Shown: positions 1 through 55,093 of the stretch, one piece after another | Layout: every line of letters begins with the position of its first letter | Position numbering within the stretch: position 1 is the stretch's first letter | Assembly: GCA_003963075.1 (NCBI GenBank) | Contig: RXJV01000087.1 | Span: 1 to 55,093, forward strand | Direction: 5' to 3' | DNA: 55,093 nucleotides | Source: Burkholderiales bacterium | GTDB taxonomy: Bacteria > Pseudomonadota > Gammaproteobacteria > Burkholderiales > Burkholderiaceae_C | The notes under the pieces: generated by a model | The model's database searches: none | The model's input: the letters and a program-made list of their open reading frames with translations, nothing else | Told to the model about the DNA's origin: nothing | Made by a program: the position numbers and the translations under genes

Positions 1-1197
<1,197 letters not shown>

Positions 1198-1201
<4 letters not shown>

Positions 1202-2688
1202 AGCCCGTTCACGACATGGGCGTGGCCGAGCTGGCCGCCGCCCTGAAGGCCCGTGCCCTGTCCAGCCGCGAGGCCACGCAGGCCCTGCTGGAGCGCATCC
1301 GCAGCCTCGACGCGGCGCTGGGCGCCTTCCTGCACGTCGACGCCGACGGCGCGCTGGCCCGCGCCGCTGCGGCCGACGCGGCCCTGGCCGCCGGCACGGC
1401 CGGCCCGCTGGCCGGCGTGCCGCTGGCCCACAAAGACATCTACGTCACGGCCGACATGCCCACCACGGCCGGCTCCAAGATCCTGGCCGGCTACCGCAGC
1501 CCCTTCGACGCCACGGTCGTCGCCCGGCTCAATGCCGCGGGCACGGTGGCCCTGGGCAAGCTCAACTGCGACGAGTTCGCGATGGGTTCGGCCAACGAGA
1601 ACAGCGCCTACTTCCCGGCCCACAACCCCTGGGACCGCTCCCGCGTGCCGGGCGGCTCGTCGGGCGGCTCGGCGGTGGCGGTGGCCGCGCGCCTCGTGCC
1701 CGGCACGACCGGCACCGACACCGGCGGCTCGATCCGCCAGCCGGCCAGCTTCACCGGCATCACCGGCATCAAGCCGACCTACGGCGTCTGCAGCCGCTAC
1801 GGGATGATCGCCTTCGCCTCCAGCCTGGACCAGGCCGGCCCGATGGCCCGCTCGGCCGAGGACTGCGCGCTGCTGCTCTCCAGCATGAGCGGCTTCGACG
1901 AGCGCGACGCGACCAGCGTGAACCAGCCGCCGCAGGACTTTCATGCCCAGATGCTGGCGGCCCGCGAAGGCGCCACGGCCGCGCAGCCACTCAAGGGCCT
2001 GCGCATCGGCCTGCCAAGGGAGTTCTTCCCCGCGGCGCTGTCGGCCGACGTGAACGGCGCGGTGCGCGCCGGCCTGGCCGAGCTGGAGAAGCTCGGCGCC
2101 ACGCTGGTGGACGTGAGCCTGCCCCGCACCGAGCTGGCCATTCCGGTGTACTACATCATTGCCCCGGCCGAGGCGAGCTCCAACCTGAGCCGGTTTGACG
2201 GCGTCAAGTTCGGCCACCGCGCCGCCCAGTATGACGACCTGCTCGACATGTACAAGAAGACGCGCGCCGAGGGCTTCGGCCCCGAGGTGAAGCGCCGCAT
2301 CATGATCGGCACCTATGTGCTCTCGCACGGCTACTACGACGCCTACTACCTGCAGGCCCAGAAGCTGCGCCGCATGATCGCCGACGACTTCCAGCAGGCC
2401 TTCACGCAGTGCGACCTGATCGCTGGCCCGGTGGCCCCGACCGTCGCCTGGAAGCATGGCGAGGGCAAGGACGACCCGACCCAGGCGTATCTGGCCGACA
2501 TCTTCACGCTGCCCGGCTCGCTGGCCGGCCTGCCCGGCATGAGCGTGCCGGTGGGTCTGGGCGCAGGCGGCCTGCCGGTCGGCCTGCAGCTGATCGGCAA
2601 CTACTTCCAGGAAGGGCAGCTGCTGCACACCGCGCATGCCCTGCAGCAAGCCACCGACTGGCACCATGCCGCGCCTTCGGGACTCTGA
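1198..2688 (+). CDS. gatA: Asp-tRNA(Asn)/Glu-tRNA(Gln) amidotransferase subunit GatA
   Basis: Glutaminase subunit (496 aa) of GatCAB. It hydrolyses glutamine and passes ammonia to GatB for transamidation. It is an amidase-signature enzyme with a complete Ser-cisSer-Lys triad: Lys79 in HKD, Ser154 in GGSSGG and Ser178 in GGSIRQ. These are the same residue numbers as in the well-studied Staphylococcus aureus enzyme. The start overlaps the gatC stop, and gatB begins 2 nt after the gatA stop. Length and motif order are normal. No truncation is seen. Confidence 0.98.
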
Positions 2689-2690
2689 AC

Positions 2691-4142
2691 ATGCCTCAAA
2701 CGCCCAAACTCATCCGTGGCTACGAAGTCGTCATCGGCCTCGAGAACCACGTCCAGCTCTCCACGCAGAGCAAGATCTTCAGCGGCAGCTCGACCGCCTT
2801 CGGCGCCGCGCCCAACACCCAGGCCTCGCCGGTGGACCTGGCGCTGCCGGGCACGCTGCCGGTGCTGAACCGCGCGGCCGTCGAGCGCGCGATCCGCTTC
2901 GGCCTGGCGGTGGGCGCCAAGGTGGCGCCGCTGTCCATCTTCGCGCGCAAGAACTACTTCTACCCCGACCTGCCCAAGGGCTACCAGATCAGTCAGTTCG
3001 AGATCCCGGTGGTGCAGGGCGGCAAGGTGGAGTTCTTCGTCGGCGACCAAAAGCATGTGGTCAACCTGACCCGCGCCCACCTCGAGGAAGACGCCGGCAA
3101 GAGCCTGCATGAGGACTACCACGGCCAGAGCGGCATCGACCTGAATCGGGCCGGCACGCCGCTGCTGGAGATCGTGTCCGAGCCCGACATGCGCTCGGCC
3201 CAGGAAGCGGCCGAGTACGCCAAGACCCTGCATGCGCTGGTGATGTGGCTGGGCATCTGCGACGGCAATATGCAGGAGGGCTCGTTCCGCTGCGACGTCA
3301 ATGTGTCGGTGCGCAAGCCCGGCGAGCCCTTTGGCACGCGCCGCGAGATCAAGAACCTCAACAGCTTCAAGTTCCTGCTTCAGGCCGTGGACTACGAGGT
3401 CAACTGGCAGATCGACGAGATCGAGGACGGCCGCGCCATCCGTCAGGCCACGGTGCTCTTCAACCCGGACACCGGCGAGACCCGCGCGATGCGCAGCAAG
3501 GAAGACTCGGCCGACTACCGCTACTTCCCCGACCCCGACCTGCCGCCGCTGGTGATCGCGCCGGAATGGGTGGAGCGGGTCAAGGCCGAAATGCCCGAGC
3601 TGCCGTCGGTGATGGCGGCACGCTTCGTCGAGGTGGACGGCCTGCCCGAATACGACGCGACGATGATGACCCAGAGCCTGGCCACGGCGCGCTACTACGA
3701 GGCCGCCAAGGCCGCGGGCGCGGTTCCGAAGCTGGTCGCGAACTGGGTGATGGGCGAGATCAGCAAGCGGCTCAATGCCTCGGGCGGCGAGATCGACACG
3801 GCGCCGGTCGGGCCGGCACTGCTGGCGACGCTGATCGGCCGCATCGCCGACGGCACGATCTCGAACAACGCCGCCAAGCAGGTGTTCGAGGCGCTGTGGA
3901 GCGGAGAGTCAGCGGATGTCGATGCCGTGATCGACGCCAAGGGCTTGAAGCAGGTCAGCGATACCGGCGCCATCGAGGCCATCCTCGACGAGGTGCTGGC
4001 CGCGAATCAAAAGTCGGTGGACGAGTACCGCTCAGGCAAGGACAAGGCCTTCAACGCCCTGGTCGGCCAGGCGATGAAGGCCACCAAGGGCAAGGCCAAC
4101 CCGTCCTTGGTCAACGAGCTGCTGAAGAAGAAGCTCGGCTGA
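2691..4142 (+). CDS. gatB: Asp-tRNA(Asn)/Glu-tRNA(Gln) amidotransferase subunit GatB
   Basis: Kinase/transamidase subunit (483 aa) of GatCAB. It activates the misacylated carboxylate with ATP and transfers the ammonia made by GatA. The N-terminus ([13 protein letters not shown]) is the family signature for the catalytic cradle. The glycine-rich and metal-site stretches ([25 protein letters not shown]) follow around residues 150-205. The C-terminal 150 residues form the YqeY-type tRNA-binding tail ([14 protein letters not shown] end). Last gene of the gatCAB operon. It faces the DUF4124 gene tail-to-tail with a GC hairpin between them. Confidence 0.98.
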
Positions 4143-4154
4143 GCCGGGCCCGCA

Positions 4155-4176
4155 GCGCCCGCCGGCGCGCGGGCGC
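4155..4176. terminator. GC hairpin between convergent gatB and DUF4124 genes
   Basis: GCGCCCGC (4155-4162) and GCGGGCGC (4169-4176) form a perfect 8-bp stem with a 6-nt loop in the 35-bp gap between the two converging stop codons. There is no U-run on either side, so this would be a weak or factor-assisted bidirectional terminator. Confidence 0.45.
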
Positions 4177-4177
4177 C

Positions 4178-4870
4178 TCAGCGCTTGGGTGCGGGTGAAG
4201 GCGTGGCCGCAGGCGTTTCGGCGATCGGCGGCAGCGAGCCCGGCGGGGCGCCGGCCCAGAGCTTTTTCAGCCGCGCCAGTTCGGCGTCGAAGCGCGCGTT
4301 GAGGCGCACCAGCTCGGCCTTCTGGTTGTCGATCAGCACATGCTGAGCCTCGATGCTCGCGTCGTTGGCGTCCATCGCCTGCTTGAGCTTGGCCGGCAGC
4401 GGTCGGCCCTTGTAGAACTCCGCCTCCTCGAGCAGCGGTTTGCGCTCGGCAGCAAGGTCCTGGATGCGGCGCTCGGAGAGTTTCATGGCCTTGTTGGCAT
4501 CGTCCATGGCCGCATGGCGAGCCCGCTCGTGGGCGGCCTCGTTCGGGTAGCGCAGCATCAGCGTGCGGTCGCGGCGCATCGCGTCCTGCTGGGCGACGCG
4601 TTCGGCCGCGGCGCGGCGGTCGGCGGCCTCCTTGGCGGCGCGCTCCTCCGGGCTCAGGAAGGGCGGCAACGTGGCGCGTTGCGAGCCATCGGCGTTGAGC
4701 ACGCGCTGCTCGCGCGACGTGCACTCGGGGATGGGGCGGTCGCCGGTGAGCTTGCGGCCGTCGGGGGTGGTGCAGGTGTAGATGCCCTTGCCCGGCGCGG
4801 CGTCCTCGGCAAAGGCGGCCGCCGCGGCGAGAACGCCGGCGGCGAGGGGCAGAAGACGCGGGCCGGGCAT
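4178..4870 (-). CDS. DUF4124 domain-containing exported coiled-coil protein
   Basis: A 230-aa protein of unknown function. A short hydrophobic signal peptide (LLPLAAGVLAAAAAFA) is followed by a DUF4124-type segment (GKGIYTCTTPDGRKLTGDRPIPEC, about residues 27-50). This segment has the two cysteines and the YxCxxPDGRxxxxDRP pattern typical of the family. Residues 70-205 are charged and Ala/Glu-rich, and are predicted by eye to be coiled coil. The tail is Pro-rich. The ATG at 4870 shares its A with the pyrE stop (TGATG), so it is probably co-translated after pyrE; an in-frame GTG at 4873 is the alternative. A periplasmic location is inferred. Confidence 0.8.
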   Translation of the reverse strand: MPGPRLLPLAAGVLAAAAAFAEDAAPGKGIYTCTTPDGRKLTGDRPIPECTSREQRVLNADGSQRATLPPFLSPEERAAKEAADRRAAAERVAQQDAMRRDRTLMLRYPNEAAHERARHAAMDDANKAMKLSERRIQDLAAERKPLLEEAEFYKGRPLPAKLKQAMDANDASIEAQHVLIDNQKAELVRLNARFDAELARLKKLWAGAPPGSLPPIAETPAATPSPAPKR

Positions 4871-5538
4871 CACACGCCGTAGCGGTCGCGGTAGGCCTGC
4901 ACGGCCGGGCGATGGGCGGCCAGTTCGGGCGCACCGGCGAGGTAGGCCAGCAGGTCGGCCAGGTTGGCGATCGCGACCACCGGCAGCCCGTAGCGCTGCT
5001 GCACCTGCTGCACGGCCGAGTGCTCGCTGTCGATGCCGCCCTCGGCCGCCTTTTCCTGGCGGTCCAGCGCGATGGCGACGCCACAGGGGGTCGCGCCGGC
5101 CGCCTCGATCATCTGGATGGATTCACGCACCGAGGTGCCGGCGGAGATGACGTCGTCGATGATCAACACACGGCCCTTGACCGGCGCACCGACCAGGGTG
5201 CCGCCCTCGCCGTGGTCCTTGGCTTCCTTGCGGTTGTAGGCGAAAGGCAGGTTGTGGCCGCGCCGGGCGAGTTCCATTGCCACCGCGGCCGCCAGCGTGA
5301 TGCCCTTGTAGGCCGGGCCGAAGATCATGTCGAAGGCCAGGCCCGAGGCGATCAGGCGTTCGGCATAGAAGCCGGCGAGACGGCCCAGCTTGGCGCCGTC
5401 GTCGAACAGGCCGGCGTTGAAGAAATAGGGGCTGAGCCGGCCGGCCTTGGTCTTGAACTCGCCGAAGCGCAGCACGCCGGCCTCGACGGCGAACGCGACA
5501 AAGGACTGGGCGAGGGCATCGGTGGGCGCGGCGGACAT
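4870..5538 (-). CDS. pyrE: Orotate phosphoribosyltransferase
   Basis: Transfers the phosphoribosyl group of PRPP to orotate to give OMP in de novo pyrimidine synthesis. The 222-aa product carries the PRPP-binding loop [13 protein letters not shown] (residues 124-136). It also has the mobile-loop lysines/His in [11 protein letters not shown] (103-113), the dimer-type active site of this family. The start at 5538 (MSAAPTD) is preferred to an in-frame start 12 codons upstream, because that extension would run into the terminator hairpin. Its stop overlaps the start of the DUF4124 gene. Confidence 0.96.
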
Positions 5539-5558
5539 GGCGATCGATTCTAGGGGCC

Positions 5559-5596
5559 AAAAAAAGCGGCCCATCCCCTAGAGAGGGGCGGGCCGC
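5559..5596 (-). terminator. Intrinsic terminator of the TonB-dependent receptor gene
   Basis: Read on the minus strand, GCGGCCC (5596-5590 region) pairs with GGGCCGC, with an inner CCCCT/AGGGG stem and a small loop. Seven U residues follow (plus-strand A-run 5559-5565). It lies 47 bp after the receptor stop and 21 bp before the pyrE start, so it insulates pyrE from receptor transcription. Confidence 0.88.
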
Positions 5597-5643
5597 CAGC
5601 AGGTTTTCACCGAGTCGCGGGCGAGGCCCGCGGGTCGTTGGCC

Positions 5644-7923
5644 TCAGAAGTTGGCCTTGAACTGCAGGCCATAGCTGCGCGGCTCGTTGACGATGCCGGT
5701 CAGGTTGTTGAAGTCGATGGCCGCGATGATCTGGCGGTGGTTGGTGATGTTGCGCGAGTAGGCCGCCACCTCGTACTTGCCTGCCGCCCAGCCGTAGCCG
5801 ACGCGCAGACCGCCCTCCAGCGCAGACTTGGCGGTGTATTCCTTGGCCTCATACAGGAACATGTTGTACTTGTCCTTGTAGGCCCAGTCGGTGAGCACGG
5901 TGAGTTCGCCGTCGCCGATCTCGGTGCTGTACTTCAGCGTCCAGTTCCACACCACCTTAGGCGCTCGCGGCAATGGGTTGCCGTTGATGCTCACGATCTT
6001 GTCCTTGGGATCAAAGCCGGGCACCAGCGGATCGAGCACCGTACAAGGAGCGCCACATGCACGCACAAACAGGTTCGGGTCCTTGATCTTCGTGTCGTTA
6101 TAAGAGAGCCCCAGCGTCGTGCGCCAGTCGCGCGCAATGATCGCCTGAGCATCCAGCTCAAAGCCCTGGCCCTCAGCCTTCGCGGCGTTGACCAGGCGAT
6201 TTTGGTTGAGAGTGCCACTGCCCGCTGTCAGCTGAAGATCTTTGGTGCGGTACTTGAACAGCGTGCCCGAAATACGTGCCGTCTTGTCCAGCAGGTCTGA
6301 CTTGAAACCCACCTCGACCGATAGGTTCTTCTCTGACTGTCCGACGGAGAAAGAATTGGCGAAGAGGTTGCGGCCTTGGATGGAGGGAGCGCGGTAGCCA
6401 GTGGCAATCCGCGTGAAGACGCTGTTGTTCGCGTCGATGGTGTAGTTGGCCCCCAGTTCCCAGGACGTGTTTTTGGACCTTGGATTGGTTGACAGTGGCG
6501 TCAGCGAAGTGTCGGAGAACGGCGGCGCCACGAGGCGCTGACCGAACCAGTCCTTTTTGTCGTCGGTGTAGCGGACACCGCCACGGATCTTCAGAGCCGG
6601 CGTCACGGCGTAATTGGCATTGGCGAAGATCGCGTAAGACTTGGCGTCCTGCGTCTGATACGAATAGCCATTTTGCGGGTCGCCCGCTGTGAAGCTGTTG
6701 AAGTTGAAGCTCTCAACTTTCAGCTTTTCGTTGAAATAGTAAACGCCAGCGATCCACTGCAGCGGGTTGTTGCCCGTGGACTGCAAGCGGAACTCTTGGG
6801 TCACCTGACGCAGAGAGGGCAGGCCGTCGGCCGTCTGCGCATCGAAGGGCAGATTGGCCTTCTGGCTGCCGTAGTCAGGGCCAGAGACGCCGGTAACGGG
6901 GTCTGGACCAAAGCCGCCATCCACGTCGCCGCGGCTGTAAAACTTGGCATGGTCATAGGCGGTGATGGAGAACAACGACATGCCGTCGAAGTCCCAGCGC
7001 AGGCGGGCGCTGACCTCGCTGGAGGTCAGGGTCTGGGTGTTGTAGCCGTCGGTCGGGTAGTAGCCGTCGCTATAGCCATCGACGAGGTCGTTGGTGCCCT
7101 GCTTGATGATGTTCGCGCGGAACGTCGTCGCAGTACCCTTGTAATCACGCGCCTGAACCTTGAACAGGCCCTCGAAGCCGCCGTTCTTGTAGCGGGCCTG
7201 GATGCGCAGCGCCTTGTCGTTGTAGCCTTCCAGATCCGAGGTCGCATTGGGCCGTGGGTTGTGAACGCGGTTGTCCTGGCGCTGGACGATGCCGGCCACG
7301 CGCATCTGCCAGTCCTGGTTCAGCGGCACGTTGACGGCAGCCTCCAGGTTGGCGGAGTTCCAGCGGCCATAGCTGAAGTTGGCATAGCCCTCGAGGCGCT
7401 TGCCCGGCTTGACCGAGTCGAACTTCATCACGCCGGCGGGCGAGTTGCGGCCGAACAGCGTGCCCTGCGGGCCGCGCAGCAGCTCGACCTGCTCCATGTC
7501 GAACACCGGGAAGCCCTTCAGCGCCACGCTTTCCTGCACCACATCGTCGTAGACGAGGCCCACGGGTTGCGACGCGTTCAGATCGAAGTCGGTGTTGCCC
7601 AGGCCGCGCACGTAAAAGCGCGGGAAGGTGCGGCCAAAGTCGGATTCGATGTTCAGGCTGGGTACCTTGCCGGACAGTGCACGGATGTCCTGGCCGCTGG
7701 CGTTGTAGGTGTCCAACTCCTCGGACTTGATCGCCGAGATCGACAGCGGGACTTCCTTCAGGTTCTCCGCCCGGCGGCTCCCGGTGACGATGACGGCTTC
7801 GAGCTGGTTGACATCCTTCTTCGCCTCGGGCGCCTGCGTCGCCTGGGCATGGGCGGCCTGCAGCGGGAAGGCCGCGCCCAGCGCTAGCGCGAGCAGGGTC
7901 AGGGAAATGCGGTGTTTCGGCAT
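5644..7923 (-). CDS. TonB-dependent outer-membrane receptor
   Basis: A 759-aa outer-membrane beta-barrel for TonB/ExbBD-energised uptake of a siderophore or other large nutrient; the substrate is not evident. The signal peptide (residues 1-27) starts MPKHRISLTLLALALG. A TonB-box-like stretch (LEAVIVTG) comes next, then the plug domain with VRGLGN and the family signature LLRGPQGTLFGRNSPAG. A long barrel ends in the usual aromatic C-terminus (QFKANF). Two cysteines close together (ACGAPC) sit in a late extracellular loop. The gene is monocistronic, with its own terminator, and diverges from xth. No FecI/FecR-type regulators or TonB genes are adjacent, so its substrate and control cannot be read from context. 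Confidence 0.93.
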   Translation of the reverse strand: MPKHRISLTLLALALGAAFPLQAAHAQATQAPEAKKDVNQLEAVIVTGSRRAENLKEVPLSISAIKSEELDTYNASGQDIRALSGKVPSLNIESDFGRTFPRFYVRGLGNTDFDLNASQPVGLVYDDVVQESVALKGFPVFDMEQVELLRGPQGTLFGRNSPAGVMKFDSVKPGKRLEGYANFSYGRWNSANLEAAVNVPLNQDWQMRVAGIVQRQDNRVHNPRPNATSDLEGYNDKALRIQARYKNGGFEGLFKVQARDYKGTATTFRANIIKQGTNDLVDGYSDGYYPTDGYNTQTLTSSEVSARLRWDFDGMSLFSITAYDHAKFYSRGDVDGGFGPDPVTGVSGPDYGSQKANLPFDAQTADGLPSLRQVTQEFRLQSTGNNPLQWIAGVYYFNEKLKVESFNFNSFTAGDPQNGYSYQTQDAKSYAIFANANYAVTPALKIRGGVRYTDDKKDWFGQRLVAPPFSDTSLTPLSTNPRSKNTSWELGANYTIDANNSVFTRIATGYRAPSIQGRNLFANSFSVGQSEKNLSVEVGFKSDLLDKTARISGTLFKYRTKDLQLTAGSGTLNQNRLVNAAKAEGQGFELDAQAIIARDWRTTLGLSYNDTKIKDPNLFVRACGAPCTVLDPLVPGFDPKDKIVSINGNPLPRAPKVVWNWTLKYSTEIGDGELTVLTDWAYKDKYNMFLYEAKEYTAKSALEGGLRVGYGWAAGKYEVAAYSRNITNHRQIIAAIDFNNLTGIVNEPRSYGLQFKANF

Positions 7924-8106
7924 GGTGATCCTCGGGTTGGCGGGGTAGGTCGATCGGGGGGAACAGCGGGCGGGGCCTGAACGGCGCCTCTTGATTGCTA
8001 CGGGATAGTAAAGATCGTGTGACGTTTTCGGGACGGCATTGCCCCTCGGTGTTGTGCTTTCGCTGCACTGCGATACTGGCCGCTCGCCCTTCCCGCCAGA
8101 CCTCCA

Positions 8107-8889
8107 ATGCGCTTCATCACCGCCAACCTCAACGGCGTGCGTTCCGCCGCCAGCAAGGGTTTCTTCGACTGGCTCGCCAAGCAAAAGGCCGACGCCCTCG
8201 GCGTGCAGGAGCTCAAGGCCCAGGCCGATGTGGTCGAGAGCCAGTTCGCCAACTGCGGCAAGCTCACCGGGCATTTCCACTACGCCGAGAAGAAGGGCTA
8301 CTCGGGCGTGGGCCTGTACACCAAGGAGGCGCCCAGCGACGTGATCACCGGGCTCGGCATCGCCGAGTTCGACCAGGAGGGCCGCTGGGTCGAAAAGCGC
8401 TTTGACAAGCCCGGCCGCAAGCTCAGCCTGATCAGCGTCTACTTCCCGAGCGGCACCAGCGGCGAGGAGCGTCAGCAGGTCAAGTACCGCTTCCTGGATG
8501 CGATCTACCCGCACCTGATGGCGCTGAAGGCCGAGCGCGAGTTCATCCTGGTGGCCGATGTGAACATCGCGCACAAGGAAATCGACCTGAAGAACTGGCG
8601 TGGCAACCAGAAGAACAGCGGCTTCCTGCCGGAGGAACGGGCCTGGCTGACCCGGCTGTTCGACGAGGGCGGCGTGGTGGACGTGTTCCGCACGCTGAAC
8701 GACCGGGCCGAGCAGTACACCTGGTGGAGCGCCCGCGGCGCGGCGCGCGCCAACAACGTCGGTTGGCGGCTGGACTATCACCTCGCCACCCCCGGCCTCG
8801 CTGCGCTCGCGAAGAAGGAAGCGATCTACACCGGCGAGCTGTTCAGCGACCACGCGCCGTTGACGATCGATTACGACTTCAAGCTCTGA
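8107..8889 (+). CDS. xth: Exodeoxyribonuclease III (AP endonuclease)
   Basis: A 260-aa ExoIII/APE-family nuclease that cleaves DNA 5' to abasic sites in base-excision repair. The family motifs appear in order: ITANLNGVRSA at the N-terminus, the metal-binding glutamate in VQELKAQ, the VADVNIAHKEIDLKN loop, and the catalytic SDHAPL near the C-terminus. The ATG at 8107 gives the standard start MRFITAN. No Shine-Dalgarno motif is obvious. The gene stands alone between the divergent receptor gene and the POT transporter. Confidence 0.95.
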   Translation: MRFITANLNGVRSAASKGFFDWLAKQKADALGVQELKAQADVVESQFANCGKLTGHFHYAEKKGYSGVGLYTKEAPSDVITGLGIAEFDQEGRWVEKRFDKPGRKLSLISVYFPSGTSGEERQQVKYRFLDAIYPHLMALKAEREFILVADVNIAHKEIDLKNWRGNQKNSGFLPEERAWLTRLFDEGGVVDVFRTLNDRAEQYTWWSARGAARANNVGWRLDYHLATPGLAALAKKEAIYTGELFSDHAPLTIDYDFKL

Positions 8890-9039
8890 GCTCAGCCGCC
8901 CGCGGGCGTCTCTGCTCCGGGTAATCCCTGGGAAAACAAACCTTCCCGTGCGGCGCGAACCCGCGCCCCGGACCGGAAAATCGCGGCCTTCCGCGGTGGG
9001 CTACCGCCCGCCTCCCCGGTTTCACCAGGAACGAACCCA

Positions 9040-10608
9040 GTGACTACCCCTTCCTCAGCGGCCACCATGGCCGCGCCGACCCGAGTGGCGGCCCCACAAG
9101 GTGCAGCCATCCTCGGCCAGCCCAGCCAGCTCTTCGTCCTCTTCTTCACGGAGATGTGGGAGCGCTTCTCCTATTACGGCATGCGGGCGCTGCTCGTGCT
9201 CTTCCTGGTCACCGAGGCCAGCAAGGGCGGCTGGGGCTGGACCCGCGCCGAGGCGACCAGCCTGTACGGCTGGTACACCGGCCTGGTCTACCTGACGCCC
9301 ATCCTGGGCGGCTATATCGCCGACCGGCTGCTGGGCACGCGGCGCTCGGTGTTGCTGGGCGGCTTCATCATCGCGGCCGGCCACATCGCGCTGTTCATGG
9401 AGACCGTGCCGTCGTTCTACGCAGGCCTGGGCCTGGTCGTGCTCGGCACCGGCCTGTTCAAGCCGAACATCTCTGCCATCGTCGGCCAGCTCTACGGCCC
9501 CGGCAATGAAGGCCAGCGCGACGGCGGCTACACGCTGTTCTACATGGGCGTGAACGCCGGTGCCTTCTTCGGCATCTCGCTGTGCGGCTACATCGGCGAG
9601 AAGATCTCGTGGAACCTGGGCTTCGGTCTGGCCGGCCTGTTCATGATCCTCGGCGCCATCCAGTTCTGGCTCAGCCAGGGCCTGTTCGGCAGCATCGGCG
9701 ACAAGGTCGACGCGGCCAAGAAGGTGGTCGAGGAAAAGCGCGATGACACCCCGGCGCACATCGTGGCCGACCGGCTCAAGGCCATTTTCGTGTTCTCGTT
9801 CTTCACGATCTTCTTCTGGTTCGCCTTCGAGCAGGCCGGCGGCTCGATGACCATCTTCGCGGCCGACTACACCGACCGCACGCTGGTCGGCACGGCCGGC
9901 TTTGCGTTCAAGGTGGTCAACACTGCGATGACGCTGATCCCGGCCGCCATCCTGTCGTGGCTGCTGTTCAAGCTCTATCGCTCGACCGGCGGCAACTACC
10001 TGCTGGCCAACCTGTCGCTCGCTGCGGCCTTCGCGATCATCTGGGGCCTGAGCCTGTGGATGCTGGGCCGCGAGTTCGCGATGGACCAGTCCGAGGTGCC
10101 CGCCACCTGGTTCAGCGTGCTGAACAGCCTGTTCATCGTCGTGCTGGCGCCGCTGTTCTCCAAGCTCTGGGAGAAGCACTGGAACCCGTCCGGCCCGGTC
10201 AAGTTCGGCGTCGGCCTGGTGCTGCTGGGTCTGGGCTTTGCGGTGCTGTCCTATGGCGCCGCCGGCATCCCGCAGGGCGCCAAGACTGCCCAGGTCAGCA
10301 TGATCTACCTGAGCATCGCCTACCTGTTCCACACCATGGGCGAGCTCTGCCTGTCGCCGGTGGGCCTGTCCTACATCTCCAAGCTGGCGCCGACCCGCCT
10401 GCTGGGCCTGATGTTCGGCGTCTGGTTCCTGAACACCGCGATCGCCAACAAGATCGCCGGCTCCACCGGCTCCTACATCGACGCGATCTCCCACGAGTAC
10501 TCGATGTCGGTCTTCTTCCTGATCTTCACGGCCATCCCGATCGGCGCCGGCATCGTGCTGATGCTGTTGAACCCGCTGATGAAGAAGTGGATGCACGGCG
10601 TGCATTGA
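9040..10608 (+). CDS. POT/PTR-family proton-dependent oligopeptide transporter
   Basis: A 522-aa major-facilitator protein of the POT family, which imports di- and tripeptides with protons. It shows the ExxER proton-coupling motif (EMWERFSYYG, about residue 41) and the PTR2 signature FYMGVNAGAFFG around residue 167. About 12-14 hydrophobic segments follow. The GTG at 9040 is chosen because AGGA lies 9 nt upstream; the first in-frame ATG is 9 codons later. The N-terminal 27 residues are an Ala/Thr-rich extension before the first helix. It has its own terminator at 10757-10791. E. coli names such as dtpA are not assigned because the subgroup cannot be settled by eye. Confidence 0.92.
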   Translation: MTTPSSAATMAAPTRVAAPQGAAILGQPSQLFVLFFTEMWERFSYYGMRALLVLFLVTEASKGGWGWTRAEATSLYGWYTGLVYLTPILGGYIADRLLGTRRSVLLGGFIIAAGHIALFMETVPSFYAGLGLVVLGTGLFKPNISAIVGQLYGPGNEGQRDGGYTLFYMGVNAGAFFGISLCGYIGEKISWNLGFGLAGLFMILGAIQFWLSQGLFGSIGDKVDAAKKVVEEKRDDTPAHIVADRLKAIFVFSFFTIFFWFAFEQAGGSMTIFAADYTDRTLVGTAGFAFKVVNTAMTLIPAAILSWLLFKLYRSTGGNYLLANLSLAAAFAIIWGLSLWMLGREFAMDQSEVPATWFSVLNSLFIVVLAPLFSKLWEKHWNPSGPVKFGVGLVLLGLGFAVLSYGAAGIPQGAKTAQVSMIYLSIAYLFHTMGELCLSPVGLSYISKLAPTRLLGLMFGVWFLNTAIANKIAGSTGSYIDAISHEYSMSVFFLIFTAIPIGAGIVLMLLNPLMKKWMHGVH

Positions 10609-10609
10609 G

Positions 10610-10643
10610 CCCGCCCTCTGCGGCCTGACGGCCGCCCCCTCAA
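10610..10643 (+). repeat. Partial copy of dispersed post-stop hairpin repeat (copy C)
   Basis: The segment begins 1 nt after the transporter stop. It matches the first half of copies A and B: a pyrimidine-rich lead, then GGCC-TGAC-GGCC, then GCCCCCTCAA. The second half has decayed or was never present. It is in the same orientation as the preceding gene. Confidence 0.6.
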
Positions 10644-10756
10644 CGCGCTGAGCCCGGGCAGAGTCTCTGGCCTTGGCAGCTCCCACCGGCCCGACCATGC
10701 CGGATCCTCGGGAGTCGCGGGAAGCGCGGCCAGGCTGCGCCGGCCCTCCGAGCGAC

Positions 10757-10791
10757 AAGCCGCCCCACCTCCGTGCGGGCGGCTTTGTTTT
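10757..10791 (+). terminator. Intrinsic terminator after the POT transporter
   Basis: AAGCCGCCC (10757-10765) pairs perfectly with GGGCGGCTT (10777-10785) around an 11-nt loop, and the stem is followed by TGTTTT. It separates the transporter from the efflux operon that starts at 10896. Confidence 0.9.
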
Positions 10792-10895
10792 GGCGTGTAC
10801 CGATTGTTGACATTCTTTGTCAGCAGCATTCCATGCAGGCCCTCGTTCTGCGACAGTGGCCTGGCTACAGTCCCGCGCTTGCCTTGGAGTCCTGC

Positions 10896-12104
10896 ATGAA
10901 GAAGAACGTCGCGTTCACCCTGACCCCCGTCCTGATTGCGCTGCTCGCAGCGTGCGGCCAGAAGCCCGAGGGCGCGGGCGGCCATGGCGGCCCGGGGGGC
11001 CCGCCGCCGGTGTCGGTGGCTCCCGCGACCCAGCGCGAGGTGCAGGAGTTCGAGGAGTTCACCGCCCGGCTGGAGGCGCCCGACACGGTTGAAGTGCGCG
11101 CCCGCGTGGCCGGCACGATCGAGGCGGTGCGCTTCAAGGAGGGCCAGCGGGTCCAGAAGGGCGACCCGCTGTTCAGCATCGACGCCCGCGCCTTCAAGGC
11201 CGATGTCGCCCGCGCCGAGGCACAGGTCACCGCGCTGAAGACCCAGGCCGAGCTGGCCAAGGCCGAACTGGCCCGTGCCGAGAAGCTGGTCAGCGTCAAC
11301 GCCGTCAGCCAGCAGGAGATCGACCAGTTGCGTGCCAGCCTGCGCGCGGCCGAAGCCAATCTGCGGGCGGCCGAGGCGTCCCTGGTGCAGTCGCGGCTCA
11401 ACGTCGAATACGCCAACATCACCGCGCCGGTCAATGGCCGCACCTCGCGCGCCAACGTCACGCCGGGCAACCTGGTCAGCGTTGGCGAGACGGTGCTGAC
11501 GACGCTGGTGTCCAGTGACAAGGTGTTTGCCTATTTCGACGCCAGCGAGGCGGCCTATCTGAAGTACATGGCGGCGGCCCGCGAAGGCAAGGCGGTCGCG
11601 CGCGACGCGGTGGCCGTGCAGATGGGCCTGTCCAACGAGGACGGCTTTCCGCACACCGGCAAGCTCGACTTCGTCGACAACCGACTCAACCCCGCCACCG
11701 CAACCATCCGCGTGCGCGCGGTGTTCGACAACAAGGCCGGCCAGTTCACGCCGGGCCTGTACGCCCGCATCAAGCTCGCCGGCAGTGCCAGCTACAGCGG
11801 CGTTCTGGTGCCCGAGCGGGCCATCACGACCGATCAAACCAGCAAGGTCGTGCTGGTCGTCGGCGCCAACAACATCGTGCAGCCGCGCCCGGTCACGCCG
11901 GGTGCGCTGATCGACGGCATGCGCGTCGTCAACGGCATCAAGGCGGGCGAACTGGTCATCGTCGACGGCCTGCTGCGTGCCATCCCGGGTGCGCCGGTCA
12001 CGCCGCAGGTGCTCAAGGTCGATGACAAGGGCATGCCCATCCCGGCGCCACCGCATGGCCCGCCGCGTGCGGCGCCCGCTCCGGCGTCTGCCGCCTCGAA
12101 GTAA
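10896..12104 (+). CDS. RND efflux periplasmic adaptor (MexE/AcrA type) lipoprotein
   Basis: Membrane-fusion subunit (402 aa) that links the inner-membrane pump to the outer-membrane channel. The signal peptide ends in a lipobox (LLAACG), so the protein is lipidated on Cys21 or nearby. A Gly/Pro-rich linker follows. Then come the split lipoyl halves (VRARVAGTIEAV; NITAPVNGRTSRANVTPG) flanking an alpha-helical hairpin rich in Ala/Glu, followed by the beta-barrel and membrane-proximal domains. GGAG lies 6 nt before the ATG. First gene of a three-gene operon with the permease and outer-membrane factor. The C-terminal tail is Pro/Ala-rich. Confidence 0.94.
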   Translation: MKKNVAFTLTPVLIALLAACGQKPEGAGGHGGPGGPPPVSVAPATQREVQEFEEFTARLEAPDTVEVRARVAGTIEAVRFKEGQRVQKGDPLFSIDARAFKADVARAEAQVTALKTQAELAKAELARAEKLVSVNAVSQQEIDQLRASLRAAEANLRAAEASLVQSRLNVEYANITAPVNGRTSRANVTPGNLVSVGETVLTTLVSSDKVFAYFDASEAAYLKYMAAAREGKAVARDAVAVQMGLSNEDGFPHTGKLDFVDNRLNPATATIRVRAVFDNKAGQFTPGLYARIKLAGSASYSGVLVPERAITTDQTSKVVLVVGANNIVQPRPVTPGALIDGMRVVNGIKAGELVIVDGLLRAIPGAPVTPQVLKVDDKGMPIPAPPHGPPRAAPAPASAASK

Positions 12105-12201
12105 ACCGAGCCGGCAGCAATGACTCAACCCTCAAGCTCGCCGCCGCCTGCCGCCCCCTTCAGGCGTGCCCGGTGGCAGCGAGCGGCCGGACGCCACTGA
12201 C

Positions 12202-15200
12202 ATGGACATCTCACGCTTTTTCATCGACCGGCCGCGCTTTGCGACCGTGTTGTCGCTCTTCATCTTCCTGATCGGCGCGCTGGCCATCCCGCTGCTGCCG
12301 ATCTCGGAATACCCCGAGGTCGCGCCGCCCCAGGTGGTCGTGCGGGCGCAGTACCCCGGCGCCAACCCGCGCGTGATCTCCGAGACGGTGGCCACACCGC
12401 TGGAGGAGCAGATCAACGGACTCGAGAACGTGCTGTATTTCGAGAGCCAGGCCACCGGCGACGGCGGCATGACGCTCACAGTCACCTTCAAGATCGGCAC
12501 CCACCCCGAGGCCGCCGAGACGGCGGTGCAGAACCGCATCAACCGCGCGCTGCCGCGCCTGCCCGACATCGTCCGCCAGATCGGCGTGACGACCGAGAAG
12601 AGCAGCCCCAACCTCACGATGGTGGTCCACCTCGTGAGCCCGGACAACTCGCGCGACGCCCTCTATCTGCGCAACTACGGCACGCTGAATGTGCGCGACG
12701 AGCTGCTGCGCATCCCGGGCATGGGCTCGGTGCTGAGCTTCGGCGCGGGCGACTATGCGATGCGCGTCTGGCTCGACCCGGCCAAGCTGGCTGGCCACGA
12801 CCTGACCGCCTCCGACGTGGTCAGCGCCATCCGCGAGCAGAACACCCAGGTCGCCGCCGGCGTGGTGGGCGCCCCGCCCGCGCCGCATGGCACCGACTTC
12901 CAGCTCGCCATCAATGCCCAGGGCCGCCTGGTCAACGAGGAGGAGTTCGCCAACATCATCGTCCGCACCGACACCAAGACCGGCGCGCTGGTGCGCGTCA
13001 AGGATGTGGGCCGGGTCGAGATCAGCGCCGGCAGCTACTCGCTGCGCAGCCTGCTGAACAACAAGGAAGCCGCCGCCATCGCCATCTTCCAGGCGCCGGG
13101 CTCCAACGCGCTGGCCATCTCCGACACCGTGCGCAAGACGATGGAGAGGCTCAAGCCCAACTTCCCGGCCGGTGTTGACTACAGCATCGTCTACGACCCG
13201 ACGCGCTTCGTGCAGACCTCCATCGAGAAGGTGGTGCACACGCTGTTCGAGGCCGTGGCGCTGGTGGTGCTGGTCGTGATCGTGTTCCTGCAGACCTGGC
13301 GCGCCTCCGTGATCCCGCTGGTCGCGGTGCCGGTGTCCATCGTCGGCACCTTCGCGGTGCTGCTGCTGCTGGGCTTCTCGATCAACACGCTGACGCTGTT
13401 CGGCCTGGTGCTGGCCATCGGCATCGTGGTGGACGACGCCATCGTCGTGGTCGAGAACGTCGAGCGCAACATCCAGGACGGCCTCACGCCGCACGACGCG
13501 ACGGTGAAGGCGATGCAGGAGGTCTCGGGCCCCATCATCGCGATCGCGCTGGTGCTGTGCGCGGTGTTCATCCCGCTGACGCTGGTGCCGGGCCTGTCGG
13601 GCCAGTTCTACAAGCAGTTCGCCGTCACCATCGCGATCTCGACGGTGATCTCGGCCTTCAACTCGCTGACCCTGTCGCCCGCGCTGGCCGCCATCCTGCT
13701 GCGCCCGCATGACGCGCCCAAGGATCCGTTGATGAAGCTCATGGACCGCCTCTTCGGTCGCTTCTTCCACTGGTTCAACTGCTTCTTCCAGCGCCGCTCG
13801 GCCGGCTATGGCCGGGGCGTCACCGGCATCCTGAAGCGCAAGTCGCTGGCCCTGGTGGTCTACGCGCTGCTGCTGGGCCTGACCGCGCTGCTGTTCGCGC
13901 GCATCCCGACCGGCTTCGTGCCCGCGCCCGACAAACAGTACCTGATCGGCGTGGCCCAGCTGCCCGCCGGCGCCAGCCTGGACCGCACCGAGGAAGTCAT
14001 CCGCCGCATGAGCGACATCGCGCTCAAGGTGCCCGGCATCAAGGACTCGGTGGCCTTCCCCGGTCTGTCCATCGCCGGCTTCTCGCCCGCGCCCAACGAA
14101 GGCATCGTGTTCTTCGGCCTGGACAGCTTCGACGCCCGCACCACGCCCGACAAGAGCAAGAACGCCATCCTCGGCGCGGTCAATGGCGCCATCCAGCAGA
14201 TCCAGGGCGCGCGCATGTTCGTCGTGCCGCCGCCGCCGGTGGACGGCCTGGGCGTGGCCGGTGGCTTCAAGGTGCAGGTGCAGGACCGCAGCAGCCAGGG
14301 CGAACAGGCCCTGTTCGGCGCGGTCTGGGGCGCGGTGCTCGGGCCGATCTACGGCAACCCGAACTCGAGCATCGGCACGCCCTACTCGACCTACGACATC
14401 AACGTGCCCCAGCTGTTCGCCCATGTCGACCGCGTGAAGGCCAAGCAGATGGGTGTGCCGCTGGGCTCGATCTACGACACCCTGCAGATCAACCTCGGCT
14501 CGCTCTACGTCAACGACTTCAGCAAGTTCGGCAAGACCTACCAGGTCATCGTCCAGGCCGACGCGCCCTACCGCGCCAAGGCCGAGGACATCACCCAGCT
14601 CAAGACCCGCAACGCCGCCGGCGAGATGGTGCCGCTGGGCTCGCTGCTGAGCGTGGACCCGACCTTCGGCCCGACCCGCGTGACCCGCTACAACGGCTTC
14701 CCGTCGGCCGACGTGAACGGCGCGCCCAAGCCCGGCTTCTCGTCCGGCCAGGCCGAGGCCGAGATCGAACAGATCCTCAAGCGCCTGCCGCGCGGAATGA
14801 GCTATGAGTGGACCGACCTCAGCTACCAGGACCGCCTGACCCGCGACGTCACCGTGCCCGGCATCGGCATCAAGGTGCCGACGCTGGTGGCCGTGCTGGC
14901 CTTCTCGGTCATCCTCGTCGTGCTCGTGCTGGCCGCGCAGTACGAGAGCTGGAGCCTGCCGCTGGCCATCATCCTGATCGTGCCGATGTGCATCCTGTCG
15001 GCGTTGTTCGGGCTGTGGCTGTCGCACTTCCCGCCCTTCGTGCAGCCGGGGGATCTGAACATCTTCACCCAGGTGGCGCTCGTCGTGCTGGTCGGCCTGG
15101 CGTGCAAGAACGCCATCCTGATCGTCGAATTCGCCAAGGAGCTGGAGGAGCACGGCAAGTCGGTCTACGACGCCGTCGTGGAGGCCTGCCGCCTGCGGCT

Positions 15201-15477
15201 GCGCCCGATCCTGATGACCTCCATCGCCTTCTGCGCCGGCGTCATCCCGCTGATCCTCGGCAGCGGCGCCGGCAGCGAGATGCGGCGTGCGATGGGCATC
15301 GCCGTGTTTGCCGGCATGCTCGGCGTGACCTTCTTCGGCATCTTCCTGACGCCGGTGTTCTACAGCCTGCTGCGCAAGGGCACCGAGAAGCGCCGCGCCC
15401 GCGCCGCCGCGCTGCGTGCCCAGGTCGAGGCGGCGGCCCACGCCTTCCACCCCGGCATCGATGACGCTGGCCAATGA
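12202..15477 (+). CDS. RND multidrug efflux permease (HAE1 family, MexF-like)
   Basis: Inner-membrane proton/drug antiporter (1091 aa), the pump of the tripartite system. It starts MDISRFFIDRPRFATVLS, the standard HAE1 N-terminus. TM4 contains the proton-relay aspartate pair in GIVVDDAIVVVENVERN. TM10-11 contain the family's GLACKNAILIVEFAKE segment with the relay lysine. The closest family I recognise by sequence is MexF/BpeF rather than AcrB: the NTLTLFGLVLAIGI and SAFNSLTLSPALAAILL stretches fit that group. Substrates in this group include chloramphenicol, trimethoprim and quinolones, but specificity here is not shown. No local LysR or TetR repressor accompanies the operon, which is unusual for such pumps. 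Confidence 0.95.
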   Translation: MDISRFFIDRPRFATVLSLFIFLIGALAIPLLPISEYPEVAPPQVVVRAQYPGANPRVISETVATPLEEQINGLENVLYFESQATGDGGMTLTVTFKIGTHPEAAETAVQNRINRALPRLPDIVRQIGVTTEKSSPNLTMVVHLVSPDNSRDALYLRNYGTLNVRDELLRIPGMGSVLSFGAGDYAMRVWLDPAKLAGHDLTASDVVSAIREQNTQVAAGVVGAPPAPHGTDFQLAINAQGRLVNEEEFANIIVRTDTKTGALVRVKDVGRVEISAGSYSLRSLLNNKEAAAIAIFQAPGSNALAISDTVRKTMERLKPNFPAGVDYSIVYDPTRFVQTSIEKVVHTLFEAVALVVLVVIVFLQTWRASVIPLVAVPVSIVGTFAVLLLLGFSINTLTLFGLVLAIGIVVDDAIVVVENVERNIQDGLTPHDATVKAMQEVSGPIIAIALVLCAVFIPLTLVPGLSGQFYKQFAVTIAISTVISAFNSLTLSPALAAILLRPHDAPKDPLMKLMDRLFGRFFHWFNCFFQRRSAGYGRGVTGILKRKSLALVVYALLLGLTALLFARIPTGFVPAPDKQYLIGVAQLPAGASLDRTEEVIRRMSDIALKVPGIKDSVAFPGLSIAGFSPAPNEGIVFFGLDSFDARTTPDKSKNAILGAVNGAIQQIQGARMFVVPPPPVDGLGVAGGFKVQVQDRSSQGEQALFGAVWGAVLGPIYGNPNSSIGTPYSTYDINVPQLFAHVDRVKAKQMGVPLGSIYDTLQINLGSLYVNDFSKFGKTYQVIVQADAPYRAKAEDITQLKTRNAAGEMVPLGSLLSVDPTFGPTRVTRYNGFPSADVNGAPKPGFSSGQAEAEIEQILKRLPRGMSYEWTDLSYQDRLTRDVTVPGIGIKVPTLVAVLAFSVILVVLVLAAQYESWSLPLAIILIVPMCILSALFGLWLSHFPPFVQPGDLNIFTQVALVVLVGLACKNAILIVEFAKELEEHGKSVYDAVVEACRLRLRPILMTSIAFCAGVIPLILGSGAGSEMRRAMGIAVFAGMLGVTFFGIFLTPVFYSLLRKGTEKRRARAAALRAQVEAAAHAFHPGIDDAGQ

Positions 15478-15559
15478 CCCACCCCCTACGCGCTTCGCGC
15501 GCCCCCTCAAGGGGGCACTGCCAGTGGCCCGGCCAAGCCGGTTCCACGGCAGTTGCTGG
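15478..15559 (+). repeat. Dispersed post-stop hairpin repeat, copy A
   Basis: This 82-bp element starts on the base after the permease stop codon. It folds into three hairpins: CGCGC-ttc-GCGCG, then CCCCCT-ca-AGGGGG, then a long stem GTGGcCCGGC...GCCGGttCCAC flanked by CTGCC/GGCAG. It matches copy B (34098-34180, minus strand) over nearly its whole length. It lies inside the efflux operon between pump and channel genes, so it may modulate rather than end transcription. Confidence 0.85.
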
Positions 15560-15605
15560 ATTTCGGCGCGGCGCCGCGCGCCGGTCTCCGACCAGGAAGG
15601 TTGAT

Positions 15606-16997
15606 ATGTTCAAACCCGCCCTCTCTTTCATCGCGCTTGCGGCCGTGCTGGCCGGCTGCGCCGGCCCCACGCTGTCGCCGGGCCCGCAGAACCTGGCGCC
15701 CGAGTCCTTCGCCCAAGCGCCCGCCGCCAGCCCCGGCGCGGCGCAGATGACGGCCGCGTTTGCCGACAGCGCCCAGTTGCAGCGCATCGTCGACGAGGTG
15801 CTCGCCAACAACCGCGACCTGCGCGCCGCCGCCGCCCGCCTCAGACAGGCCCAGGCCCTGGCCGAGTCGGCCGGCGCCCAGCGCCTGCCCACGGTGGGGG
15901 TCGGCGCCAACGCCAGCCGCCAGCGCGCGCCCAACGACCTCGGCCAGTTCAACAACTTCAGCAGCTACGGCGTCAATGCCACCGCACGCTGGGAGGTCGA
16001 CCTCTGGGGCCGCGCGTCGGCCAACGCGCAGGCGGCCGGCTATGACGCCCAGGGCGCCGCGCTGGACCGCGAGGCCGCCCAGCTCAGCCTGGCCGGCACC
16101 GCGCTGAACCTGCAGGCCCAGCTCATCGGCCTCGGCCACCGCCTCCGGCTCGCCAAGGAAGCCCTGGTGGTGCAGAACCAGCTGCTCGACCTGGTCAAGG
16201 CCCGGGTCGGCGCCGGCCGCGGCACCGCGGTCGACCAGGCCCGCGCCGAGGCGCTGGTGGCACAGACCTCGGCCAGCGTGCCGGCGCTGCGCAATGCCGC
16301 CTGCCTGACGCGTCTGCAGCTCGACCTGCTGCGTGGCCAGCCGCCGGCCGACTGCGACAAGGCCGACAGCGACCCGCTGCCGGCGCTGCCCCAGCCGCGC
16401 CTCGTCAGCCTCGGCACCCTGCCCAACCCGGCCGCCCTGCTGGCCGCACGGCCGGACGTGAAGGCCGCCGCGGTGCGGGCCCAGGCCGCCGCCGCGCGCG
16501 CCCATGTGGCCTGGGCCGCGCGCTGGCCCACGCTGGGGCTCAGCGGCCAGATCGGCTGGAGCGCGGCCAGCACCGGCAACCTGTTCAAGGGCGCCACCGA
16601 GGTCCATTCGCTGGCCGGCGCCTTGAGCTGGAACGTGCTGGATTTCGGCGCCCGCAAGGCCGAGCAGACCGCGGCCGAGGCCGGCTTCGAGTCCGCGGTG
16701 GCGGCGGCCGAGCAGGCCCAGCTGACGGCGCTGCAGGACGCCCAGGGCAGCCTGTCCACGCTGCGCGAGACCGAGCTGCAGGCGGCGGCCCAGGCCGGCG
16801 CCGCCGAGGCCACCACCCGCGCCCGCGACCTGGCGCTGAAGCGCTACGAGGCCGGCGTGTCCGACTTCTACGCGCTGCTCAGCGCTGAGCAGGAGCGCCT
16901 GGTGGCCCAGGATGCGCTGGTGCAGGTGCAAACCGCCCGCGCCACGGCGCTGCTGGGCGTGCACAAGGCGTTTGCGGCCCGGCTGACGGCCCCCTGA
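15606..16997 (+). CDS. RND efflux outer-membrane factor lipoprotein (NodT family)
   Basis: A TolC-like trimeric outer-membrane channel (463 aa) for the pump encoded just upstream. The signal peptide carries a lipobox (VLAGCAG), as in NodT/OprM lipoproteins. Two OEP repeats follow, each rich in Ala/Gln helices, with conserved segments ARWEVDLWGR in the first and LSWNVLDFGARKAEQ in the second. AGGAAGG lies 5 nt before the ATG. It is separated from the permease by the 82-bp repeat, and completes a self-sufficient efflux operon. Confidence 0.94.
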   Translation: MFKPALSFIALAAVLAGCAGPTLSPGPQNLAPESFAQAPAASPGAAQMTAAFADSAQLQRIVDEVLANNRDLRAAAARLRQAQALAESAGAQRLPTVGVGANASRQRAPNDLGQFNNFSSYGVNATARWEVDLWGRASANAQAAGYDAQGAALDREAAQLSLAGTALNLQAQLIGLGHRLRLAKEALVVQNQLLDLVKARVGAGRGTAVDQARAEALVAQTSASVPALRNAACLTRLQLDLLRGQPPADCDKADSDPLPALPQPRLVSLGTLPNPAALLAARPDVKAAAVRAQAAAARAHVAWAARWPTLGLSGQIGWSAASTGNLFKGATEVHSLAGALSWNVLDFGARKAEQTAAEAGFESAVAAAEQAQLTALQDAQGSLSTLRETELQAAAQAGAAEATTRARDLALKRYEAGVSDFYALLSAEQERLVAQDALVQVQTARATALLGVHKAFAARLTAP

Positions 16998-17071
16998 GCC
17001 CTGGGGCCAGTCGCGCGTCCCCTGGGGCGAGCGGCGGCCCGGCCCGCGGCGGGCACGGCACACTCGCACCC

Positions 17072-18139
17072 ATGCCCGTCCTCGCGCGCCGCTGGCGCCT
17101 GCCCTATGTTGCGCTGCTGACCGTCGTCGGCCTGCTGCTCAGCGCGTCGGCGCTGCAGGCCTACCGGCTGTCCGGCGGCACGCGGCCCTGGGAGCCCTTC
17201 CTGTGGGAGTTCAGCTCGATCGGCGTCATCGGTGCACTGGCCCTGGGCGTGCATGCGCTGATCGGCGCGCTGCGCGGCCGGCCCTGGCTGCAGCAGCTCG
17301 CGGCGCATGCGCTCGCGCTGCCGGTCTTCAGCGGCCTGCATATCGCCGGCATGTTCGGGCTGCGCCTGGGGGTCTATGCGCTGGTCGGCGTGGGCTACCA
17401 CCCGGACCCGCTGCCGACGCTGCTGGTCTTCGAGGGCGGCAAGGACGCGGTCACCTACATCAGCTTCAGCCTGATCTCGCGCGGCATCTGGATGGCCCAG
17501 GCGGCCGCCGCCCGGGCGCAGGAGCTGGAGCGCGCCCGCCGCGAGCTCGCCGAGCTGCAGCTCGCCCGGCTGGCCGACCAGGTGCAGCCCCACTTCCTGT
17601 TCAACACGCTGAACCTGATCTCGTCGGTGATGTACGAGGACGTGCCCCGCGCCGACCGGCTGCTCTGCCAGCTCGCCGACCTGCTGCGCCAGACCCTGGT
17701 GGCCCAGCAGCGCATTGAACACAGCCTCGGCGACGAGCTGGCCCTGGTGCAGCCCTTTCTCGGCCTGATGCAGGCGCGCTTCGGTCCGGAGCGCCTCGTC
17801 GTCGACATCCAGGCCGATGCGGCCGCGCGCGACTGCCGGCTGCCGGCGCTGCTGTTGCTGGCGCCGGTCGAGAACGCGGTCAAGCACGATGTCGCGCGGC
17901 ACCGCGGCCGCGTGACCGTCGGCGTGCGGGCTGCACGCCACGGCGACCGTCTGCTGCTCACGGTCAGCAACCATGGCGACACGCCGGTGCCCGAGTCGCC
18001 ACCCGACCCCGATGGCGGCTTCGGCCTGCGCAATCTGCGCGAGCGCCTCGAGGCCCGCTACGGCGCGGCGGCGAGCGTGGCCTTCGGCCCGGACGGCGGC
18101 GGCATGGCGCTGACCCTGGCCATCCCATGCGCGTGCTGA
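17072..18139 (+). CDS. LytS/YehU-type membrane sensor histidine kinase
   Basis: A 355-aa inner-membrane kinase. Four hydrophobic segments (residues about 10-30, 45-65, 75-105 and 125-145) form a sensor with little periplasmic sequence. Next come a short coiled coil and the His_kinase domain, with the phospho-accepting histidine in QVQPHFLFNTLN. A HATPase domain follows, with the N-box PVENAVKH and the G-box GGFGLRNLRERLE. It overlaps the response regulator gene by 13 nt, so the pair is translationally coupled. The stimulus is unknown. The position directly after the efflux operon suggests, but does not prove, a link to membrane stress. Confidence 0.92.
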   Translation: MPVLARRWRLPYVALLTVVGLLLSASALQAYRLSGGTRPWEPFLWEFSSIGVIGALALGVHALIGALRGRPWLQQLAAHALALPVFSGLHIAGMFGLRLGVYALVGVGYHPDPLPTLLVFEGGKDAVTYISFSLISRGIWMAQAAAARAQELERARRELAELQLARLADQVQPHFLFNTLNLISSVMYEDVPRADRLLCQLADLLRQTLVAQQRIEHSLGDELALVQPFLGLMQARFGPERLVVDIQADAAARDCRLPALLLLAPVENAVKHDVARHRGRVTVGVRAARHGDRLLLTVSNHGDTPVPESPPDPDGGFGLRNLRERLEARYGAAASVAFGPDGGGMALTLAIPCAC

Positions 18140-18819
18140 TCGTCGACGACGAGCCCGCGGCGCGCGCCAAGCTGCGCCGGCTGCTCGCGGCCGAGGCGGA
18201 CGTCGCCGAGTTGCTGGAGGCGGCCGACGCACCCTCGGCATTGGCCCTGGTGGGCACCGGGGCGGCAGCGCCCGAGCTCGCGCTGCTCGACATCGAGATG
18301 CCGGGCGGCAGCGGCGTGCAGCTGGCGGCGGCGCTGCGCGAGGCCGGCGTGCGGCATGTGATCTTCTCGACCGCCCACGCGGAGCACGCGCTGCAGGCCT
18401 TCGAGCTGGCCGCGCTGGACTATCTGCTCAAGCCCTACACGGCCGAGCGCCTCGCAGCGGCGCTGGCCCGCGTGCGCGAGCGCCTCGCGCAGCCGGCCGC
18501 GCCGGTGGGCGAGCACTGGGTGGACGGCCAGCGCCTGCGCCTGGCCGAGGTGCAGTGGATCAGCGCGGCGGACAACTACATCGAGCTGCATCTGCCGCCG
18601 CGCAGCTGGCTGGAACGCGTCACGCTGGCCGAGGCGCTGCAGCGGCCCGGCTGGTCCGCACGCTTTCTGCGCGTGCACCGCAGCCATGCGGTCAACCCGG
18701 CCCATGTGCAGCGCATCGAGCGCCTGCCCAGCGGCGAGGCGCTGCTGACCCTGGTCTGCGGCCAGGTGCTGCGCGTGTCGCGTGGCCATCGCGACGCTCT
18801 CGATCGGCTCGCCCCCTGA
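18127..18819 (+). CDS. LytTR-family response regulator
   Basis: A 230-aa partner of the upstream kinase. The receiver domain has the acidic pair in IVDDEPAA, the phospho-acceptor aspartate in LLDIEMPGGSG, and the switch lysine in YLLKPYTAE. Residues about 135-230 are a LytTR DNA-binding domain (VQWISAADNYIELHL; FLRVHRSHAVNPAHV). Regulators of this type bind direct repeats upstream of envelope or secretion genes. The nearest candidate target is the acyltransferase gene 60 bp downstream. Confidence 0.93.
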   Translation: MRVLIVDDEPAARAKLRRLLAAEADVAELLEAADAPSALALVGTGAAAPELALLDIEMPGGSGVQLAAALREAGVRHVIFSTAHAEHALQAFELAALDYLLKPYTAERLAAALARVRERLAQPAAPVGEHWVDGQRLRLAEVQWISAADNYIELHLPPRSWLERVTLAEALQRPGWSARFLRVHRSHAVNPAHVQRIERLPSGEALLTLVCGQVLRVSRGHRDALDRLAP

Positions 18820-18879
18820 GCCTCGCCATTCGCCCCAGTGCGCTCGCGCCGGGCGACCTGTGGCGCGACGCTGGCGGCC

Positions 18880-20193
18880 ATGAACACCCCACGCCTCCCC
18901 TTCCTCGACGGCCTGCGCACCGCCGCGTTCGCGCTGCTGATTCCGTACCACGTCGGCATGTACTACGTGACCTGGGACTGGCATGTGAAGAGCCCGGCCG
19001 CCAGCGCCACGCTGGAGCCCTTCATGCTGCTGAGCGCACCCTGGCGCCTGGGCCTGCTGTTCCTGATCGCGGGCGCGGCCTGCCAGGGCCTGGCCGCAAG
19101 GCGCGGCACCTGGGGCGCGGTGAAGGACCGCTCGCTGCGCCTGCTGCTGCCGCTGTTGTTCGGCATGGCCGTCATCGTGACGCCCCAGGCCTACTTCGAG
19201 GTGTTGACCAAGGCGCCGGCCCAGCTGCCCGGCGACGGCAGCTACCTGGATTTCTGGGCGGCCTACCTGCACGGCGGCAAATACTGCCGCGGCACTGACT
19301 GCATGAGCGTGCCGACCTGGAACCACCTGTGGTTCCTGCCCTATCTTTGGCTGTATGCGGTTGTGGGCAGCGTGCTTGCGGCACTGGGGCGAGGCCGTGC
19401 CTTCGCGTCGTCACTGCCGTCCTGGGTCTGGCTGCTGCTGCCCGCTGTGCCGCTGGTGCTGGCACGGGTCTTCGTGTTCCCGAGCCACCGCAGCACGCAC
19501 AACTTCACGCACGACCTCTACAACCATGCGCAGTACGCCTACCTGTTCGCGCTCGGCTGGGCCAGCCGCACCCCGCTGGCGGCGGCGCTGTGGCCGGCTG
19601 CGCTGCGCTGGCGCTGGGGGGCGCTGGCCGGTGCCGTCGTCGGCTGGGCGCTGCTGCTGATCTACTTCCGCAGCTTTGCGGGCAGCACGCCACCCGACGG
19701 CCTGCGGGTCGCCCAACGCGTGCTGTGGGCCGCGATGAGCTGGTGGGCCATCTTGGCGGCCTGCGGCTGGGCGCAGCGCGTGTTCACGGTTGAGTCGCCG
19801 CGGCTGCGGGCGGCCAGTGCGGCGGTGTTCTGTTGCTATGTGCTGCACCAGTCGGTCATCGTGGTGCTGACCCAGGCGCTCAAGCCGCTGGCGCTGCCCT
19901 GGGGCCTCGAGGCGCTGCTGCTGATCACGCTGACCTTTGCGGTCTGTGCGGCGGCCTATGCGCTGCTGCGCCGCGTGCCTGGGTTGGCGCTGCTGGTGGG
20001 CATTCAGCGCACGCCGCGCAACGCCGGGCCCTCGGCGGGCCGCGTGATCGGGCAGTTGACGACGATGTCGGTGACCGACAGCGTGAGTTCTCCCGCGTCA
20101 GCGGCCGCCAGCAGCGACTCCTCGGAGCGCAGCTCGCGCACCGAAGCACCCGGCCGCCAGCTCACCAGCACCAGCCGCCACAGCGGGCTGTAA
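18880..20193 (+). CDS. Membrane acyltransferase (acyltransferase 3 / OpgC-like) with antisense 3' extension
   Basis: A 437-aa integral membrane protein. The N-terminal FLDGLRTAAFALLIPYHVGMYY has the family's DGLR motif and the catalytic-type histidine. About ten hydrophobic segments follow. Such proteins O-acylate extracellular glycans or glucans; the acceptor here is unknown. Recognisable protein ends near residue 380. From residue 375 to the stop the frame runs through the opposite strand of the lipoprotein gene at 20004-20519, and the sequence becomes Ser/Ala/Arg-rich and low in hydrophobicity (VTDSVSSPASAAASS). The natural stop therefore appears to have been lost, and the tail is probably non-functional. 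The ATG at 18880 is preferred over an upstream GTG. Confidence 0.86.
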   Translation: MNTPRLPFLDGLRTAAFALLIPYHVGMYYVTWDWHVKSPAASATLEPFMLLSAPWRLGLLFLIAGAACQGLAARRGTWGAVKDRSLRLLLPLLFGMAVIVTPQAYFEVLTKAPAQLPGDGSYLDFWAAYLHGGKYCRGTDCMSVPTWNHLWFLPYLWLYAVVGSVLAALGRGRAFASSLPSWVWLLLPAVPLVLARVFVFPSHRSTHNFTHDLYNHAQYAYLFALGWASRTPLAAALWPAALRWRWGALAGAVVGWALLLIYFRSFAGSTPPDGLRVAQRVLWAAMSWWAILAACGWAQRVFTVESPRLRAASAAVFCCYVLHQSVIVVLTQALKPLALPWGLEALLLITLTFAVCAAAYALLRRVPGLALLVGIQRTPRNAGPSAGRVIGQLTTMSVTDSVSSPASAAASSDSSERSSRTEAPGRQLTSTSRHSGL

Positions 20194-20519
20194 TTCGGGT
20201 CGGGCCGCGCGGCGCCCTGGGCGGCCGGGCCGGACGGGAAGATGCTGATCTGGCGGCCGTCGCTGAACTTGTAGACCCGCTCGGTCACCGAGGCCCCGCC
20301 GCTGCCGAGGGCGTCGCGCAGCCGCGGCGCGTGGTTGACGCCGAGCTGGGCCGCCATCGCGGCATCGGAGATGTCGGTGGTCACGTAGTCGACGCGGCGG
20401 CCGTCGACCCAGGCCTGCTGGCGCGGCAGCACCACCTCGTCCGGGCGCAGCGGCGCCTGCGCGCAGGCCGCCAGCAGCAGGGTCGGGCCCAGCAGCAGCA
20501 AAAGGGTTCGACGACTCAT
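20004..20519 (-). CDS. Putative lipoprotein of unknown function
   Basis: A 171-aa protein with a signal peptide and lipobox (LLLAACAQ), so probably anchored to the outer membrane. The mature part has a pattern I associate with a conserved but unnamed domain: NYSPLWRLVLVSW, then VRELRSEESLL, then VTDIVVNCPI. I cannot assign a function. The start codon lies 42 bp after the stop of the YciI gene, on the same strand. The last 190 bp, which carry the best-conserved segments, are overlapped in antisense by the acyltransferase gene. Confidence 0.75.
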   Translation of the reverse strand: MSRRTLLLLLGPTLLLAACAQAPLRPDEVVLPRQQAWVDGRRVDYVTTDISDAAMAAQLGVNHAPRLRDALGSGGASVTERVYKFSDGRQISIFPSGPAAQGAARPDPNYSPLWRLVLVSWRPGASVRELRSEESLLAAADAGELTLSVTDIVVNCPITRPAEGPALRGVR

Positions 20520-20561
20520 GGCAGGGGTGCAGTCGCGGCGCGAGCCCGGGTCCTTACAGCC

Positions 20562-20864
20562 TCAGTCACGCGGCAGCTCGCGGATCTCGACGCTGCCACC
20601 GGCCTCATACACCGGGTTGCCGGCCAGGAAGCGCTGCGCGTCCTCCACGCTGGCCGCCCGCACCCGCAGATAGCCGCCCAGCGCAACCGACAGCGGCGCC
20701 GGCTTGCCGGACTGCCGGAACACGGCGCCCGGCCCGATCGAGCTGCCGCCGTCGAAGCCGCCGCTGGCCCGCAAGCCGGCCAGGTAGGCGCCCCAGCGCG
20801 CGCCATCGTTGGCAATGCCGGCATCGGCGGCGTCTTCGTGCATCAACAGCAGGTAGTCATTCAT
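20562..20864 (-). CDS. YciI-family (YCII-related) protein
   Basis: A 100-aa protein of the YCII/dimeric ferredoxin-like fold. It begins MNDYLLLMHEDA and continues with the alternating strands and helices of the family (GGYLRVRAASVEDAQRFLAGNPVYEAGGSVEIREL), including a histidine near residue 9. Members of this group are small enzymes or domains attached to sigma factors; the biochemical role here is unknown. The start at 20864 is chosen because the upstream in-frame codons overlap the divergent MBL gene. It may share a transcript with the lipoprotein downstream. Confidence 0.85.
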   Translation of the reverse strand: MNDYLLLMHEDAADAGIANDGARWGAYLAGLRASGGFDGGSSIGPGAVFRQSGKPAPLSVALGGYLRVRAASVEDAQRFLAGNPVYEAGGSVEIRELPRD

Positions 20865-20922
20865 CGGGGCTCCACGGGGCGACGGCCAGGCGATGGCGAG
20901 CTGTCGCTGGTCACAATGCTGC

Positions 20923-21567
20923 ATGCTCCAGTATCTGACCGTCCCCGTCACCCCCTTTCAGCAGAACGCGTCCCTGGTGTGGTGCGACGCCACCCTGGAG
21001 GCCGCCGTCATCGACCCCGGCGGTGAGCTGCCGCGGCTGCTCGCGGCGGTGCGCGAGCGCGGCCTGGACCTGCGGGCCATCTGGCTGACCCATGCCCACA
21101 TCGACCATGCCGGCGGCACCGGCCAGCTCGCGCGCGAGCAGGGCCTGCCCATCATCGGGCCGCACATGGGCGACCAGTTCTGGATCGATGGTCTGGCGCA
21201 GCAGAGCCGGATGTTTGGCTTCCCGCCGGCCGAGGCCTTCACGCCGGACCGCTGGCTGCAGGACGGTGACACGGTGCAGATCGGCCAGGAGACGCTCAAC
21301 GTGCGCCATTGCCCGGGGCACACGCCGGGGCACGTCATCTTCCACTCGGCCTCGGCGCGGCGCGCCTTCGTCGGCGATGTGCTGTTCGCGGGCAGCATCG
21401 GCCGCACGGACTTCCCTGGCGGCAACCATCAGCAGCTGCTGGACGCGATCCGCGAGCGGCTGTGGACCTTGGGCGATGACACCGTCTTCGTGCCGGGCCA
21501 CGGCCCCGAAAGCAGCATTGGTCATGAGCGTCGCCACAATCCCTATGTTCGCGATGCCGGCGCGTGA
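20923..21567 (+). CDS. MBL-fold metallo-hydrolase (glyoxalase II-like, YcbL type)
   Basis: A 214-aa single-domain metallo-beta-lactamase-fold hydrolase. The zinc motif THAHIDH is at residues 56-62. Further metal ligands follow in RHCPGHTPGH and FVGDVLFAGSIGRTDFPGG, and the last histidine is in FVPGHGPESSIGHER. The length and the VTPFQQNASLV start match the short YcbL/type II glyoxalases, which hydrolyse S-lactoylglutathione or related thioesters. It lacks the C-terminal glutathione-binding domain of classical GloB, so the true substrate is uncertain. Confidence 0.92.
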   Translation: MLQYLTVPVTPFQQNASLVWCDATLEAAVIDPGGELPRLLAAVRERGLDLRAIWLTHAHIDHAGGTGQLAREQGLPIIGPHMGDQFWIDGLAQQSRMFGFPPAEAFTPDRWLQDGDTVQIGQETLNVRHCPGHTPGHVIFHSASARRAFVGDVLFAGSIGRTDFPGGNHQQLLDAIRERLWTLGDDTVFVPGHGPESSIGHERRHNPYVRDAGA

Positions 21568-21685
21568 ATGACGCGCCCGCCGTGATTCCTTCACAGCGCG
21601 GTCCCGCAACATTCACGACCTCGAAAAACCTGGCGCTCCTACGCTTTGTGGATTGCCCGCAGACCGTGGGCTGAGGAGTGCAGCG

Positions 21686-22363
21686 ATGTGGTTGTCCGAG
21701 TTTGTGCAGCCCGGCCAGGTGCCCGGGCCGCGTCCCCGCGAGCGCCGTGCGGCGGCCTCGCTGTCGAGCCAGTGGCTGGGCCTGGTGCTCGACGAGCTCG
21801 ACCATGGCGTCGTGCTGCTCAATGGCGCTGCAAGGATCATGCACAGCAACCTGGCGGCGCGCGCCTCGCTGGAGGACAACCATCCGCTGGAGGTGGTCGG
21901 CCAGCAGCTGCGCGCCCGGCTGCTGACCGATGCGGTGCCGCTGGCCGAGGCCCTGGCCGCTGCGGAGTCCGGTGGCCGGCGTTGCCTGTTGCGCCTGGGC
22001 GATGAGCGCGCGAGCTGCGGTCGTGCCAATGTCGTCGTCGTGCCGCTGAATCGCGACGTGAGCCAGGCGGCCGTGCTGCTGATCCTGGAGCGCCGCCAGC
22101 TCTGCGGCGATCTCGCGGCCCAGTGGTTTGCGCTGCGCTACCAGCTGACGCCAGCCGAGACCGAGGTGCTGAAGGCGCTGTCCAACGGCGTCAAGCCCAC
22201 CGAGGTCGCGCAGCGCCAGGGCGTGGCCATCTCGACGGTGCGCAGCCAGATCCAGAGCATCCGTGCCAAGAGCGGTGCCGACAGCATCGGCGATCTGATG
22301 CGCCAGCTCGCCCTGCTGCCACCGCTGGTGTCGTCGCTGCGTCCGGCCCGGCAGGTCAACTGA
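21686..22363 (+). CDS. LuxR-type helix-turn-helix regulator
   Basis: A 225-aa transcription factor. Residues about 25-130 resemble a PAS-like sensory domain (LDELDHGVVLLNGAARIMHSN). Residues about 155-215 form a LuxR C-terminal HTH (LTPAETEVLKALSNGV...EVAQRQGVAISTVRSQIQSI). No receiver domain is present, so it is not a classical response regulator. A GAGGAG ribosome-binding site lies 7 nt before the ATG. The gene is followed after 52 bp by the Crp-type regulator on the same strand, so the two may be co-transcribed. Ligand and targets are unknown. Confidence 0.87.
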   Translation: MWLSEFVQPGQVPGPRPRERRAAASLSSQWLGLVLDELDHGVVLLNGAARIMHSNLAARASLEDNHPLEVVGQQLRARLLTDAVPLAEALAAAESGGRRCLLRLGDERASCGRANVVVVPLNRDVSQAAVLLILERRQLCGDLAAQWFALRYQLTPAETEVLKALSNGVKPTEVAQRQGVAISTVRSQIQSIRAKSGADSIGDLMRQLALLPPLVSSLRPARQVN

Positions 22364-22415
22364 CCTGCACTAACATCCGGCGCGCGCTTGGCCACTTGCC
22401 GGTCGCGCCGCCTGG

Positions 22416-23048
22416 ATGCAAGACGCCACCCTCGACAACGAACTCCTGGCCCTGCCACCCGCGCTGCGGCTGCTTGCCGCACGCGGCATGGCGCGCAGCT
22501 GGCGCAAGGGCGTCGTGCTGATCGACGAAGGCTCGGTCGGAGACAACCTCTACCTGATCCTGTCCGGTTCATTGCGCGCCTACAGCTGCGATGCGCGAGG
22601 CCGTGAGATCACCTACGGCGTCTATGGCGCCGGCGAATATGTTGGCGAGATGAGCCTGGACGGCGGCCCGCGCTCGGCCAGTGTGATCACCGAAGAGGCC
22701 TGTCGGCTGGTGATGGTCACGCGTGCGAGCCTGCTGACCCATATCAGCGAGCATCCCGAGTTCGCGTTCGAGCTGCTGACCAAGGTGATCCGGCGTGCCC
22801 GCGCGGCCACGCTGTCGACCAAGCAGCTCGCGCTCAACGACGTGTATGGCCGGCTGAAAAGCCTGGTCGACGAGTCCACCGGCGACGGTCGCCATCTCGA
22901 GCTGACCCACCAGGCCATCGCGCAGCGTCTGGGCTGCTCGCGCGAGATGGTGTCCAAGCTCGTCAAGGACCTGGAGCTGGGCGGCTATCTGCGCCGGGTG
23001 GCTGCCGGCGAATACCAGCGGCTGAAGGCGCTGCCGGCGCGCTGGTGA
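22416..23048 (+). CDS. Crp/Fnr-family transcriptional regulator (Crp-like)
   Basis: A 210-aa protein with an N-terminal cyclic-nucleotide-binding fold and a C-terminal winged HTH. The phosphate-binding cassette reads GEMSLDGGPRSASV (about residues 77-90). It has the Arg-Ser pair that contacts cAMP in Crp, so it may bind a cyclic nucleotide. The Cys residues are scattered and do not form an Fnr iron-sulfur pattern. The recognition helix GCSREMVSKLVKDLE is like Crp. Its stop abuts the stop of the convergent M48 gene with no gap. Confidence 0.9.
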   Translation: MQDATLDNELLALPPALRLLAARGMARSWRKGVVLIDEGSVGDNLYLILSGSLRAYSCDARGREITYGVYGAGEYVGEMSLDGGPRSASVITEEACRLVMVTRASLLTHISEHPEFAFELLTKVIRRARAATLSTKQLALNDVYGRLKSLVDESTGDGRHLELTHQAIAQRLGCSREMVSKLVKDLELGGYLRRVAAGEYQRLKALPARW

Positions 23049-24029
23049 TCAATCGCCCGAGGGCTGCGGCGCCCGCGCCTTGAGCGGCGGCGCCACCGGG
23101 AAGCGCTGCTCCGGCTTGGCGGCGCGCTCGTAGAGACCGGCGACCTTGGGCAGATTGGCCTCGATGTCGCGGATGCGGGTCTCGTTGGCCGGGTGGGTGG
23201 ACAGCCATTGCGGCGGCGCGCCCTTGTTGGCGGCCATCATCTTCTCCCACAGTCGCACCGCGGCGGCCGGGTCGTAGCCGGCGCGCGCGGCCAGCTCGAT
23301 GCCGACCAGGTCGGCTTCGGTCTCGTCCTCGCGGCTGAACTTCAGGCTCAGCAACTGCGCGCCCACGCCGGCGGCATAGCGGCCGAGGTTGCCCAAGCCC
23401 AGCAGGGCCGACCCGAGCTCGACGACCGCGTTCGTCGCCGTCGTCTTGCCCATGCGTTCACGCGCATGCTCGCGCAGCGCATGCGAGACCTCATGGCCCA
23501 TGATGGCTGCGACCTCGTCGTCCTCCAGCTTGAGCTTTTCGAGGATGCCGTAATAGAAGGCGATCTTGCCGCCCGGCATGCAAAACGCGTTGAGCTGGGC
23601 GTCGCCAAGCAGGTTGACCTCCCATTTCCACTGCCGTGCGCGGTCGTTCCATTCGTAGCTGAACGGGACAATGCGCTGGGCGATGTAGCGCAGCCTCTGC
23701 AGCTGCGGATGCTGCATCGGCGCAAGCGCGCGCTGCTGCGCGGCCTGCTGCATCATCTGCGCGTACTGCTGGGTGCCGGAGCGCTCGATGTCATCGGCCG
23801 AGATCAGGCCGGCGAACTTGCTCTTCGGGCCGACGTCCACGCCCTCGCGGGCCCAGGCCGGCAGCAGCGCGGTGGCACCGCCGGCGGCCAGCAGCCCGGT
23901 GAACAGGCGCCGGCTGCGCTGGCGGGGTGGAATGCAGCGGCCGGCGGCGCAGCCTGCACATGCCGCGAAGCCGCGCGGCGGTGGCGTGAGTTGCAGGTCG
24001 TCGCAGACCTGGAAGTCAAGGGTGTCCAT
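23049..24029 (-). CDS. M48-family zinc metalloprotease with Cys-rich N-region and Tat-like signal
   Basis: A 326-aa peptidase of the type that clears misfolded envelope proteins. The zinc site is HEVSH at residues 179-183, and the third ligand is the Glu in EDETEADLVG. A conserved WLSTHPANETRI block sits near residue 285. The N-terminus is unusual: about 38 residues with five cysteines (C9, C24, C27, C32 and the CAGC context) precede SRRLFTGLLAAGGATALL (39-56), which looks like a twin-arginine signal. The start at 24029 is the first ATG after the divergent flavin reductase gene. If the true start were internal, no ATG would precede the signal, so the Cys-rich part is probably translated. Location is inferred to be periplasmic. 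Confidence 0.9.
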   Translation of the reverse strand: MDTLDFQVCDDLQLTPPPRGFAACAGCAAGRCIPPRQRSRRLFTGLLAAGGATALLPAWAREGVDVGPKSKFAGLISADDIERSGTQQYAQMMQQAAQQRALAPMQHPQLQRLRYIAQRIVPFSYEWNDRARQWKWEVNLLGDAQLNAFCMPGGKIAFYYGILEKLKLEDDEVAAIMGHEVSHALREHARERMGKTTATNAVVELGSALLGLGNLGRYAAGVGAQLLSLKFSREDETEADLVGIELAARAGYDPAAAVRLWEKMMAANKGAPPQWLSTHPANETRIRDIEANLPKVAGLYERAAKPEQRFPVAPPLKARAPQPSGD

Positions 24030-24102
24030 GAGCCGGCATTGTGCGTTGGCGGCGCTGCGCCCGGTCGCGAACCAGTCACGCCCAAGTGGCGACAATCGGC
24101 GC

Positions 24103-24579
24103 ATGGACTCCCTGCAATTCCGCGCTGCGCTCGGCATGTTCGCCACCGGCGTCACCATCGTCACCGTGCGCGGGCCGGACGGCAGCCTCGTCGGCCTGAC
24201 CGCCAACTCGTTCAATTCGGTCTCGCTGGAGCCGCCGCTGGTGCTGTGGAGCCTGGCCCGGCGCGCCGGCTCGCTGCCGGTGTTCTCGCAGGGCACGCAC
24301 TACGCGATCAACATCCTCGCGGCCGATCAGAAAGACCTGGCCCAGCGCTTTGCGACGCGCGACATCGACCGCTTCGCCGGCGTGGCCTGGCGTGAAGGCG
24401 CGGGCGGCGCACCGGTGCTGGACGGCACGGTGGCCTGCTTCGAATGCGCCAACCGCAGCCAGTACGAGGAGGGCGACCACGTCATCTTCGTCGGCGAGGT
24501 CGAACGCTGCAGCGCGCGGCCCGGTGCGCAGCCGCTGATCTTCCACGGCGGGCGCTACTTCACCGAGCTGCCGCTGTAG
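24103..24579 (+). CDS. Flavin reductase domain protein
   Basis: A 158-aa NAD(P)H:flavin oxidoreductase of the FMN-binding split-barrel type. Such enzymes supply reduced flavin to two-component monooxygenases. The family patterns are MFATGVTIVTVRGPDG, then LTANSFNSVSLEPPLV, then the C-terminal GDHVIFVGEVE and PLIFHGGRYF. Length is typical. No oxygenase partner is adjacent, so its physiological partner is unknown. It diverges from the M48 gene over 73 bp. Confidence 0.91.
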   Translation: MDSLQFRAALGMFATGVTIVTVRGPDGSLVGLTANSFNSVSLEPPLVLWSLARRAGSLPVFSQGTHYAINILAADQKDLAQRFATRDIDRFAGVAWREGAGGAPVLDGTVACFECANRSQYEEGDHVIFVGEVERCSARPGAQPLIFHGGRYFTELPL

Positions 24580-24603
24580 CTCCAGGCAAGGCGACCGCGG
24601 CGA

Positions 24604-25425
24604 TCACTTGACGCCAGGCTTGGGCACCACCGCCGCCATCGCGGCCTTGAAGCCCGGGTCAGCGAGCAGGGCATTCCATGCCGCCATCAGCGAGGTGTAG
24701 TCGGCACTCGCGATCTTCTTGGCCTTGATGGCCGCGCTGATCGCGGCATTCAAGCGCACCAGGGCGTCGTACTTCGCGAAGCCGCGGCCCTGGAGCTGGG
24801 TCACCGCGTAGTTGCTGTAGCCCCAGGCGTTGTTCAGGCGGTTCCAGTCGCCGCTGCCGGGTTGCACCCAGGTGACGGGCGCCGGGGCCGGAGCGGGCTT
24901 GGGTTCTGCCACCGGCGCGGGTGCCGGTGCGGTGGCAGCAGGCTTGCCGCAGGTACCGGTCACGTGGATGCGCACCCAGCCGGTGCTGGGCGCGCCGCTG
25001 TCGGCGTTGATCACGAGACGCACGTTGTTGGCGCCGGCCACCAGATAGGGCTGGGTCCAGATGGTCTTGACGGCCTTGGGCTCCAGGGTGATCTGGGTGT
25101 TCTGCGCGATCAGCGCGTCGTTGCTGTAGAGGCGGTTGGTGCTGCCGGCCACCGGCGTGGCGCTGACCTCGTCGTACTGCAGGTTGAAGGCGCAGCGGCC
25201 GAGCGCGGTCAGAAAGGCATCCTTGTCGCTGACGGTGATCTCGGGCAGCTTGCCCGTGGCCGTGCCGGCAGGGCTGACCAGCAGCGGCGCGGCCTGGGCG
25301 AGCACGGTCTTGCCGTCGCTCTTGACGAGGCGCACCTGGCCGGTGAGCTGGGCCGTAGGCGTGGCGGCGAGGGCGATCTGGCTCCACAGGGCCAGGGCGG
25401 TGGCGGTGACGAGGCGGGACTTCAT
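24604..25425 (-). CDS. Unrecognised exported protein under c-di-GMP riboswitch control
   Basis: A 273-aa protein I do not recognise. A signal peptide (residues 1-20, ending QIALA) is followed by a beta-rich domain to about residue 175. This domain contains two cysteines (GRCAFNL and TGTCGK) that could form a disulfide. A Pro/Ala linker of about 25 residues then leads to a C-terminal helical segment of about 70 residues (WNRLNNAWGYSNYAVTQLQ; LNAAISAAIKAKKI). The domain-linker-domain layout suggests a surface or matrix protein. The GEMM-I riboswitch about 90 nt upstream puts it in the c-di-GMP regulon, so a role in biofilm, adhesion or motility is inferred. AAGGA lies 10 nt before the ATG. No other gene shares the transcript. 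Confidence 0.85.
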   Translation of the reverse strand: MKSRLVTATALALWSQIALAATPTAQLTGQVRLVKSDGKTVLAQAAPLLVSPAGTATGKLPEITVSDKDAFLTALGRCAFNLQYDEVSATPVAGSTNRLYSNDALIAQNTQITLEPKAVKTIWTQPYLVAGANNVRLVINADSGAPSTGWVRIHVTGTCGKPAATAPAPAPVAEPKPAPAPAPVTWVQPGSGDWNRLNNAWGYSNYAVTQLQGRGFAKYDALVRLNAAISAAIKAKKIASADYTSLMAAWNALLADPGFKAAMAAVVPKPGVK

Positions 25426-25495
25426 GGAATGGACATCCTTGGGTATGGGTTGGAGGTGGGTTGGCAGTAGCCGACACCCCCTCGGATGTCACGCT

Positions 25496-25524
25496 GCGGA
25501 CGCGTCCTCGTCCGCCTAGGGCGG
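25496..25524 (-). promoter_or_regulatory. Possible riboswitch expression platform with exclusive stems
   Basis: Just after the aptamer, CCGCC (25524-25520) can pair with GGCGG (25516-25512). Alternatively GCGGAC (25515-25510) can pair with GTCCGC (25501-25496). The two stems share four bases. The first also competes with the 3' strand of P1. Ligand binding would favour P1 plus the second stem. Neither stem has a U-run or hides the ribosome-binding site directly, so the mode of control is open. Confidence 0.5.
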
Positions 25525-25602
25525 CCCCGCTGTCTGTTGCCCTGTAGGGCACGAAGACCGGAAGCTTTGCGTCCCCGCCTTTCAACGGGTTTGCCGACTG
25601 CA
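25515..25602 (-). ncRNA. Cyclic-di-GMP-I (GEMM-I) riboswitch
   Basis: On the minus strand the conserved core reads in order GGCAAACC, a CCCGTT-GAAA-GGCGGG hairpin with GNRA tetraloop, GGGACGCAAAGC, CCGGTCT, a variable hairpin (GCCC...GGGC), AGACAGCGGGG and CCGCC. Every block of the GEMM-I consensus is present in the right order and spacing. The closing P1 stem can form between CGGC (25596-25593) and GCCG (25525-25522). The GAAA loop would dock on the receptor in the second helix, as in the Vibrio Vc2 structure. It controls the exported-protein gene at 24604-25425. Confidence 0.95.
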
Positions 25603-25735
25603 TGGGCGCCAGTGTGCAGATGCAAGCCATGTTTCGTCTGTGCGCCAGTTCACGAGTGGGCACCCCCGCCCGGCGAGCGGCGGGCGCGCCGCGATGGGCG
25701 GTTTCCGGCGCCTTCGCGGGCTTGGGCCGGGCGTT

Positions 25736-27187
25736 TCAGCGCAGCCGACCGACCGGCAACGCCGCCGGTTGCCGCGCCAACCGGCGCCAGCGCCACACAC
25801 CGCCCGCGAGGGTCACCCCCAGCACGGGTAGGGCCAACGCGGGCAGGGGGAGCGCGAGCGTTTGTTGGAGGAACTGCCCGAGAACGGCCGTCATGAACCA
25901 CAGGAACATGGGCACGGCGGCGGTCCAGGCATTGGGCGGGCGCAGGCGCGCGAGCGGCCGGGTCGCCGACCACACCAGCCATGGCAAGGCCACGACGGCG
26001 ATCCAGATCATCAGCGACTCGCCGGAAGTCCAGCCCAGTGGCAGCGCGAGCGCGGCCAGCACCAGCCAGACCCCGATCGCGTGGCGCAGCGCAATCCCGG
26101 CGATGGCGCGGTTCTGCGCCGCACCCTGAGGCATGTGGGGCAGCAGCCGCAGCAGGGCCTGCTCGCGGCGGCTGTGCCAGAGCGCCTGGGAGCGCATCAG
26201 CACGGGTTGGACCATGGATGTGCCCAGGCCAAAGGCGATGCCGAAGCTGCCCATGCGCAGCATCTCGCGCCACGAGATTTCGGTGAACACCATCGCCAGG
26301 CCGAGCACGACGAGCAGGAAGACGGCGAGCCAGGCCAGCCCGAGCAGCTGGTAGGTCCAGTGCTGGTTGCCGTGCAGCACCAGCTCGGCCCGCGCCATCA
26401 CGCTGCCCAGCCGGCGGTTGTCGGCCCGCGCGAGCACGTGGCGGCGCCAGGCGCCCAGCACGGTGTTGAAGGGGCGGCTGACCCGGTCCAGCCCGCCCAG
26501 GGCCTCAGCGGGGCTGACCACCTTGCCCTGCAGCTGCGCCCGTTGGGCGGCGCGCATGGCCCGTTGGCGCTGGTAGACGCGGCGGTGATGGGTATCGCCG
26601 TCGCCGAAGACCGCGGTGACGAGGCCGGCCAGGGCGAGCAGGGCCAGCGCAAGCAGCCCGTCGGTGTGGGCCTGCCACAGCGAGACGGCGGCCTGCCAGA
26701 GCGGTTGCAGCGGTGCGCCCAGGGCGCCCAGCAGCGGCGCGGCGAAAGGGAGGACCACCCACAGCCACCAGGCCCGCAGGGTCCACAGGGTGACGACCAT
26801 GATGACCGCATTGCCCAGCAGCAGGGCCTGCCACGTCAGCATCGGCGGCAGCATGGCCCAGGACATCAGCGCGGCAAGCGCCGTGCAGATGGCCCAGGCG
26901 AGCAATGCCGCGGCGCGCAAGGCGCGCAGGTGGCCGGGCACGCAGCGCGCGGCGATGGGGTGGTTCTGCTCCTGCAGGTTGTAGCCCAGCGCGATCCATG
27001 TGCCGTGGATCACGACGAGCAGAATGCCCGCCGGCATCGCCCAGCGCACCGGGCCCTGCAGCAGGACCAGGCCGCCGATCAGGGAGAGCCCCAGCAGCGC
27101 GGCGATGGCGCGCCGGCCCCAGGGCGCGGTGAGATCGCGCTGCCGCCAGGGGGCGAGCAGGGTCTGTGAGAGCTGGGTGGCGGTCAT
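25736..27187 (-). CDS. ABC transporter permease (YtrA-linked exporter)
   Basis: A 483-aa membrane protein with about ten to twelve hydrophobic segments. A central cytoplasmic stretch rich in Arg/Gln (HHRRVYQRQRAMRAAQRAQ, about residues 200-220) separates two membrane blocks. It shares a 1-nt TGATG overlap with the ATP-binding gene upstream, so the two work as one exporter. The transported substrate is unknown. GntR/YtrA-controlled ABC pairs in other bacteria respond to cell-wall antibiotics, but that cannot be assumed here. It is longer than a typical single six-helix permease, so it may be an internally duplicated unit. Confidence 0.82.
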   Translation of the reverse strand: MTATQLSQTLLAPWRQRDLTAPWGRRAIAALLGLSLIGGLVLLQGPVRWAMPAGILLVVIHGTWIALGYNLQEQNHPIAARCVPGHLRALRAAALLAWAICTALAALMSWAMLPPMLTWQALLLGNAVIMVVTLWTLRAWWLWVVLPFAAPLLGALGAPLQPLWQAAVSLWQAHTDGLLALALLALAGLVTAVFGDGDTHHRRVYQRQRAMRAAQRAQLQGKVVSPAEALGGLDRVSRPFNTVLGAWRRHVLARADNRRLGSVMARAELVLHGNQHWTYQLLGLAWLAVFLLVVLGLAMVFTEISWREMLRMGSFGIAFGLGTSMVQPVLMRSQALWHSRREQALLRLLPHMPQGAAQNRAIAGIALRHAIGVWLVLAALALPLGWTSGESLMIWIAVVALPWLVWSATRPLARLRPPNAWTAAVPMFLWFMTAVLGQFLQQTLALPLPALALPVLGVTLAGGVWRWRRLARQPAALPVGRLR

Positions 27188-28080
27188 CAGGTCAGCTCCG
27201 CGAACAGGTCATCGAGGTTGAGCCGGTCCACCGCCACGCCGGCCGGCACGGGCGTGCCCGCGGGCAGGCGGGTCAGCACCCGCTCGCGGCCGGCTTCGAG
27301 CGCGGTGCGCTTGAGCGGGGGCGTGCCCAGGCGTGCCAGCAGCGCCGCCATCTCGGTGACGCTGCCGGTGACCGCGCGCACCTGATCGAGCAGTTCGTCC
27401 AGCGGCGCCTGCAGCGCGATGCGGCCCTGGGTCAGGAAGGCGACGTTGAAGGCCACGCGCTCCAGGTCGGACAGGATGTGGGTGGAGAACACCACCGTGG
27501 CGCCGCGGTCCAGCACCTCGCCGACCAGCTCGCGCAGGAAGTCGCGCCGGCCGGCGGGGTCCAGGCTGGCCACGGGCTCGTCGAGCACCAGCAGGTCGGG
27601 TTCATGGGCCAGCGCGCGGATGATGGACAGGCGCTGCTTCTGGCCGCCGGAGAGCTTGCGGATGGCCTGGTCGCGCGGGATCTCCCAGCGCGACATCAGG
27701 CCCTCCACCTTGGCCTCGTTCCAGCGCGGGTAGAAGCTGCGGAAATAGGCCAGCAGCTGGGCCGGCGTGAAGGCCTCGAACAGGTCGCTGCTCTGCGGTA
27801 CATAGCCGATGCGGGCGCGGGTCGCATCGTCCAGCTGCGCCACCGGCTGGCCGAGCAGCCGCACCTGGCCGGCCTCGGGCTCGCGCAGGCCAAGCAGTGT
27901 CTCGAGCAGCGTGGTCTTGCCGGCACCGTTGCGCCCGAGCAGCCCCACCACCTGGCCGGGCAGCAGGGTCCAGTCGAGCTGGTGCAGCACGGCAGGCCCC
28001 TTCGGGTAGGTCATGCTCACGCCGGACAGCGCGGCGCTCGGGGTGGTGGTGTGCGGGAAGTGAGGCGAAGGGGCCGTCAT
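27187..28080 (-). CDS. ABC transporter ATP-binding protein
   Basis: A 297-aa nucleotide-binding subunit. Walker A is GRNGAGKTT, the Q-loop lies in GYVPQSSDLFEAFT, the signature is LSGGQKQR, Walker B is LLVLDEPVASLD, and the H-loop is in VVFSTHI. The last 70 residues form a regulatory tail. It overlaps the GntR gene upstream by 4 nt (ATGA) and the permease gene downstream by 1 nt. The CcmA/YtrB-like family layout fits drug or peptide export, with the permease at 25736-27187. Confidence 0.95.
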   Translation of the reverse strand: MTAPSPHFPHTTTPSAALSGVSMTYPKGPAVLHQLDWTLLPGQVVGLLGRNGAGKTTLLETLLGLREPEAGQVRLLGQPVAQLDDATRARIGYVPQSSDLFEAFTPAQLLAYFRSFYPRWNEAKVEGLMSRWEIPRDQAIRKLSGGQKQRLSIIRALAHEPDLLVLDEPVASLDPAGRRDFLRELVGEVLDRGATVVFSTHILSDLERVAFNVAFLTQGRIALQAPLDELLDQVRAVTGSVTEMAALLARLGTPPLKRTALEAGRERVLTRLPAGTPVPAGVAVDRLNLDDLFAELT

Positions 28081-28472
28081 GGGTGGCTTTCGTCGAGGAG
28101 TTGGGTGAGCAGGCCGATGACCTCGGCCGCGGGCAGTTCGAGCTGGCGGGCTTCGTCGGCGGCTTTCTGCAGCGTGGGGCGCAGCAGTTCGATGCGCGAG
28201 GCGGAGGGCTGGGCGCGCCGATGCTGGGCGGCGACCACCATGGACAGGCCGCGGCGGCGCTCCAGCAGGCCTTCCATCTCGAGCATCGAGTAGGCCTTGG
28301 AGATGGTCATCGGGTGCACGGCCAGCGCCTGGGCCAGCTCGCGCACGGACGGAATCTCGTCGCCCGCCTTCAGCTGCCCGGCCGCAATGCGCCGGCGGAC
28401 CTGCTCGATGAGCTGGCGGTAGATGGGCTCGGGCGAGCCGGTGTTGATCTGGACGAAGTGCGCGGCATCCAT
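28077..28472 (-). CDS. GntR-family regulator, YtrA subfamily
   Basis: A 131-aa repressor. The N-terminal winged HTH (PIYRQLIEQVRRRIAAGQL; VRELAQALAVHPMTISKAY) is followed by only about 50 residues. This short C-terminal helix pair defines the YtrA group of GntR proteins, which usually autoregulate an ABC operon. The gene is first in the operon with the ATPase and permease. The promoter just upstream contains several GTAC palindromes, the expected operator type, so autorepression relieved by an unknown signal is likely. Confidence 0.93.
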   Translation of the reverse strand: MDAAHFVQINTGSPEPIYRQLIEQVRRRIAAGQLKAGDEIPSVRELAQALAVHPMTISKAYSMLEMEGLLERRRGLSMVVAAQHRRAQPSASRIELLRPTLQKAADEARQLELPAAEVIGLLTQLLDESHP

Positions 28473-28485
28473 GGCTGGCTGACAA

Positions 28486-28509
28486 TGTGTACTAGTACAA
28501 TAGTACACA
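28486..28509 (-). promoter_or_regulatory. YtrA-type operator of overlapping GTAC palindromes
   Basis: TGTGTAC (28486-28492) and GTACACA (28503-28509) form an exact 7-bp inverted repeat with a 10-bp spacer. Inside it, TGTACTAGTACA (28488-28499) is a perfect 12-bp palindrome. GTAC occurs three times, at 28489, 28495 and 28503. The array covers the -10 box of the GntR operon, so bound repressor would block RNA polymerase. Confidence 0.82.
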
Positions 28510-28525
28510 TAGACAGCTAGGTCAA
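28490..28525 (-). promoter_or_regulatory. Sigma-70-type promoter of the GntR-ABC operon
   Basis: On the minus strand, a -35 box TTGACC (28525-28520) and a -10 box TATTGT (28502-28497) are separated by exactly 17 bp. The predicted start near 28490 gives an untranslated leader of about 18 nt to the ATG at 28472. Confidence 0.65.
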
Positions 28526-28602
28526 GGGGCGCGGGATGAGTTCCGGCGCGCGTGGGCCTGGCTGCGCACAATCGGGGTCTCACCAACTCCCGCCCGACCG
28601 CC

Positions 28603-29031
28603 ATGCCCCGCTTTCTCATCGCCGCCGCCTTGCTCGTCAACGCCTTTGCCGCTCAGGCCCAGGGCCTGGTCACGGTCGACGACCCCTGGGTGCGTGCCAC
28701 CGTTGCGCCGCAGAAGGCCACCGGCGCCTTCATGCAGCTGACGGCGAGCAAGGCCGTCAAGGTGGTGGCAGCCAGCTCGCCGGTGGCGGCGATGGTGGAG
28801 ATCCACGAGATGAAGATGGAGGACGGCGTGATGAAGATGCGCGCCGTCGACGCGCTGGCCCTGCCCGCCGGCCAGCCGGTGGCACTGAAGCCCGGCAGCT
28901 ACCACGTGATGCTGATGGGCCTGCAACGCCCCATCCAGGCCGGCGAGACGGTGCCGCTGACGCTGACCGTCGAGGGCGAGGACAAGCAGCGCAGCAGCGT
29001 CGAGATCAAGGCCCAGGCGCGAGCCAAATAG
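28603..29031 (+). CDS. Periplasmic copper chaperone PCu(A)C
   Basis: A 142-aa protein with a signal peptide (residues 1-20, MPRFLIAAALLVNAFAAQAQ) and a PCu(A)C domain. It carries Cu(I) to the cytochrome oxidase CuA site in the periplasm. The metal motif of His and Met ligands is visible: IHEM, the Met-rich MKMEDGVMKM stretch, and YHVMLM about 25 residues later. The start at 28603 excludes 17 upstream residues that would bury the signal. Sco1 or oxidase genes are not adjacent. Confidence 0.94.
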   Translation: MPRFLIAAALLVNAFAAQAQGLVTVDDPWVRATVAPQKATGAFMQLTASKAVKVVAASSPVAAMVEIHEMKMEDGVMKMRAVDALALPAGQPVALKPGSYHVMLMGLQRPIQAGETVPLTLTVEGEDKQRSSVEIKAQARAK

Positions 29032-29044
29032 CCGCCGCGTCGGC

Positions 29045-29950
29045 TCAGGCGCGGCCGGCGCTTGCCGCGATCGCGGCGATCTCATGCGCCAGCCGCGGCC
29101 ACAGCGGCTCGGGCAGGTCGTGGCCCCAGCCGGGGATGATCTCCAGCCGCGCACCGGGGATGCGCCGGGCCAGGTCGTGGGCTGCCGGCACCGGGATGAG
29201 CGCATCGTCTGCGCCGTGCAGCACCAGCGTGGGCGCCTTGATGCGCGGCAGCCGCTCGGCCCGGTGCGTGTCGGCCGCGATGGCGACCAGCTGGCGCGCC
29301 ACCGCCTGCGGCCGGAACGACCGCTTCACGCCGCGCGCGATGCGCTCGCGCAGCGCGTGAGGCTCGGGCCGGTAGCCCGGGCTGCCGATCACGCCGTACA
29401 GGCTCACATAGTGGTCGATGATGTTGTCGAACCGCTGTGCCGGCGTTTCGGCCGGCCGCGGGCGCGACAGCAGCGCGCGGCGCACCTTCAGGCTCTCCTT
29501 GGGCAGGCTGCGATGGCCGCTGGTGGTCATCATCAGCGTCAGGCTTTTCACGCGGGCCGCATGGGCAAAGCCCAGGTGCTGGGCGATCATGCCGCCCATG
29601 GACGCGCCGCAGACATGGGCCTGGGCGATGCCTAGCGCGTCCAGCACGCCGACGGCGTCGCGCGCGAGGTCGGCGATCTGGTAGGGGGCCTTCAGCGGCA
29701 GGCGCAGGGCGTGCAGCAGCGCCGCCAACGGGATGTTGGGCTTGCCGAGCTGGTCAAAGGCCTGGCTGAGGCCGATGTCCCGGTTGTCGAAGCGGATGAC
29801 CCGAAAACCCTGGGCCACCAGTTGTTCGACCAGGCCGTCGGGCCAGGCGATGAGCTGCATGCCCAGGCCCATGATCATCAGCAGCGGCTCGCCGTGGTCC
29901 GGGCCGTGCACCTCGACTTCCAGGCGCACACCGTTGCAGGAGAGCTGCAT
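29045..29950 (-). CDS. Alpha/beta-hydrolase
   Basis: A 301-aa alpha/beta-hydrolase. The oxyanion region is LLMIMGLGMQLIAWP. The nucleophile elbow is CGASMGGMIAQ, the acid is in LVLHGADDALIPV, and the catalytic His is in IPGWGHDLPEPLW. Esterases and haloperoxidase-like lactonases share this pattern, so the substrate cannot be named. The ATG at 29950 gives a start that matches the fold; an in-frame GTG at 29971 is possible. It follows the ClpP-like gene by about 43 bp on the same strand and is probably co-transcribed. Confidence 0.88.
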   Translation of the reverse strand: MQLSCNGVRLEVEVHGPDHGEPLLMIMGLGMQLIAWPDGLVEQLVAQGFRVIRFDNRDIGLSQAFDQLGKPNIPLAALLHALRLPLKAPYQIADLARDAVGVLDALGIAQAHVCGASMGGMIAQHLGFAHAARVKSLTLMMTTSGHRSLPKESLKVRRALLSRPRPAETPAQRFDNIIDHYVSLYGVIGSPGYRPEPHALRERIARGVKRSFRPQAVARQLVAIAADTHRAERLPRIKAPTLVLHGADDALIPVPAAHDLARRIPGARLEIIPGWGHDLPEPLWPRLAHEIAAIAASAGRA

Positions 29951-29993
29951 CAGCGGCGCCGGCCGTGCCACCCGTGGCGCGGGTGTCGGGCCG

Positions 29994-30590
29994 TCATGCG
30001 AGGTCGGCCTGGCGCTCGATGACGCGCGACACCAGGCCGTAGTCGATGGCCTCGGCGGTGCTCATCCAGTAGTCGCGCTCGATGTCGGCGGCCACGCGCT
30101 CCAGCGGCTGGCCGGTGGCGTTGGCGATCGCGCTGGCGATGCGCTCGCGGGCGCGGATGATCTCGCGGGCCTGGATGGCGATGTCGCTGGCCTGGCCGCC
30201 GGCGCCGCCGGCCGGCTGGTGGATCATGAAGCGGGTGTTGGGCAGCGCCAGCCGGCGCTCCTTGGGCGCGGCCAGGTAGATGTGGGTGCCGGCGCTGGCC
30301 ACCCAGCCGGTGCCGACGGTGGTAACCGGCGCGCGCACGAAGCGGATCATGTCGTGGATGGCGTCGCCACTCTCGACATGGCCGCCGGGGCTGGAGATCA
30401 GCAGCGTGATCGGCGCATCGGACTCCTGCGACAGCGCGAGCAGGCGGCGGCAGGTGGCATGGGCCATCTTGTCGTCGATCTCGCCAAAGATCATCACGTA
30501 GCGGCCCTTGAAGAGCAGCTGCTCCTCGTGTTTGTCGGCGGCGTCCTTCTTGGCGGCCTTGTCTTCGGTGGCGAGGGTGTGGTGTTGCAT
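29994..30590 (-). CDS. ClpP-type serine protease paralogue
   Basis: A 198-aa ClpP-fold peptidase. The catalytic triad appears intact: Ser99 in VASAGTH, His124 in MIHQPAGG and Asp173 in IERDYWMS. The substrate-groove SSPGGHVESG segment is also present. The first 24 residues are charged and Lys/Asp-rich, unlike the processed hydrophobic N-terminus of housekeeping ClpP, which normally contacts the unfoldase. The gene is not next to clpX or tig, but is paired with an alpha/beta-hydrolase. It is therefore probably a second ClpP. Whether it binds an unfoldase is unknown. Confidence 0.9.
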   Translation of the reverse strand: MQHHTLATEDKAAKKDAADKHEEQLLFKGRYVMIFGEIDDKMAHATCRRLLALSQESDAPITLLISSPGGHVESGDAIHDMIRFVRAPVTTVGTGWVASAGTHIYLAAPKERRLALPNTRFMIHQPAGGAGGQASDIAIQAREIIRARERIASAIANATGQPLERVAADIERDYWMSTAEAIDYGLVSRVIERQADLA

Positions 30591-30675
30591 GGTCAGGTCC
30601 GGTTGAAGCCGCAACCTTACCGCGAGAACGCCAAGCCCACGCGTTCAGGGGCTGCGCCTTGCGCGTGGCATGGGC

Positions 30676-31446
30676 TCAGGCCTCGCCGTGCCAGCGCCAC
30701 CACAGCGCGCTTGCCACGGCGTACAGCGTGATGCCGCAGCTGGTGGCCCAGGCGACCGAGCGTGCCAGCAGGCGGTAGTTGTAGCCCGCCAGATCGGGCG
30801 GCGTGAGCGCCCAGGCGGCACCGAGGCCCACCAGCGCGGCCAGGCCGGCGCAGCCGGCCAGCCAGCGGCGGCGTTGGCGGTCCAGCGGCTGCGGCGCGGC
30901 GGCGGGCTGGCGCTTGCAGGCCCGGCGGTAGGCCAGGGCCAGCACCGCGCTGCCCGCCAGCGTGCTCAGGTGCTGCAGCGGCTGTGTGTCCTGCAAGGGG
31001 CGGTCGAGCGCGGTCAGCACGGTGGCGTTCAGTTCGGGCCACAGGGATGCGCCGCGGTGATCCGCATGCGTGAGGCCGTCCCACAGCAGATGGGTGCCGG
31101 CGCCGATCAGCACCGACAGCACCGCGGTCAGCAGCGCGCGTGGCGCTGCGTGCGCCGGTTGCTGCAGCGCGGCCCGCGCCAGGCGGCGGTGCGGCTCGGT
31201 CAGCAGCACGGTCAGCGGCCGCGAGAAGCGCCACAGCGCGGCCAGCAGCAGCAGGCTGGCCGGCAGGCACAGGCTCAGCACGCCTTCGACGGTGTGGCAG
31301 TAGCTGCGCAGCGCGGCATGCAGGCCGATGTAGTAGCTCAGGTCCGGCGACATCGCGCCCAGCACCAGGGCCGGCCAGCTGAGCCAGCGGGGGCAGAGGC
31401 GCCGCAGCGGCAGCACGGCCGCCGGGTGGGCAAAGGTCCAGGGCAT
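30676..31446 (-). CDS. DUF4184 membrane protein
   Basis: A 256-aa integral membrane protein beginning MPWTFAHPAAVLPLRRL, the start pattern of DUF4184. Conserved polar residues in the membrane segments include SPDLSYYI and GTHLLWDGLTH, resembling the metal-binding motifs of YdjM-like membrane hydrolases. About six hydrophobic helices are visible. Function is unknown. It is transcribed toward clpP with an 85-bp gap. Confidence 0.87.
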   Translation of the reverse strand: MPWTFAHPAAVLPLRRLCPRWLSWPALVLGAMSPDLSYYIGLHAALRSYCHTVEGVLSLCLPASLLLLAALWRFSRPLTVLLTEPHRRLARAALQQPAHAAPRALLTAVLSVLIGAGTHLLWDGLTHADHRGASLWPELNATVLTALDRPLQDTQPLQHLSTLAGSAVLALAYRRACKRQPAAAPQPLDRQRRRWLAGCAGLAALVGLGAAWALTPPDLAGYNYRLLARSVAWATSCGITLYAVASALWWRWHGEA

Positions 31447-31529
31447 GGGAGTCCGTCAACAGCTCACGGGTTCAGGGCCCCGCATGCTGCCTCAGAACGA
31501 TGAAACGTCGTGCCGCCGCGCGGCTGGCG

Positions 31530-32363
31530 TCAGCCGGCCGACGGCGTCTTGTAGAACCAGCGCCGCGCGCCCTTGGGTTCGAAGTGGGCCCACTCGCCTT
31601 CCGGCTGGGCGAGGCGGTCGGCCAGCGCGTAGAGCGCCATCGGGTTGAAGCCCAGGCCGATGTGGCTGGCGTGGACCTCGATGTTCTCGGCCAGTGGCGA
31701 GGGCTCGTTGATGCTGCAGCGCCAGGCCACGACCCCATCGGTCTTGGAGTAGATCGACGTGGTGGGCACCGGCGGCGGTTGGCGGATGGCCTCAATGAGC
31801 TCGGGGTCGTTGGACGCATGGCCGCTCACCAGCTCGAAAAATCGCCAGGCATTGGTGGCGCGCGGGTGGCCGGTGAAGGGCGTGCCCAGCGTGATGACGC
31901 AGCGCACGAGCTCCGGGCATTCCTTGGCCAACTCGCGGGCATAGATGCCGCCCAGGCTCCAGCCCAGCAGGCTGACCTTGCGGTGGTGGCGGCGCTGCAG
32001 GGCCTGCAGGTCGTGCTGCATCCGCTCCAGCACGCCGGTGCGCGGACCGAAATTGAAGCCCTGGCCCCAGGGCTGGGTGGCATAGCCGAGCGAATCGAGC
32101 AGGGAGCGCAGCGGCGCGGTGCTGAGGTCGTTGGCACCCAGGCCGGGGAAGACCAGCACCGGGTGGCCGTCGCCGTGGGGCAGCTTGCGCAGCCAGGGCG
32201 TGGCGGCCAGCAGCGCAGCGTATTCCCAGGGCGCGCGGCCCTCGAGCATCAGCAGCCAGGCGTTAGGAGCACGCAGATCGGACCAGTCGGGCGGCGTCAG
32301 CGCGGGCGCGTTCTGCCAACGCGAGAAACGGGGCGCGTGGCGCGGCGTGCGGGAAGCGGGCAT
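31530..32363 (-). CDS. Alpha/beta-hydrolase (lipase-like) next to wax ester synthase
   Basis: A 277-aa hydrolase. HPVLVFPGLGANDLST forms the oxyanion region, LLGWSLGGIYARELA holds the nucleophile serine, and the catalytic His is in VHASHIGLGFNP. PHB/lipid esterases share this layout. Its start lies 36 bp after the stop of the acyltransferase gene at 32400-34031, so both are probably on one transcript. That pairing suggests turnover of the neutral lipid made by its neighbour. No signal peptide is visible, so it is likely cytosolic. Confidence 0.86.
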   Translation of the reverse strand: MPASRTPRHAPRFSRWQNAPALTPPDWSDLRAPNAWLLMLEGRAPWEYAALLAATPWLRKLPHGDGHPVLVFPGLGANDLSTAPLRSLLDSLGYATQPWGQGFNFGPRTGVLERMQHDLQALQRRHHRKVSLLGWSLGGIYARELAKECPELVRCVITLGTPFTGHPRATNAWRFFELVSGHASNDPELIEAIRQPPPVPTTSIYSKTDGVVAWRCSINEPSPLAENIEVHASHIGLGFNPMALYALADRLAQPEGEWAHFEPKGARRWFYKTPSAG

Positions 32364-32399
32364 GCAGGGGACGGCGGGAACAGGAAGGCCCGCCGATTG

Positions 32400-34031
32400 T
32401 TAGCGAGGTGCTGGGCGCTTGCGGGCCGTGCTTGCCCTGGGCTTGGGTGTCGCCTTGGCGACGGCGGTGGCGGCGCGGGCCCGCGGCGCCGCGGCCTTCT
32501 TGCGGGCCGGCCGCTTGATGGCGGGCTCGGGCGCCACCGCCTCCAGGGCCTGGAACTCCAGGAAGGCGGCCTCCACATAGGCGGCCAACTCGGCGGTTTC
32601 GGGCAGGGCCTCGCCGCAGGCCATCAGGCCCACATCCAGGGACTGGTTGTAGGTCTGCACCGTCACGTTCAGCGCCAGGCCGTGCACGGCGATGGACGTC
32701 GGGTAGTTGGTGAGCATCTGCGCGCCGGCCAGGTAGAGCGGCAGCTGCGGGCCGGGCACATTGGAGATGACGACGTTGGCGATCACCGGCAGCTTCTCGG
32801 CCACCTTGGCGCGGCCGTAGAGCAGGGCGCCGGCCTGCATCAGCCAGGGGATGCCGAGGCTCGGGAAGTCGGTGGGCATCAGGCGCTTGAGCTGGCTCAT
32901 CTGGGCCTTCATCGCCTGGCTGGAGGCCATCACATGGGCCAGCCGCTCGGCCGGCCGCGCGAGCTGGGTGCCCAGGCTCATCAGCGTCATCGTGGCCTGG
33001 TTGTTGGACGTGGTGTCGCCGGCCGCGCGGGTGGACACCGGCACGGCGGCGATCAGGCTCTTGCGCGGCAGCGGGCCGTGCTTGGTCAGGTAGCGCCGCA
33101 GCGCGCCGCCGATGATGAAGAGCACCGCGTCGTTGAGGCTGGCGCCATGGCGCTTGCGGGCGCGGTGGAGCTCGGCCAGCGGCAGCGTGACACCGGCGAA
33201 GGAGCGCGTGGCCGACAGGCTCACATTGAAGCGGGTGCGCGGCGCCGGGCCGAGGCTGGACACCGCCGTCCGGCCGCGAACGACCGCGGTGGTCTGCGCG
33301 GCCACATCGGCCAGCAGCTGGCGCAGCTTGGCCACCGAGGCGCCCGCCGCCGCGCCGCCGACATAGCCCACCGCGAGGTGGCCGAGGATGCTGGCCGCGT
33401 TGGGCAGCGAGCGGGCGAGGTGCAGGGTCTGCTGCCACTGCTGCGACACCGCCGCGCGCAGCAGGCCGACGGTGCCGAGCTGGCCGCGCTTTTTGCCCCG
33501 GCTGGCCGGCGCGTCGATGGCGCGCGGTTCGGGGCTCAGGTCCAGGATCACCTGCGCCAGCGCCACGGCGGCCTGCCCGTCGACCGCGGCATGGTGCAGC
33601 TGGGTGTAGAGCGCCACCCGCGGCTCGCCGTCGGGTCCGGGCTCGACGCCAGTGAAGACATGGAATTTCCACAGCGGCCGGCTGCGGTCCAGCAGCACCG
33701 GATGCAGCCGGCCGACCTCGGCCTCCAACACGGCCATGCCGCTGCCCTGACCGTTCACATTTGGCAACGGGACCTCGACGACATGCGCCTCCAGGTCGGG
33801 CTCAGCATCGACCCAGCCAGGGTTGGACAGGCCCAGTGGCATCGCCTGCAGCTTGCGGCGCAGCGCCGGCAGCAGCGGCAGCCGGGCCCGCAGGTGCTCG
33901 CGCAGGTCCTCGACATAGTCGCCCTCGTAGCCGGCTGGCAGCTGCAGCAGGTGCAGCGCGCCGACATGCATCGGCATCTGCGGCGTTTCCAGATACAGGA
34001 AGCTGGCGTCCAGGCCGGCAAGCTGCTTCAT
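32400..34031 (-). CDS. Wax ester synthase / diacylglycerol acyltransferase with basic tail
   Basis: A 543-aa WS/DGAT enzyme that esterifies acyl-CoA to fatty alcohol or diacylglycerol to make storage lipid. The catalytic HHAAVDG is at residues 146-152. The conserved SLNDAVLFIIGGALR, PVSTRA and NVVISNVPGP blocks follow. The C-terminal 38 or so residues (from about 506) are a Lys/Ala/Arg/Pro tail like histone H1 or phasin-type DNA-binding tails. This is an unusual addition to the family and could tether lipid bodies to DNA or polyphosphate. The start at 34031 gives the family's MKQLAGLDASFLYLE. Confidence 0.95.
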   Translation of the reverse strand: MKQLAGLDASFLYLETPQMPMHVGALHLLQLPAGYEGDYVEDLREHLRARLPLLPALRRKLQAMPLGLSNPGWVDAEPDLEAHVVEVPLPNVNGQGSGMAVLEAEVGRLHPVLLDRSRPLWKFHVFTGVEPGPDGEPRVALYTQLHHAAVDGQAAVALAQVILDLSPEPRAIDAPASRGKKRGQLGTVGLLRAAVSQQWQQTLHLARSLPNAASILGHLAVGYVGGAAAGASVAKLRQLLADVAAQTTAVVRGRTAVSSLGPAPRTRFNVSLSATRSFAGVTLPLAELHRARKRHGASLNDAVLFIIGGALRRYLTKHGPLPRKSLIAAVPVSTRAAGDTTSNNQATMTLMSLGTQLARPAERLAHVMASSQAMKAQMSQLKRLMPTDFPSLGIPWLMQAGALLYGRAKVAEKLPVIANVVISNVPGPQLPLYLAGAQMLTNYPTSIAVHGLALNVTVQTYNQSLDVGLMACGEALPETAELAAYVEAAFLEFQALEAVAPEPAIKRPARKKAAAPRARAATAVAKATPKPRASTARKRPAPR

Positions 34032-34097
34032 CCGCGGTCTCCGTGTGGTCAGCCCAGCATACCCGCGCCCCAAACGGAGGCTCCTGGGCCGACCCCT

Positions 34098-34180
34098 CCG
34101 GCAACTGCCGTGGAACCGGCTTTGCCGGGCCACGGGCCGTGCGCTCTTGAGGGGGCGGCCGCCAGGCCGTAGGGGGTGGG
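34098..34180 (-). repeat. Dispersed post-stop hairpin repeat, copy B
   Basis: On the minus strand it begins 2 nt after the SHOCT-PspC stop. It matches copy A over about 83 bp. The first hairpin keeps its shape with different bases (GGCC-tggc-GGCC instead of CGCGC-ttc-GCGCG). The long third hairpin GTGGcCCGGC...GCCGGttCCAC is identical apart from its loop. The second hairpin is partly lost. Confidence 0.85.
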
Positions 34181-34182
34181 CT

Positions 34183-34521
34183 TCACTCCTCCGGAACGAA
34201 GATCCAGAGCAGGATGTAGAGCAGTATGCCGCCGCCGAAAGCCAGGAAGAGCACGGTGAAGATCAGCCGCCAGACCCAGGCGTCCAGGCCGGTGGCGCGC
34301 GCGATGCCGCCGCAGACGCCGCCGATCCAGCGGTCCAGGCGGCTGCGGCGCAGGTGGTTCACGGCGCCGATATTGGGCGGCGTCGCGGCCGGGCCGCCCG
34401 CGCCGGCGCCGCTGCCGGAGCCGCTCAGGATGCGGGCCTTGGCCTGTGCGAATTCCTCGTCGCTCAGCACGCCGCGGGCATGCAGGTCGGCCAGCTTGTT
34501 GAGTTCGTCGGCATCGATCAT
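34183..34521 (-). CDS. SHOCT and PspC domain membrane protein
   Basis: A 112-aa protein. The N-terminal SHOCT motif (LNKLADLHARGVLSDEEFAQAKARIL, residues 8-33) is followed by a Gly/Ser/Ala linker. A PspC domain comes next (LDRWIGGVCGGIARATGLDAWVWR), with one or two transmembrane helices ending ILLYILLWIFVPEE. PspC proteins sense envelope stress with PspA, but neither PspA nor PspB/F is nearby. This looks like a stand-alone envelope protein of unknown partner. Copy B of the repeat follows directly. Confidence 0.9.
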   Translation of the reverse strand: MIDADELNKLADLHARGVLSDEEFAQAKARILSGSGSGAGAGGPAATPPNIGAVNHLRRSRLDRWIGGVCGGIARATGLDAWVWRLIFTVLFLAFGGGILLYILLWIFVPEE

Positions 34522-34625
34522 GGTGGGGCTCCTCGTGATGTGGATGGGGCCAGCCTAGCGGCGCTGGCGTTGCGGGCCAGTAGCAAGCGACAGGCTGTCG
34601 TTCCGGCAGGATGCGGTCGCGGAAT

Positions 34626-36437
34626 TCAGCGGACAGGCTGCCGGGCGGGGTCGATGTCGATGAACTGCCAGAAGTCCAGCCAGAACAGCGGGCGGTAGAA
34701 GCCGGTCATCCAGGGCTGCTCGATGTCGGTGATGACGCGGTGGGCATGCACCTTGTAGGGCATGTAGGCGGTGCCGATTCGCTTGGCCTCGTGGAACAAG
34801 GCCTCGCGCTCCGGGCCGTCGGGGATGGGCTGCATCCGTTCGTAGAGCGCGTCAAAGCCGGCATGCCGGAAGCGGGCGAGGTTCTGCGTGCCGACGGCCG
34901 CGCCGTAGTAGAGCTGCAGCGCGCCCTGGCCATCGGAGGAGCCAGCCGACCAGGCCAGGGACCACATCTGGTACTGGCCGGCCTGCGCGGCCTTGAAGTT
35001 CTCGGGCCACTGCTGCACCTTGAGCCGCATGCGGATGCCGAGCTCGCGCAGGGCCCGGTCCCACTGCTCGTCCAGCGCACGGCTGAGCGTGTCGGACTGG
35101 GTGTTGCGGGTGATCAGCAGCGGGCTGCCATCGGGCTGCTCGCGCCAGCCGTCGCCGTCGCGGTCCGCATAGCCATACAGATCCAACAGGGCCTTGGCGC
35201 GGGCCAGGTCGTGGTCGCCCATCTCGCTCTTGTAGGCCGGGTCGAAGCCGCTGGTGCCCGGCATCACCATCGACTGCGCCGGCTGCCCCTGGCCGCGCCG
35301 CGCGATGCGGATCTCGCGCGGCGAGTCGTAGGCCAGCGCGATCGCGCGGCGCAGGGCCACCTTGGCCGGCTCCAGGCCGCCAACCACCGGGTCATCCAGG
35401 TTGAAGCAGGTCAGCGTCGTGTCCGGCGCCAGCGTGAAGGCCGCGTGCATGCCGCGCTTGGCCAGGTTGGGCGCCAGCTTGCGCCCGGGCGCCGCCTGGG
35501 TGATGAACTCCTCGGGCACGCGTTCGATGAAGTCGTGCTCGTTGTTCAGGAAGGCCAGCCAGCGCGGCTGGCTCTCGACAATGATGTCCACCACCACGCG
35601 GTCGATCATCGGCAGCCGCCGGCCCTTGAGCCGTGCCCAGATCGCCTGCGCCTCGGCGTCGTGGGGTGCGGGGCTGGCCTCGTAGATTCGCTCGCGGTAG
35701 GCCGGGTTGCGCTCGAACACCAGCTGCGAGCTGCGCCGCCAGGACTTCAGCACGAAGGGCCCGGTGCCGACCGGATGCTCGGAAATCGTGTCGCCGTAGT
35801 GCTCGACCACCTCCCGCGCGACGGCGCCAAACAGGTCGCTGCCGGCGAACAGGAATTCGATCAGCCGCGGGCGCGGCTCGCGGGTCTTGACCTGCAGCGT
35901 GTAGCGGTCCAGCGCCCGCAGACCCTCGACCTCGGTGTCGTAGGGGAAGGGCTTCTTGGCCTTGAGGACCTGCTCGCGCAGTTCGTTCAGGCCGACGATG
36001 CCGGACTCCTCGTAGCTGGGCCAGCCCGGCGCCTTGTTGGCCGGGTCGGCAAAGCGCTTGATGCTGTAGACGAAGTCGGCCGCGGTGACCTCGCGCCGCC
36101 GGCCCTTGAAGGCCGGATCGTCGGCGAAATAGATGCCATGGCGCAGCGGGATCGTGTAGGTGCGGAAGTCGGCGCTGACCGCCGGGTCGCTGGCCGCGAT
36201 CAGCGGCACCACCTTGACGGGCCGGGCCAGGGGGTCGAAGGTGTAGAGGGCCTCGAAGATGTGGGCGGTGAGGCTGCGTGAGTAGAGGTCGTTCAGGCTC
36301 ACCGGGTCCAGCCCGGTCTCGGCGATGCGCATCGCATAACGCAGGGTCTTGACGGGTGCAGCGGGCGGCGGCGCGGCGGCCAGCGCGGGCGTCAGCAGGG
36401 TCAGGCAGGCCGCGAGGGCGGCGAGCCAGGGCTTCAT
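34626..36437 (-). CDS. Peptide-type ABC transporter substrate-binding protein (family 5), first copy
   Basis: A 603-aa periplasmic binding protein of the oligopeptide/dipeptide class (SBP_bac_5). The signal peptide (residues 1-21) is MKPWLAALAACLTLLTPALA. The mature part has the family blocks GLDPVSLNDLYSRSLTAHIFE, SEHPVGTGPFVLKSWRR, and a C-terminal WSLAWSAGSSDGQ motif. It is a close relative of the neighbour at 36434, with which it shares a 4-nt overlap (start codon within the other's end). Both diverge from the permease-ATPase genes at 38428-42124. Substrate specificity is not evident. Confidence 0.93.
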   Translation of the reverse strand: MKPWLAALAACLTLLTPALAAAPPPAAPVKTLRYAMRIAETGLDPVSLNDLYSRSLTAHIFEALYTFDPLARPVKVVPLIAASDPAVSADFRTYTIPLRHGIYFADDPAFKGRRREVTAADFVYSIKRFADPANKAPGWPSYEESGIVGLNELREQVLKAKKPFPYDTEVEGLRALDRYTLQVKTREPRPRLIEFLFAGSDLFGAVAREVVEHYGDTISEHPVGTGPFVLKSWRRSSQLVFERNPAYRERIYEASPAPHDAEAQAIWARLKGRRLPMIDRVVVDIIVESQPRWLAFLNNEHDFIERVPEEFITQAAPGRKLAPNLAKRGMHAAFTLAPDTTLTCFNLDDPVVGGLEPAKVALRRAIALAYDSPREIRIARRGQGQPAQSMVMPGTSGFDPAYKSEMGDHDLARAKALLDLYGYADRDGDGWREQPDGSPLLITRNTQSDTLSRALDEQWDRALRELGIRMRLKVQQWPENFKAAQAGQYQMWSLAWSAGSSDGQGALQLYYGAAVGTQNLARFRHAGFDALYERMQPIPDGPEREALFHEAKRIGTAYMPYKVHAHRVITDIEQPWMTGFYRPLFWLDFWQFIDIDPARQPVR

Positions 36438-38233
36438 CGCCGCGCCTCGGGCATGGCCGCGCTGTCGATGTCGACGTATTTGCCGATGTCGCGCACGAAC
36501 AGGTTGCGGCTGTAGCCCTTGACCCAGGGCTGGGCCATGTCGGTCCAGATCCGGTGCACATGGAACTTGTAGGGCGCGTAGGCCACCAGCAGGCGCTGGG
36601 CCTCCTGCATCACGGCCAGGCGCTCGGGGCCGTCTGGCAGGGTCTTCTGCTTCTCGTACAGCGCCTCGTAGGCCGGCAGGTCGAAACGGGCGCGGTTGGC
36701 CGCGCCCTTGGACTTGTTGGAGCCCATCGCGAGGAAAGTGTCGCCGTCGGGCGTCGTGCCCACCCAGCCCACACCCCACATCTGCAGCTTGCCGGCCGAG
36801 GAGGCCTTGAGCTGCTCGGGCCACTTGGCGACCTTGAAGCGGATGCGGATGCCGATGGCGTCCATGTTCTTCTGCCACTGCTCGACGAGCTGGCGGCTCT
36901 GGGCGTCGGGCTGGGTGGCGTACTCAAGCTGCAGCGGCGAGCCGTCGGGCCGCTCACGCCAGCCGTCGCCGTCGCGGTCGACATAGCCGTACAGGTCGAG
37001 CAGGGCCTTGGCCTTGGCCGGGTCGAACTCGCTCATCTCGGTCTTGAACGTGCCCGACCCGCCGTAAGCGGCCGGCGGGACCGGCCCCTGGGCCTTGACG
37101 GCCTGGCCACGGCGAACCAGCAGGATTTCCTTGTCCAGATCGACCGCGAGGTTGATGGCCCGGCGCAGCGCGATCTTGTCCGGCGTGTAGCCGCCGACGA
37201 CGGGGTCTTCCATGTTGAAGTAGCTGACCGCCACTTCCACGCGCGGGTAGCGCTGCATGTGCAGGCCGCGCTTGGCAAGGTTGGGTGCGAGATGGCCCTT
37301 GGGCATGGCCTCGCCGGCGAAATCGGCGGGCACCTCCTCGATGAGGTCGAATTCACCGCGCAGGAAGGACAGCCAGCGCGGCTGGTTCTCTTCGATGATG
37401 TCGATCTCGATGCGGTCGATCAGCGGCAGCTTGCGGCCCTGCAGCGCGGCCACCTCGGCCTGCAGGCGCTCATCGGCGTCGGGCGGGGCGACCTCGGCAT
37501 AGCGCTGCTCGCGGAAGTTGGGGTTGCGCGTGAGCACGATGCGCGAGCTGCGCCGCCACTCGGCCAGCCGGAAGGCATTGGTGCCGACCGGGTGCTCCAT
37601 GATCTTGTCGCCGTAGAACTCCACCACCTCGCGCGCCACGGCGCCGAAGGTGGCGGCATCGGCGAAGTTGTAGATGAAGCGCGGGTCGCCCACGCCGAGC
37701 TTGAGCTGGAAGGTGTAGCGGTCCAGCGCCTTCAGGCCTTCGACCTCGCGGTCGTAGTCGAAGGGCTTCTTGGCCGCCATCAGCGCGCGGCGCAGCTCCG
37801 ACAGGCCGAGGATCTTGGCGTTCTCGAGCAGGTAGAGGTTGTTGCTCTTCCACCTCGGGTCGTAGTGACGCTTGAGCGAGTAGACATAGTCCTGCGCGAC
37901 CAGCTCGCGCTTCTTGCCACCGAAGGCCGGGTCGTCGGCAAAGTAGATGCCGGGCTTGACGCGGAAGGTCAGCGTCTTGTAGTCGGTGCTGATCTCGGGC
38001 ATGGCCGCCAGCGTGGCCGGGCGCAGCTGGAAGGGCCGGGCGCCCAGCGCGTACTCCAGCGGCGCGTCGAAGATGTTCGCGGCCGCATCCTTGGAATACT
38101 TGTCCGAGATCTGGGCCGGGTCGAAACCGGTTTCGGCGACGCGGAAGGCATAACGCAGCACCTTGTCGGCGGCGTGGGCCGCTGGGTCGGCGCAGGCCAG
38201 CAGCAGGGTGGTCAGCAGGGCAGCGAGCTTCAT
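36434..38233 (-). CDS. Peptide-type ABC transporter substrate-binding protein (family 5), second copy
   Basis: A 599-aa paralogue of the next gene. It has a signal peptide (MKLAALLTTLLLACADPAAHA) and the same block order: GFDPAQISDKYSKDAAANIFD, then MEHPVGTNAFRLAEWRRSS, then MWGVGWVGTTPDGDTFL. Its stop overlaps the start of the first copy by 4 nt. The two binding proteins probably feed one transporter and widen its substrate range. The shared regulatory gap to the divergent permease gene holds two TAGACT boxes. Confidence 0.93.
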   Translation of the reverse strand: MKLAALLTTLLLACADPAAHAADKVLRYAFRVAETGFDPAQISDKYSKDAAANIFDAPLEYALGARPFQLRPATLAAMPEISTDYKTLTFRVKPGIYFADDPAFGGKKRELVAQDYVYSLKRHYDPRWKSNNLYLLENAKILGLSELRRALMAAKKPFDYDREVEGLKALDRYTFQLKLGVGDPRFIYNFADAATFGAVAREVVEFYGDKIMEHPVGTNAFRLAEWRRSSRIVLTRNPNFREQRYAEVAPPDADERLQAEVAALQGRKLPLIDRIEIDIIEENQPRWLSFLRGEFDLIEEVPADFAGEAMPKGHLAPNLAKRGLHMQRYPRVEVAVSYFNMEDPVVGGYTPDKIALRRAINLAVDLDKEILLVRRGQAVKAQGPVPPAAYGGSGTFKTEMSEFDPAKAKALLDLYGYVDRDGDGWRERPDGSPLQLEYATQPDAQSRQLVEQWQKNMDAIGIRIRFKVAKWPEQLKASSAGKLQMWGVGWVGTTPDGDTFLAMGSNKSKGAANRARFDLPAYEALYEKQKTLPDGPERLAVMQEAQRLLVAYAPYKFHVHRIWTDMAQPWVKGYSRNLFVRDIGKYVDIDSAAMPEARR

Positions 38234-38272
38234 GACACGGGCGGGCGCAGCAGGGTCGTCGGGAAGTGGCGC

Positions 38273-38336
38273 AGTCTAGGGCCGCCTACCCCCGGGTGAA
38301 ACCTCCAGCCCACCGGCAGGTTGGCTCGCATAGACT
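38273..38336. promoter_or_regulatory. Divergent -10 boxes of the peptide ABC system
   Basis: The -10-like hexamer TAGACT occurs once on each strand: minus strand at 38278-38273, facing the binding-protein genes, and plus strand at 38331-38336, facing the permease genes. Both lie at a suitable distance upstream of their gene. No good -35 boxes are visible, so an activator may be needed. Confidence 0.35.
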
Positions 38337-38352
38337 CCGCCCCCGACCCGTG

Positions 38353-38379
38353 CCAACCCCGCCTACCCGGCGGGGTTGG
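38353..38379 (+). repeat. 11-bp perfect hairpin in leader of the permease genes
   Basis: CCAACCCCGCC (38353-38363) and GGCGGGGTTGG (38369-38379) are exact complements around a 5-nt loop. It would form in the transcript from the plus-strand TAGACT start, about 50 nt before the GTG start. There is no U-run, so it is not a simple terminator. A protective stem or protein site is possible. Confidence 0.6.
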
Positions 38380-38427
38380 TGGTTATTGGCAGGGGCAGGG
38401 TTCACGCCCCCAGGCTGGAGAGTCGTC

Positions 38428-39366
38428 GTGACGGCCTACCTCATCCGTCGCTTGTGGCAAATGATCCCGACCCTCGTCGGCGTCGTGCTGCTGGTGTTCT
38501 TCCTGTTCAAGTACTTCGGCTCCGACCCGGCGGTCATCCTGGGCGGCCTGAATGCGAGCCCGGAGCAGATCGCCTCGATCCGCGAGCAGCTCGGGCTGGA
38601 CAAGCCGGTTTGGGAGCAGCTGCTGATCTTCCTGAAGCAGATCGTGAGCTTCGACTGGGGCAAGAGCTGGGCCACCAACGAGTCCGTCGCCCAGCTGTTC
38701 GCCACCCGGCTACCGGCCACGCTGACCGTCACCCTGCCCATCCTGGTGCTGGAGGTGCTGCTGGCCATCCCCTTCGCGCTCGCCGTGGCCACGGTGCGCG
38801 GCAGCCTGACCGACCGTGCGGTGATGATTTGCACCACGGTGGCGGTGTCGGTGTCGCTGCTGGTCTACGTCATCCTCACGCAGTACGTCTTCGCGTTCCG
38901 GCTCGGCTGGCTGCCGGTGCAGGGCTGGACGGGCAGCACCTGGGCCAACCTGAGCACCTATGCGCCGCTGCCGGTGCTGGTGGCGGTGCTGGTGTCGCTG
39001 GCGCCGCAGATCCGGCTCTACCGCAGCTTCTTCCTCGACGAGATCGGACAGGACTACGTGCGCACCGCGCGCGCCAAGGGCCTGACCGAGCGCACGGTGC
39101 TGCTCAAGCATGTGCTGCGCAACGCGATGATCCCTATCCTGACCAATGTCTCGGTGCTGGTGCCCGGCGTGCTCGTGGGCAGCTTCCTGCTCGAAGTCTT
39201 CTTTTCCATCCCCGGCCTGGGCCGCGAGCTGCTGCTGGCGGTCAACCGCGGCGACTACCCCGTCATCCAGGCCTTCGCGATCTATCTGGCCGCACTGACC
39301 ATGACCGTGAACTTGGTGGTGGACCTGCTCTACACCCTGATCGACCCCCGGGTGGTGCTCAAGTGA
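38428..39366 (+). CDS. Peptide ABC transporter permease (OppB/DppB type)
   Basis: A 312-aa inner-membrane subunit with six helices. The first is preceded by YLIRRLWQMIPTLVGVVLLVF. The EAA cytoplasmic loop, DYVRTARAKGLTERTVLLKHVLRN, docks on the ATPase. The end DLLYTLIDPRVVLK is standard for the DppB group. The GTG at 38428 with CTGGAG upstream sets the start. Its stop overlaps the next permease's GTG start by 4 nt (GTGA). Partner genes are the second permease, fused ATPase and two binding proteins. Confidence 0.95.
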   Translation: MTAYLIRRLWQMIPTLVGVVLLVFFLFKYFGSDPAVILGGLNASPEQIASIREQLGLDKPVWEQLLIFLKQIVSFDWGKSWATNESVAQLFATRLPATLTVTLPILVLEVLLAIPFALAVATVRGSLTDRAVMICTTVAVSVSLLVYVILTQYVFAFRLGWLPVQGWTGSTWANLSTYAPLPVLVAVLVSLAPQIRLYRSFFLDEIGQDYVRTARAKGLTERTVLLKHVLRNAMIPILTNVSVLVPGVLVGSFLLEVFFSIPGLGRELLLAVNRGDYPVIQAFAIYLAALTMTVNLVVDLLYTLIDPRVVLK

Positions 39367-40429
39367 GCGCCGCGCGCGCATCCTCCGGCGGCGTCTGGGG
39401 CGCGTCCTGGCGGCGGCTCAAGACCGACCGCGTTGGCCTGGTGGCGATGGCGGTGGTCGGCGCCTTCCTGGTGCTGGTGCTGCTGGCCGCGACCAACCAG
39501 GTGGCCTCGGGCTGGCAGCAGGAGCTGGGCGTGCCCAATGCGCCGCCGACGCTGCTGGGCCCGCAGCCGCCCGAGGACACCGGCATCATCGTGCAGCCCA
39601 AGGGCCCCAATGTCGACCTCTCGGACATCGACCCGCTCGCGCCGCGCTATGCCGAATGGGCCGAGCGCGCCAAGGCCTTCAAGGCCGACGAGGCCCCACG
39701 GGCCGAGACCCTGCCGCTGGGCGGTGACCGGCTCGGTCGCGACGTGCTGGCCAAGGTGCTCAAGGGCGCTCAGGTGACCATCACCGTCGGCCTACTCGGC
39801 GCGCTGGTGGCCACACTGATCGGCACCGTGCTCGGCGCGCTGGCGGGCTTTTTCGGCGGCAAGGTCGGCGACCTGCTGGAGTGGGTCTACAACGTCTTCA
39901 CCGCCATTCCCTACATCGTGCTGCTGTTCTCGTTCGCCGCCGTGGCCCAGCACATGAACCTGGATGCGCTGGACGCCGCCATCGGCCGCTCCAGCCGCCA
40001 GGTGCTGACCGTGGCTCTGGTGCTGGCGCTGACCGGTTGGACCGGCATCTACCGCCTCATCCGGGCCGAGTTCATGAAGCACCGCGTGCGCGAGTACGTG
40101 CGCGCGGCCGAGGCGATCGGCGCGAGCCAGTGGTCGCGCATGTTCCGGCACATCCTGCCCAATGTGTCGCATGTCGCACTGGTGCAGCTGTCGCTGCATG
40201 TCGTGAGCTTCATCAAGAGCGAGGTCATCCTGAGCTATCTGGGCCTGGGTGTCGGCGTCGACCAGGTCTCCTGGGGCACCATGCTCAGCGAGGCGCAGAA
40301 CGAGCTCATCCTCGGCTACTGGTGGCAGCTCGCCGCCGTGACCGCCTTCATGGCCGTCTTCGTCACCGCGTTCGCGCTGTTCACCGACGCGTTGCGCGAC
40401 GCCCTGGACCCCAAGCTGCGAGGCCTCGA

Positions 40430-40433
<4 letters not shown>
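39363..40433 (+). CDS. Peptide ABC transporter permease (OppC/DppC type) with long periplasmic insert
   Basis: A 356-aa second permease. After TM1 there is a loop of about 90 residues (NQVASGWQQELGVPN to GGDRLGRDVLAK) before the conserved GxDRLGRDVLAK block that usually sits close to TM1. It is about 50 residues longer than the usual DppC. The EAA loop (VRAAEAIGASQWSRMFRHILPN) and C-terminal end (DALRDALDPKLRGLE) are normal. GTG starts by overlapping the first permease's stop, and its own stop overlaps the ATPase start by 4 nt. Confidence 0.94.
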
Positions 40434-42124
<1,691 letters not shown>

Positions 42125-42236
42125 TCGATGCCCGTGTGCAATCCGACCGGACTTTGCGCCGGCGCACGCCGATGGCATGCTCCGCGGCGTTGAAATCCGG
42201 CTGGCGGGGCGACAGGCTCCGGTGTCTGCCGTTGTG

Positions 42237-44339
42237 ATGCACGCTTCCCTGGCTTTCCGATTCGCGCTCGGTGCCGCCCTGTTGGCACTCCTGCTGGCTG
42301 CCTGCTCCGGCGGCGGGGATGGCCCTGCGCCGGCGGCGGCGCCCGTCGACGCCGCGCTGGCTCGGGACCTGGATCGCATCGAACGCGCTTCGATGGCGCG
42401 ACCCGCCCAGTTCGAGCAGGAGCTGCGCGCACGCGGTGAAGCCCTGCCCGCCGGGAGTGCCGCGCGGCTGGATGTCATCGCGCTGCGCGGTCTGCTCGCC
42501 GCCAGGGCGCGCGACCGTGCGCTGACCGAGCAGCTGGCCGAGCAGCTGCGCAACTGGCCGGCCGGTGAGGGCCGTGCCAGCGCGGTCGTCGCGTCGGCAA
42601 GTGTCGGCGCGTCCTACGTCATCCAGAGCGCCGACATGCGCGAGGCACGCAAGCAGCTGATGGCGGTCAGTGCGGCCGAGGTCGAGGCGGCGGCGCCGGT
42701 CCACCGCTGGCGCTACCACGAGCAACTGGCCGCGGTCACCAGCGACACCGGCGACCTGGACGCGTCGCTGGCCCATTGCCACGCGGCATTGCGCCTGGCC
42801 GAGCAGATCGGCCAGCCGTGGCGCCGGGCGTTGTCTTTGGTGCAGCTGGCCTTCACGACCTTCCGTGCCGACACGCCGGCGCGCGCCCGCGAGTTCATCG
42901 CGCAGGCGCTGGTCGAGGCGCAGAAGGATCCCGACCCGATGACGCTGAACCAGGTCTACACGATGCGCGGCATCGTCCACACGGACGATGGCGGCGACCC
43001 GGCCGTCGTGCTGCAGGCCTGGTCGGATGCGCTGGACCAGGCCACCCGCGCCGGCGCGGACGCGGTGCGGGCGCTGGGCCTGGCCAACCTGGCTGACTAC
43101 CATCTGCGCCAGGGCCACCCGGCGCGGGCGCTGGAGCTGGCCGAGCAGGCGCTGCCGCTGGCCCGCGCGACGCGCAGCCTCAGCGCCGAAAGCGCCGCCC
43201 GTTCCAACATCGGCCTGGCCAAGATTGCGCTTGGGAAGGTTGCAGAGGGTCGCGCCGAAGCACGGGCTGCCATCACGCTGGACGAGCAGCAGGGCTCGCT
43301 GGCCTATGCCGCCGACGGCTGGCTCGATCTGGGCAGATTCCTGGAGCGCGCCGGCGACCTGCCCGGCGCCGTGGCGGCCTTCCGCGAGCATCGGCGCGCC
43401 CGTGACCGGCTGCTGCGTGACGAAACCCGCAAGCTGCTGCTCGAGGCCCAGGAACGCCAGGATGCCGAGCAGCGCGCCCGTGACATCGAGCTGCTGAACC
43501 GCGACAACGCGCTGAAGGCCGAGCAGGTCCACCAGCAGAGCCTGGCGCTGACGCTGTGGTCGGCGCTGGGAGGTTGCATCGTGGTCTCGCTCGGCCTGCT
43601 GTACCAGGCGTTCCGCCGCGTGCGGCGCGCCAACGAGGCCCTGGCCCACAGCAATGCCTCGCTGAAGCGCCAGAGCGAGACCGATCCGCTCACCGGTCTG
43701 GCCAACCGGCGCCACTTCCAGGCCGCGGTGAAGAGCCTGTCGGGCGAGGGCGGCCTGGCCGCAAGCGTCTTCCTGATCGACATCGACCACTTCAAGCGCA
43801 TCAATGATGCGTTCGGCCACGCCGCCGGCGACGCGGTTCTGGTCGAGATCGCCCGCCGGCTGCGCGAGGCGGTCCGCGAGGACGACCTGATCGTGCGCTG
43901 GGGCGGCGAAGAGTTTCTGATCGTGGTGCGCACCCGCGAGGGCCTGTTCGCGCCACAGCTCGCGCAGCGCATGCTGGACCTGATCGGCGGCCGGCCGGTG
44001 CAGCACGAGGCCAGCGAGATCCCCGCGACCGCCTCGATCGGCTTCGTCAGCCTGCCGGTGCCGCCGCATGGTCTGCGCCTGCCCTGGGAGAGCGCGATCG
44101 ATCTGGTCGACACGGTGATGTATCTGGCCAAGTCCCAGGGCCGCAACAAGGCCTATGGGGTGGACCGCATCGACGCCGAGGACGCGCTGTCTGCGGCCCA
44201 GCTGACCGCGCGGCTCGAATCGGCCTGGAATGAGGGTCTGGTCGGCCTGCAGGCGCTGCATGGCCCCGCCGTGGCGCGCACGACGGACTTCGGCAGTGAG
44301 ATTCCCATGAGCGGCTCCGGCGCCGCCGCCAGCGCATGA
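42237..44339 (+). CDS. TPR-GGDEF diguanylate cyclase, first copy (lipoprotein)
   Basis: A 700-aa membrane cyclase. An N-terminal lipobox (LLLAACSG) would anchor it to the envelope. Residues 40-420 are TPR-like helical repeats, exposed to the periplasm. One membrane helix (about 436-458) leads to a cytoplasmic GGDEF domain. The active site is GGEEF at 556-560, and the inhibitory I-site RxxD is present as REDD five residues upstream. It should make c-di-GMP and be product-inhibited. The stop overlaps the second copy's start by 4 nt. Any gap to the ABC ATPase is only 112 bp, so a shared promoter is possible. Confidence 0.93.
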   Translation: MHASLAFRFALGAALLALLLAACSGGGDGPAPAAAPVDAALARDLDRIERASMARPAQFEQELRARGEALPAGSAARLDVIALRGLLAARARDRALTEQLAEQLRNWPAGEGRASAVVASASVGASYVIQSADMREARKQLMAVSAAEVEAAAPVHRWRYHEQLAAVTSDTGDLDASLAHCHAALRLAEQIGQPWRRALSLVQLAFTTFRADTPARAREFIAQALVEAQKDPDPMTLNQVYTMRGIVHTDDGGDPAVVLQAWSDALDQATRAGADAVRALGLANLADYHLRQGHPARALELAEQALPLARATRSLSAESAARSNIGLAKIALGKVAEGRAEARAAITLDEQQGSLAYAADGWLDLGRFLERAGDLPGAVAAFREHRRARDRLLRDETRKLLLEAQERQDAEQRARDIELLNRDNALKAEQVHQQSLALTLWSALGGCIVVSLGLLYQAFRRVRRANEALAHSNASLKRQSETDPLTGLANRRHFQAAVKSLSGEGGLAASVFLIDIDHFKRINDAFGHAAGDAVLVEIARRLREAVREDDLIVRWGGEEFLIVVRTREGLFAPQLAQRMLDLIGGRPVQHEASEIPATASIGFVSLPVPPHGLRLPWESAIDLVDTVMYLAKSQGRNKAYGVDRIDAEDALSAAQLTARLESAWNEGLVGLQALHGPAVARTTDFGSEIPMSGSGAAASA

Positions 44340-46381
44340 AGCCGGCACGCCAGCTGCTGGCCGCGCTGCTGCTGGCCTGGGCCGGCGGCGCGTCGGCCAC
44401 GCCGGTCGCGCCACCCGACCCGGCCGCCGAAGACCTCTGGCTGGCGGGCGTCCAGCGCCGTGCCTTCGACGATCCTGCGGCCATGCTGGCCGAGCTGCAG
44501 CGGCGCTGGCCGGCCCACGCCGAGCCCGGCCAGCCGCGCGAGGCCCCGTGGCTGCTGGCGCGCGGCCGCGTGCTGCTGGCCGCCGGGGCGCTCGATGCCG
44601 CCGACGCGGTCGCGACGCAGCTGATGGCTCTGAGCGGCGGTGCCGAGCGCGGCTGGCTGCTGCGTGCCCTGGCCCAGGAACGCGCCGGCAAGTCCGGCAG
44701 CGCCCTGGCCGCACGTGCACTCGACGGGCTGAATGCACGCTGCCCGGTCGGCGAGGAGGCCCGCGCGGTGCGCGAGCTGGGCTGTGATTTCCGCAGTGCC
44801 TGGGAGGCCTTGAACCTGATCCAGCGAGACCAGCTCAACCAGGGCGAGTTCATCGGCGCCGAGAGCAACACGCGGCGCAGCCTGGCCCTGGCCCGCGCCG
44901 GCGGCGACAAGCATCTCGCCGTGCTCAGCATGGGCACGCTGGCCATCGTGCTGCAGTCCCAGGACCTCGGCGATGCGGCACGTGCGCAGCTGCGCGCGGC
45001 CGAGGCCGAGTCCCAGGGCGACCCGATCCTGGGCGCCCATGTGCGGCATGCCCAGGCCGTGGTCGAGCGCCGTGCCGGCGACGGGGCTGCGGCGCGCAGC
45101 GCGCTCGAGGCGGCGCTGGTGCTCGCGGAACAGGCCGATGCGCCACATATGGCGGCCGTGCTGCGCTCCAACCTGGTTGACGCCTACATGCATCAGGGCC
45201 AGCTCAAGGAGGCGCTGGCGGTCGGCCAGCGGGCGATGCCGGTGTTGCAACGCTTCGGCGATCTGTACTTCGAACGCCTGCTGCACCACAACCTCGCGGT
45301 CGCCTACATCAAGCTGCGGCAGTTCGACATCGCCCGCCAGCAGCTCGGCCGGATCCAGGAGTCCAGCGCCGATTCGACCGGCCTCGCGCAGCGTGGTCGC
45401 GAGCTGCGCGAACTCGGCGACACCTGGGCCGAGGCCGGCCAGTACAAGGAGGCCCTGGCGGCCTACGCCGCCGAACGCGAGCTGAATGCGCGAGCCAATG
45501 AGCGCAACCGCGCGGCAGCCCTCGAAGACCTGCGCCGCAAATACGACAGCGTGGCCAAGCAGCGCGACCTCGACCTGCTCGCGCGCGACGGCCAGCTCAA
45601 GGACCAGCAGCTGTCCAACCACAGGCTGGCGCAGCAGGTCGGCATCGCGCTGGGTGCGTTGCTGCTGCTGTCGCTGGCCCTGATCGGCGTGACCCTGCTG
45701 CGCATGCGCCGCGCACAGGCGCAGCTCAAGGTCAACCAGAACCTGCTGCGCGCGCAGAGCGAACGTGACCCGCTGACCCATCTGTCCAACCGCCGGCATT
45801 TCCTCGCCGTCATGGAGCAGCGCAGGCAGCAGGCCGATGCCGGCCCCGAGGGCTTCCATGGCGCGCTGATGATGGTCGACATCGACCACTTCAAGAACGT
45901 CAATGACTGGCATGGCCACGCGGCTGGCGACGCCGTCATCGTCGAGGTCGCGCGGCGCATCCGGGCGGCGGTGCGCGACACCGACCTGGTGGTGCGCTGG
46001 GGCGGCGAGGAGTTCCTCGTCTTCTCTCCCGAACTGCCGGGCACCGACCTTGCGCAGATGGCCGACCGCATCCTGCGCGGCATCGGCGGCGAGCCGATCA
46101 TGACGGGTGAGGGTCCGCTGCGTATCACCGCGTCCATCGGTTTCGCGAGCTTCCCGCTCGGCGGCTCGTTCGGATCCTGTCTGCGGCTGCAATGGGAGCA
46201 GGCGGTCAACTGGGCCGACATGGTGCTCTACAAGGCCAAGGCCGAGGGGCGCAACCGGGGGGTCGGCATCCAGGCCGTCGACGCCGGCGACGGCGACACC
46301 CTGGCCCACATCCAGCAGGACTTCGACGCCGCCTGCCGCAATGGGCAGGTGAAGCTGAACCTGCTGCCGGGGCCTGCATGA
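44336..46381 (+). CDS. TPR-GGDEF diguanylate cyclase, second copy
   Basis: A 681-aa paralogue of the preceding gene with the same layout: signal peptide (MKPARQLLAALLLAWAGGASA), TPR region, membrane helix at about 435-457, and GGDEF with GGEEF at 556-560. The catalytic motif falls at the same residue number as in the first copy, so the two arose by tandem duplication without length change upstream. The I-site is RDTD. It lacks a lipobox, so the first copy is lipidated and the second is not. Its stop overlaps the Bug gene's start (ATGATG), giving three coupled genes. Confidence 0.93.
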   Translation: MKPARQLLAALLLAWAGGASATPVAPPDPAAEDLWLAGVQRRAFDDPAAMLAELQRRWPAHAEPGQPREAPWLLARGRVLLAAGALDAADAVATQLMALSGGAERGWLLRALAQERAGKSGSALAARALDGLNARCPVGEEARAVRELGCDFRSAWEALNLIQRDQLNQGEFIGAESNTRRSLALARAGGDKHLAVLSMGTLAIVLQSQDLGDAARAQLRAAEAESQGDPILGAHVRHAQAVVERRAGDGAAARSALEAALVLAEQADAPHMAAVLRSNLVDAYMHQGQLKEALAVGQRAMPVLQRFGDLYFERLLHHNLAVAYIKLRQFDIARQQLGRIQESSADSTGLAQRGRELRELGDTWAEAGQYKEALAAYAAERELNARANERNRAAALEDLRRKYDSVAKQRDLDLLARDGQLKDQQLSNHRLAQQVGIALGALLLLSLALIGVTLLRMRRAQAQLKVNQNLLRAQSERDPLTHLSNRRHFLAVMEQRRQQADAGPEGFHGALMMVDIDHFKNVNDWHGHAAGDAVIVEVARRIRAAVRDTDLVVRWGGEEFLVFSPELPGTDLAQMADRILRGIGGEPIMTGEGPLRITASIGFASFPLGGSFGSCLRLQWEQAVNWADMVLYKAKAEGRNRGVGIQAVDAGDGDTLAHIQQDFDAACRNGQVKLNLLPGPA

Positions 46382-47388
46382 TGCGTGGCCTGTCCGATCG
46401 TCGAGCGCTGCTGTTGTGGCTGGGCAGCATCGCCGCGTCGCGCGTGGCCGCCCAGCCGGCTGCGTCGGCCTGGCCCAGCCGTGCGCTGCGTCTGGTCGCC
46501 CCCTTCCCGGAAGGGGGGGTGTCGGACCGCGTCGCCCGCCTGCTGGCGCCCGAGCTGCAGCGCCGGCTCGCGCAGTCGGTCTTCGTCGACAACCGGCCCG
46601 GCGCCGAGGGCAATATCGGTTGCGCCGAAGTGGCCGGTTCCAGCGATGACCACACGCTGCTGGTCGGCAATGTGGGCACCCATGCGATCAACCCGCTGCT
46701 GTCCAGCCACCTGCCCTACGACCCGGTCAAGGACTTCGCGCCGATCAGCCTGCTGGCCACGGTGCCGCTGGTGCTCGTGATCAACCGCGACATCGCGCAG
46801 GCCCACGGCATCCGCACGGTGGCCGACCTGGTCCGCGTGGCCCAGGCGCAGCCCGGTCGGCTGCTGATCGCATGCGGCAACAACGGCCACTACACCCACC
46901 TGGCCGCCGAGCTGTTCAAGCGCATGACGCAGACGGACATGCAGCATTTCCCGCACCGGACCACGGCCGCGGCCCAGCGCGACGTCGTGGCCGGCACCAT
47001 GGACCTGATGTTCGACACCCTCTCACTGGCACTGCCGAAGATGCGCGCCGGCAAGTTGTTGGCCCTGGCCGTCGCCGGCCGGCGGCGCAGCCCCACCCTG
47101 CCCGACCTGCCCACGATGGAAGAGTCGGGCGGCCCGGCATTGAAGGGCTTCGAGGCGGGCGCCTGGGTCGGCCTGTTCGCGCCCAGCGGCCAGCCGCCGG
47201 AGCAGCTGGCGCGGCTGCAGCGCGAGACCGTCGCGGCGCTCGCCGACCCGTCCCTGCGGGTGCGCATGAGTTCACTGGGCCTGGAACCCCAGGGCAGCAC
47301 GGCCGCCGAGTTCGCCGCCTTGATCGCCGCGGAAAGCGTCAAGTGGGCGCGCGTGGTGCGCCTGTCCGGCGTCAAGGTCGACCGCTAG
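46378..47388 (+). CDS. Bug/TctC-family periplasmic binding protein
   Basis: A 336-aa solute-binding protein of the tripartite tricarboxylate transporter type. The signal region has twin arginines (MMRGLSDRRALLLWLGS). The mature start is WPSRALRLVAPFPEGGVSDRVAR, and the family's VDNRPGAEGNIG and LPYDPVKDFAPISLL motifs follow. No TctA or TctB membrane genes are present. Orphan Bug proteins are common in this order. Coupling by a 4-nt overlap to the second cyclase suggests it may act as a ligand sensor for the cyclases, which is inference only. Confidence 0.92.
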   Translation: MMRGLSDRRALLLWLGSIAASRVAAQPAASAWPSRALRLVAPFPEGGVSDRVARLLAPELQRRLAQSVFVDNRPGAEGNIGCAEVAGSSDDHTLLVGNVGTHAINPLLSSHLPYDPVKDFAPISLLATVPLVLVINRDIAQAHGIRTVADLVRVAQAQPGRLLIACGNNGHYTHLAAELFKRMTQTDMQHFPHRTTAAAQRDVVAGTMDLMFDTLSLALPKMRAGKLLALAVAGRRRSPTLPDLPTMEESGGPALKGFEAGAWVGLFAPSGQPPEQLARLQRETVAALADPSLRVRMSSLGLEPQGSTAAEFAALIAAESVKWARVVRLSGVKVDR

Positions 47389-47466
47389 GCGTCTGCGCGG
47401 CAGAGCGTGGCACCCGCGCCGGCCCGGGGCTGATTGCCGGCAGCCTGGCCCTCGCGCAGCGCGAGC

Positions 47467-48090
47467 TCAGCGCATCGTGTAGCCCCGGCCGTCCATGCAG
47501 GCCTCCACCGCGCGGTTGAACACGCTGGAGTCCGCCTGGGCATTCGGCTGGGTGGTGGCCCAGCGGTTGCATTCGCGGCGGTCGGCCTCGAGCTGCTCCG
47601 GGGTTTGGTGGTTGCGTGGGTAGATGATGGGTTCGGGCTTGGCCGGCGGGCGCGGCGCTGGCGCTGCGGGCTGGATCTGCACCGGCACGGCCTGTGCGGG
47701 CGGCGTGACGACGGCATAGCCCTCGGGCACTGGCCGGTAGTAGACGCCGTTGGCGTAGTAGTAGGGCAGGCCGTCGAGCAAGACCGTCACATAGGCCGGC
47801 GGCAGCAGCGGGACGACCAGGCCCACCGGCGGCAGCGCCACCCGGTAGCGCGGGCCCCAGGGCTGGTACCAGACGCCGCCGTGGAACCAGTAGCGGCCGG
47901 GGCCGGCGCCGACGACGACGGCGCCATAGGGCAGGCTCGGCGCGATGTAGCCGGGGGCGGGGTAGTAGTGGTCATGGTGGTAGCGGCTGTCGAACACCAT
48001 GCCGATGCTCAGGCGGGCACGGACATCGGCATGGGCGGATGCGCAGGCCAACAGGGCGGCTGACGCGGCGGCGAGGATCAGGGCCTTCAT
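47467..48090 (-). CDS. Exported Tyr/Pro/Gly-rich protein (DUF6515-like)
   Basis: A 207-aa protein. A signal peptide (MKALILAAASAALLACASAHA) could also contain a weak lipobox. The middle is rich in Tyr, Pro and Gly with repeated YY motifs (PYYYANGVYYRPVPEGY), as in the DUF6515 group of unknown function. A Pro/Ala linker leads to a C-terminal Cys-containing block (RRECNRWATTQP; ACMDGRGYTMR), with two cysteines likely joined as a disulfide. Convergent with the Bug gene over 78 bp. Confidence 0.82.
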   Translation of the reverse strand: MKALILAAASAALLACASAHADVRARLSIGMVFDSRYHHDHYYPAPGYIAPSLPYGAVVVGAGPGRYWFHGGVWYQPWGPRYRVALPPVGLVVPLLPPAYVTVLLDGLPYYYANGVYYRPVPEGYAVVTPPAQAVPVQIQPAAPAPRPPAKPEPIIYPRNHQTPEQLEADRRECNRWATTQPNAQADSSVFNRAVEACMDGRGYTMR

Positions 48091-48212
48091 CGGGAGTCCG
48101 TAGCAAGGAGCGCAAGACGCCAGCCAACGTCGGCCGGCCGCAGGCGGTGCACAGCGCCGCCCTGTCGGCCGCGTAAAGTTCGCCGCTTCGTCCCCGCCCG
48201 CGTCGCCCCGCC

Positions 48213-48839
48213 ATGATCGAACTGCACTATTACCCCAGCAATGCCAGCTTCGCGCCCCATCTGTTGCTTGAGGAGATCGGCGTGCCCTACGCGCTGCGCC
48301 TTGTCGACCGGGCCCAGCAAGGCCACAATTCCCCGGAGTATCTGAAGCTCAACCCCAATGGCCTGATCCCGGTGCTGGTCGACGGCGATGTGGTGATCTA
48401 CGAGACGGCCGCCATCCTGCTGCATCTGGCCGACCGGCATGCCGGCTTCGCGCCGGCGCCCGGCACGGCCGCGCGGGCCGACTACTACAAGTGGATGGTG
48501 TGGCTGACCAACACGCTGCAGGCCATGCTGATCCATTGGTTCTATCCGGACCGCATGGCCGCCGATGCCGCCGACGTGAAGGCGCATGCCGAGGTGCAGA
48601 TCGCGCCGATGCTGGACCAGCTGGAGGCCCAGTTGCAGCGCCATGGCGGCCCCTGGTTCCTCGGCGGGCACTACACCGCGGTGGACCCGCTGGTCTTCAT
48701 GCTGTGCCGCTGGACGCGGCTGCAGGCCCGCCCGGCCAAGGCCCGCCCCACGCTGGCGGCCTATCTGCAGCGGGTGCTGGAGCGACCGGCCACGCAGCGG
48801 GTGGTGGCCAAGGAGCAGTTGCCGGACCCGGTCTACTGA
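48213..48839 (+). CDS. Glutathione S-transferase
   Basis: A 208-aa GST. The N-terminal thioredoxin-like domain starts MIELHYYPSNASFAPHLLLEEIG, with a Ser near residue 10 as the candidate catalytic residue. The cis-Pro block is NPNGLIPVLVDGD, followed by the glutathione-binding ETAAILLHLADR. The helical C-terminal domain has the GGHYTAVDPLVFMLCRW N-capping box. Class and substrate cannot be fixed by eye. It diverges from the DUF6515-like gene over 122 bp. Confidence 0.93.
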   Translation: MIELHYYPSNASFAPHLLLEEIGVPYALRLVDRAQQGHNSPEYLKLNPNGLIPVLVDGDVVIYETAAILLHLADRHAGFAPAPGTAARADYYKWMVWLTNTLQAMLIHWFYPDRMAADAADVKAHAEVQIAPMLDQLEAQLQRHGGPWFLGGHYTAVDPLVFMLCRWTRLQARPAKARPTLAAYLQRVLERPATQRVVAKEQLPDPVY

Positions 48840-48870
48840 AGCCGCCGCGGCGCCGGCTTCGGGCCTCGGG

Positions 48871-50754
48871 TCAGGGCGCTCCGCACAGGCAATGCGCCAC
48901 GGCGGCCCGCTCGCCGTGGCCCTGGCTGGCCAGCCGGGCGAGTTCGCGCAGCACGCCGAACTCTTCGATCACCGGGGCCGGCAGCGCGTTCAGGCCGAGG
49001 GCCTGGGCCAGGCCCTGGGCCACCGGCGGCGCGACGGCGTCGGTCAGTGAAGCGAGCAGCCTGTCCTTGGTGCTGAGGTCGCGTTCGACATAGCTCAGCC
49101 GCGGCCTGTCGCCGTCCTTGACCTCCAGCTTGGCTAGCTTGGCGGCGGCCAGCACCGCGTCCTCGAGGCGGCCCGTGCGGTCCACCAGGCCGCGGGCCAG
49201 GGCCTGGTTGCCGGTCCAGATGCGGCCCTGGGCGACGGCATCGATCTTCTCGGGCGTGCTCTTGCGGGCCTGGGCGGCCAGGCCGGTGAAACGGGCGTAG
49301 GTGTGGTCGACGCTCGACTGCTGCGTCGCCTTCAGCCGCGGGTCCAGCGGCCGGCGTGGGTCAAAGCCACCGGCCAGCCAGGTGGTCGTGACGCCGCCGG
49401 TGTGCAGCGACAGCTTGTCCATCAGGCCCTCGGCCGTCGGCAGGATGCCGAACACGCCGATGCTGCCGGTGATGGTGCTGGCGTCGGCCACGATGGCGTC
49501 GCTGCTCATCGAGATCCAGTAGCCGCCAGAAGCCGCCACATCGCCCATCGAGATGACGACGGGCTTGCCGGCCTGGCGCGTCAGCTCCAGCTCGCGGCGG
49601 ATGATCTCGCTGGCGAAGGCGCTGCCGCCCGGCGAGTTCACGCGCAGCACGATGGCCTTCAGCGCCTCGTCCTCGCGGGCCTTGCGAATCAGCCGTGCCA
49701 GCGAATCGCCGCCGACGCGGCCCGGGCCGGCATCGCCATCGACGATCTCGCCCTCGGCCACGACGATGCCGACGCCGGGCTGGAGCTTGCTGGGCGTGTC
49801 CGGCGCCTTCAACTGGGCCAGGTAGTCGGCCAGCGACACCTGGCGGAAGCTCTTGGTCTGCTCGTCCTTGGCGCCCTTGGCGATCAGCAGCTCGCGCATC
49901 TGGTCGCGCGTCTTCAGGCCATCGACGAACTTGGCGTCGACGGCCAGCTTGCCGGTGTCGCCCTGCACGGCAGCGAGACGCTGGGGCAGCTCCTCGATGC
50001 TGCGGCCGATGCTGCCGGCCTCCAGCTTGCGGGCGGCCTCGATGGCGCCGGTGAATCCGCTCCACAGCTCGCCGTAGACCAGGCTCTCGGCCTCGATCGT
50101 GGCCGGGCTTGGGCCATTGGCCGTGTAGGGCTCCGCAAAGCTTTTATAAGTGCCGACCTTGATGACATGGGCCGTCACGCCCAGCCGGTCCAGCGCGTCC
50201 TTGTAATAGGTGCGCCAGCGGCCGAAGCCTTCGAGCATGACCGTGCCCATCGGGTGCAGATAGACCTCGCTGGCCTGGGCCGCGAGGAAATAGCCGCGCT
50301 GGCCGTAGCTGTCGCCGTAGGCCAGCACCGGCTTGCCGCTGGACTTGCGGAAGCGTTGCAGGGCCTCGGCCACCTCGCGCAGGCCGGCCAGGCCGGCGCC
50401 TTGCAAATCGTCGACGTCCAGCAGCACGGCGCTGATCTTGTCGTCCTTGGCGGCCTGCTCCAGTGCCGCCACCACGTCGCGCAGCCGCGTCTGCTTGGCC
50501 ACGCCCTGGCCCTGGGCCTGGGCGACCAACTGCTCGCGGGCGCTGCCCGAAAACTGCTCCACCAGGTTGCCCTCCAGCTTGAGGACCAGCGTGGTCTTGT
50601 CGGCCAGCGGCTTGGGCCCGCGGAACAGCAGCGCCGACACCAGGGCCACCAACAGCAGCAGCACCAGCAGGTTCATCAGCGCGCGGCGGGTGCCATCCAG
50701 CAGCCACCAGGCCTTGGAGAACAGCCAGCCGAGTCGGGAGAACAGAGACTTCAT
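48871..50754 (-). CDS. sppA: Signal peptide peptidase SppA (67K type)
   Basis: A 627-aa membrane-anchored protease that degrades cleaved signal peptides. One N-terminal helix (LMNLLVLLLLVALVSALLF, about residues 29-47) anchors two tandem SppA domains. The catalytic Lys lies in HVIKVGTYKSFAEPY in the first domain, and the nucleophile Ser in DVAASGGYWISM in the second, as in the E. coli enzyme. AAAGG lies 7 nt before the ATG at 50754; an ATG two codons upstream is too close to that site. It diverges from the glutamate-synthase-like gene over 89 bp. Confidence 0.95.
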   Translation of the reverse strand: MKSLFSRLGWLFSKAWWLLDGTRRALMNLLVLLLLVALVSALLFRGPKPLADKTTLVLKLEGNLVEQFSGSAREQLVAQAQGQGVAKQTRLRDVVAALEQAAKDDKISAVLLDVDDLQGAGLAGLREVAEALQRFRKSSGKPVLAYGDSYGQRGYFLAAQASEVYLHPMGTVMLEGFGRWRTYYKDALDRLGVTAHVIKVGTYKSFAEPYTANGPSPATIEAESLVYGELWSGFTGAIEAARKLEAGSIGRSIEELPQRLAAVQGDTGKLAVDAKFVDGLKTRDQMRELLIAKGAKDEQTKSFRQVSLADYLAQLKAPDTPSKLQPGVGIVVAEGEIVDGDAGPGRVGGDSLARLIRKAREDEALKAIVLRVNSPGGSAFASEIIRRELELTRQAGKPVVISMGDVAASGGYWISMSSDAIVADASTITGSIGVFGILPTAEGLMDKLSLHTGGVTTTWLAGGFDPRRPLDPRLKATQQSSVDHTYARFTGLAAQARKSTPEKIDAVAQGRIWTGNQALARGLVDRTGRLEDAVLAAAKLAKLEVKDGDRPRLSYVERDLSTKDRLLASLTDAVAPPVAQGLAQALGLNALPAPVIEEFGVLRELARLASQGHGERAAVAHCLCGAP

Positions 50755-50843
50755 CGACATACCTTTCGGGTTGATGGCCGCCGATTGTGCGGGCAGCGCG
50801 CTTCGCGTCTAGCATGCGTTGGCCAAACACAAAAGGATTTGCC

Positions 50844-52496
50844 ATGCTTGCCTGGCCCGGCTGGATGAGACGCATCAACGAACATTTCCCCCTGCGCTAC
50901 CTGAGCTGGATGCTGTGCGGCGCGCTCGCGCTGTTTTTTGCGCTGAGCTGGATGTCCGGTGTCGGGCATGACGTGCTGGCACTGGCTTTCCTCGCGCTGA
51001 CGCTGCTCGGCCTGCGCGACATCCGCCAGACCCGTCACTCCATCCTGCGCAACTACCCGGTGATCGGCCATCTGCGCTTCGTGTTCGAGTTCATCCGGCC
51101 CGAGATCCGGCAGTACTTCGTCGAGGGCGACAACGACGCGGCGCCGTTCTCGCGTGCCCAGCGCTCGATCGTCTACCAGCGCGCCAAGGGCGACCCCGAC
51201 CAGCGCCCCTTCGGCACCCAGCTCGATGTCGGCGCGCGTGGCTACGAGTGGATCAACCATTCGCTGGCGCCCACCCACCTGACCAGCCACGACTTCCGCA
51301 TCACGATCGGCGCGGATCGCGCCCAGCCCTACTCGGCCAGCGTCTTCAACATCTCGGCGATGAGCTTCGGCGCGCTGAGCGCGAATGCCATCCTGGCGCT
51401 GAACCAGGGTGCCAAGCTTGGCGGCTTCGCCCACGACACCGGCGAAGGCTCGATCAGCGTGCACCACCGGGTGCATGGCGGCGACCTGATCTGGGAGATC
51501 GGCTCGGGCTATTTTGGCTGCCGCAACGACGACGGCAGCTTCAGCGCAGAGAAGTTCGCCGCCAATGCGAGCGATCCGCAGGTCAAGATGATCGAGCTCA
51601 AGCTCAGCCAGGGCGCCAAGCCTGGCCATGGCGGCGTGCTGCCGGGGCCCAAGGTCACGCCGGAGATCGCTGCCGCGCGCGGTGTGCCGGTGGGCCAGGC
51701 CTGCATCTCGCCGGCCCGCCACAGCGCGTTTTCGACCCCGGTCGAGATGATGCAGTTCATCGACAAGCTGAGAAACCTGTCGGGTGGCAAACCCACCGGC
51801 TTCAAGCTCTGCATCGGCCATCCCTGGGAATGGTTTGCGGTCTGCAAGGCCATGCTGGAGACGGGCATCACGCCGGACTTCATCGTCGTCGATGGCGCCG
51901 AGGGCGGCACCGGCGCGGCGCCGCTGGAGTTCACGAACAATGTCGGCGCGCCGCTGCAGGAAGGCCTGCTGCTGGTGCACAACACCCTGGTCGGCCTGAA
52001 CCTGCGCGACCAGATCAAGATCGGTTGCGCCGGCAAGGTCACGACCGCCTTCGACATCGTGCGCCTGATGGCCCTGGGTGCCGACTGGTGCAATTCCGGC
52101 CGCGGCTTCATGTTCGCGCTGGGCTGCATCCAGGCCCAGGCCTGCCACACCGGCCATTGCCCCACCGGCGTGACCACCCAGGACCCGCAGCGCCAGCGCG
52201 CGCTGGTGGTGCCGGACAAGGCCCAGCGGGTGGCCAACTACCACCAGAACACGCTGAAAGCGCTGAAGGAGCTCGTCGAGGCAGCCGGCCTCTGCCATCC
52301 GCGCGAGATCACGGCCCAGCACATCGTGCATCGGCTGGACAAGCACGAGGTCAGGCTGCTGGCCAACCTGCTGCCCATCGTCGAGCCCGGCAGCGTGTTG
52401 CGCGGCGAACTGCCGCACAACACCTTCCGCGTCTACTGGCCGCTGGCCAGCGCCCACAGCTTTGCGCCCCAGGGCAGCATCGAACGGGCGCGCTGA
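50844..52496 (+). CDS. FMN-binding glutamate synthase family protein
   Basis: A 550-aa protein with two N-terminal transmembrane helices (about 18-36 and 45-62) and a GltB-type FMN barrel. The barrel includes the MSFGALSANAI flavin block, the HDTGEGSISVHH loop, and PGHGGVLPGPKV. The cysteine cluster GCIQAQACHTGHCPTGV matches the 3Fe-4S site of glutamate synthase. It lacks the glutaminase domain, so it cannot make glutamate on its own. The role of these membrane-anchored stand-alone enzymes is not known. AAAGGA lies 6 nt before the ATG. Confidence 0.93.
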   Translation: MLAWPGWMRRINEHFPLRYLSWMLCGALALFFALSWMSGVGHDVLALAFLALTLLGLRDIRQTRHSILRNYPVIGHLRFVFEFIRPEIRQYFVEGDNDAAPFSRAQRSIVYQRAKGDPDQRPFGTQLDVGARGYEWINHSLAPTHLTSHDFRITIGADRAQPYSASVFNISAMSFGALSANAILALNQGAKLGGFAHDTGEGSISVHHRVHGGDLIWEIGSGYFGCRNDDGSFSAEKFAANASDPQVKMIELKLSQGAKPGHGGVLPGPKVTPEIAAARGVPVGQACISPARHSAFSTPVEMMQFIDKLRNLSGGKPTGFKLCIGHPWEWFAVCKAMLETGITPDFIVVDGAEGGTGAAPLEFTNNVGAPLQEGLLLVHNTLVGLNLRDQIKIGCAGKVTTAFDIVRLMALGADWCNSGRGFMFALGCIQAQACHTGHCPTGVTTQDPQRQRALVVPDKAQRVANYHQNTLKALKELVEAAGLCHPREITAQHIVHRLDKHEVRLLANLLPIVEPGSVLRGELPHNTFRVYWPLASAHSFAPQGSIERAR

Positions 52497-52601
52497 CGCT
52501 TCCGATCGGGCCACCGTCAGGATGCGGGGGTGGGTGACCGCCAAGGTGGGGACGCGTGCTCAAAACGCCGACAATTCCGGCCGATCTCCCGTCGTCCTGC
52601 C

Positions 52602-53249
52602 ATGCCCACCGTCTACCTCCTGCGCCACGGCGAATCCATGCTGCTGCGCAGCTGCGCGCTGCTGCTGCGCAGCCCGGATGTCGAGCTCGCCGGCGGCGCC
52701 ACGCTGCTGGCCGATGCGCTGGAGGAACTGGCCACGCTCACGCCCGACATCGTCGCCAGCGACCTGCGTCTGGTGGACAGCCATGCGATGCGCGTGGCCC
52801 ATGAACTGGGCCGCCTGCCGGTGCGGCCCCAGCTGCTGCTGCTGACCCCGACGGCCGACGACCTGCAGCTCTTCGCGGCGCTGAGTGCCGGCGCCAACGC
52901 CTACCACGTCGACGACGGCGGCAGTACCGGCCTGGTCGAGGCGCTCAAGCGTCTGCACGACCGCCGTGCCATGCTCAGCCCCCAGCTGGCCCGCCAGGCC
53001 CTGGCCGCATTCGGCATCGAGCGCAGCCCCCTCGTCACGGCCCGGCAGGCGGCGGCGGCGCTGGACGCCAGCCCTGCCGGCCGGCAGATCGACCAGGCCA
53101 GCCGCCATCTGCTGACCCTGCTGGCCCAGGGCCTGCTGCTGGCCGAGATCGCCACGCTGTGGACGCTTGAGATCGCGGAGATCGAACGCCGCATCTGGCG
53201 CCTGGTGCGGCTGCTGCACGTGCGCTCGCGCGAGCTGCTGATCGCCTAG
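52602..53249 (+). CDS. Degenerate response-regulator-like protein (pseudo-receiver plus LuxR-like HTH)
   Basis: A 215-aa protein. Residues 1-115 follow the receiver fold. The candidate phospho-acceptor Asp54 (IVASDLRL) and the switch Thr82 (LLLLTPTADD) are present. The acidic pair that normally binds magnesium is replaced by LLRHGES at the N-terminus, and the conserved lysine is Asp104 (AYHVDD). Residues about 165-215 resemble a LuxR HTH (LLTLLAQGLLLAEIATL), but the recognition helix is altered. No kinase is adjacent. It is likely a phosphorylation-independent regulator, or one in decay. Confidence 0.8.
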   Translation: MPTVYLLRHGESMLLRSCALLLRSPDVELAGGATLLADALEELATLTPDIVASDLRLVDSHAMRVAHELGRLPVRPQLLLLTPTADDLQLFAALSAGANAYHVDDGGSTGLVEALKRLHDRRAMLSPQLARQALAAFGIERSPLVTARQAAAALDASPAGRQIDQASRHLLTLLAQGLLLAEIATLWTLEIAEIERRIWRLVRLLHVRSRELLIA

Positions 53250-53258
53250 GCCGTCAGG

Positions 53259-53897
53259 CTATGCCGGGACCGGCACGGTCGGCAGCGTGTCCAGAAAGCT
53301 CTGGCGCTGCGAGAGCTTGTTCATGTGCTGCGACAGATTGGGATAGCTCTCGCGCCAGGCGATTTCTGGGAAGCGGAATTCCAGCCAGCCCAAGGCGCAG
53401 CCGACGGCGATGTCGGCCAGCGAGAAATGGTTGCCGGAGCACCAGGCCTTGTCGCCGAGGCCCTGGCTCATCGCGGCCAGCGCGGCGTTCACCTTCACCA
53501 GGTGGCGCTCGATCCAGGCCTGGTTGCGCTGCTCGGGTGGCCGCTGTGCCCAGCTGCGCTCCAGGCGCACCAGGATGGCGGCGTCCATGATGCCGTCGGC
53601 CAGGGCCTCCCAGGTGCGCACCTCGCAGCGCTCGCGGCCGCGCTCGGGAATGAGCTTGCCCACCGGCGACAGCGTGTCCACGTATTCGACGATGACGCGG
53701 GAGTCGAACACCGCGCCGGTGATCGAGTCCTGACCCTCCATGACCAGGCAGGGCACCTTGCCCAGCGGGTTCATTTTCAGGATCGCGTCACTGCCCCAGA
53801 CGTCTTCAAGCACCAGCTGGTAGTCGAGCTTCTTCTCGGCCATCACGATGCGCACCTTGCGCACATAAGGGCTGGTGAGAGATCCGATCAACTTCAT
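53259..53897 (-). CDS. Glutathione S-transferase (thiol-type, YfcF/YibF-like)
   Basis: A 212-aa GST starting MKLIGSLTSPYVRKVRIVMAEK. This is the start of a well-conserved Burkholderiales group, with Ser9 as the likely catalytic residue. The NPLGKVPCLVMEG cis-Pro block, the DSRVIVEYVD glutathione site, and the C-terminal HFSLADIAVGCALGWL box are all present. An ATG three codons upstream (53906) is possible but has no ribosome-binding site either. It diverges from purB over about 300 bp containing a terminator-like hairpin. Confidence 0.94.
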   Translation of the reverse strand: MKLIGSLTSPYVRKVRIVMAEKKLDYQLVLEDVWGSDAILKMNPLGKVPCLVMEGQDSITGAVFDSRVIVEYVDTLSPVGKLIPERGRERCEVRTWEALADGIMDAAILVRLERSWAQRPPEQRNQAWIERHLVKVNAALAAMSQGLGDKAWCSGNHFSLADIAVGCALGWLEFRFPEIAWRESYPNLSQHMNKLSQRQSFLDTLPTVPVPA

Positions 53898-53969
53898 CGC
53901 GGTCATAGGGCAAACACGGGGTCACAAGACGAAACGATTCTAGCCAGCGCCCCGTGCAGAGCCGCTCGT

Positions 53970-53998
53970 GAAAAAGGCCTGTCGGCTGGTGCCGACAG
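53970..53998 (-). terminator. Terminator-like hairpin with no assigned gene
   Basis: Minus strand CTGTCGGC-acca-GCCGACAG (53998-53979) is a perfect 8-bp stem with a 4-nt loop. It is followed by GGCC and then CTTTTT (plus-strand A-run 53971-53975). It would stop minus-strand transcription coming from the purB side, before the GST gene. The U-run is short. Confidence 0.6.
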
Positions 53999-54168
53999 AC
54001 CTCCATGCGGGGCTTGCCAGCGGTCGGTGCGGCCGCCAGAGTGTCGGCCGGCCGGCCGCCTGTCGCTGGAATCGGCCGAGACCGTCGCCGGCAGGACGTC
54101 CAGGCCCTGGTGTGACCCGGCGGACCTGTGCAGGCCATGGGCCAGCACCTTGGATGAGCACCCAAAAC

Positions 54169-55093
<925 letters not shown>

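Follow-up and report, generated by a model that had tools for sequence, protein, structure and literature searches.

A c-di-GMP-I (GEMM-I) riboswitch aptamer lies in the 5' leader of a gene for an exported protein in the window, the whole 55,093-nucleotide stretch of Burkholderiales DNA analysed here, and the link to this so far undescribed family of exported proteins is genuine and conserved. We consider it probable that the RNA functions as a c-di-GMP-I riboswitch controlling this one gene, which encodes an exported two-domain protein, most likely through translation initiation. As an RNA, the element is unremarkable within an established class; what is new is the small, undescribed, riboswitch-linked protein family, whose role is probably at the cell surface or in the matrix. 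The aptamer comprises two features:

25517 to 25605, minus strand: c-di-GMP-I (GEMM-I) riboswitch aptamer, RF01051, matched by cmscan over the full model at 66.2 bits
25515 to 25606, minus strand: P1 closing stem, CCCA (25606-25603) with UAGG (25518-25515), from the alignment and pair counts

The first-pass annotation had read all GEMM-I blocks on the minus strand and proposed an Rfam scan as a check. In that scan, RF01051 matches from model position 1 to 87 of 87 with 66.2 bits against a curated gathering cut-off of 35 (E 8.3e-11), far over the threshold; it is the only match above the gathering score that cmscan finds in the whole window, and a whole-genome search returns the same aptamer at E 1.7e-12. 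The place given originally, 25515-25602, stands, with ends that differ by 2-3 bases from those of cmscan. P1 can close, as had been claimed, with three pairs and one C-A mismatch, and the stem is perfect (CCCA/UGGG) in 3 of the 4 aligned genus relatives. Across the aligned relatives, helices P2 and P3 are kept, with 96.8% of 220 cells paired as against 31-47% in slid controls, and nine cells are changed on both sides, a number reached in 0 of 500 shuffles. The covarying pairs number two, both in the P3 tip, which does not exceed the shuffles (328 of 500 as high), and P2 hardly varies. By residue numbering, we located the positions that we take to be the ligand contacts G20, A47 and C92; the mapped positions are identical in 10/10 sequences.

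The aptamer class and these contact residues point to c-di-GMP as the ligand. Given 42 GGDEF matches in the genome, some only partial, c-di-GMP synthesis is to be expected; two adjoining GGDEF-domain matches lie within the window itself, at 43677-46258 on the plus strand. Some GEMM-I members bind cGAMP, according to the excerpt of PMC8835794, and RF03167 (c-di-GMP-I-GGC) was retained in preference to RF01051 in 8 of 13 scan matches (duplicate loci counted, and one of them a sedolisin leader). A 3',3'-cGAMP sensor or an aptamer of altered specificity is nevertheless highly unlikely here. RF01051 is the best model for the window, and the RF03167-labelled genus relatives also pass RF01051, at 64.7-70.9 bits. 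The position mapped to G20 is a G in all ten sequences, as in the c-di-GMP rather than the cGAMP type, and a change to A at this position accompanies cGAMP binding in the portion of PMC6274999 that bears on it. Where the GGC model consensus has a G, at the A47 position, all ten sequences have an A. On these scores and this A we reject the RF03167 label as a sign of changed specificity; that cmscan assigns it to L027-L030 and L035 (duplicates L059-L061) despite the A is a labelling trap.

The gene downstream, in the same orientation and beginning 91 nt from the aptamer, was described at first as encoding a 273-residue secreted protein of no nameable family, and this description holds: inspection by eye shows a signal peptide, and the protein (P0001) matches nothing in Pfam or NCBIfam above cut-off. 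Its parts are as follows:

24604 to 25425, minus strand: gene for the 273-aa exported protein P0001, from the translation, relatives and dN/dS
25366 to 25425, minus strand: signal peptide, residues 1-20, Sec-type by eye from the translation (pLDDT below 50 at residues 1-25)
24946 to 25350, minus strand: N-terminal beta-sandwich domain, residues 26-160, from AlphaFold, Foldseek and invariant columns
24868 to 24945, minus strand: Pro-Ala-rich linker, residues 161-186, from the alignment (pLDDT below 50 at 162-176)
24607 to 24867, minus strand: C-terminal helical domain, residues 187-273, from AlphaFold

That this is a real gene follows from its relatives in other genomes and from dN/dS values (NG86) of 0.15-0.60 across the six pairs computed, which show purifying selection. 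The scope of the family was examined with a genome collection scan, which covered 84,980 species with one genome apiece, took two conserved peptides from a four-sequence profile as its probes, and so detects only relatives holding one of the two. It gave 33 pattern matches, nine of which encode relatives: in Pelomonas sp. Root1237 and Root1217, Ideonella alba and Albitalea terrae, and in five metagenome-assembled genomes, of which two are labelled Rhizobacter sp., two Burkholderiales and one Pseudomonadota. Seven of the nine also occur among the other genomes searched, where L004, L059, L060, L061, L005, L006 and L095 are entirely contained in L028, L030, L027, L029, L033, L035 and L034, respectively, and each pair was counted once.

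The first-pass annotation had named homologues lacking the element as one observation that would count against the link. All nine loci encoding relatives carry a GEMM-I aptamer above the gathering score directly upstream and in the same orientation, which makes 10/10 with the window, and the distance from aptamer to start codon is 92-107 nt in the nine. Together with the Rfam score, the nine loci give good support to the placement of the protein in the c-di-GMP regulon that had been proposed. The available sequence around five of these loci (L031-L035) contains neither of the genes that neighbour this one in the genus; shared location alone is therefore no explanation of the aptamer-gene pairing, and the neighbours are ruled out as its cause.

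Within the genus, the gene is present in 5 of 20 genomes, and two further genomes match in the linker only. The upstream neighbour, a 483-aa protein that looks membrane-like by eye, occurs in 19 of the 20, and the gene adjoins it in 5/5 cases. The window's copy of this neighbour (25736-27187, minus strand) belongs to no Pfam family and is 33-52% identical to its genus counterparts; where the adjoining flavin reductase was found, it is 88-94% identical. At 10 of the 14 gene-less sites the flavin reductase gene is within reach on the far side, so that the far side is confirmed at these 10 and not at the other 4, and the gap between the neighbour and flavin reductase matches is 10-37 nt in five sites and 515-616 nt in five. 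Using cmscan on these 19 sites with 1.5-kb flanks, we found the aptamer at 5/5 sites with the gene versus 0/14 without it, sites that are not independent by descent.

These data bear on whether the aptamer might be a relic or passenger and the gene outside c-di-GMP control. Relics do occur, as indicated by one genus genome in which an aptamer precedes only a sedolisin fragment (L089, with 43 C-terminal residues matched). Against such an origin here, aptamer and gene are kept together in 10/10 genomes and are both missing at 14/14 gene-less genus sites, and we give this possibility very little weight.

Searches at wider taxonomic range indicate that the family, as far as it is known, is narrowly distributed. 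With P0001 as query, 17 of 200 family genomes match, strongly only in its own genome, G030, G074 and G096. Most of the other 13 matches (E 3e-5 to 9e-4, short stretches within residues 91-233) look like linker artefacts and were set aside; L040 and L008, the two weak loci whose reading frames were inspected, both look OmpA-like by motif. A second search matched 23 of 399 genomes, and besides the own genome only the match in G472 spans most of the N-domain. This locus (L036, 1306-2151, minus strand; another family) encodes a distant N-domain relative (hhalign probability 98.8), the only one found in another family. Its C-terminus differs, and a search relaxed to E 1 finds no aptamer there, which is the one result that speaks against the regulon placement. 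The N-domain alone was found in 5 of 399 family genomes and the C-domain alone in 5 of 299, the identical five genomes, and in the 299-genome sample the C-terminal domain occurs only in members of the P0001 family. A class sample of 274 genomes yielded only the own genome and one weak match with internal stops. The aptamer scans took in 16 of 22 loci and later 19 of 67; among these, 17 linker-only loci were scanned and none has the element. No match was found among the plasmids of PLSDB, and the literature search returned nothing on P0001 and no paper joining Pelomonas, c-di-GMP and a riboswitch.

The AlphaFold model, for which the ten-sequence protein alignment served as input, has a mean pLDDT of 78.5 and predicts a beta-sandwich at about residues 31-156, an unstructured Pro-Ala linker and four helices between 192 and 266. 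From residue 31 on, block means in the N-domain are 81-91 except for 63 at residues 51-60; the C-terminal helices (192-211, 219-235, 240-254 and 257-266) have block means of 84-95 except for the last three residues. The N-domain cysteines C78 and C159 are invariant in the ten-sequence alignment, and linker length is very variable among relatives. A search of PDB sequences with the protein profile gave no convincing match (best E 0.24). Foldseek ranks 1-42 for the beta-sandwich are UNC119/PDE6D chains (E 4e-6 to 2e-4), and the 50 matches listed have TM-scores of 0.38-0.58 of the target and identities of 8-16%. The CARDB domain (PF1109; chains 2kl6 and 3idu), outranked by the PDE6D/UNC119 chains, may share an Ig-like beta-sandwich with P0001 (TM-score 0.52-0.53 of the target, E ~3e-4). 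It differs in that identity is 14-15% and the Pfam CARDB model matches neither P0001 nor any of the ten aligned members at E up to 1. With TM-scores near 0.5, we take the Foldseek matches as suggesting an Ig-like fold only.

An Ig-like domain, a Pro-Ala tether and a helical domain would most likely make this protein a secreted or periplasmic component of adhesion, the matrix or the envelope. This role is probable on the strength of predicted fold, export and regulon company only. That sensor and gene stay paired in the relatives examined probably links the protein to the changeover from a swimming to a settled life. A periplasmic binding or chaperone-like protein, rather than a part of an adhesive surface or matrix, is a less likely reading that we nonetheless take seriously, given that the best fold matches are PDE6D/UNC119 chains. 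Those proteins bind lipid groups, going by their entry titles. The likeness is offset by the low TM-scores and identities and by the similar score of CARDB; since PDE6D/UNC119 and CARDB are all beta-sandwiches, function is not readable from the fold matches.

The leader between aptamer and gene offers candidate elements for expression control:

25611 to 25616, minus strand: putative -10 box CACACT, a hexamer whose second letter is A and whose sixth is T
25497 to 25514, minus strand: possible hairpin H1 (CGGACG/CGUCCG) right after the aptamer, from pairing among genus sequences
25473 to 25490, minus strand: possible hairpin H2 (GACAU/GUGUC), which excludes the ribosome-site helix
25432 to 25490, minus strand: alternative helix of GACAUCC (25490-25484) with GGAUGUC (25438-25432) in the predicted fold, covering the Shine-Dalgarno sequence AAGGA (25440-25436)

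In 10/10 sequences, a hexamer of this -10-like kind has its end 13-15 nt ahead of the GGCAAACC core, a plain count with no shuffle control. Because a sigma-70 consensus scan finds 0 sites, the evidence for the -10 box is weak, as is the suggestion that the transcript would start at the aptamer from it. Among the five genus sequences, 96.7% of H1 cells and 96% of H2 cells are paired, with one compensatory pair in each hairpin. Covariation in the platform amounts to two pairs only, a level that 44 of 500 shuffles also reach. Neither hairpin is in the minimum-energy fold predicted for the window, where the ribosome-site helix takes precedence over H2.

The ribosome-site region of the window is predicted to be partly closed, and only 4 of 100 shuffles are as closed or more so. 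Leader folding energy is below the shuffle mean in 10/10 leaders (z -1.0 to -3.9). Openness of the ribosome-site region is below the shuffle mean in 9/10, with L035 above it, and accessibility falls within the lowest 5 of 100 shuffles in only 4/10 leaders. The occluding helix is in a different register in the genus relatives. When the aptamer core is forced in the folding model, ribosome-site accessibility in the window goes from 0.29 to 0.29, and larger shifts are seen only in L035 (0.61 to 0.44) and L031 (0.18 to 0.26), in opposite directions. Forcing the core hardly alters accessibility, and the folding model thus demonstrates no switch and points to neither ON nor OFF.

Our working model is that transcription probably begins at the aptamer, that c-di-GMP binding would close P1 and refold the ~90-nt structured leader, and that AAGGA would either be buried by the GACAUCC/GGAUGUC helix or be freed when GACAUCC folds locally as H2. 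Control would then most likely be exerted at translation initiation, which the folding predictions make the likeliest level because the ribosome site looks partly occluded and no terminator was found. The riboswitch could also be real and act on transcription, through a GC-rich or Rho-dependent terminator, or on RNA stability. Platform-only folds place a hairpin at the H1 position in 7 of 10 leaders, though not that of the window, and the class I switches of C. difficile are transcriptional OFF switches according to the excerpt of PMC11477304. The region 25380-25800 contains no terminator-like site with a T run, an absence that says little because shuffles average only 0.4 such sites, and the ribosome-site region tends toward burial relative to shuffles. 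We judge control at these other levels to be possible but distinctly less probable than translational control. Among cyclic-dinucleotide riboswitches, closely related aptamers can serve either ON or OFF switches, according to the title of PMC9262584; our guess, leaning slightly to one side, is that this switch would be ON at high c-di-GMP.

What else the class controls in these bacteria provides context for the protein. Among the 150 of 229 first-look candidates that were scored, the genome has two GEMM-I elements. The second (C102:13414-13500, 78.5 bits; 7415-7501 of L023, minus strand) precedes a gene at 5515-7434 for a sedolisin-like lipoprotein protease, P0002. No Pfam or NCBIfam model matches P0002, and we call it sedolisin-like from its matches to PDB sequences such as 1nlu (E 7e-15). 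Scoring 131 candidates per genome across the genus gave 28 GEMM-I matches in 16 of 20 genomes, and by tblastn the downstream genes encode the sedolisin-like lipoprotein in 12 cases, its fragment in 1, a subtilisin-like protease in 4 and the P0001 protein in 5. Two more precede chemotaxis-receptor-like proteins (recognised by eye; one supplied the query) and four have no assigned target. The subtilisin-like proteases are exported and come from four genus genomes (L083, L084, L085 and L075, position 1501 onward); their label rests on NCBIfam serine-protease matches below cut-offs. Among the four elements without an assigned target, the contig of L068 ends after an apparent lipoprotein start. No long downstream reading frame was found for the elements L086, L087 and L088, and L087 and L088 share a short frame that starts MSEPN. 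Of the five genomes with the P0001 protein, four have the aptamer-sedolisin unit and three the aptamer-subtilisin unit; G598 has neither.

The GEMM-I targets of the genus are thus mainly exported proteases and the P0001 protein, on which its c-di-GMP-I regulon centres. A family that lacks both a name and a domain model, and is known over a narrow range only, thereby gains a testable regulatory setting. If confirmed, the system would provide a single-gene readout of c-di-GMP in these bacteria together with a candidate matrix or adhesion protein.

Compared with the RF01051 class, the RNA is a full-length match in sequence and structure at 66.2 bits, with G20, A47 and C92 kept by mapping; it departs from the norm in that its target family lies outside Pfam and NCBIfam and in having a long structured leader that yielded no terminator. 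The closest parallel for the regulon is in C. difficile, whose c-di-GMP regulon includes the PPEP-1 protease and the CD2831/CD3246 adhesins in the excerpt of PMC11477304. In both cases, the c-di-GMP riboswitches of one genome precede a protease and a protein with Pro-rich stretches, both of them exported. Here, in contrast to what that excerpt describes, the proteases are of other classes (sedolisin-like and subtilisin-like), there is no wall anchor and the switches are class I. We regard the comparison as a lead, not a finding. It is a long shot, by analogy, that the exported proteases and the Pro-Ala-tethered protein are enzyme and substrate in a riboswitch-run extracellular module in which one signal would set both display and release, an independently evolved counterpart of PPEP-1 and CD2831.
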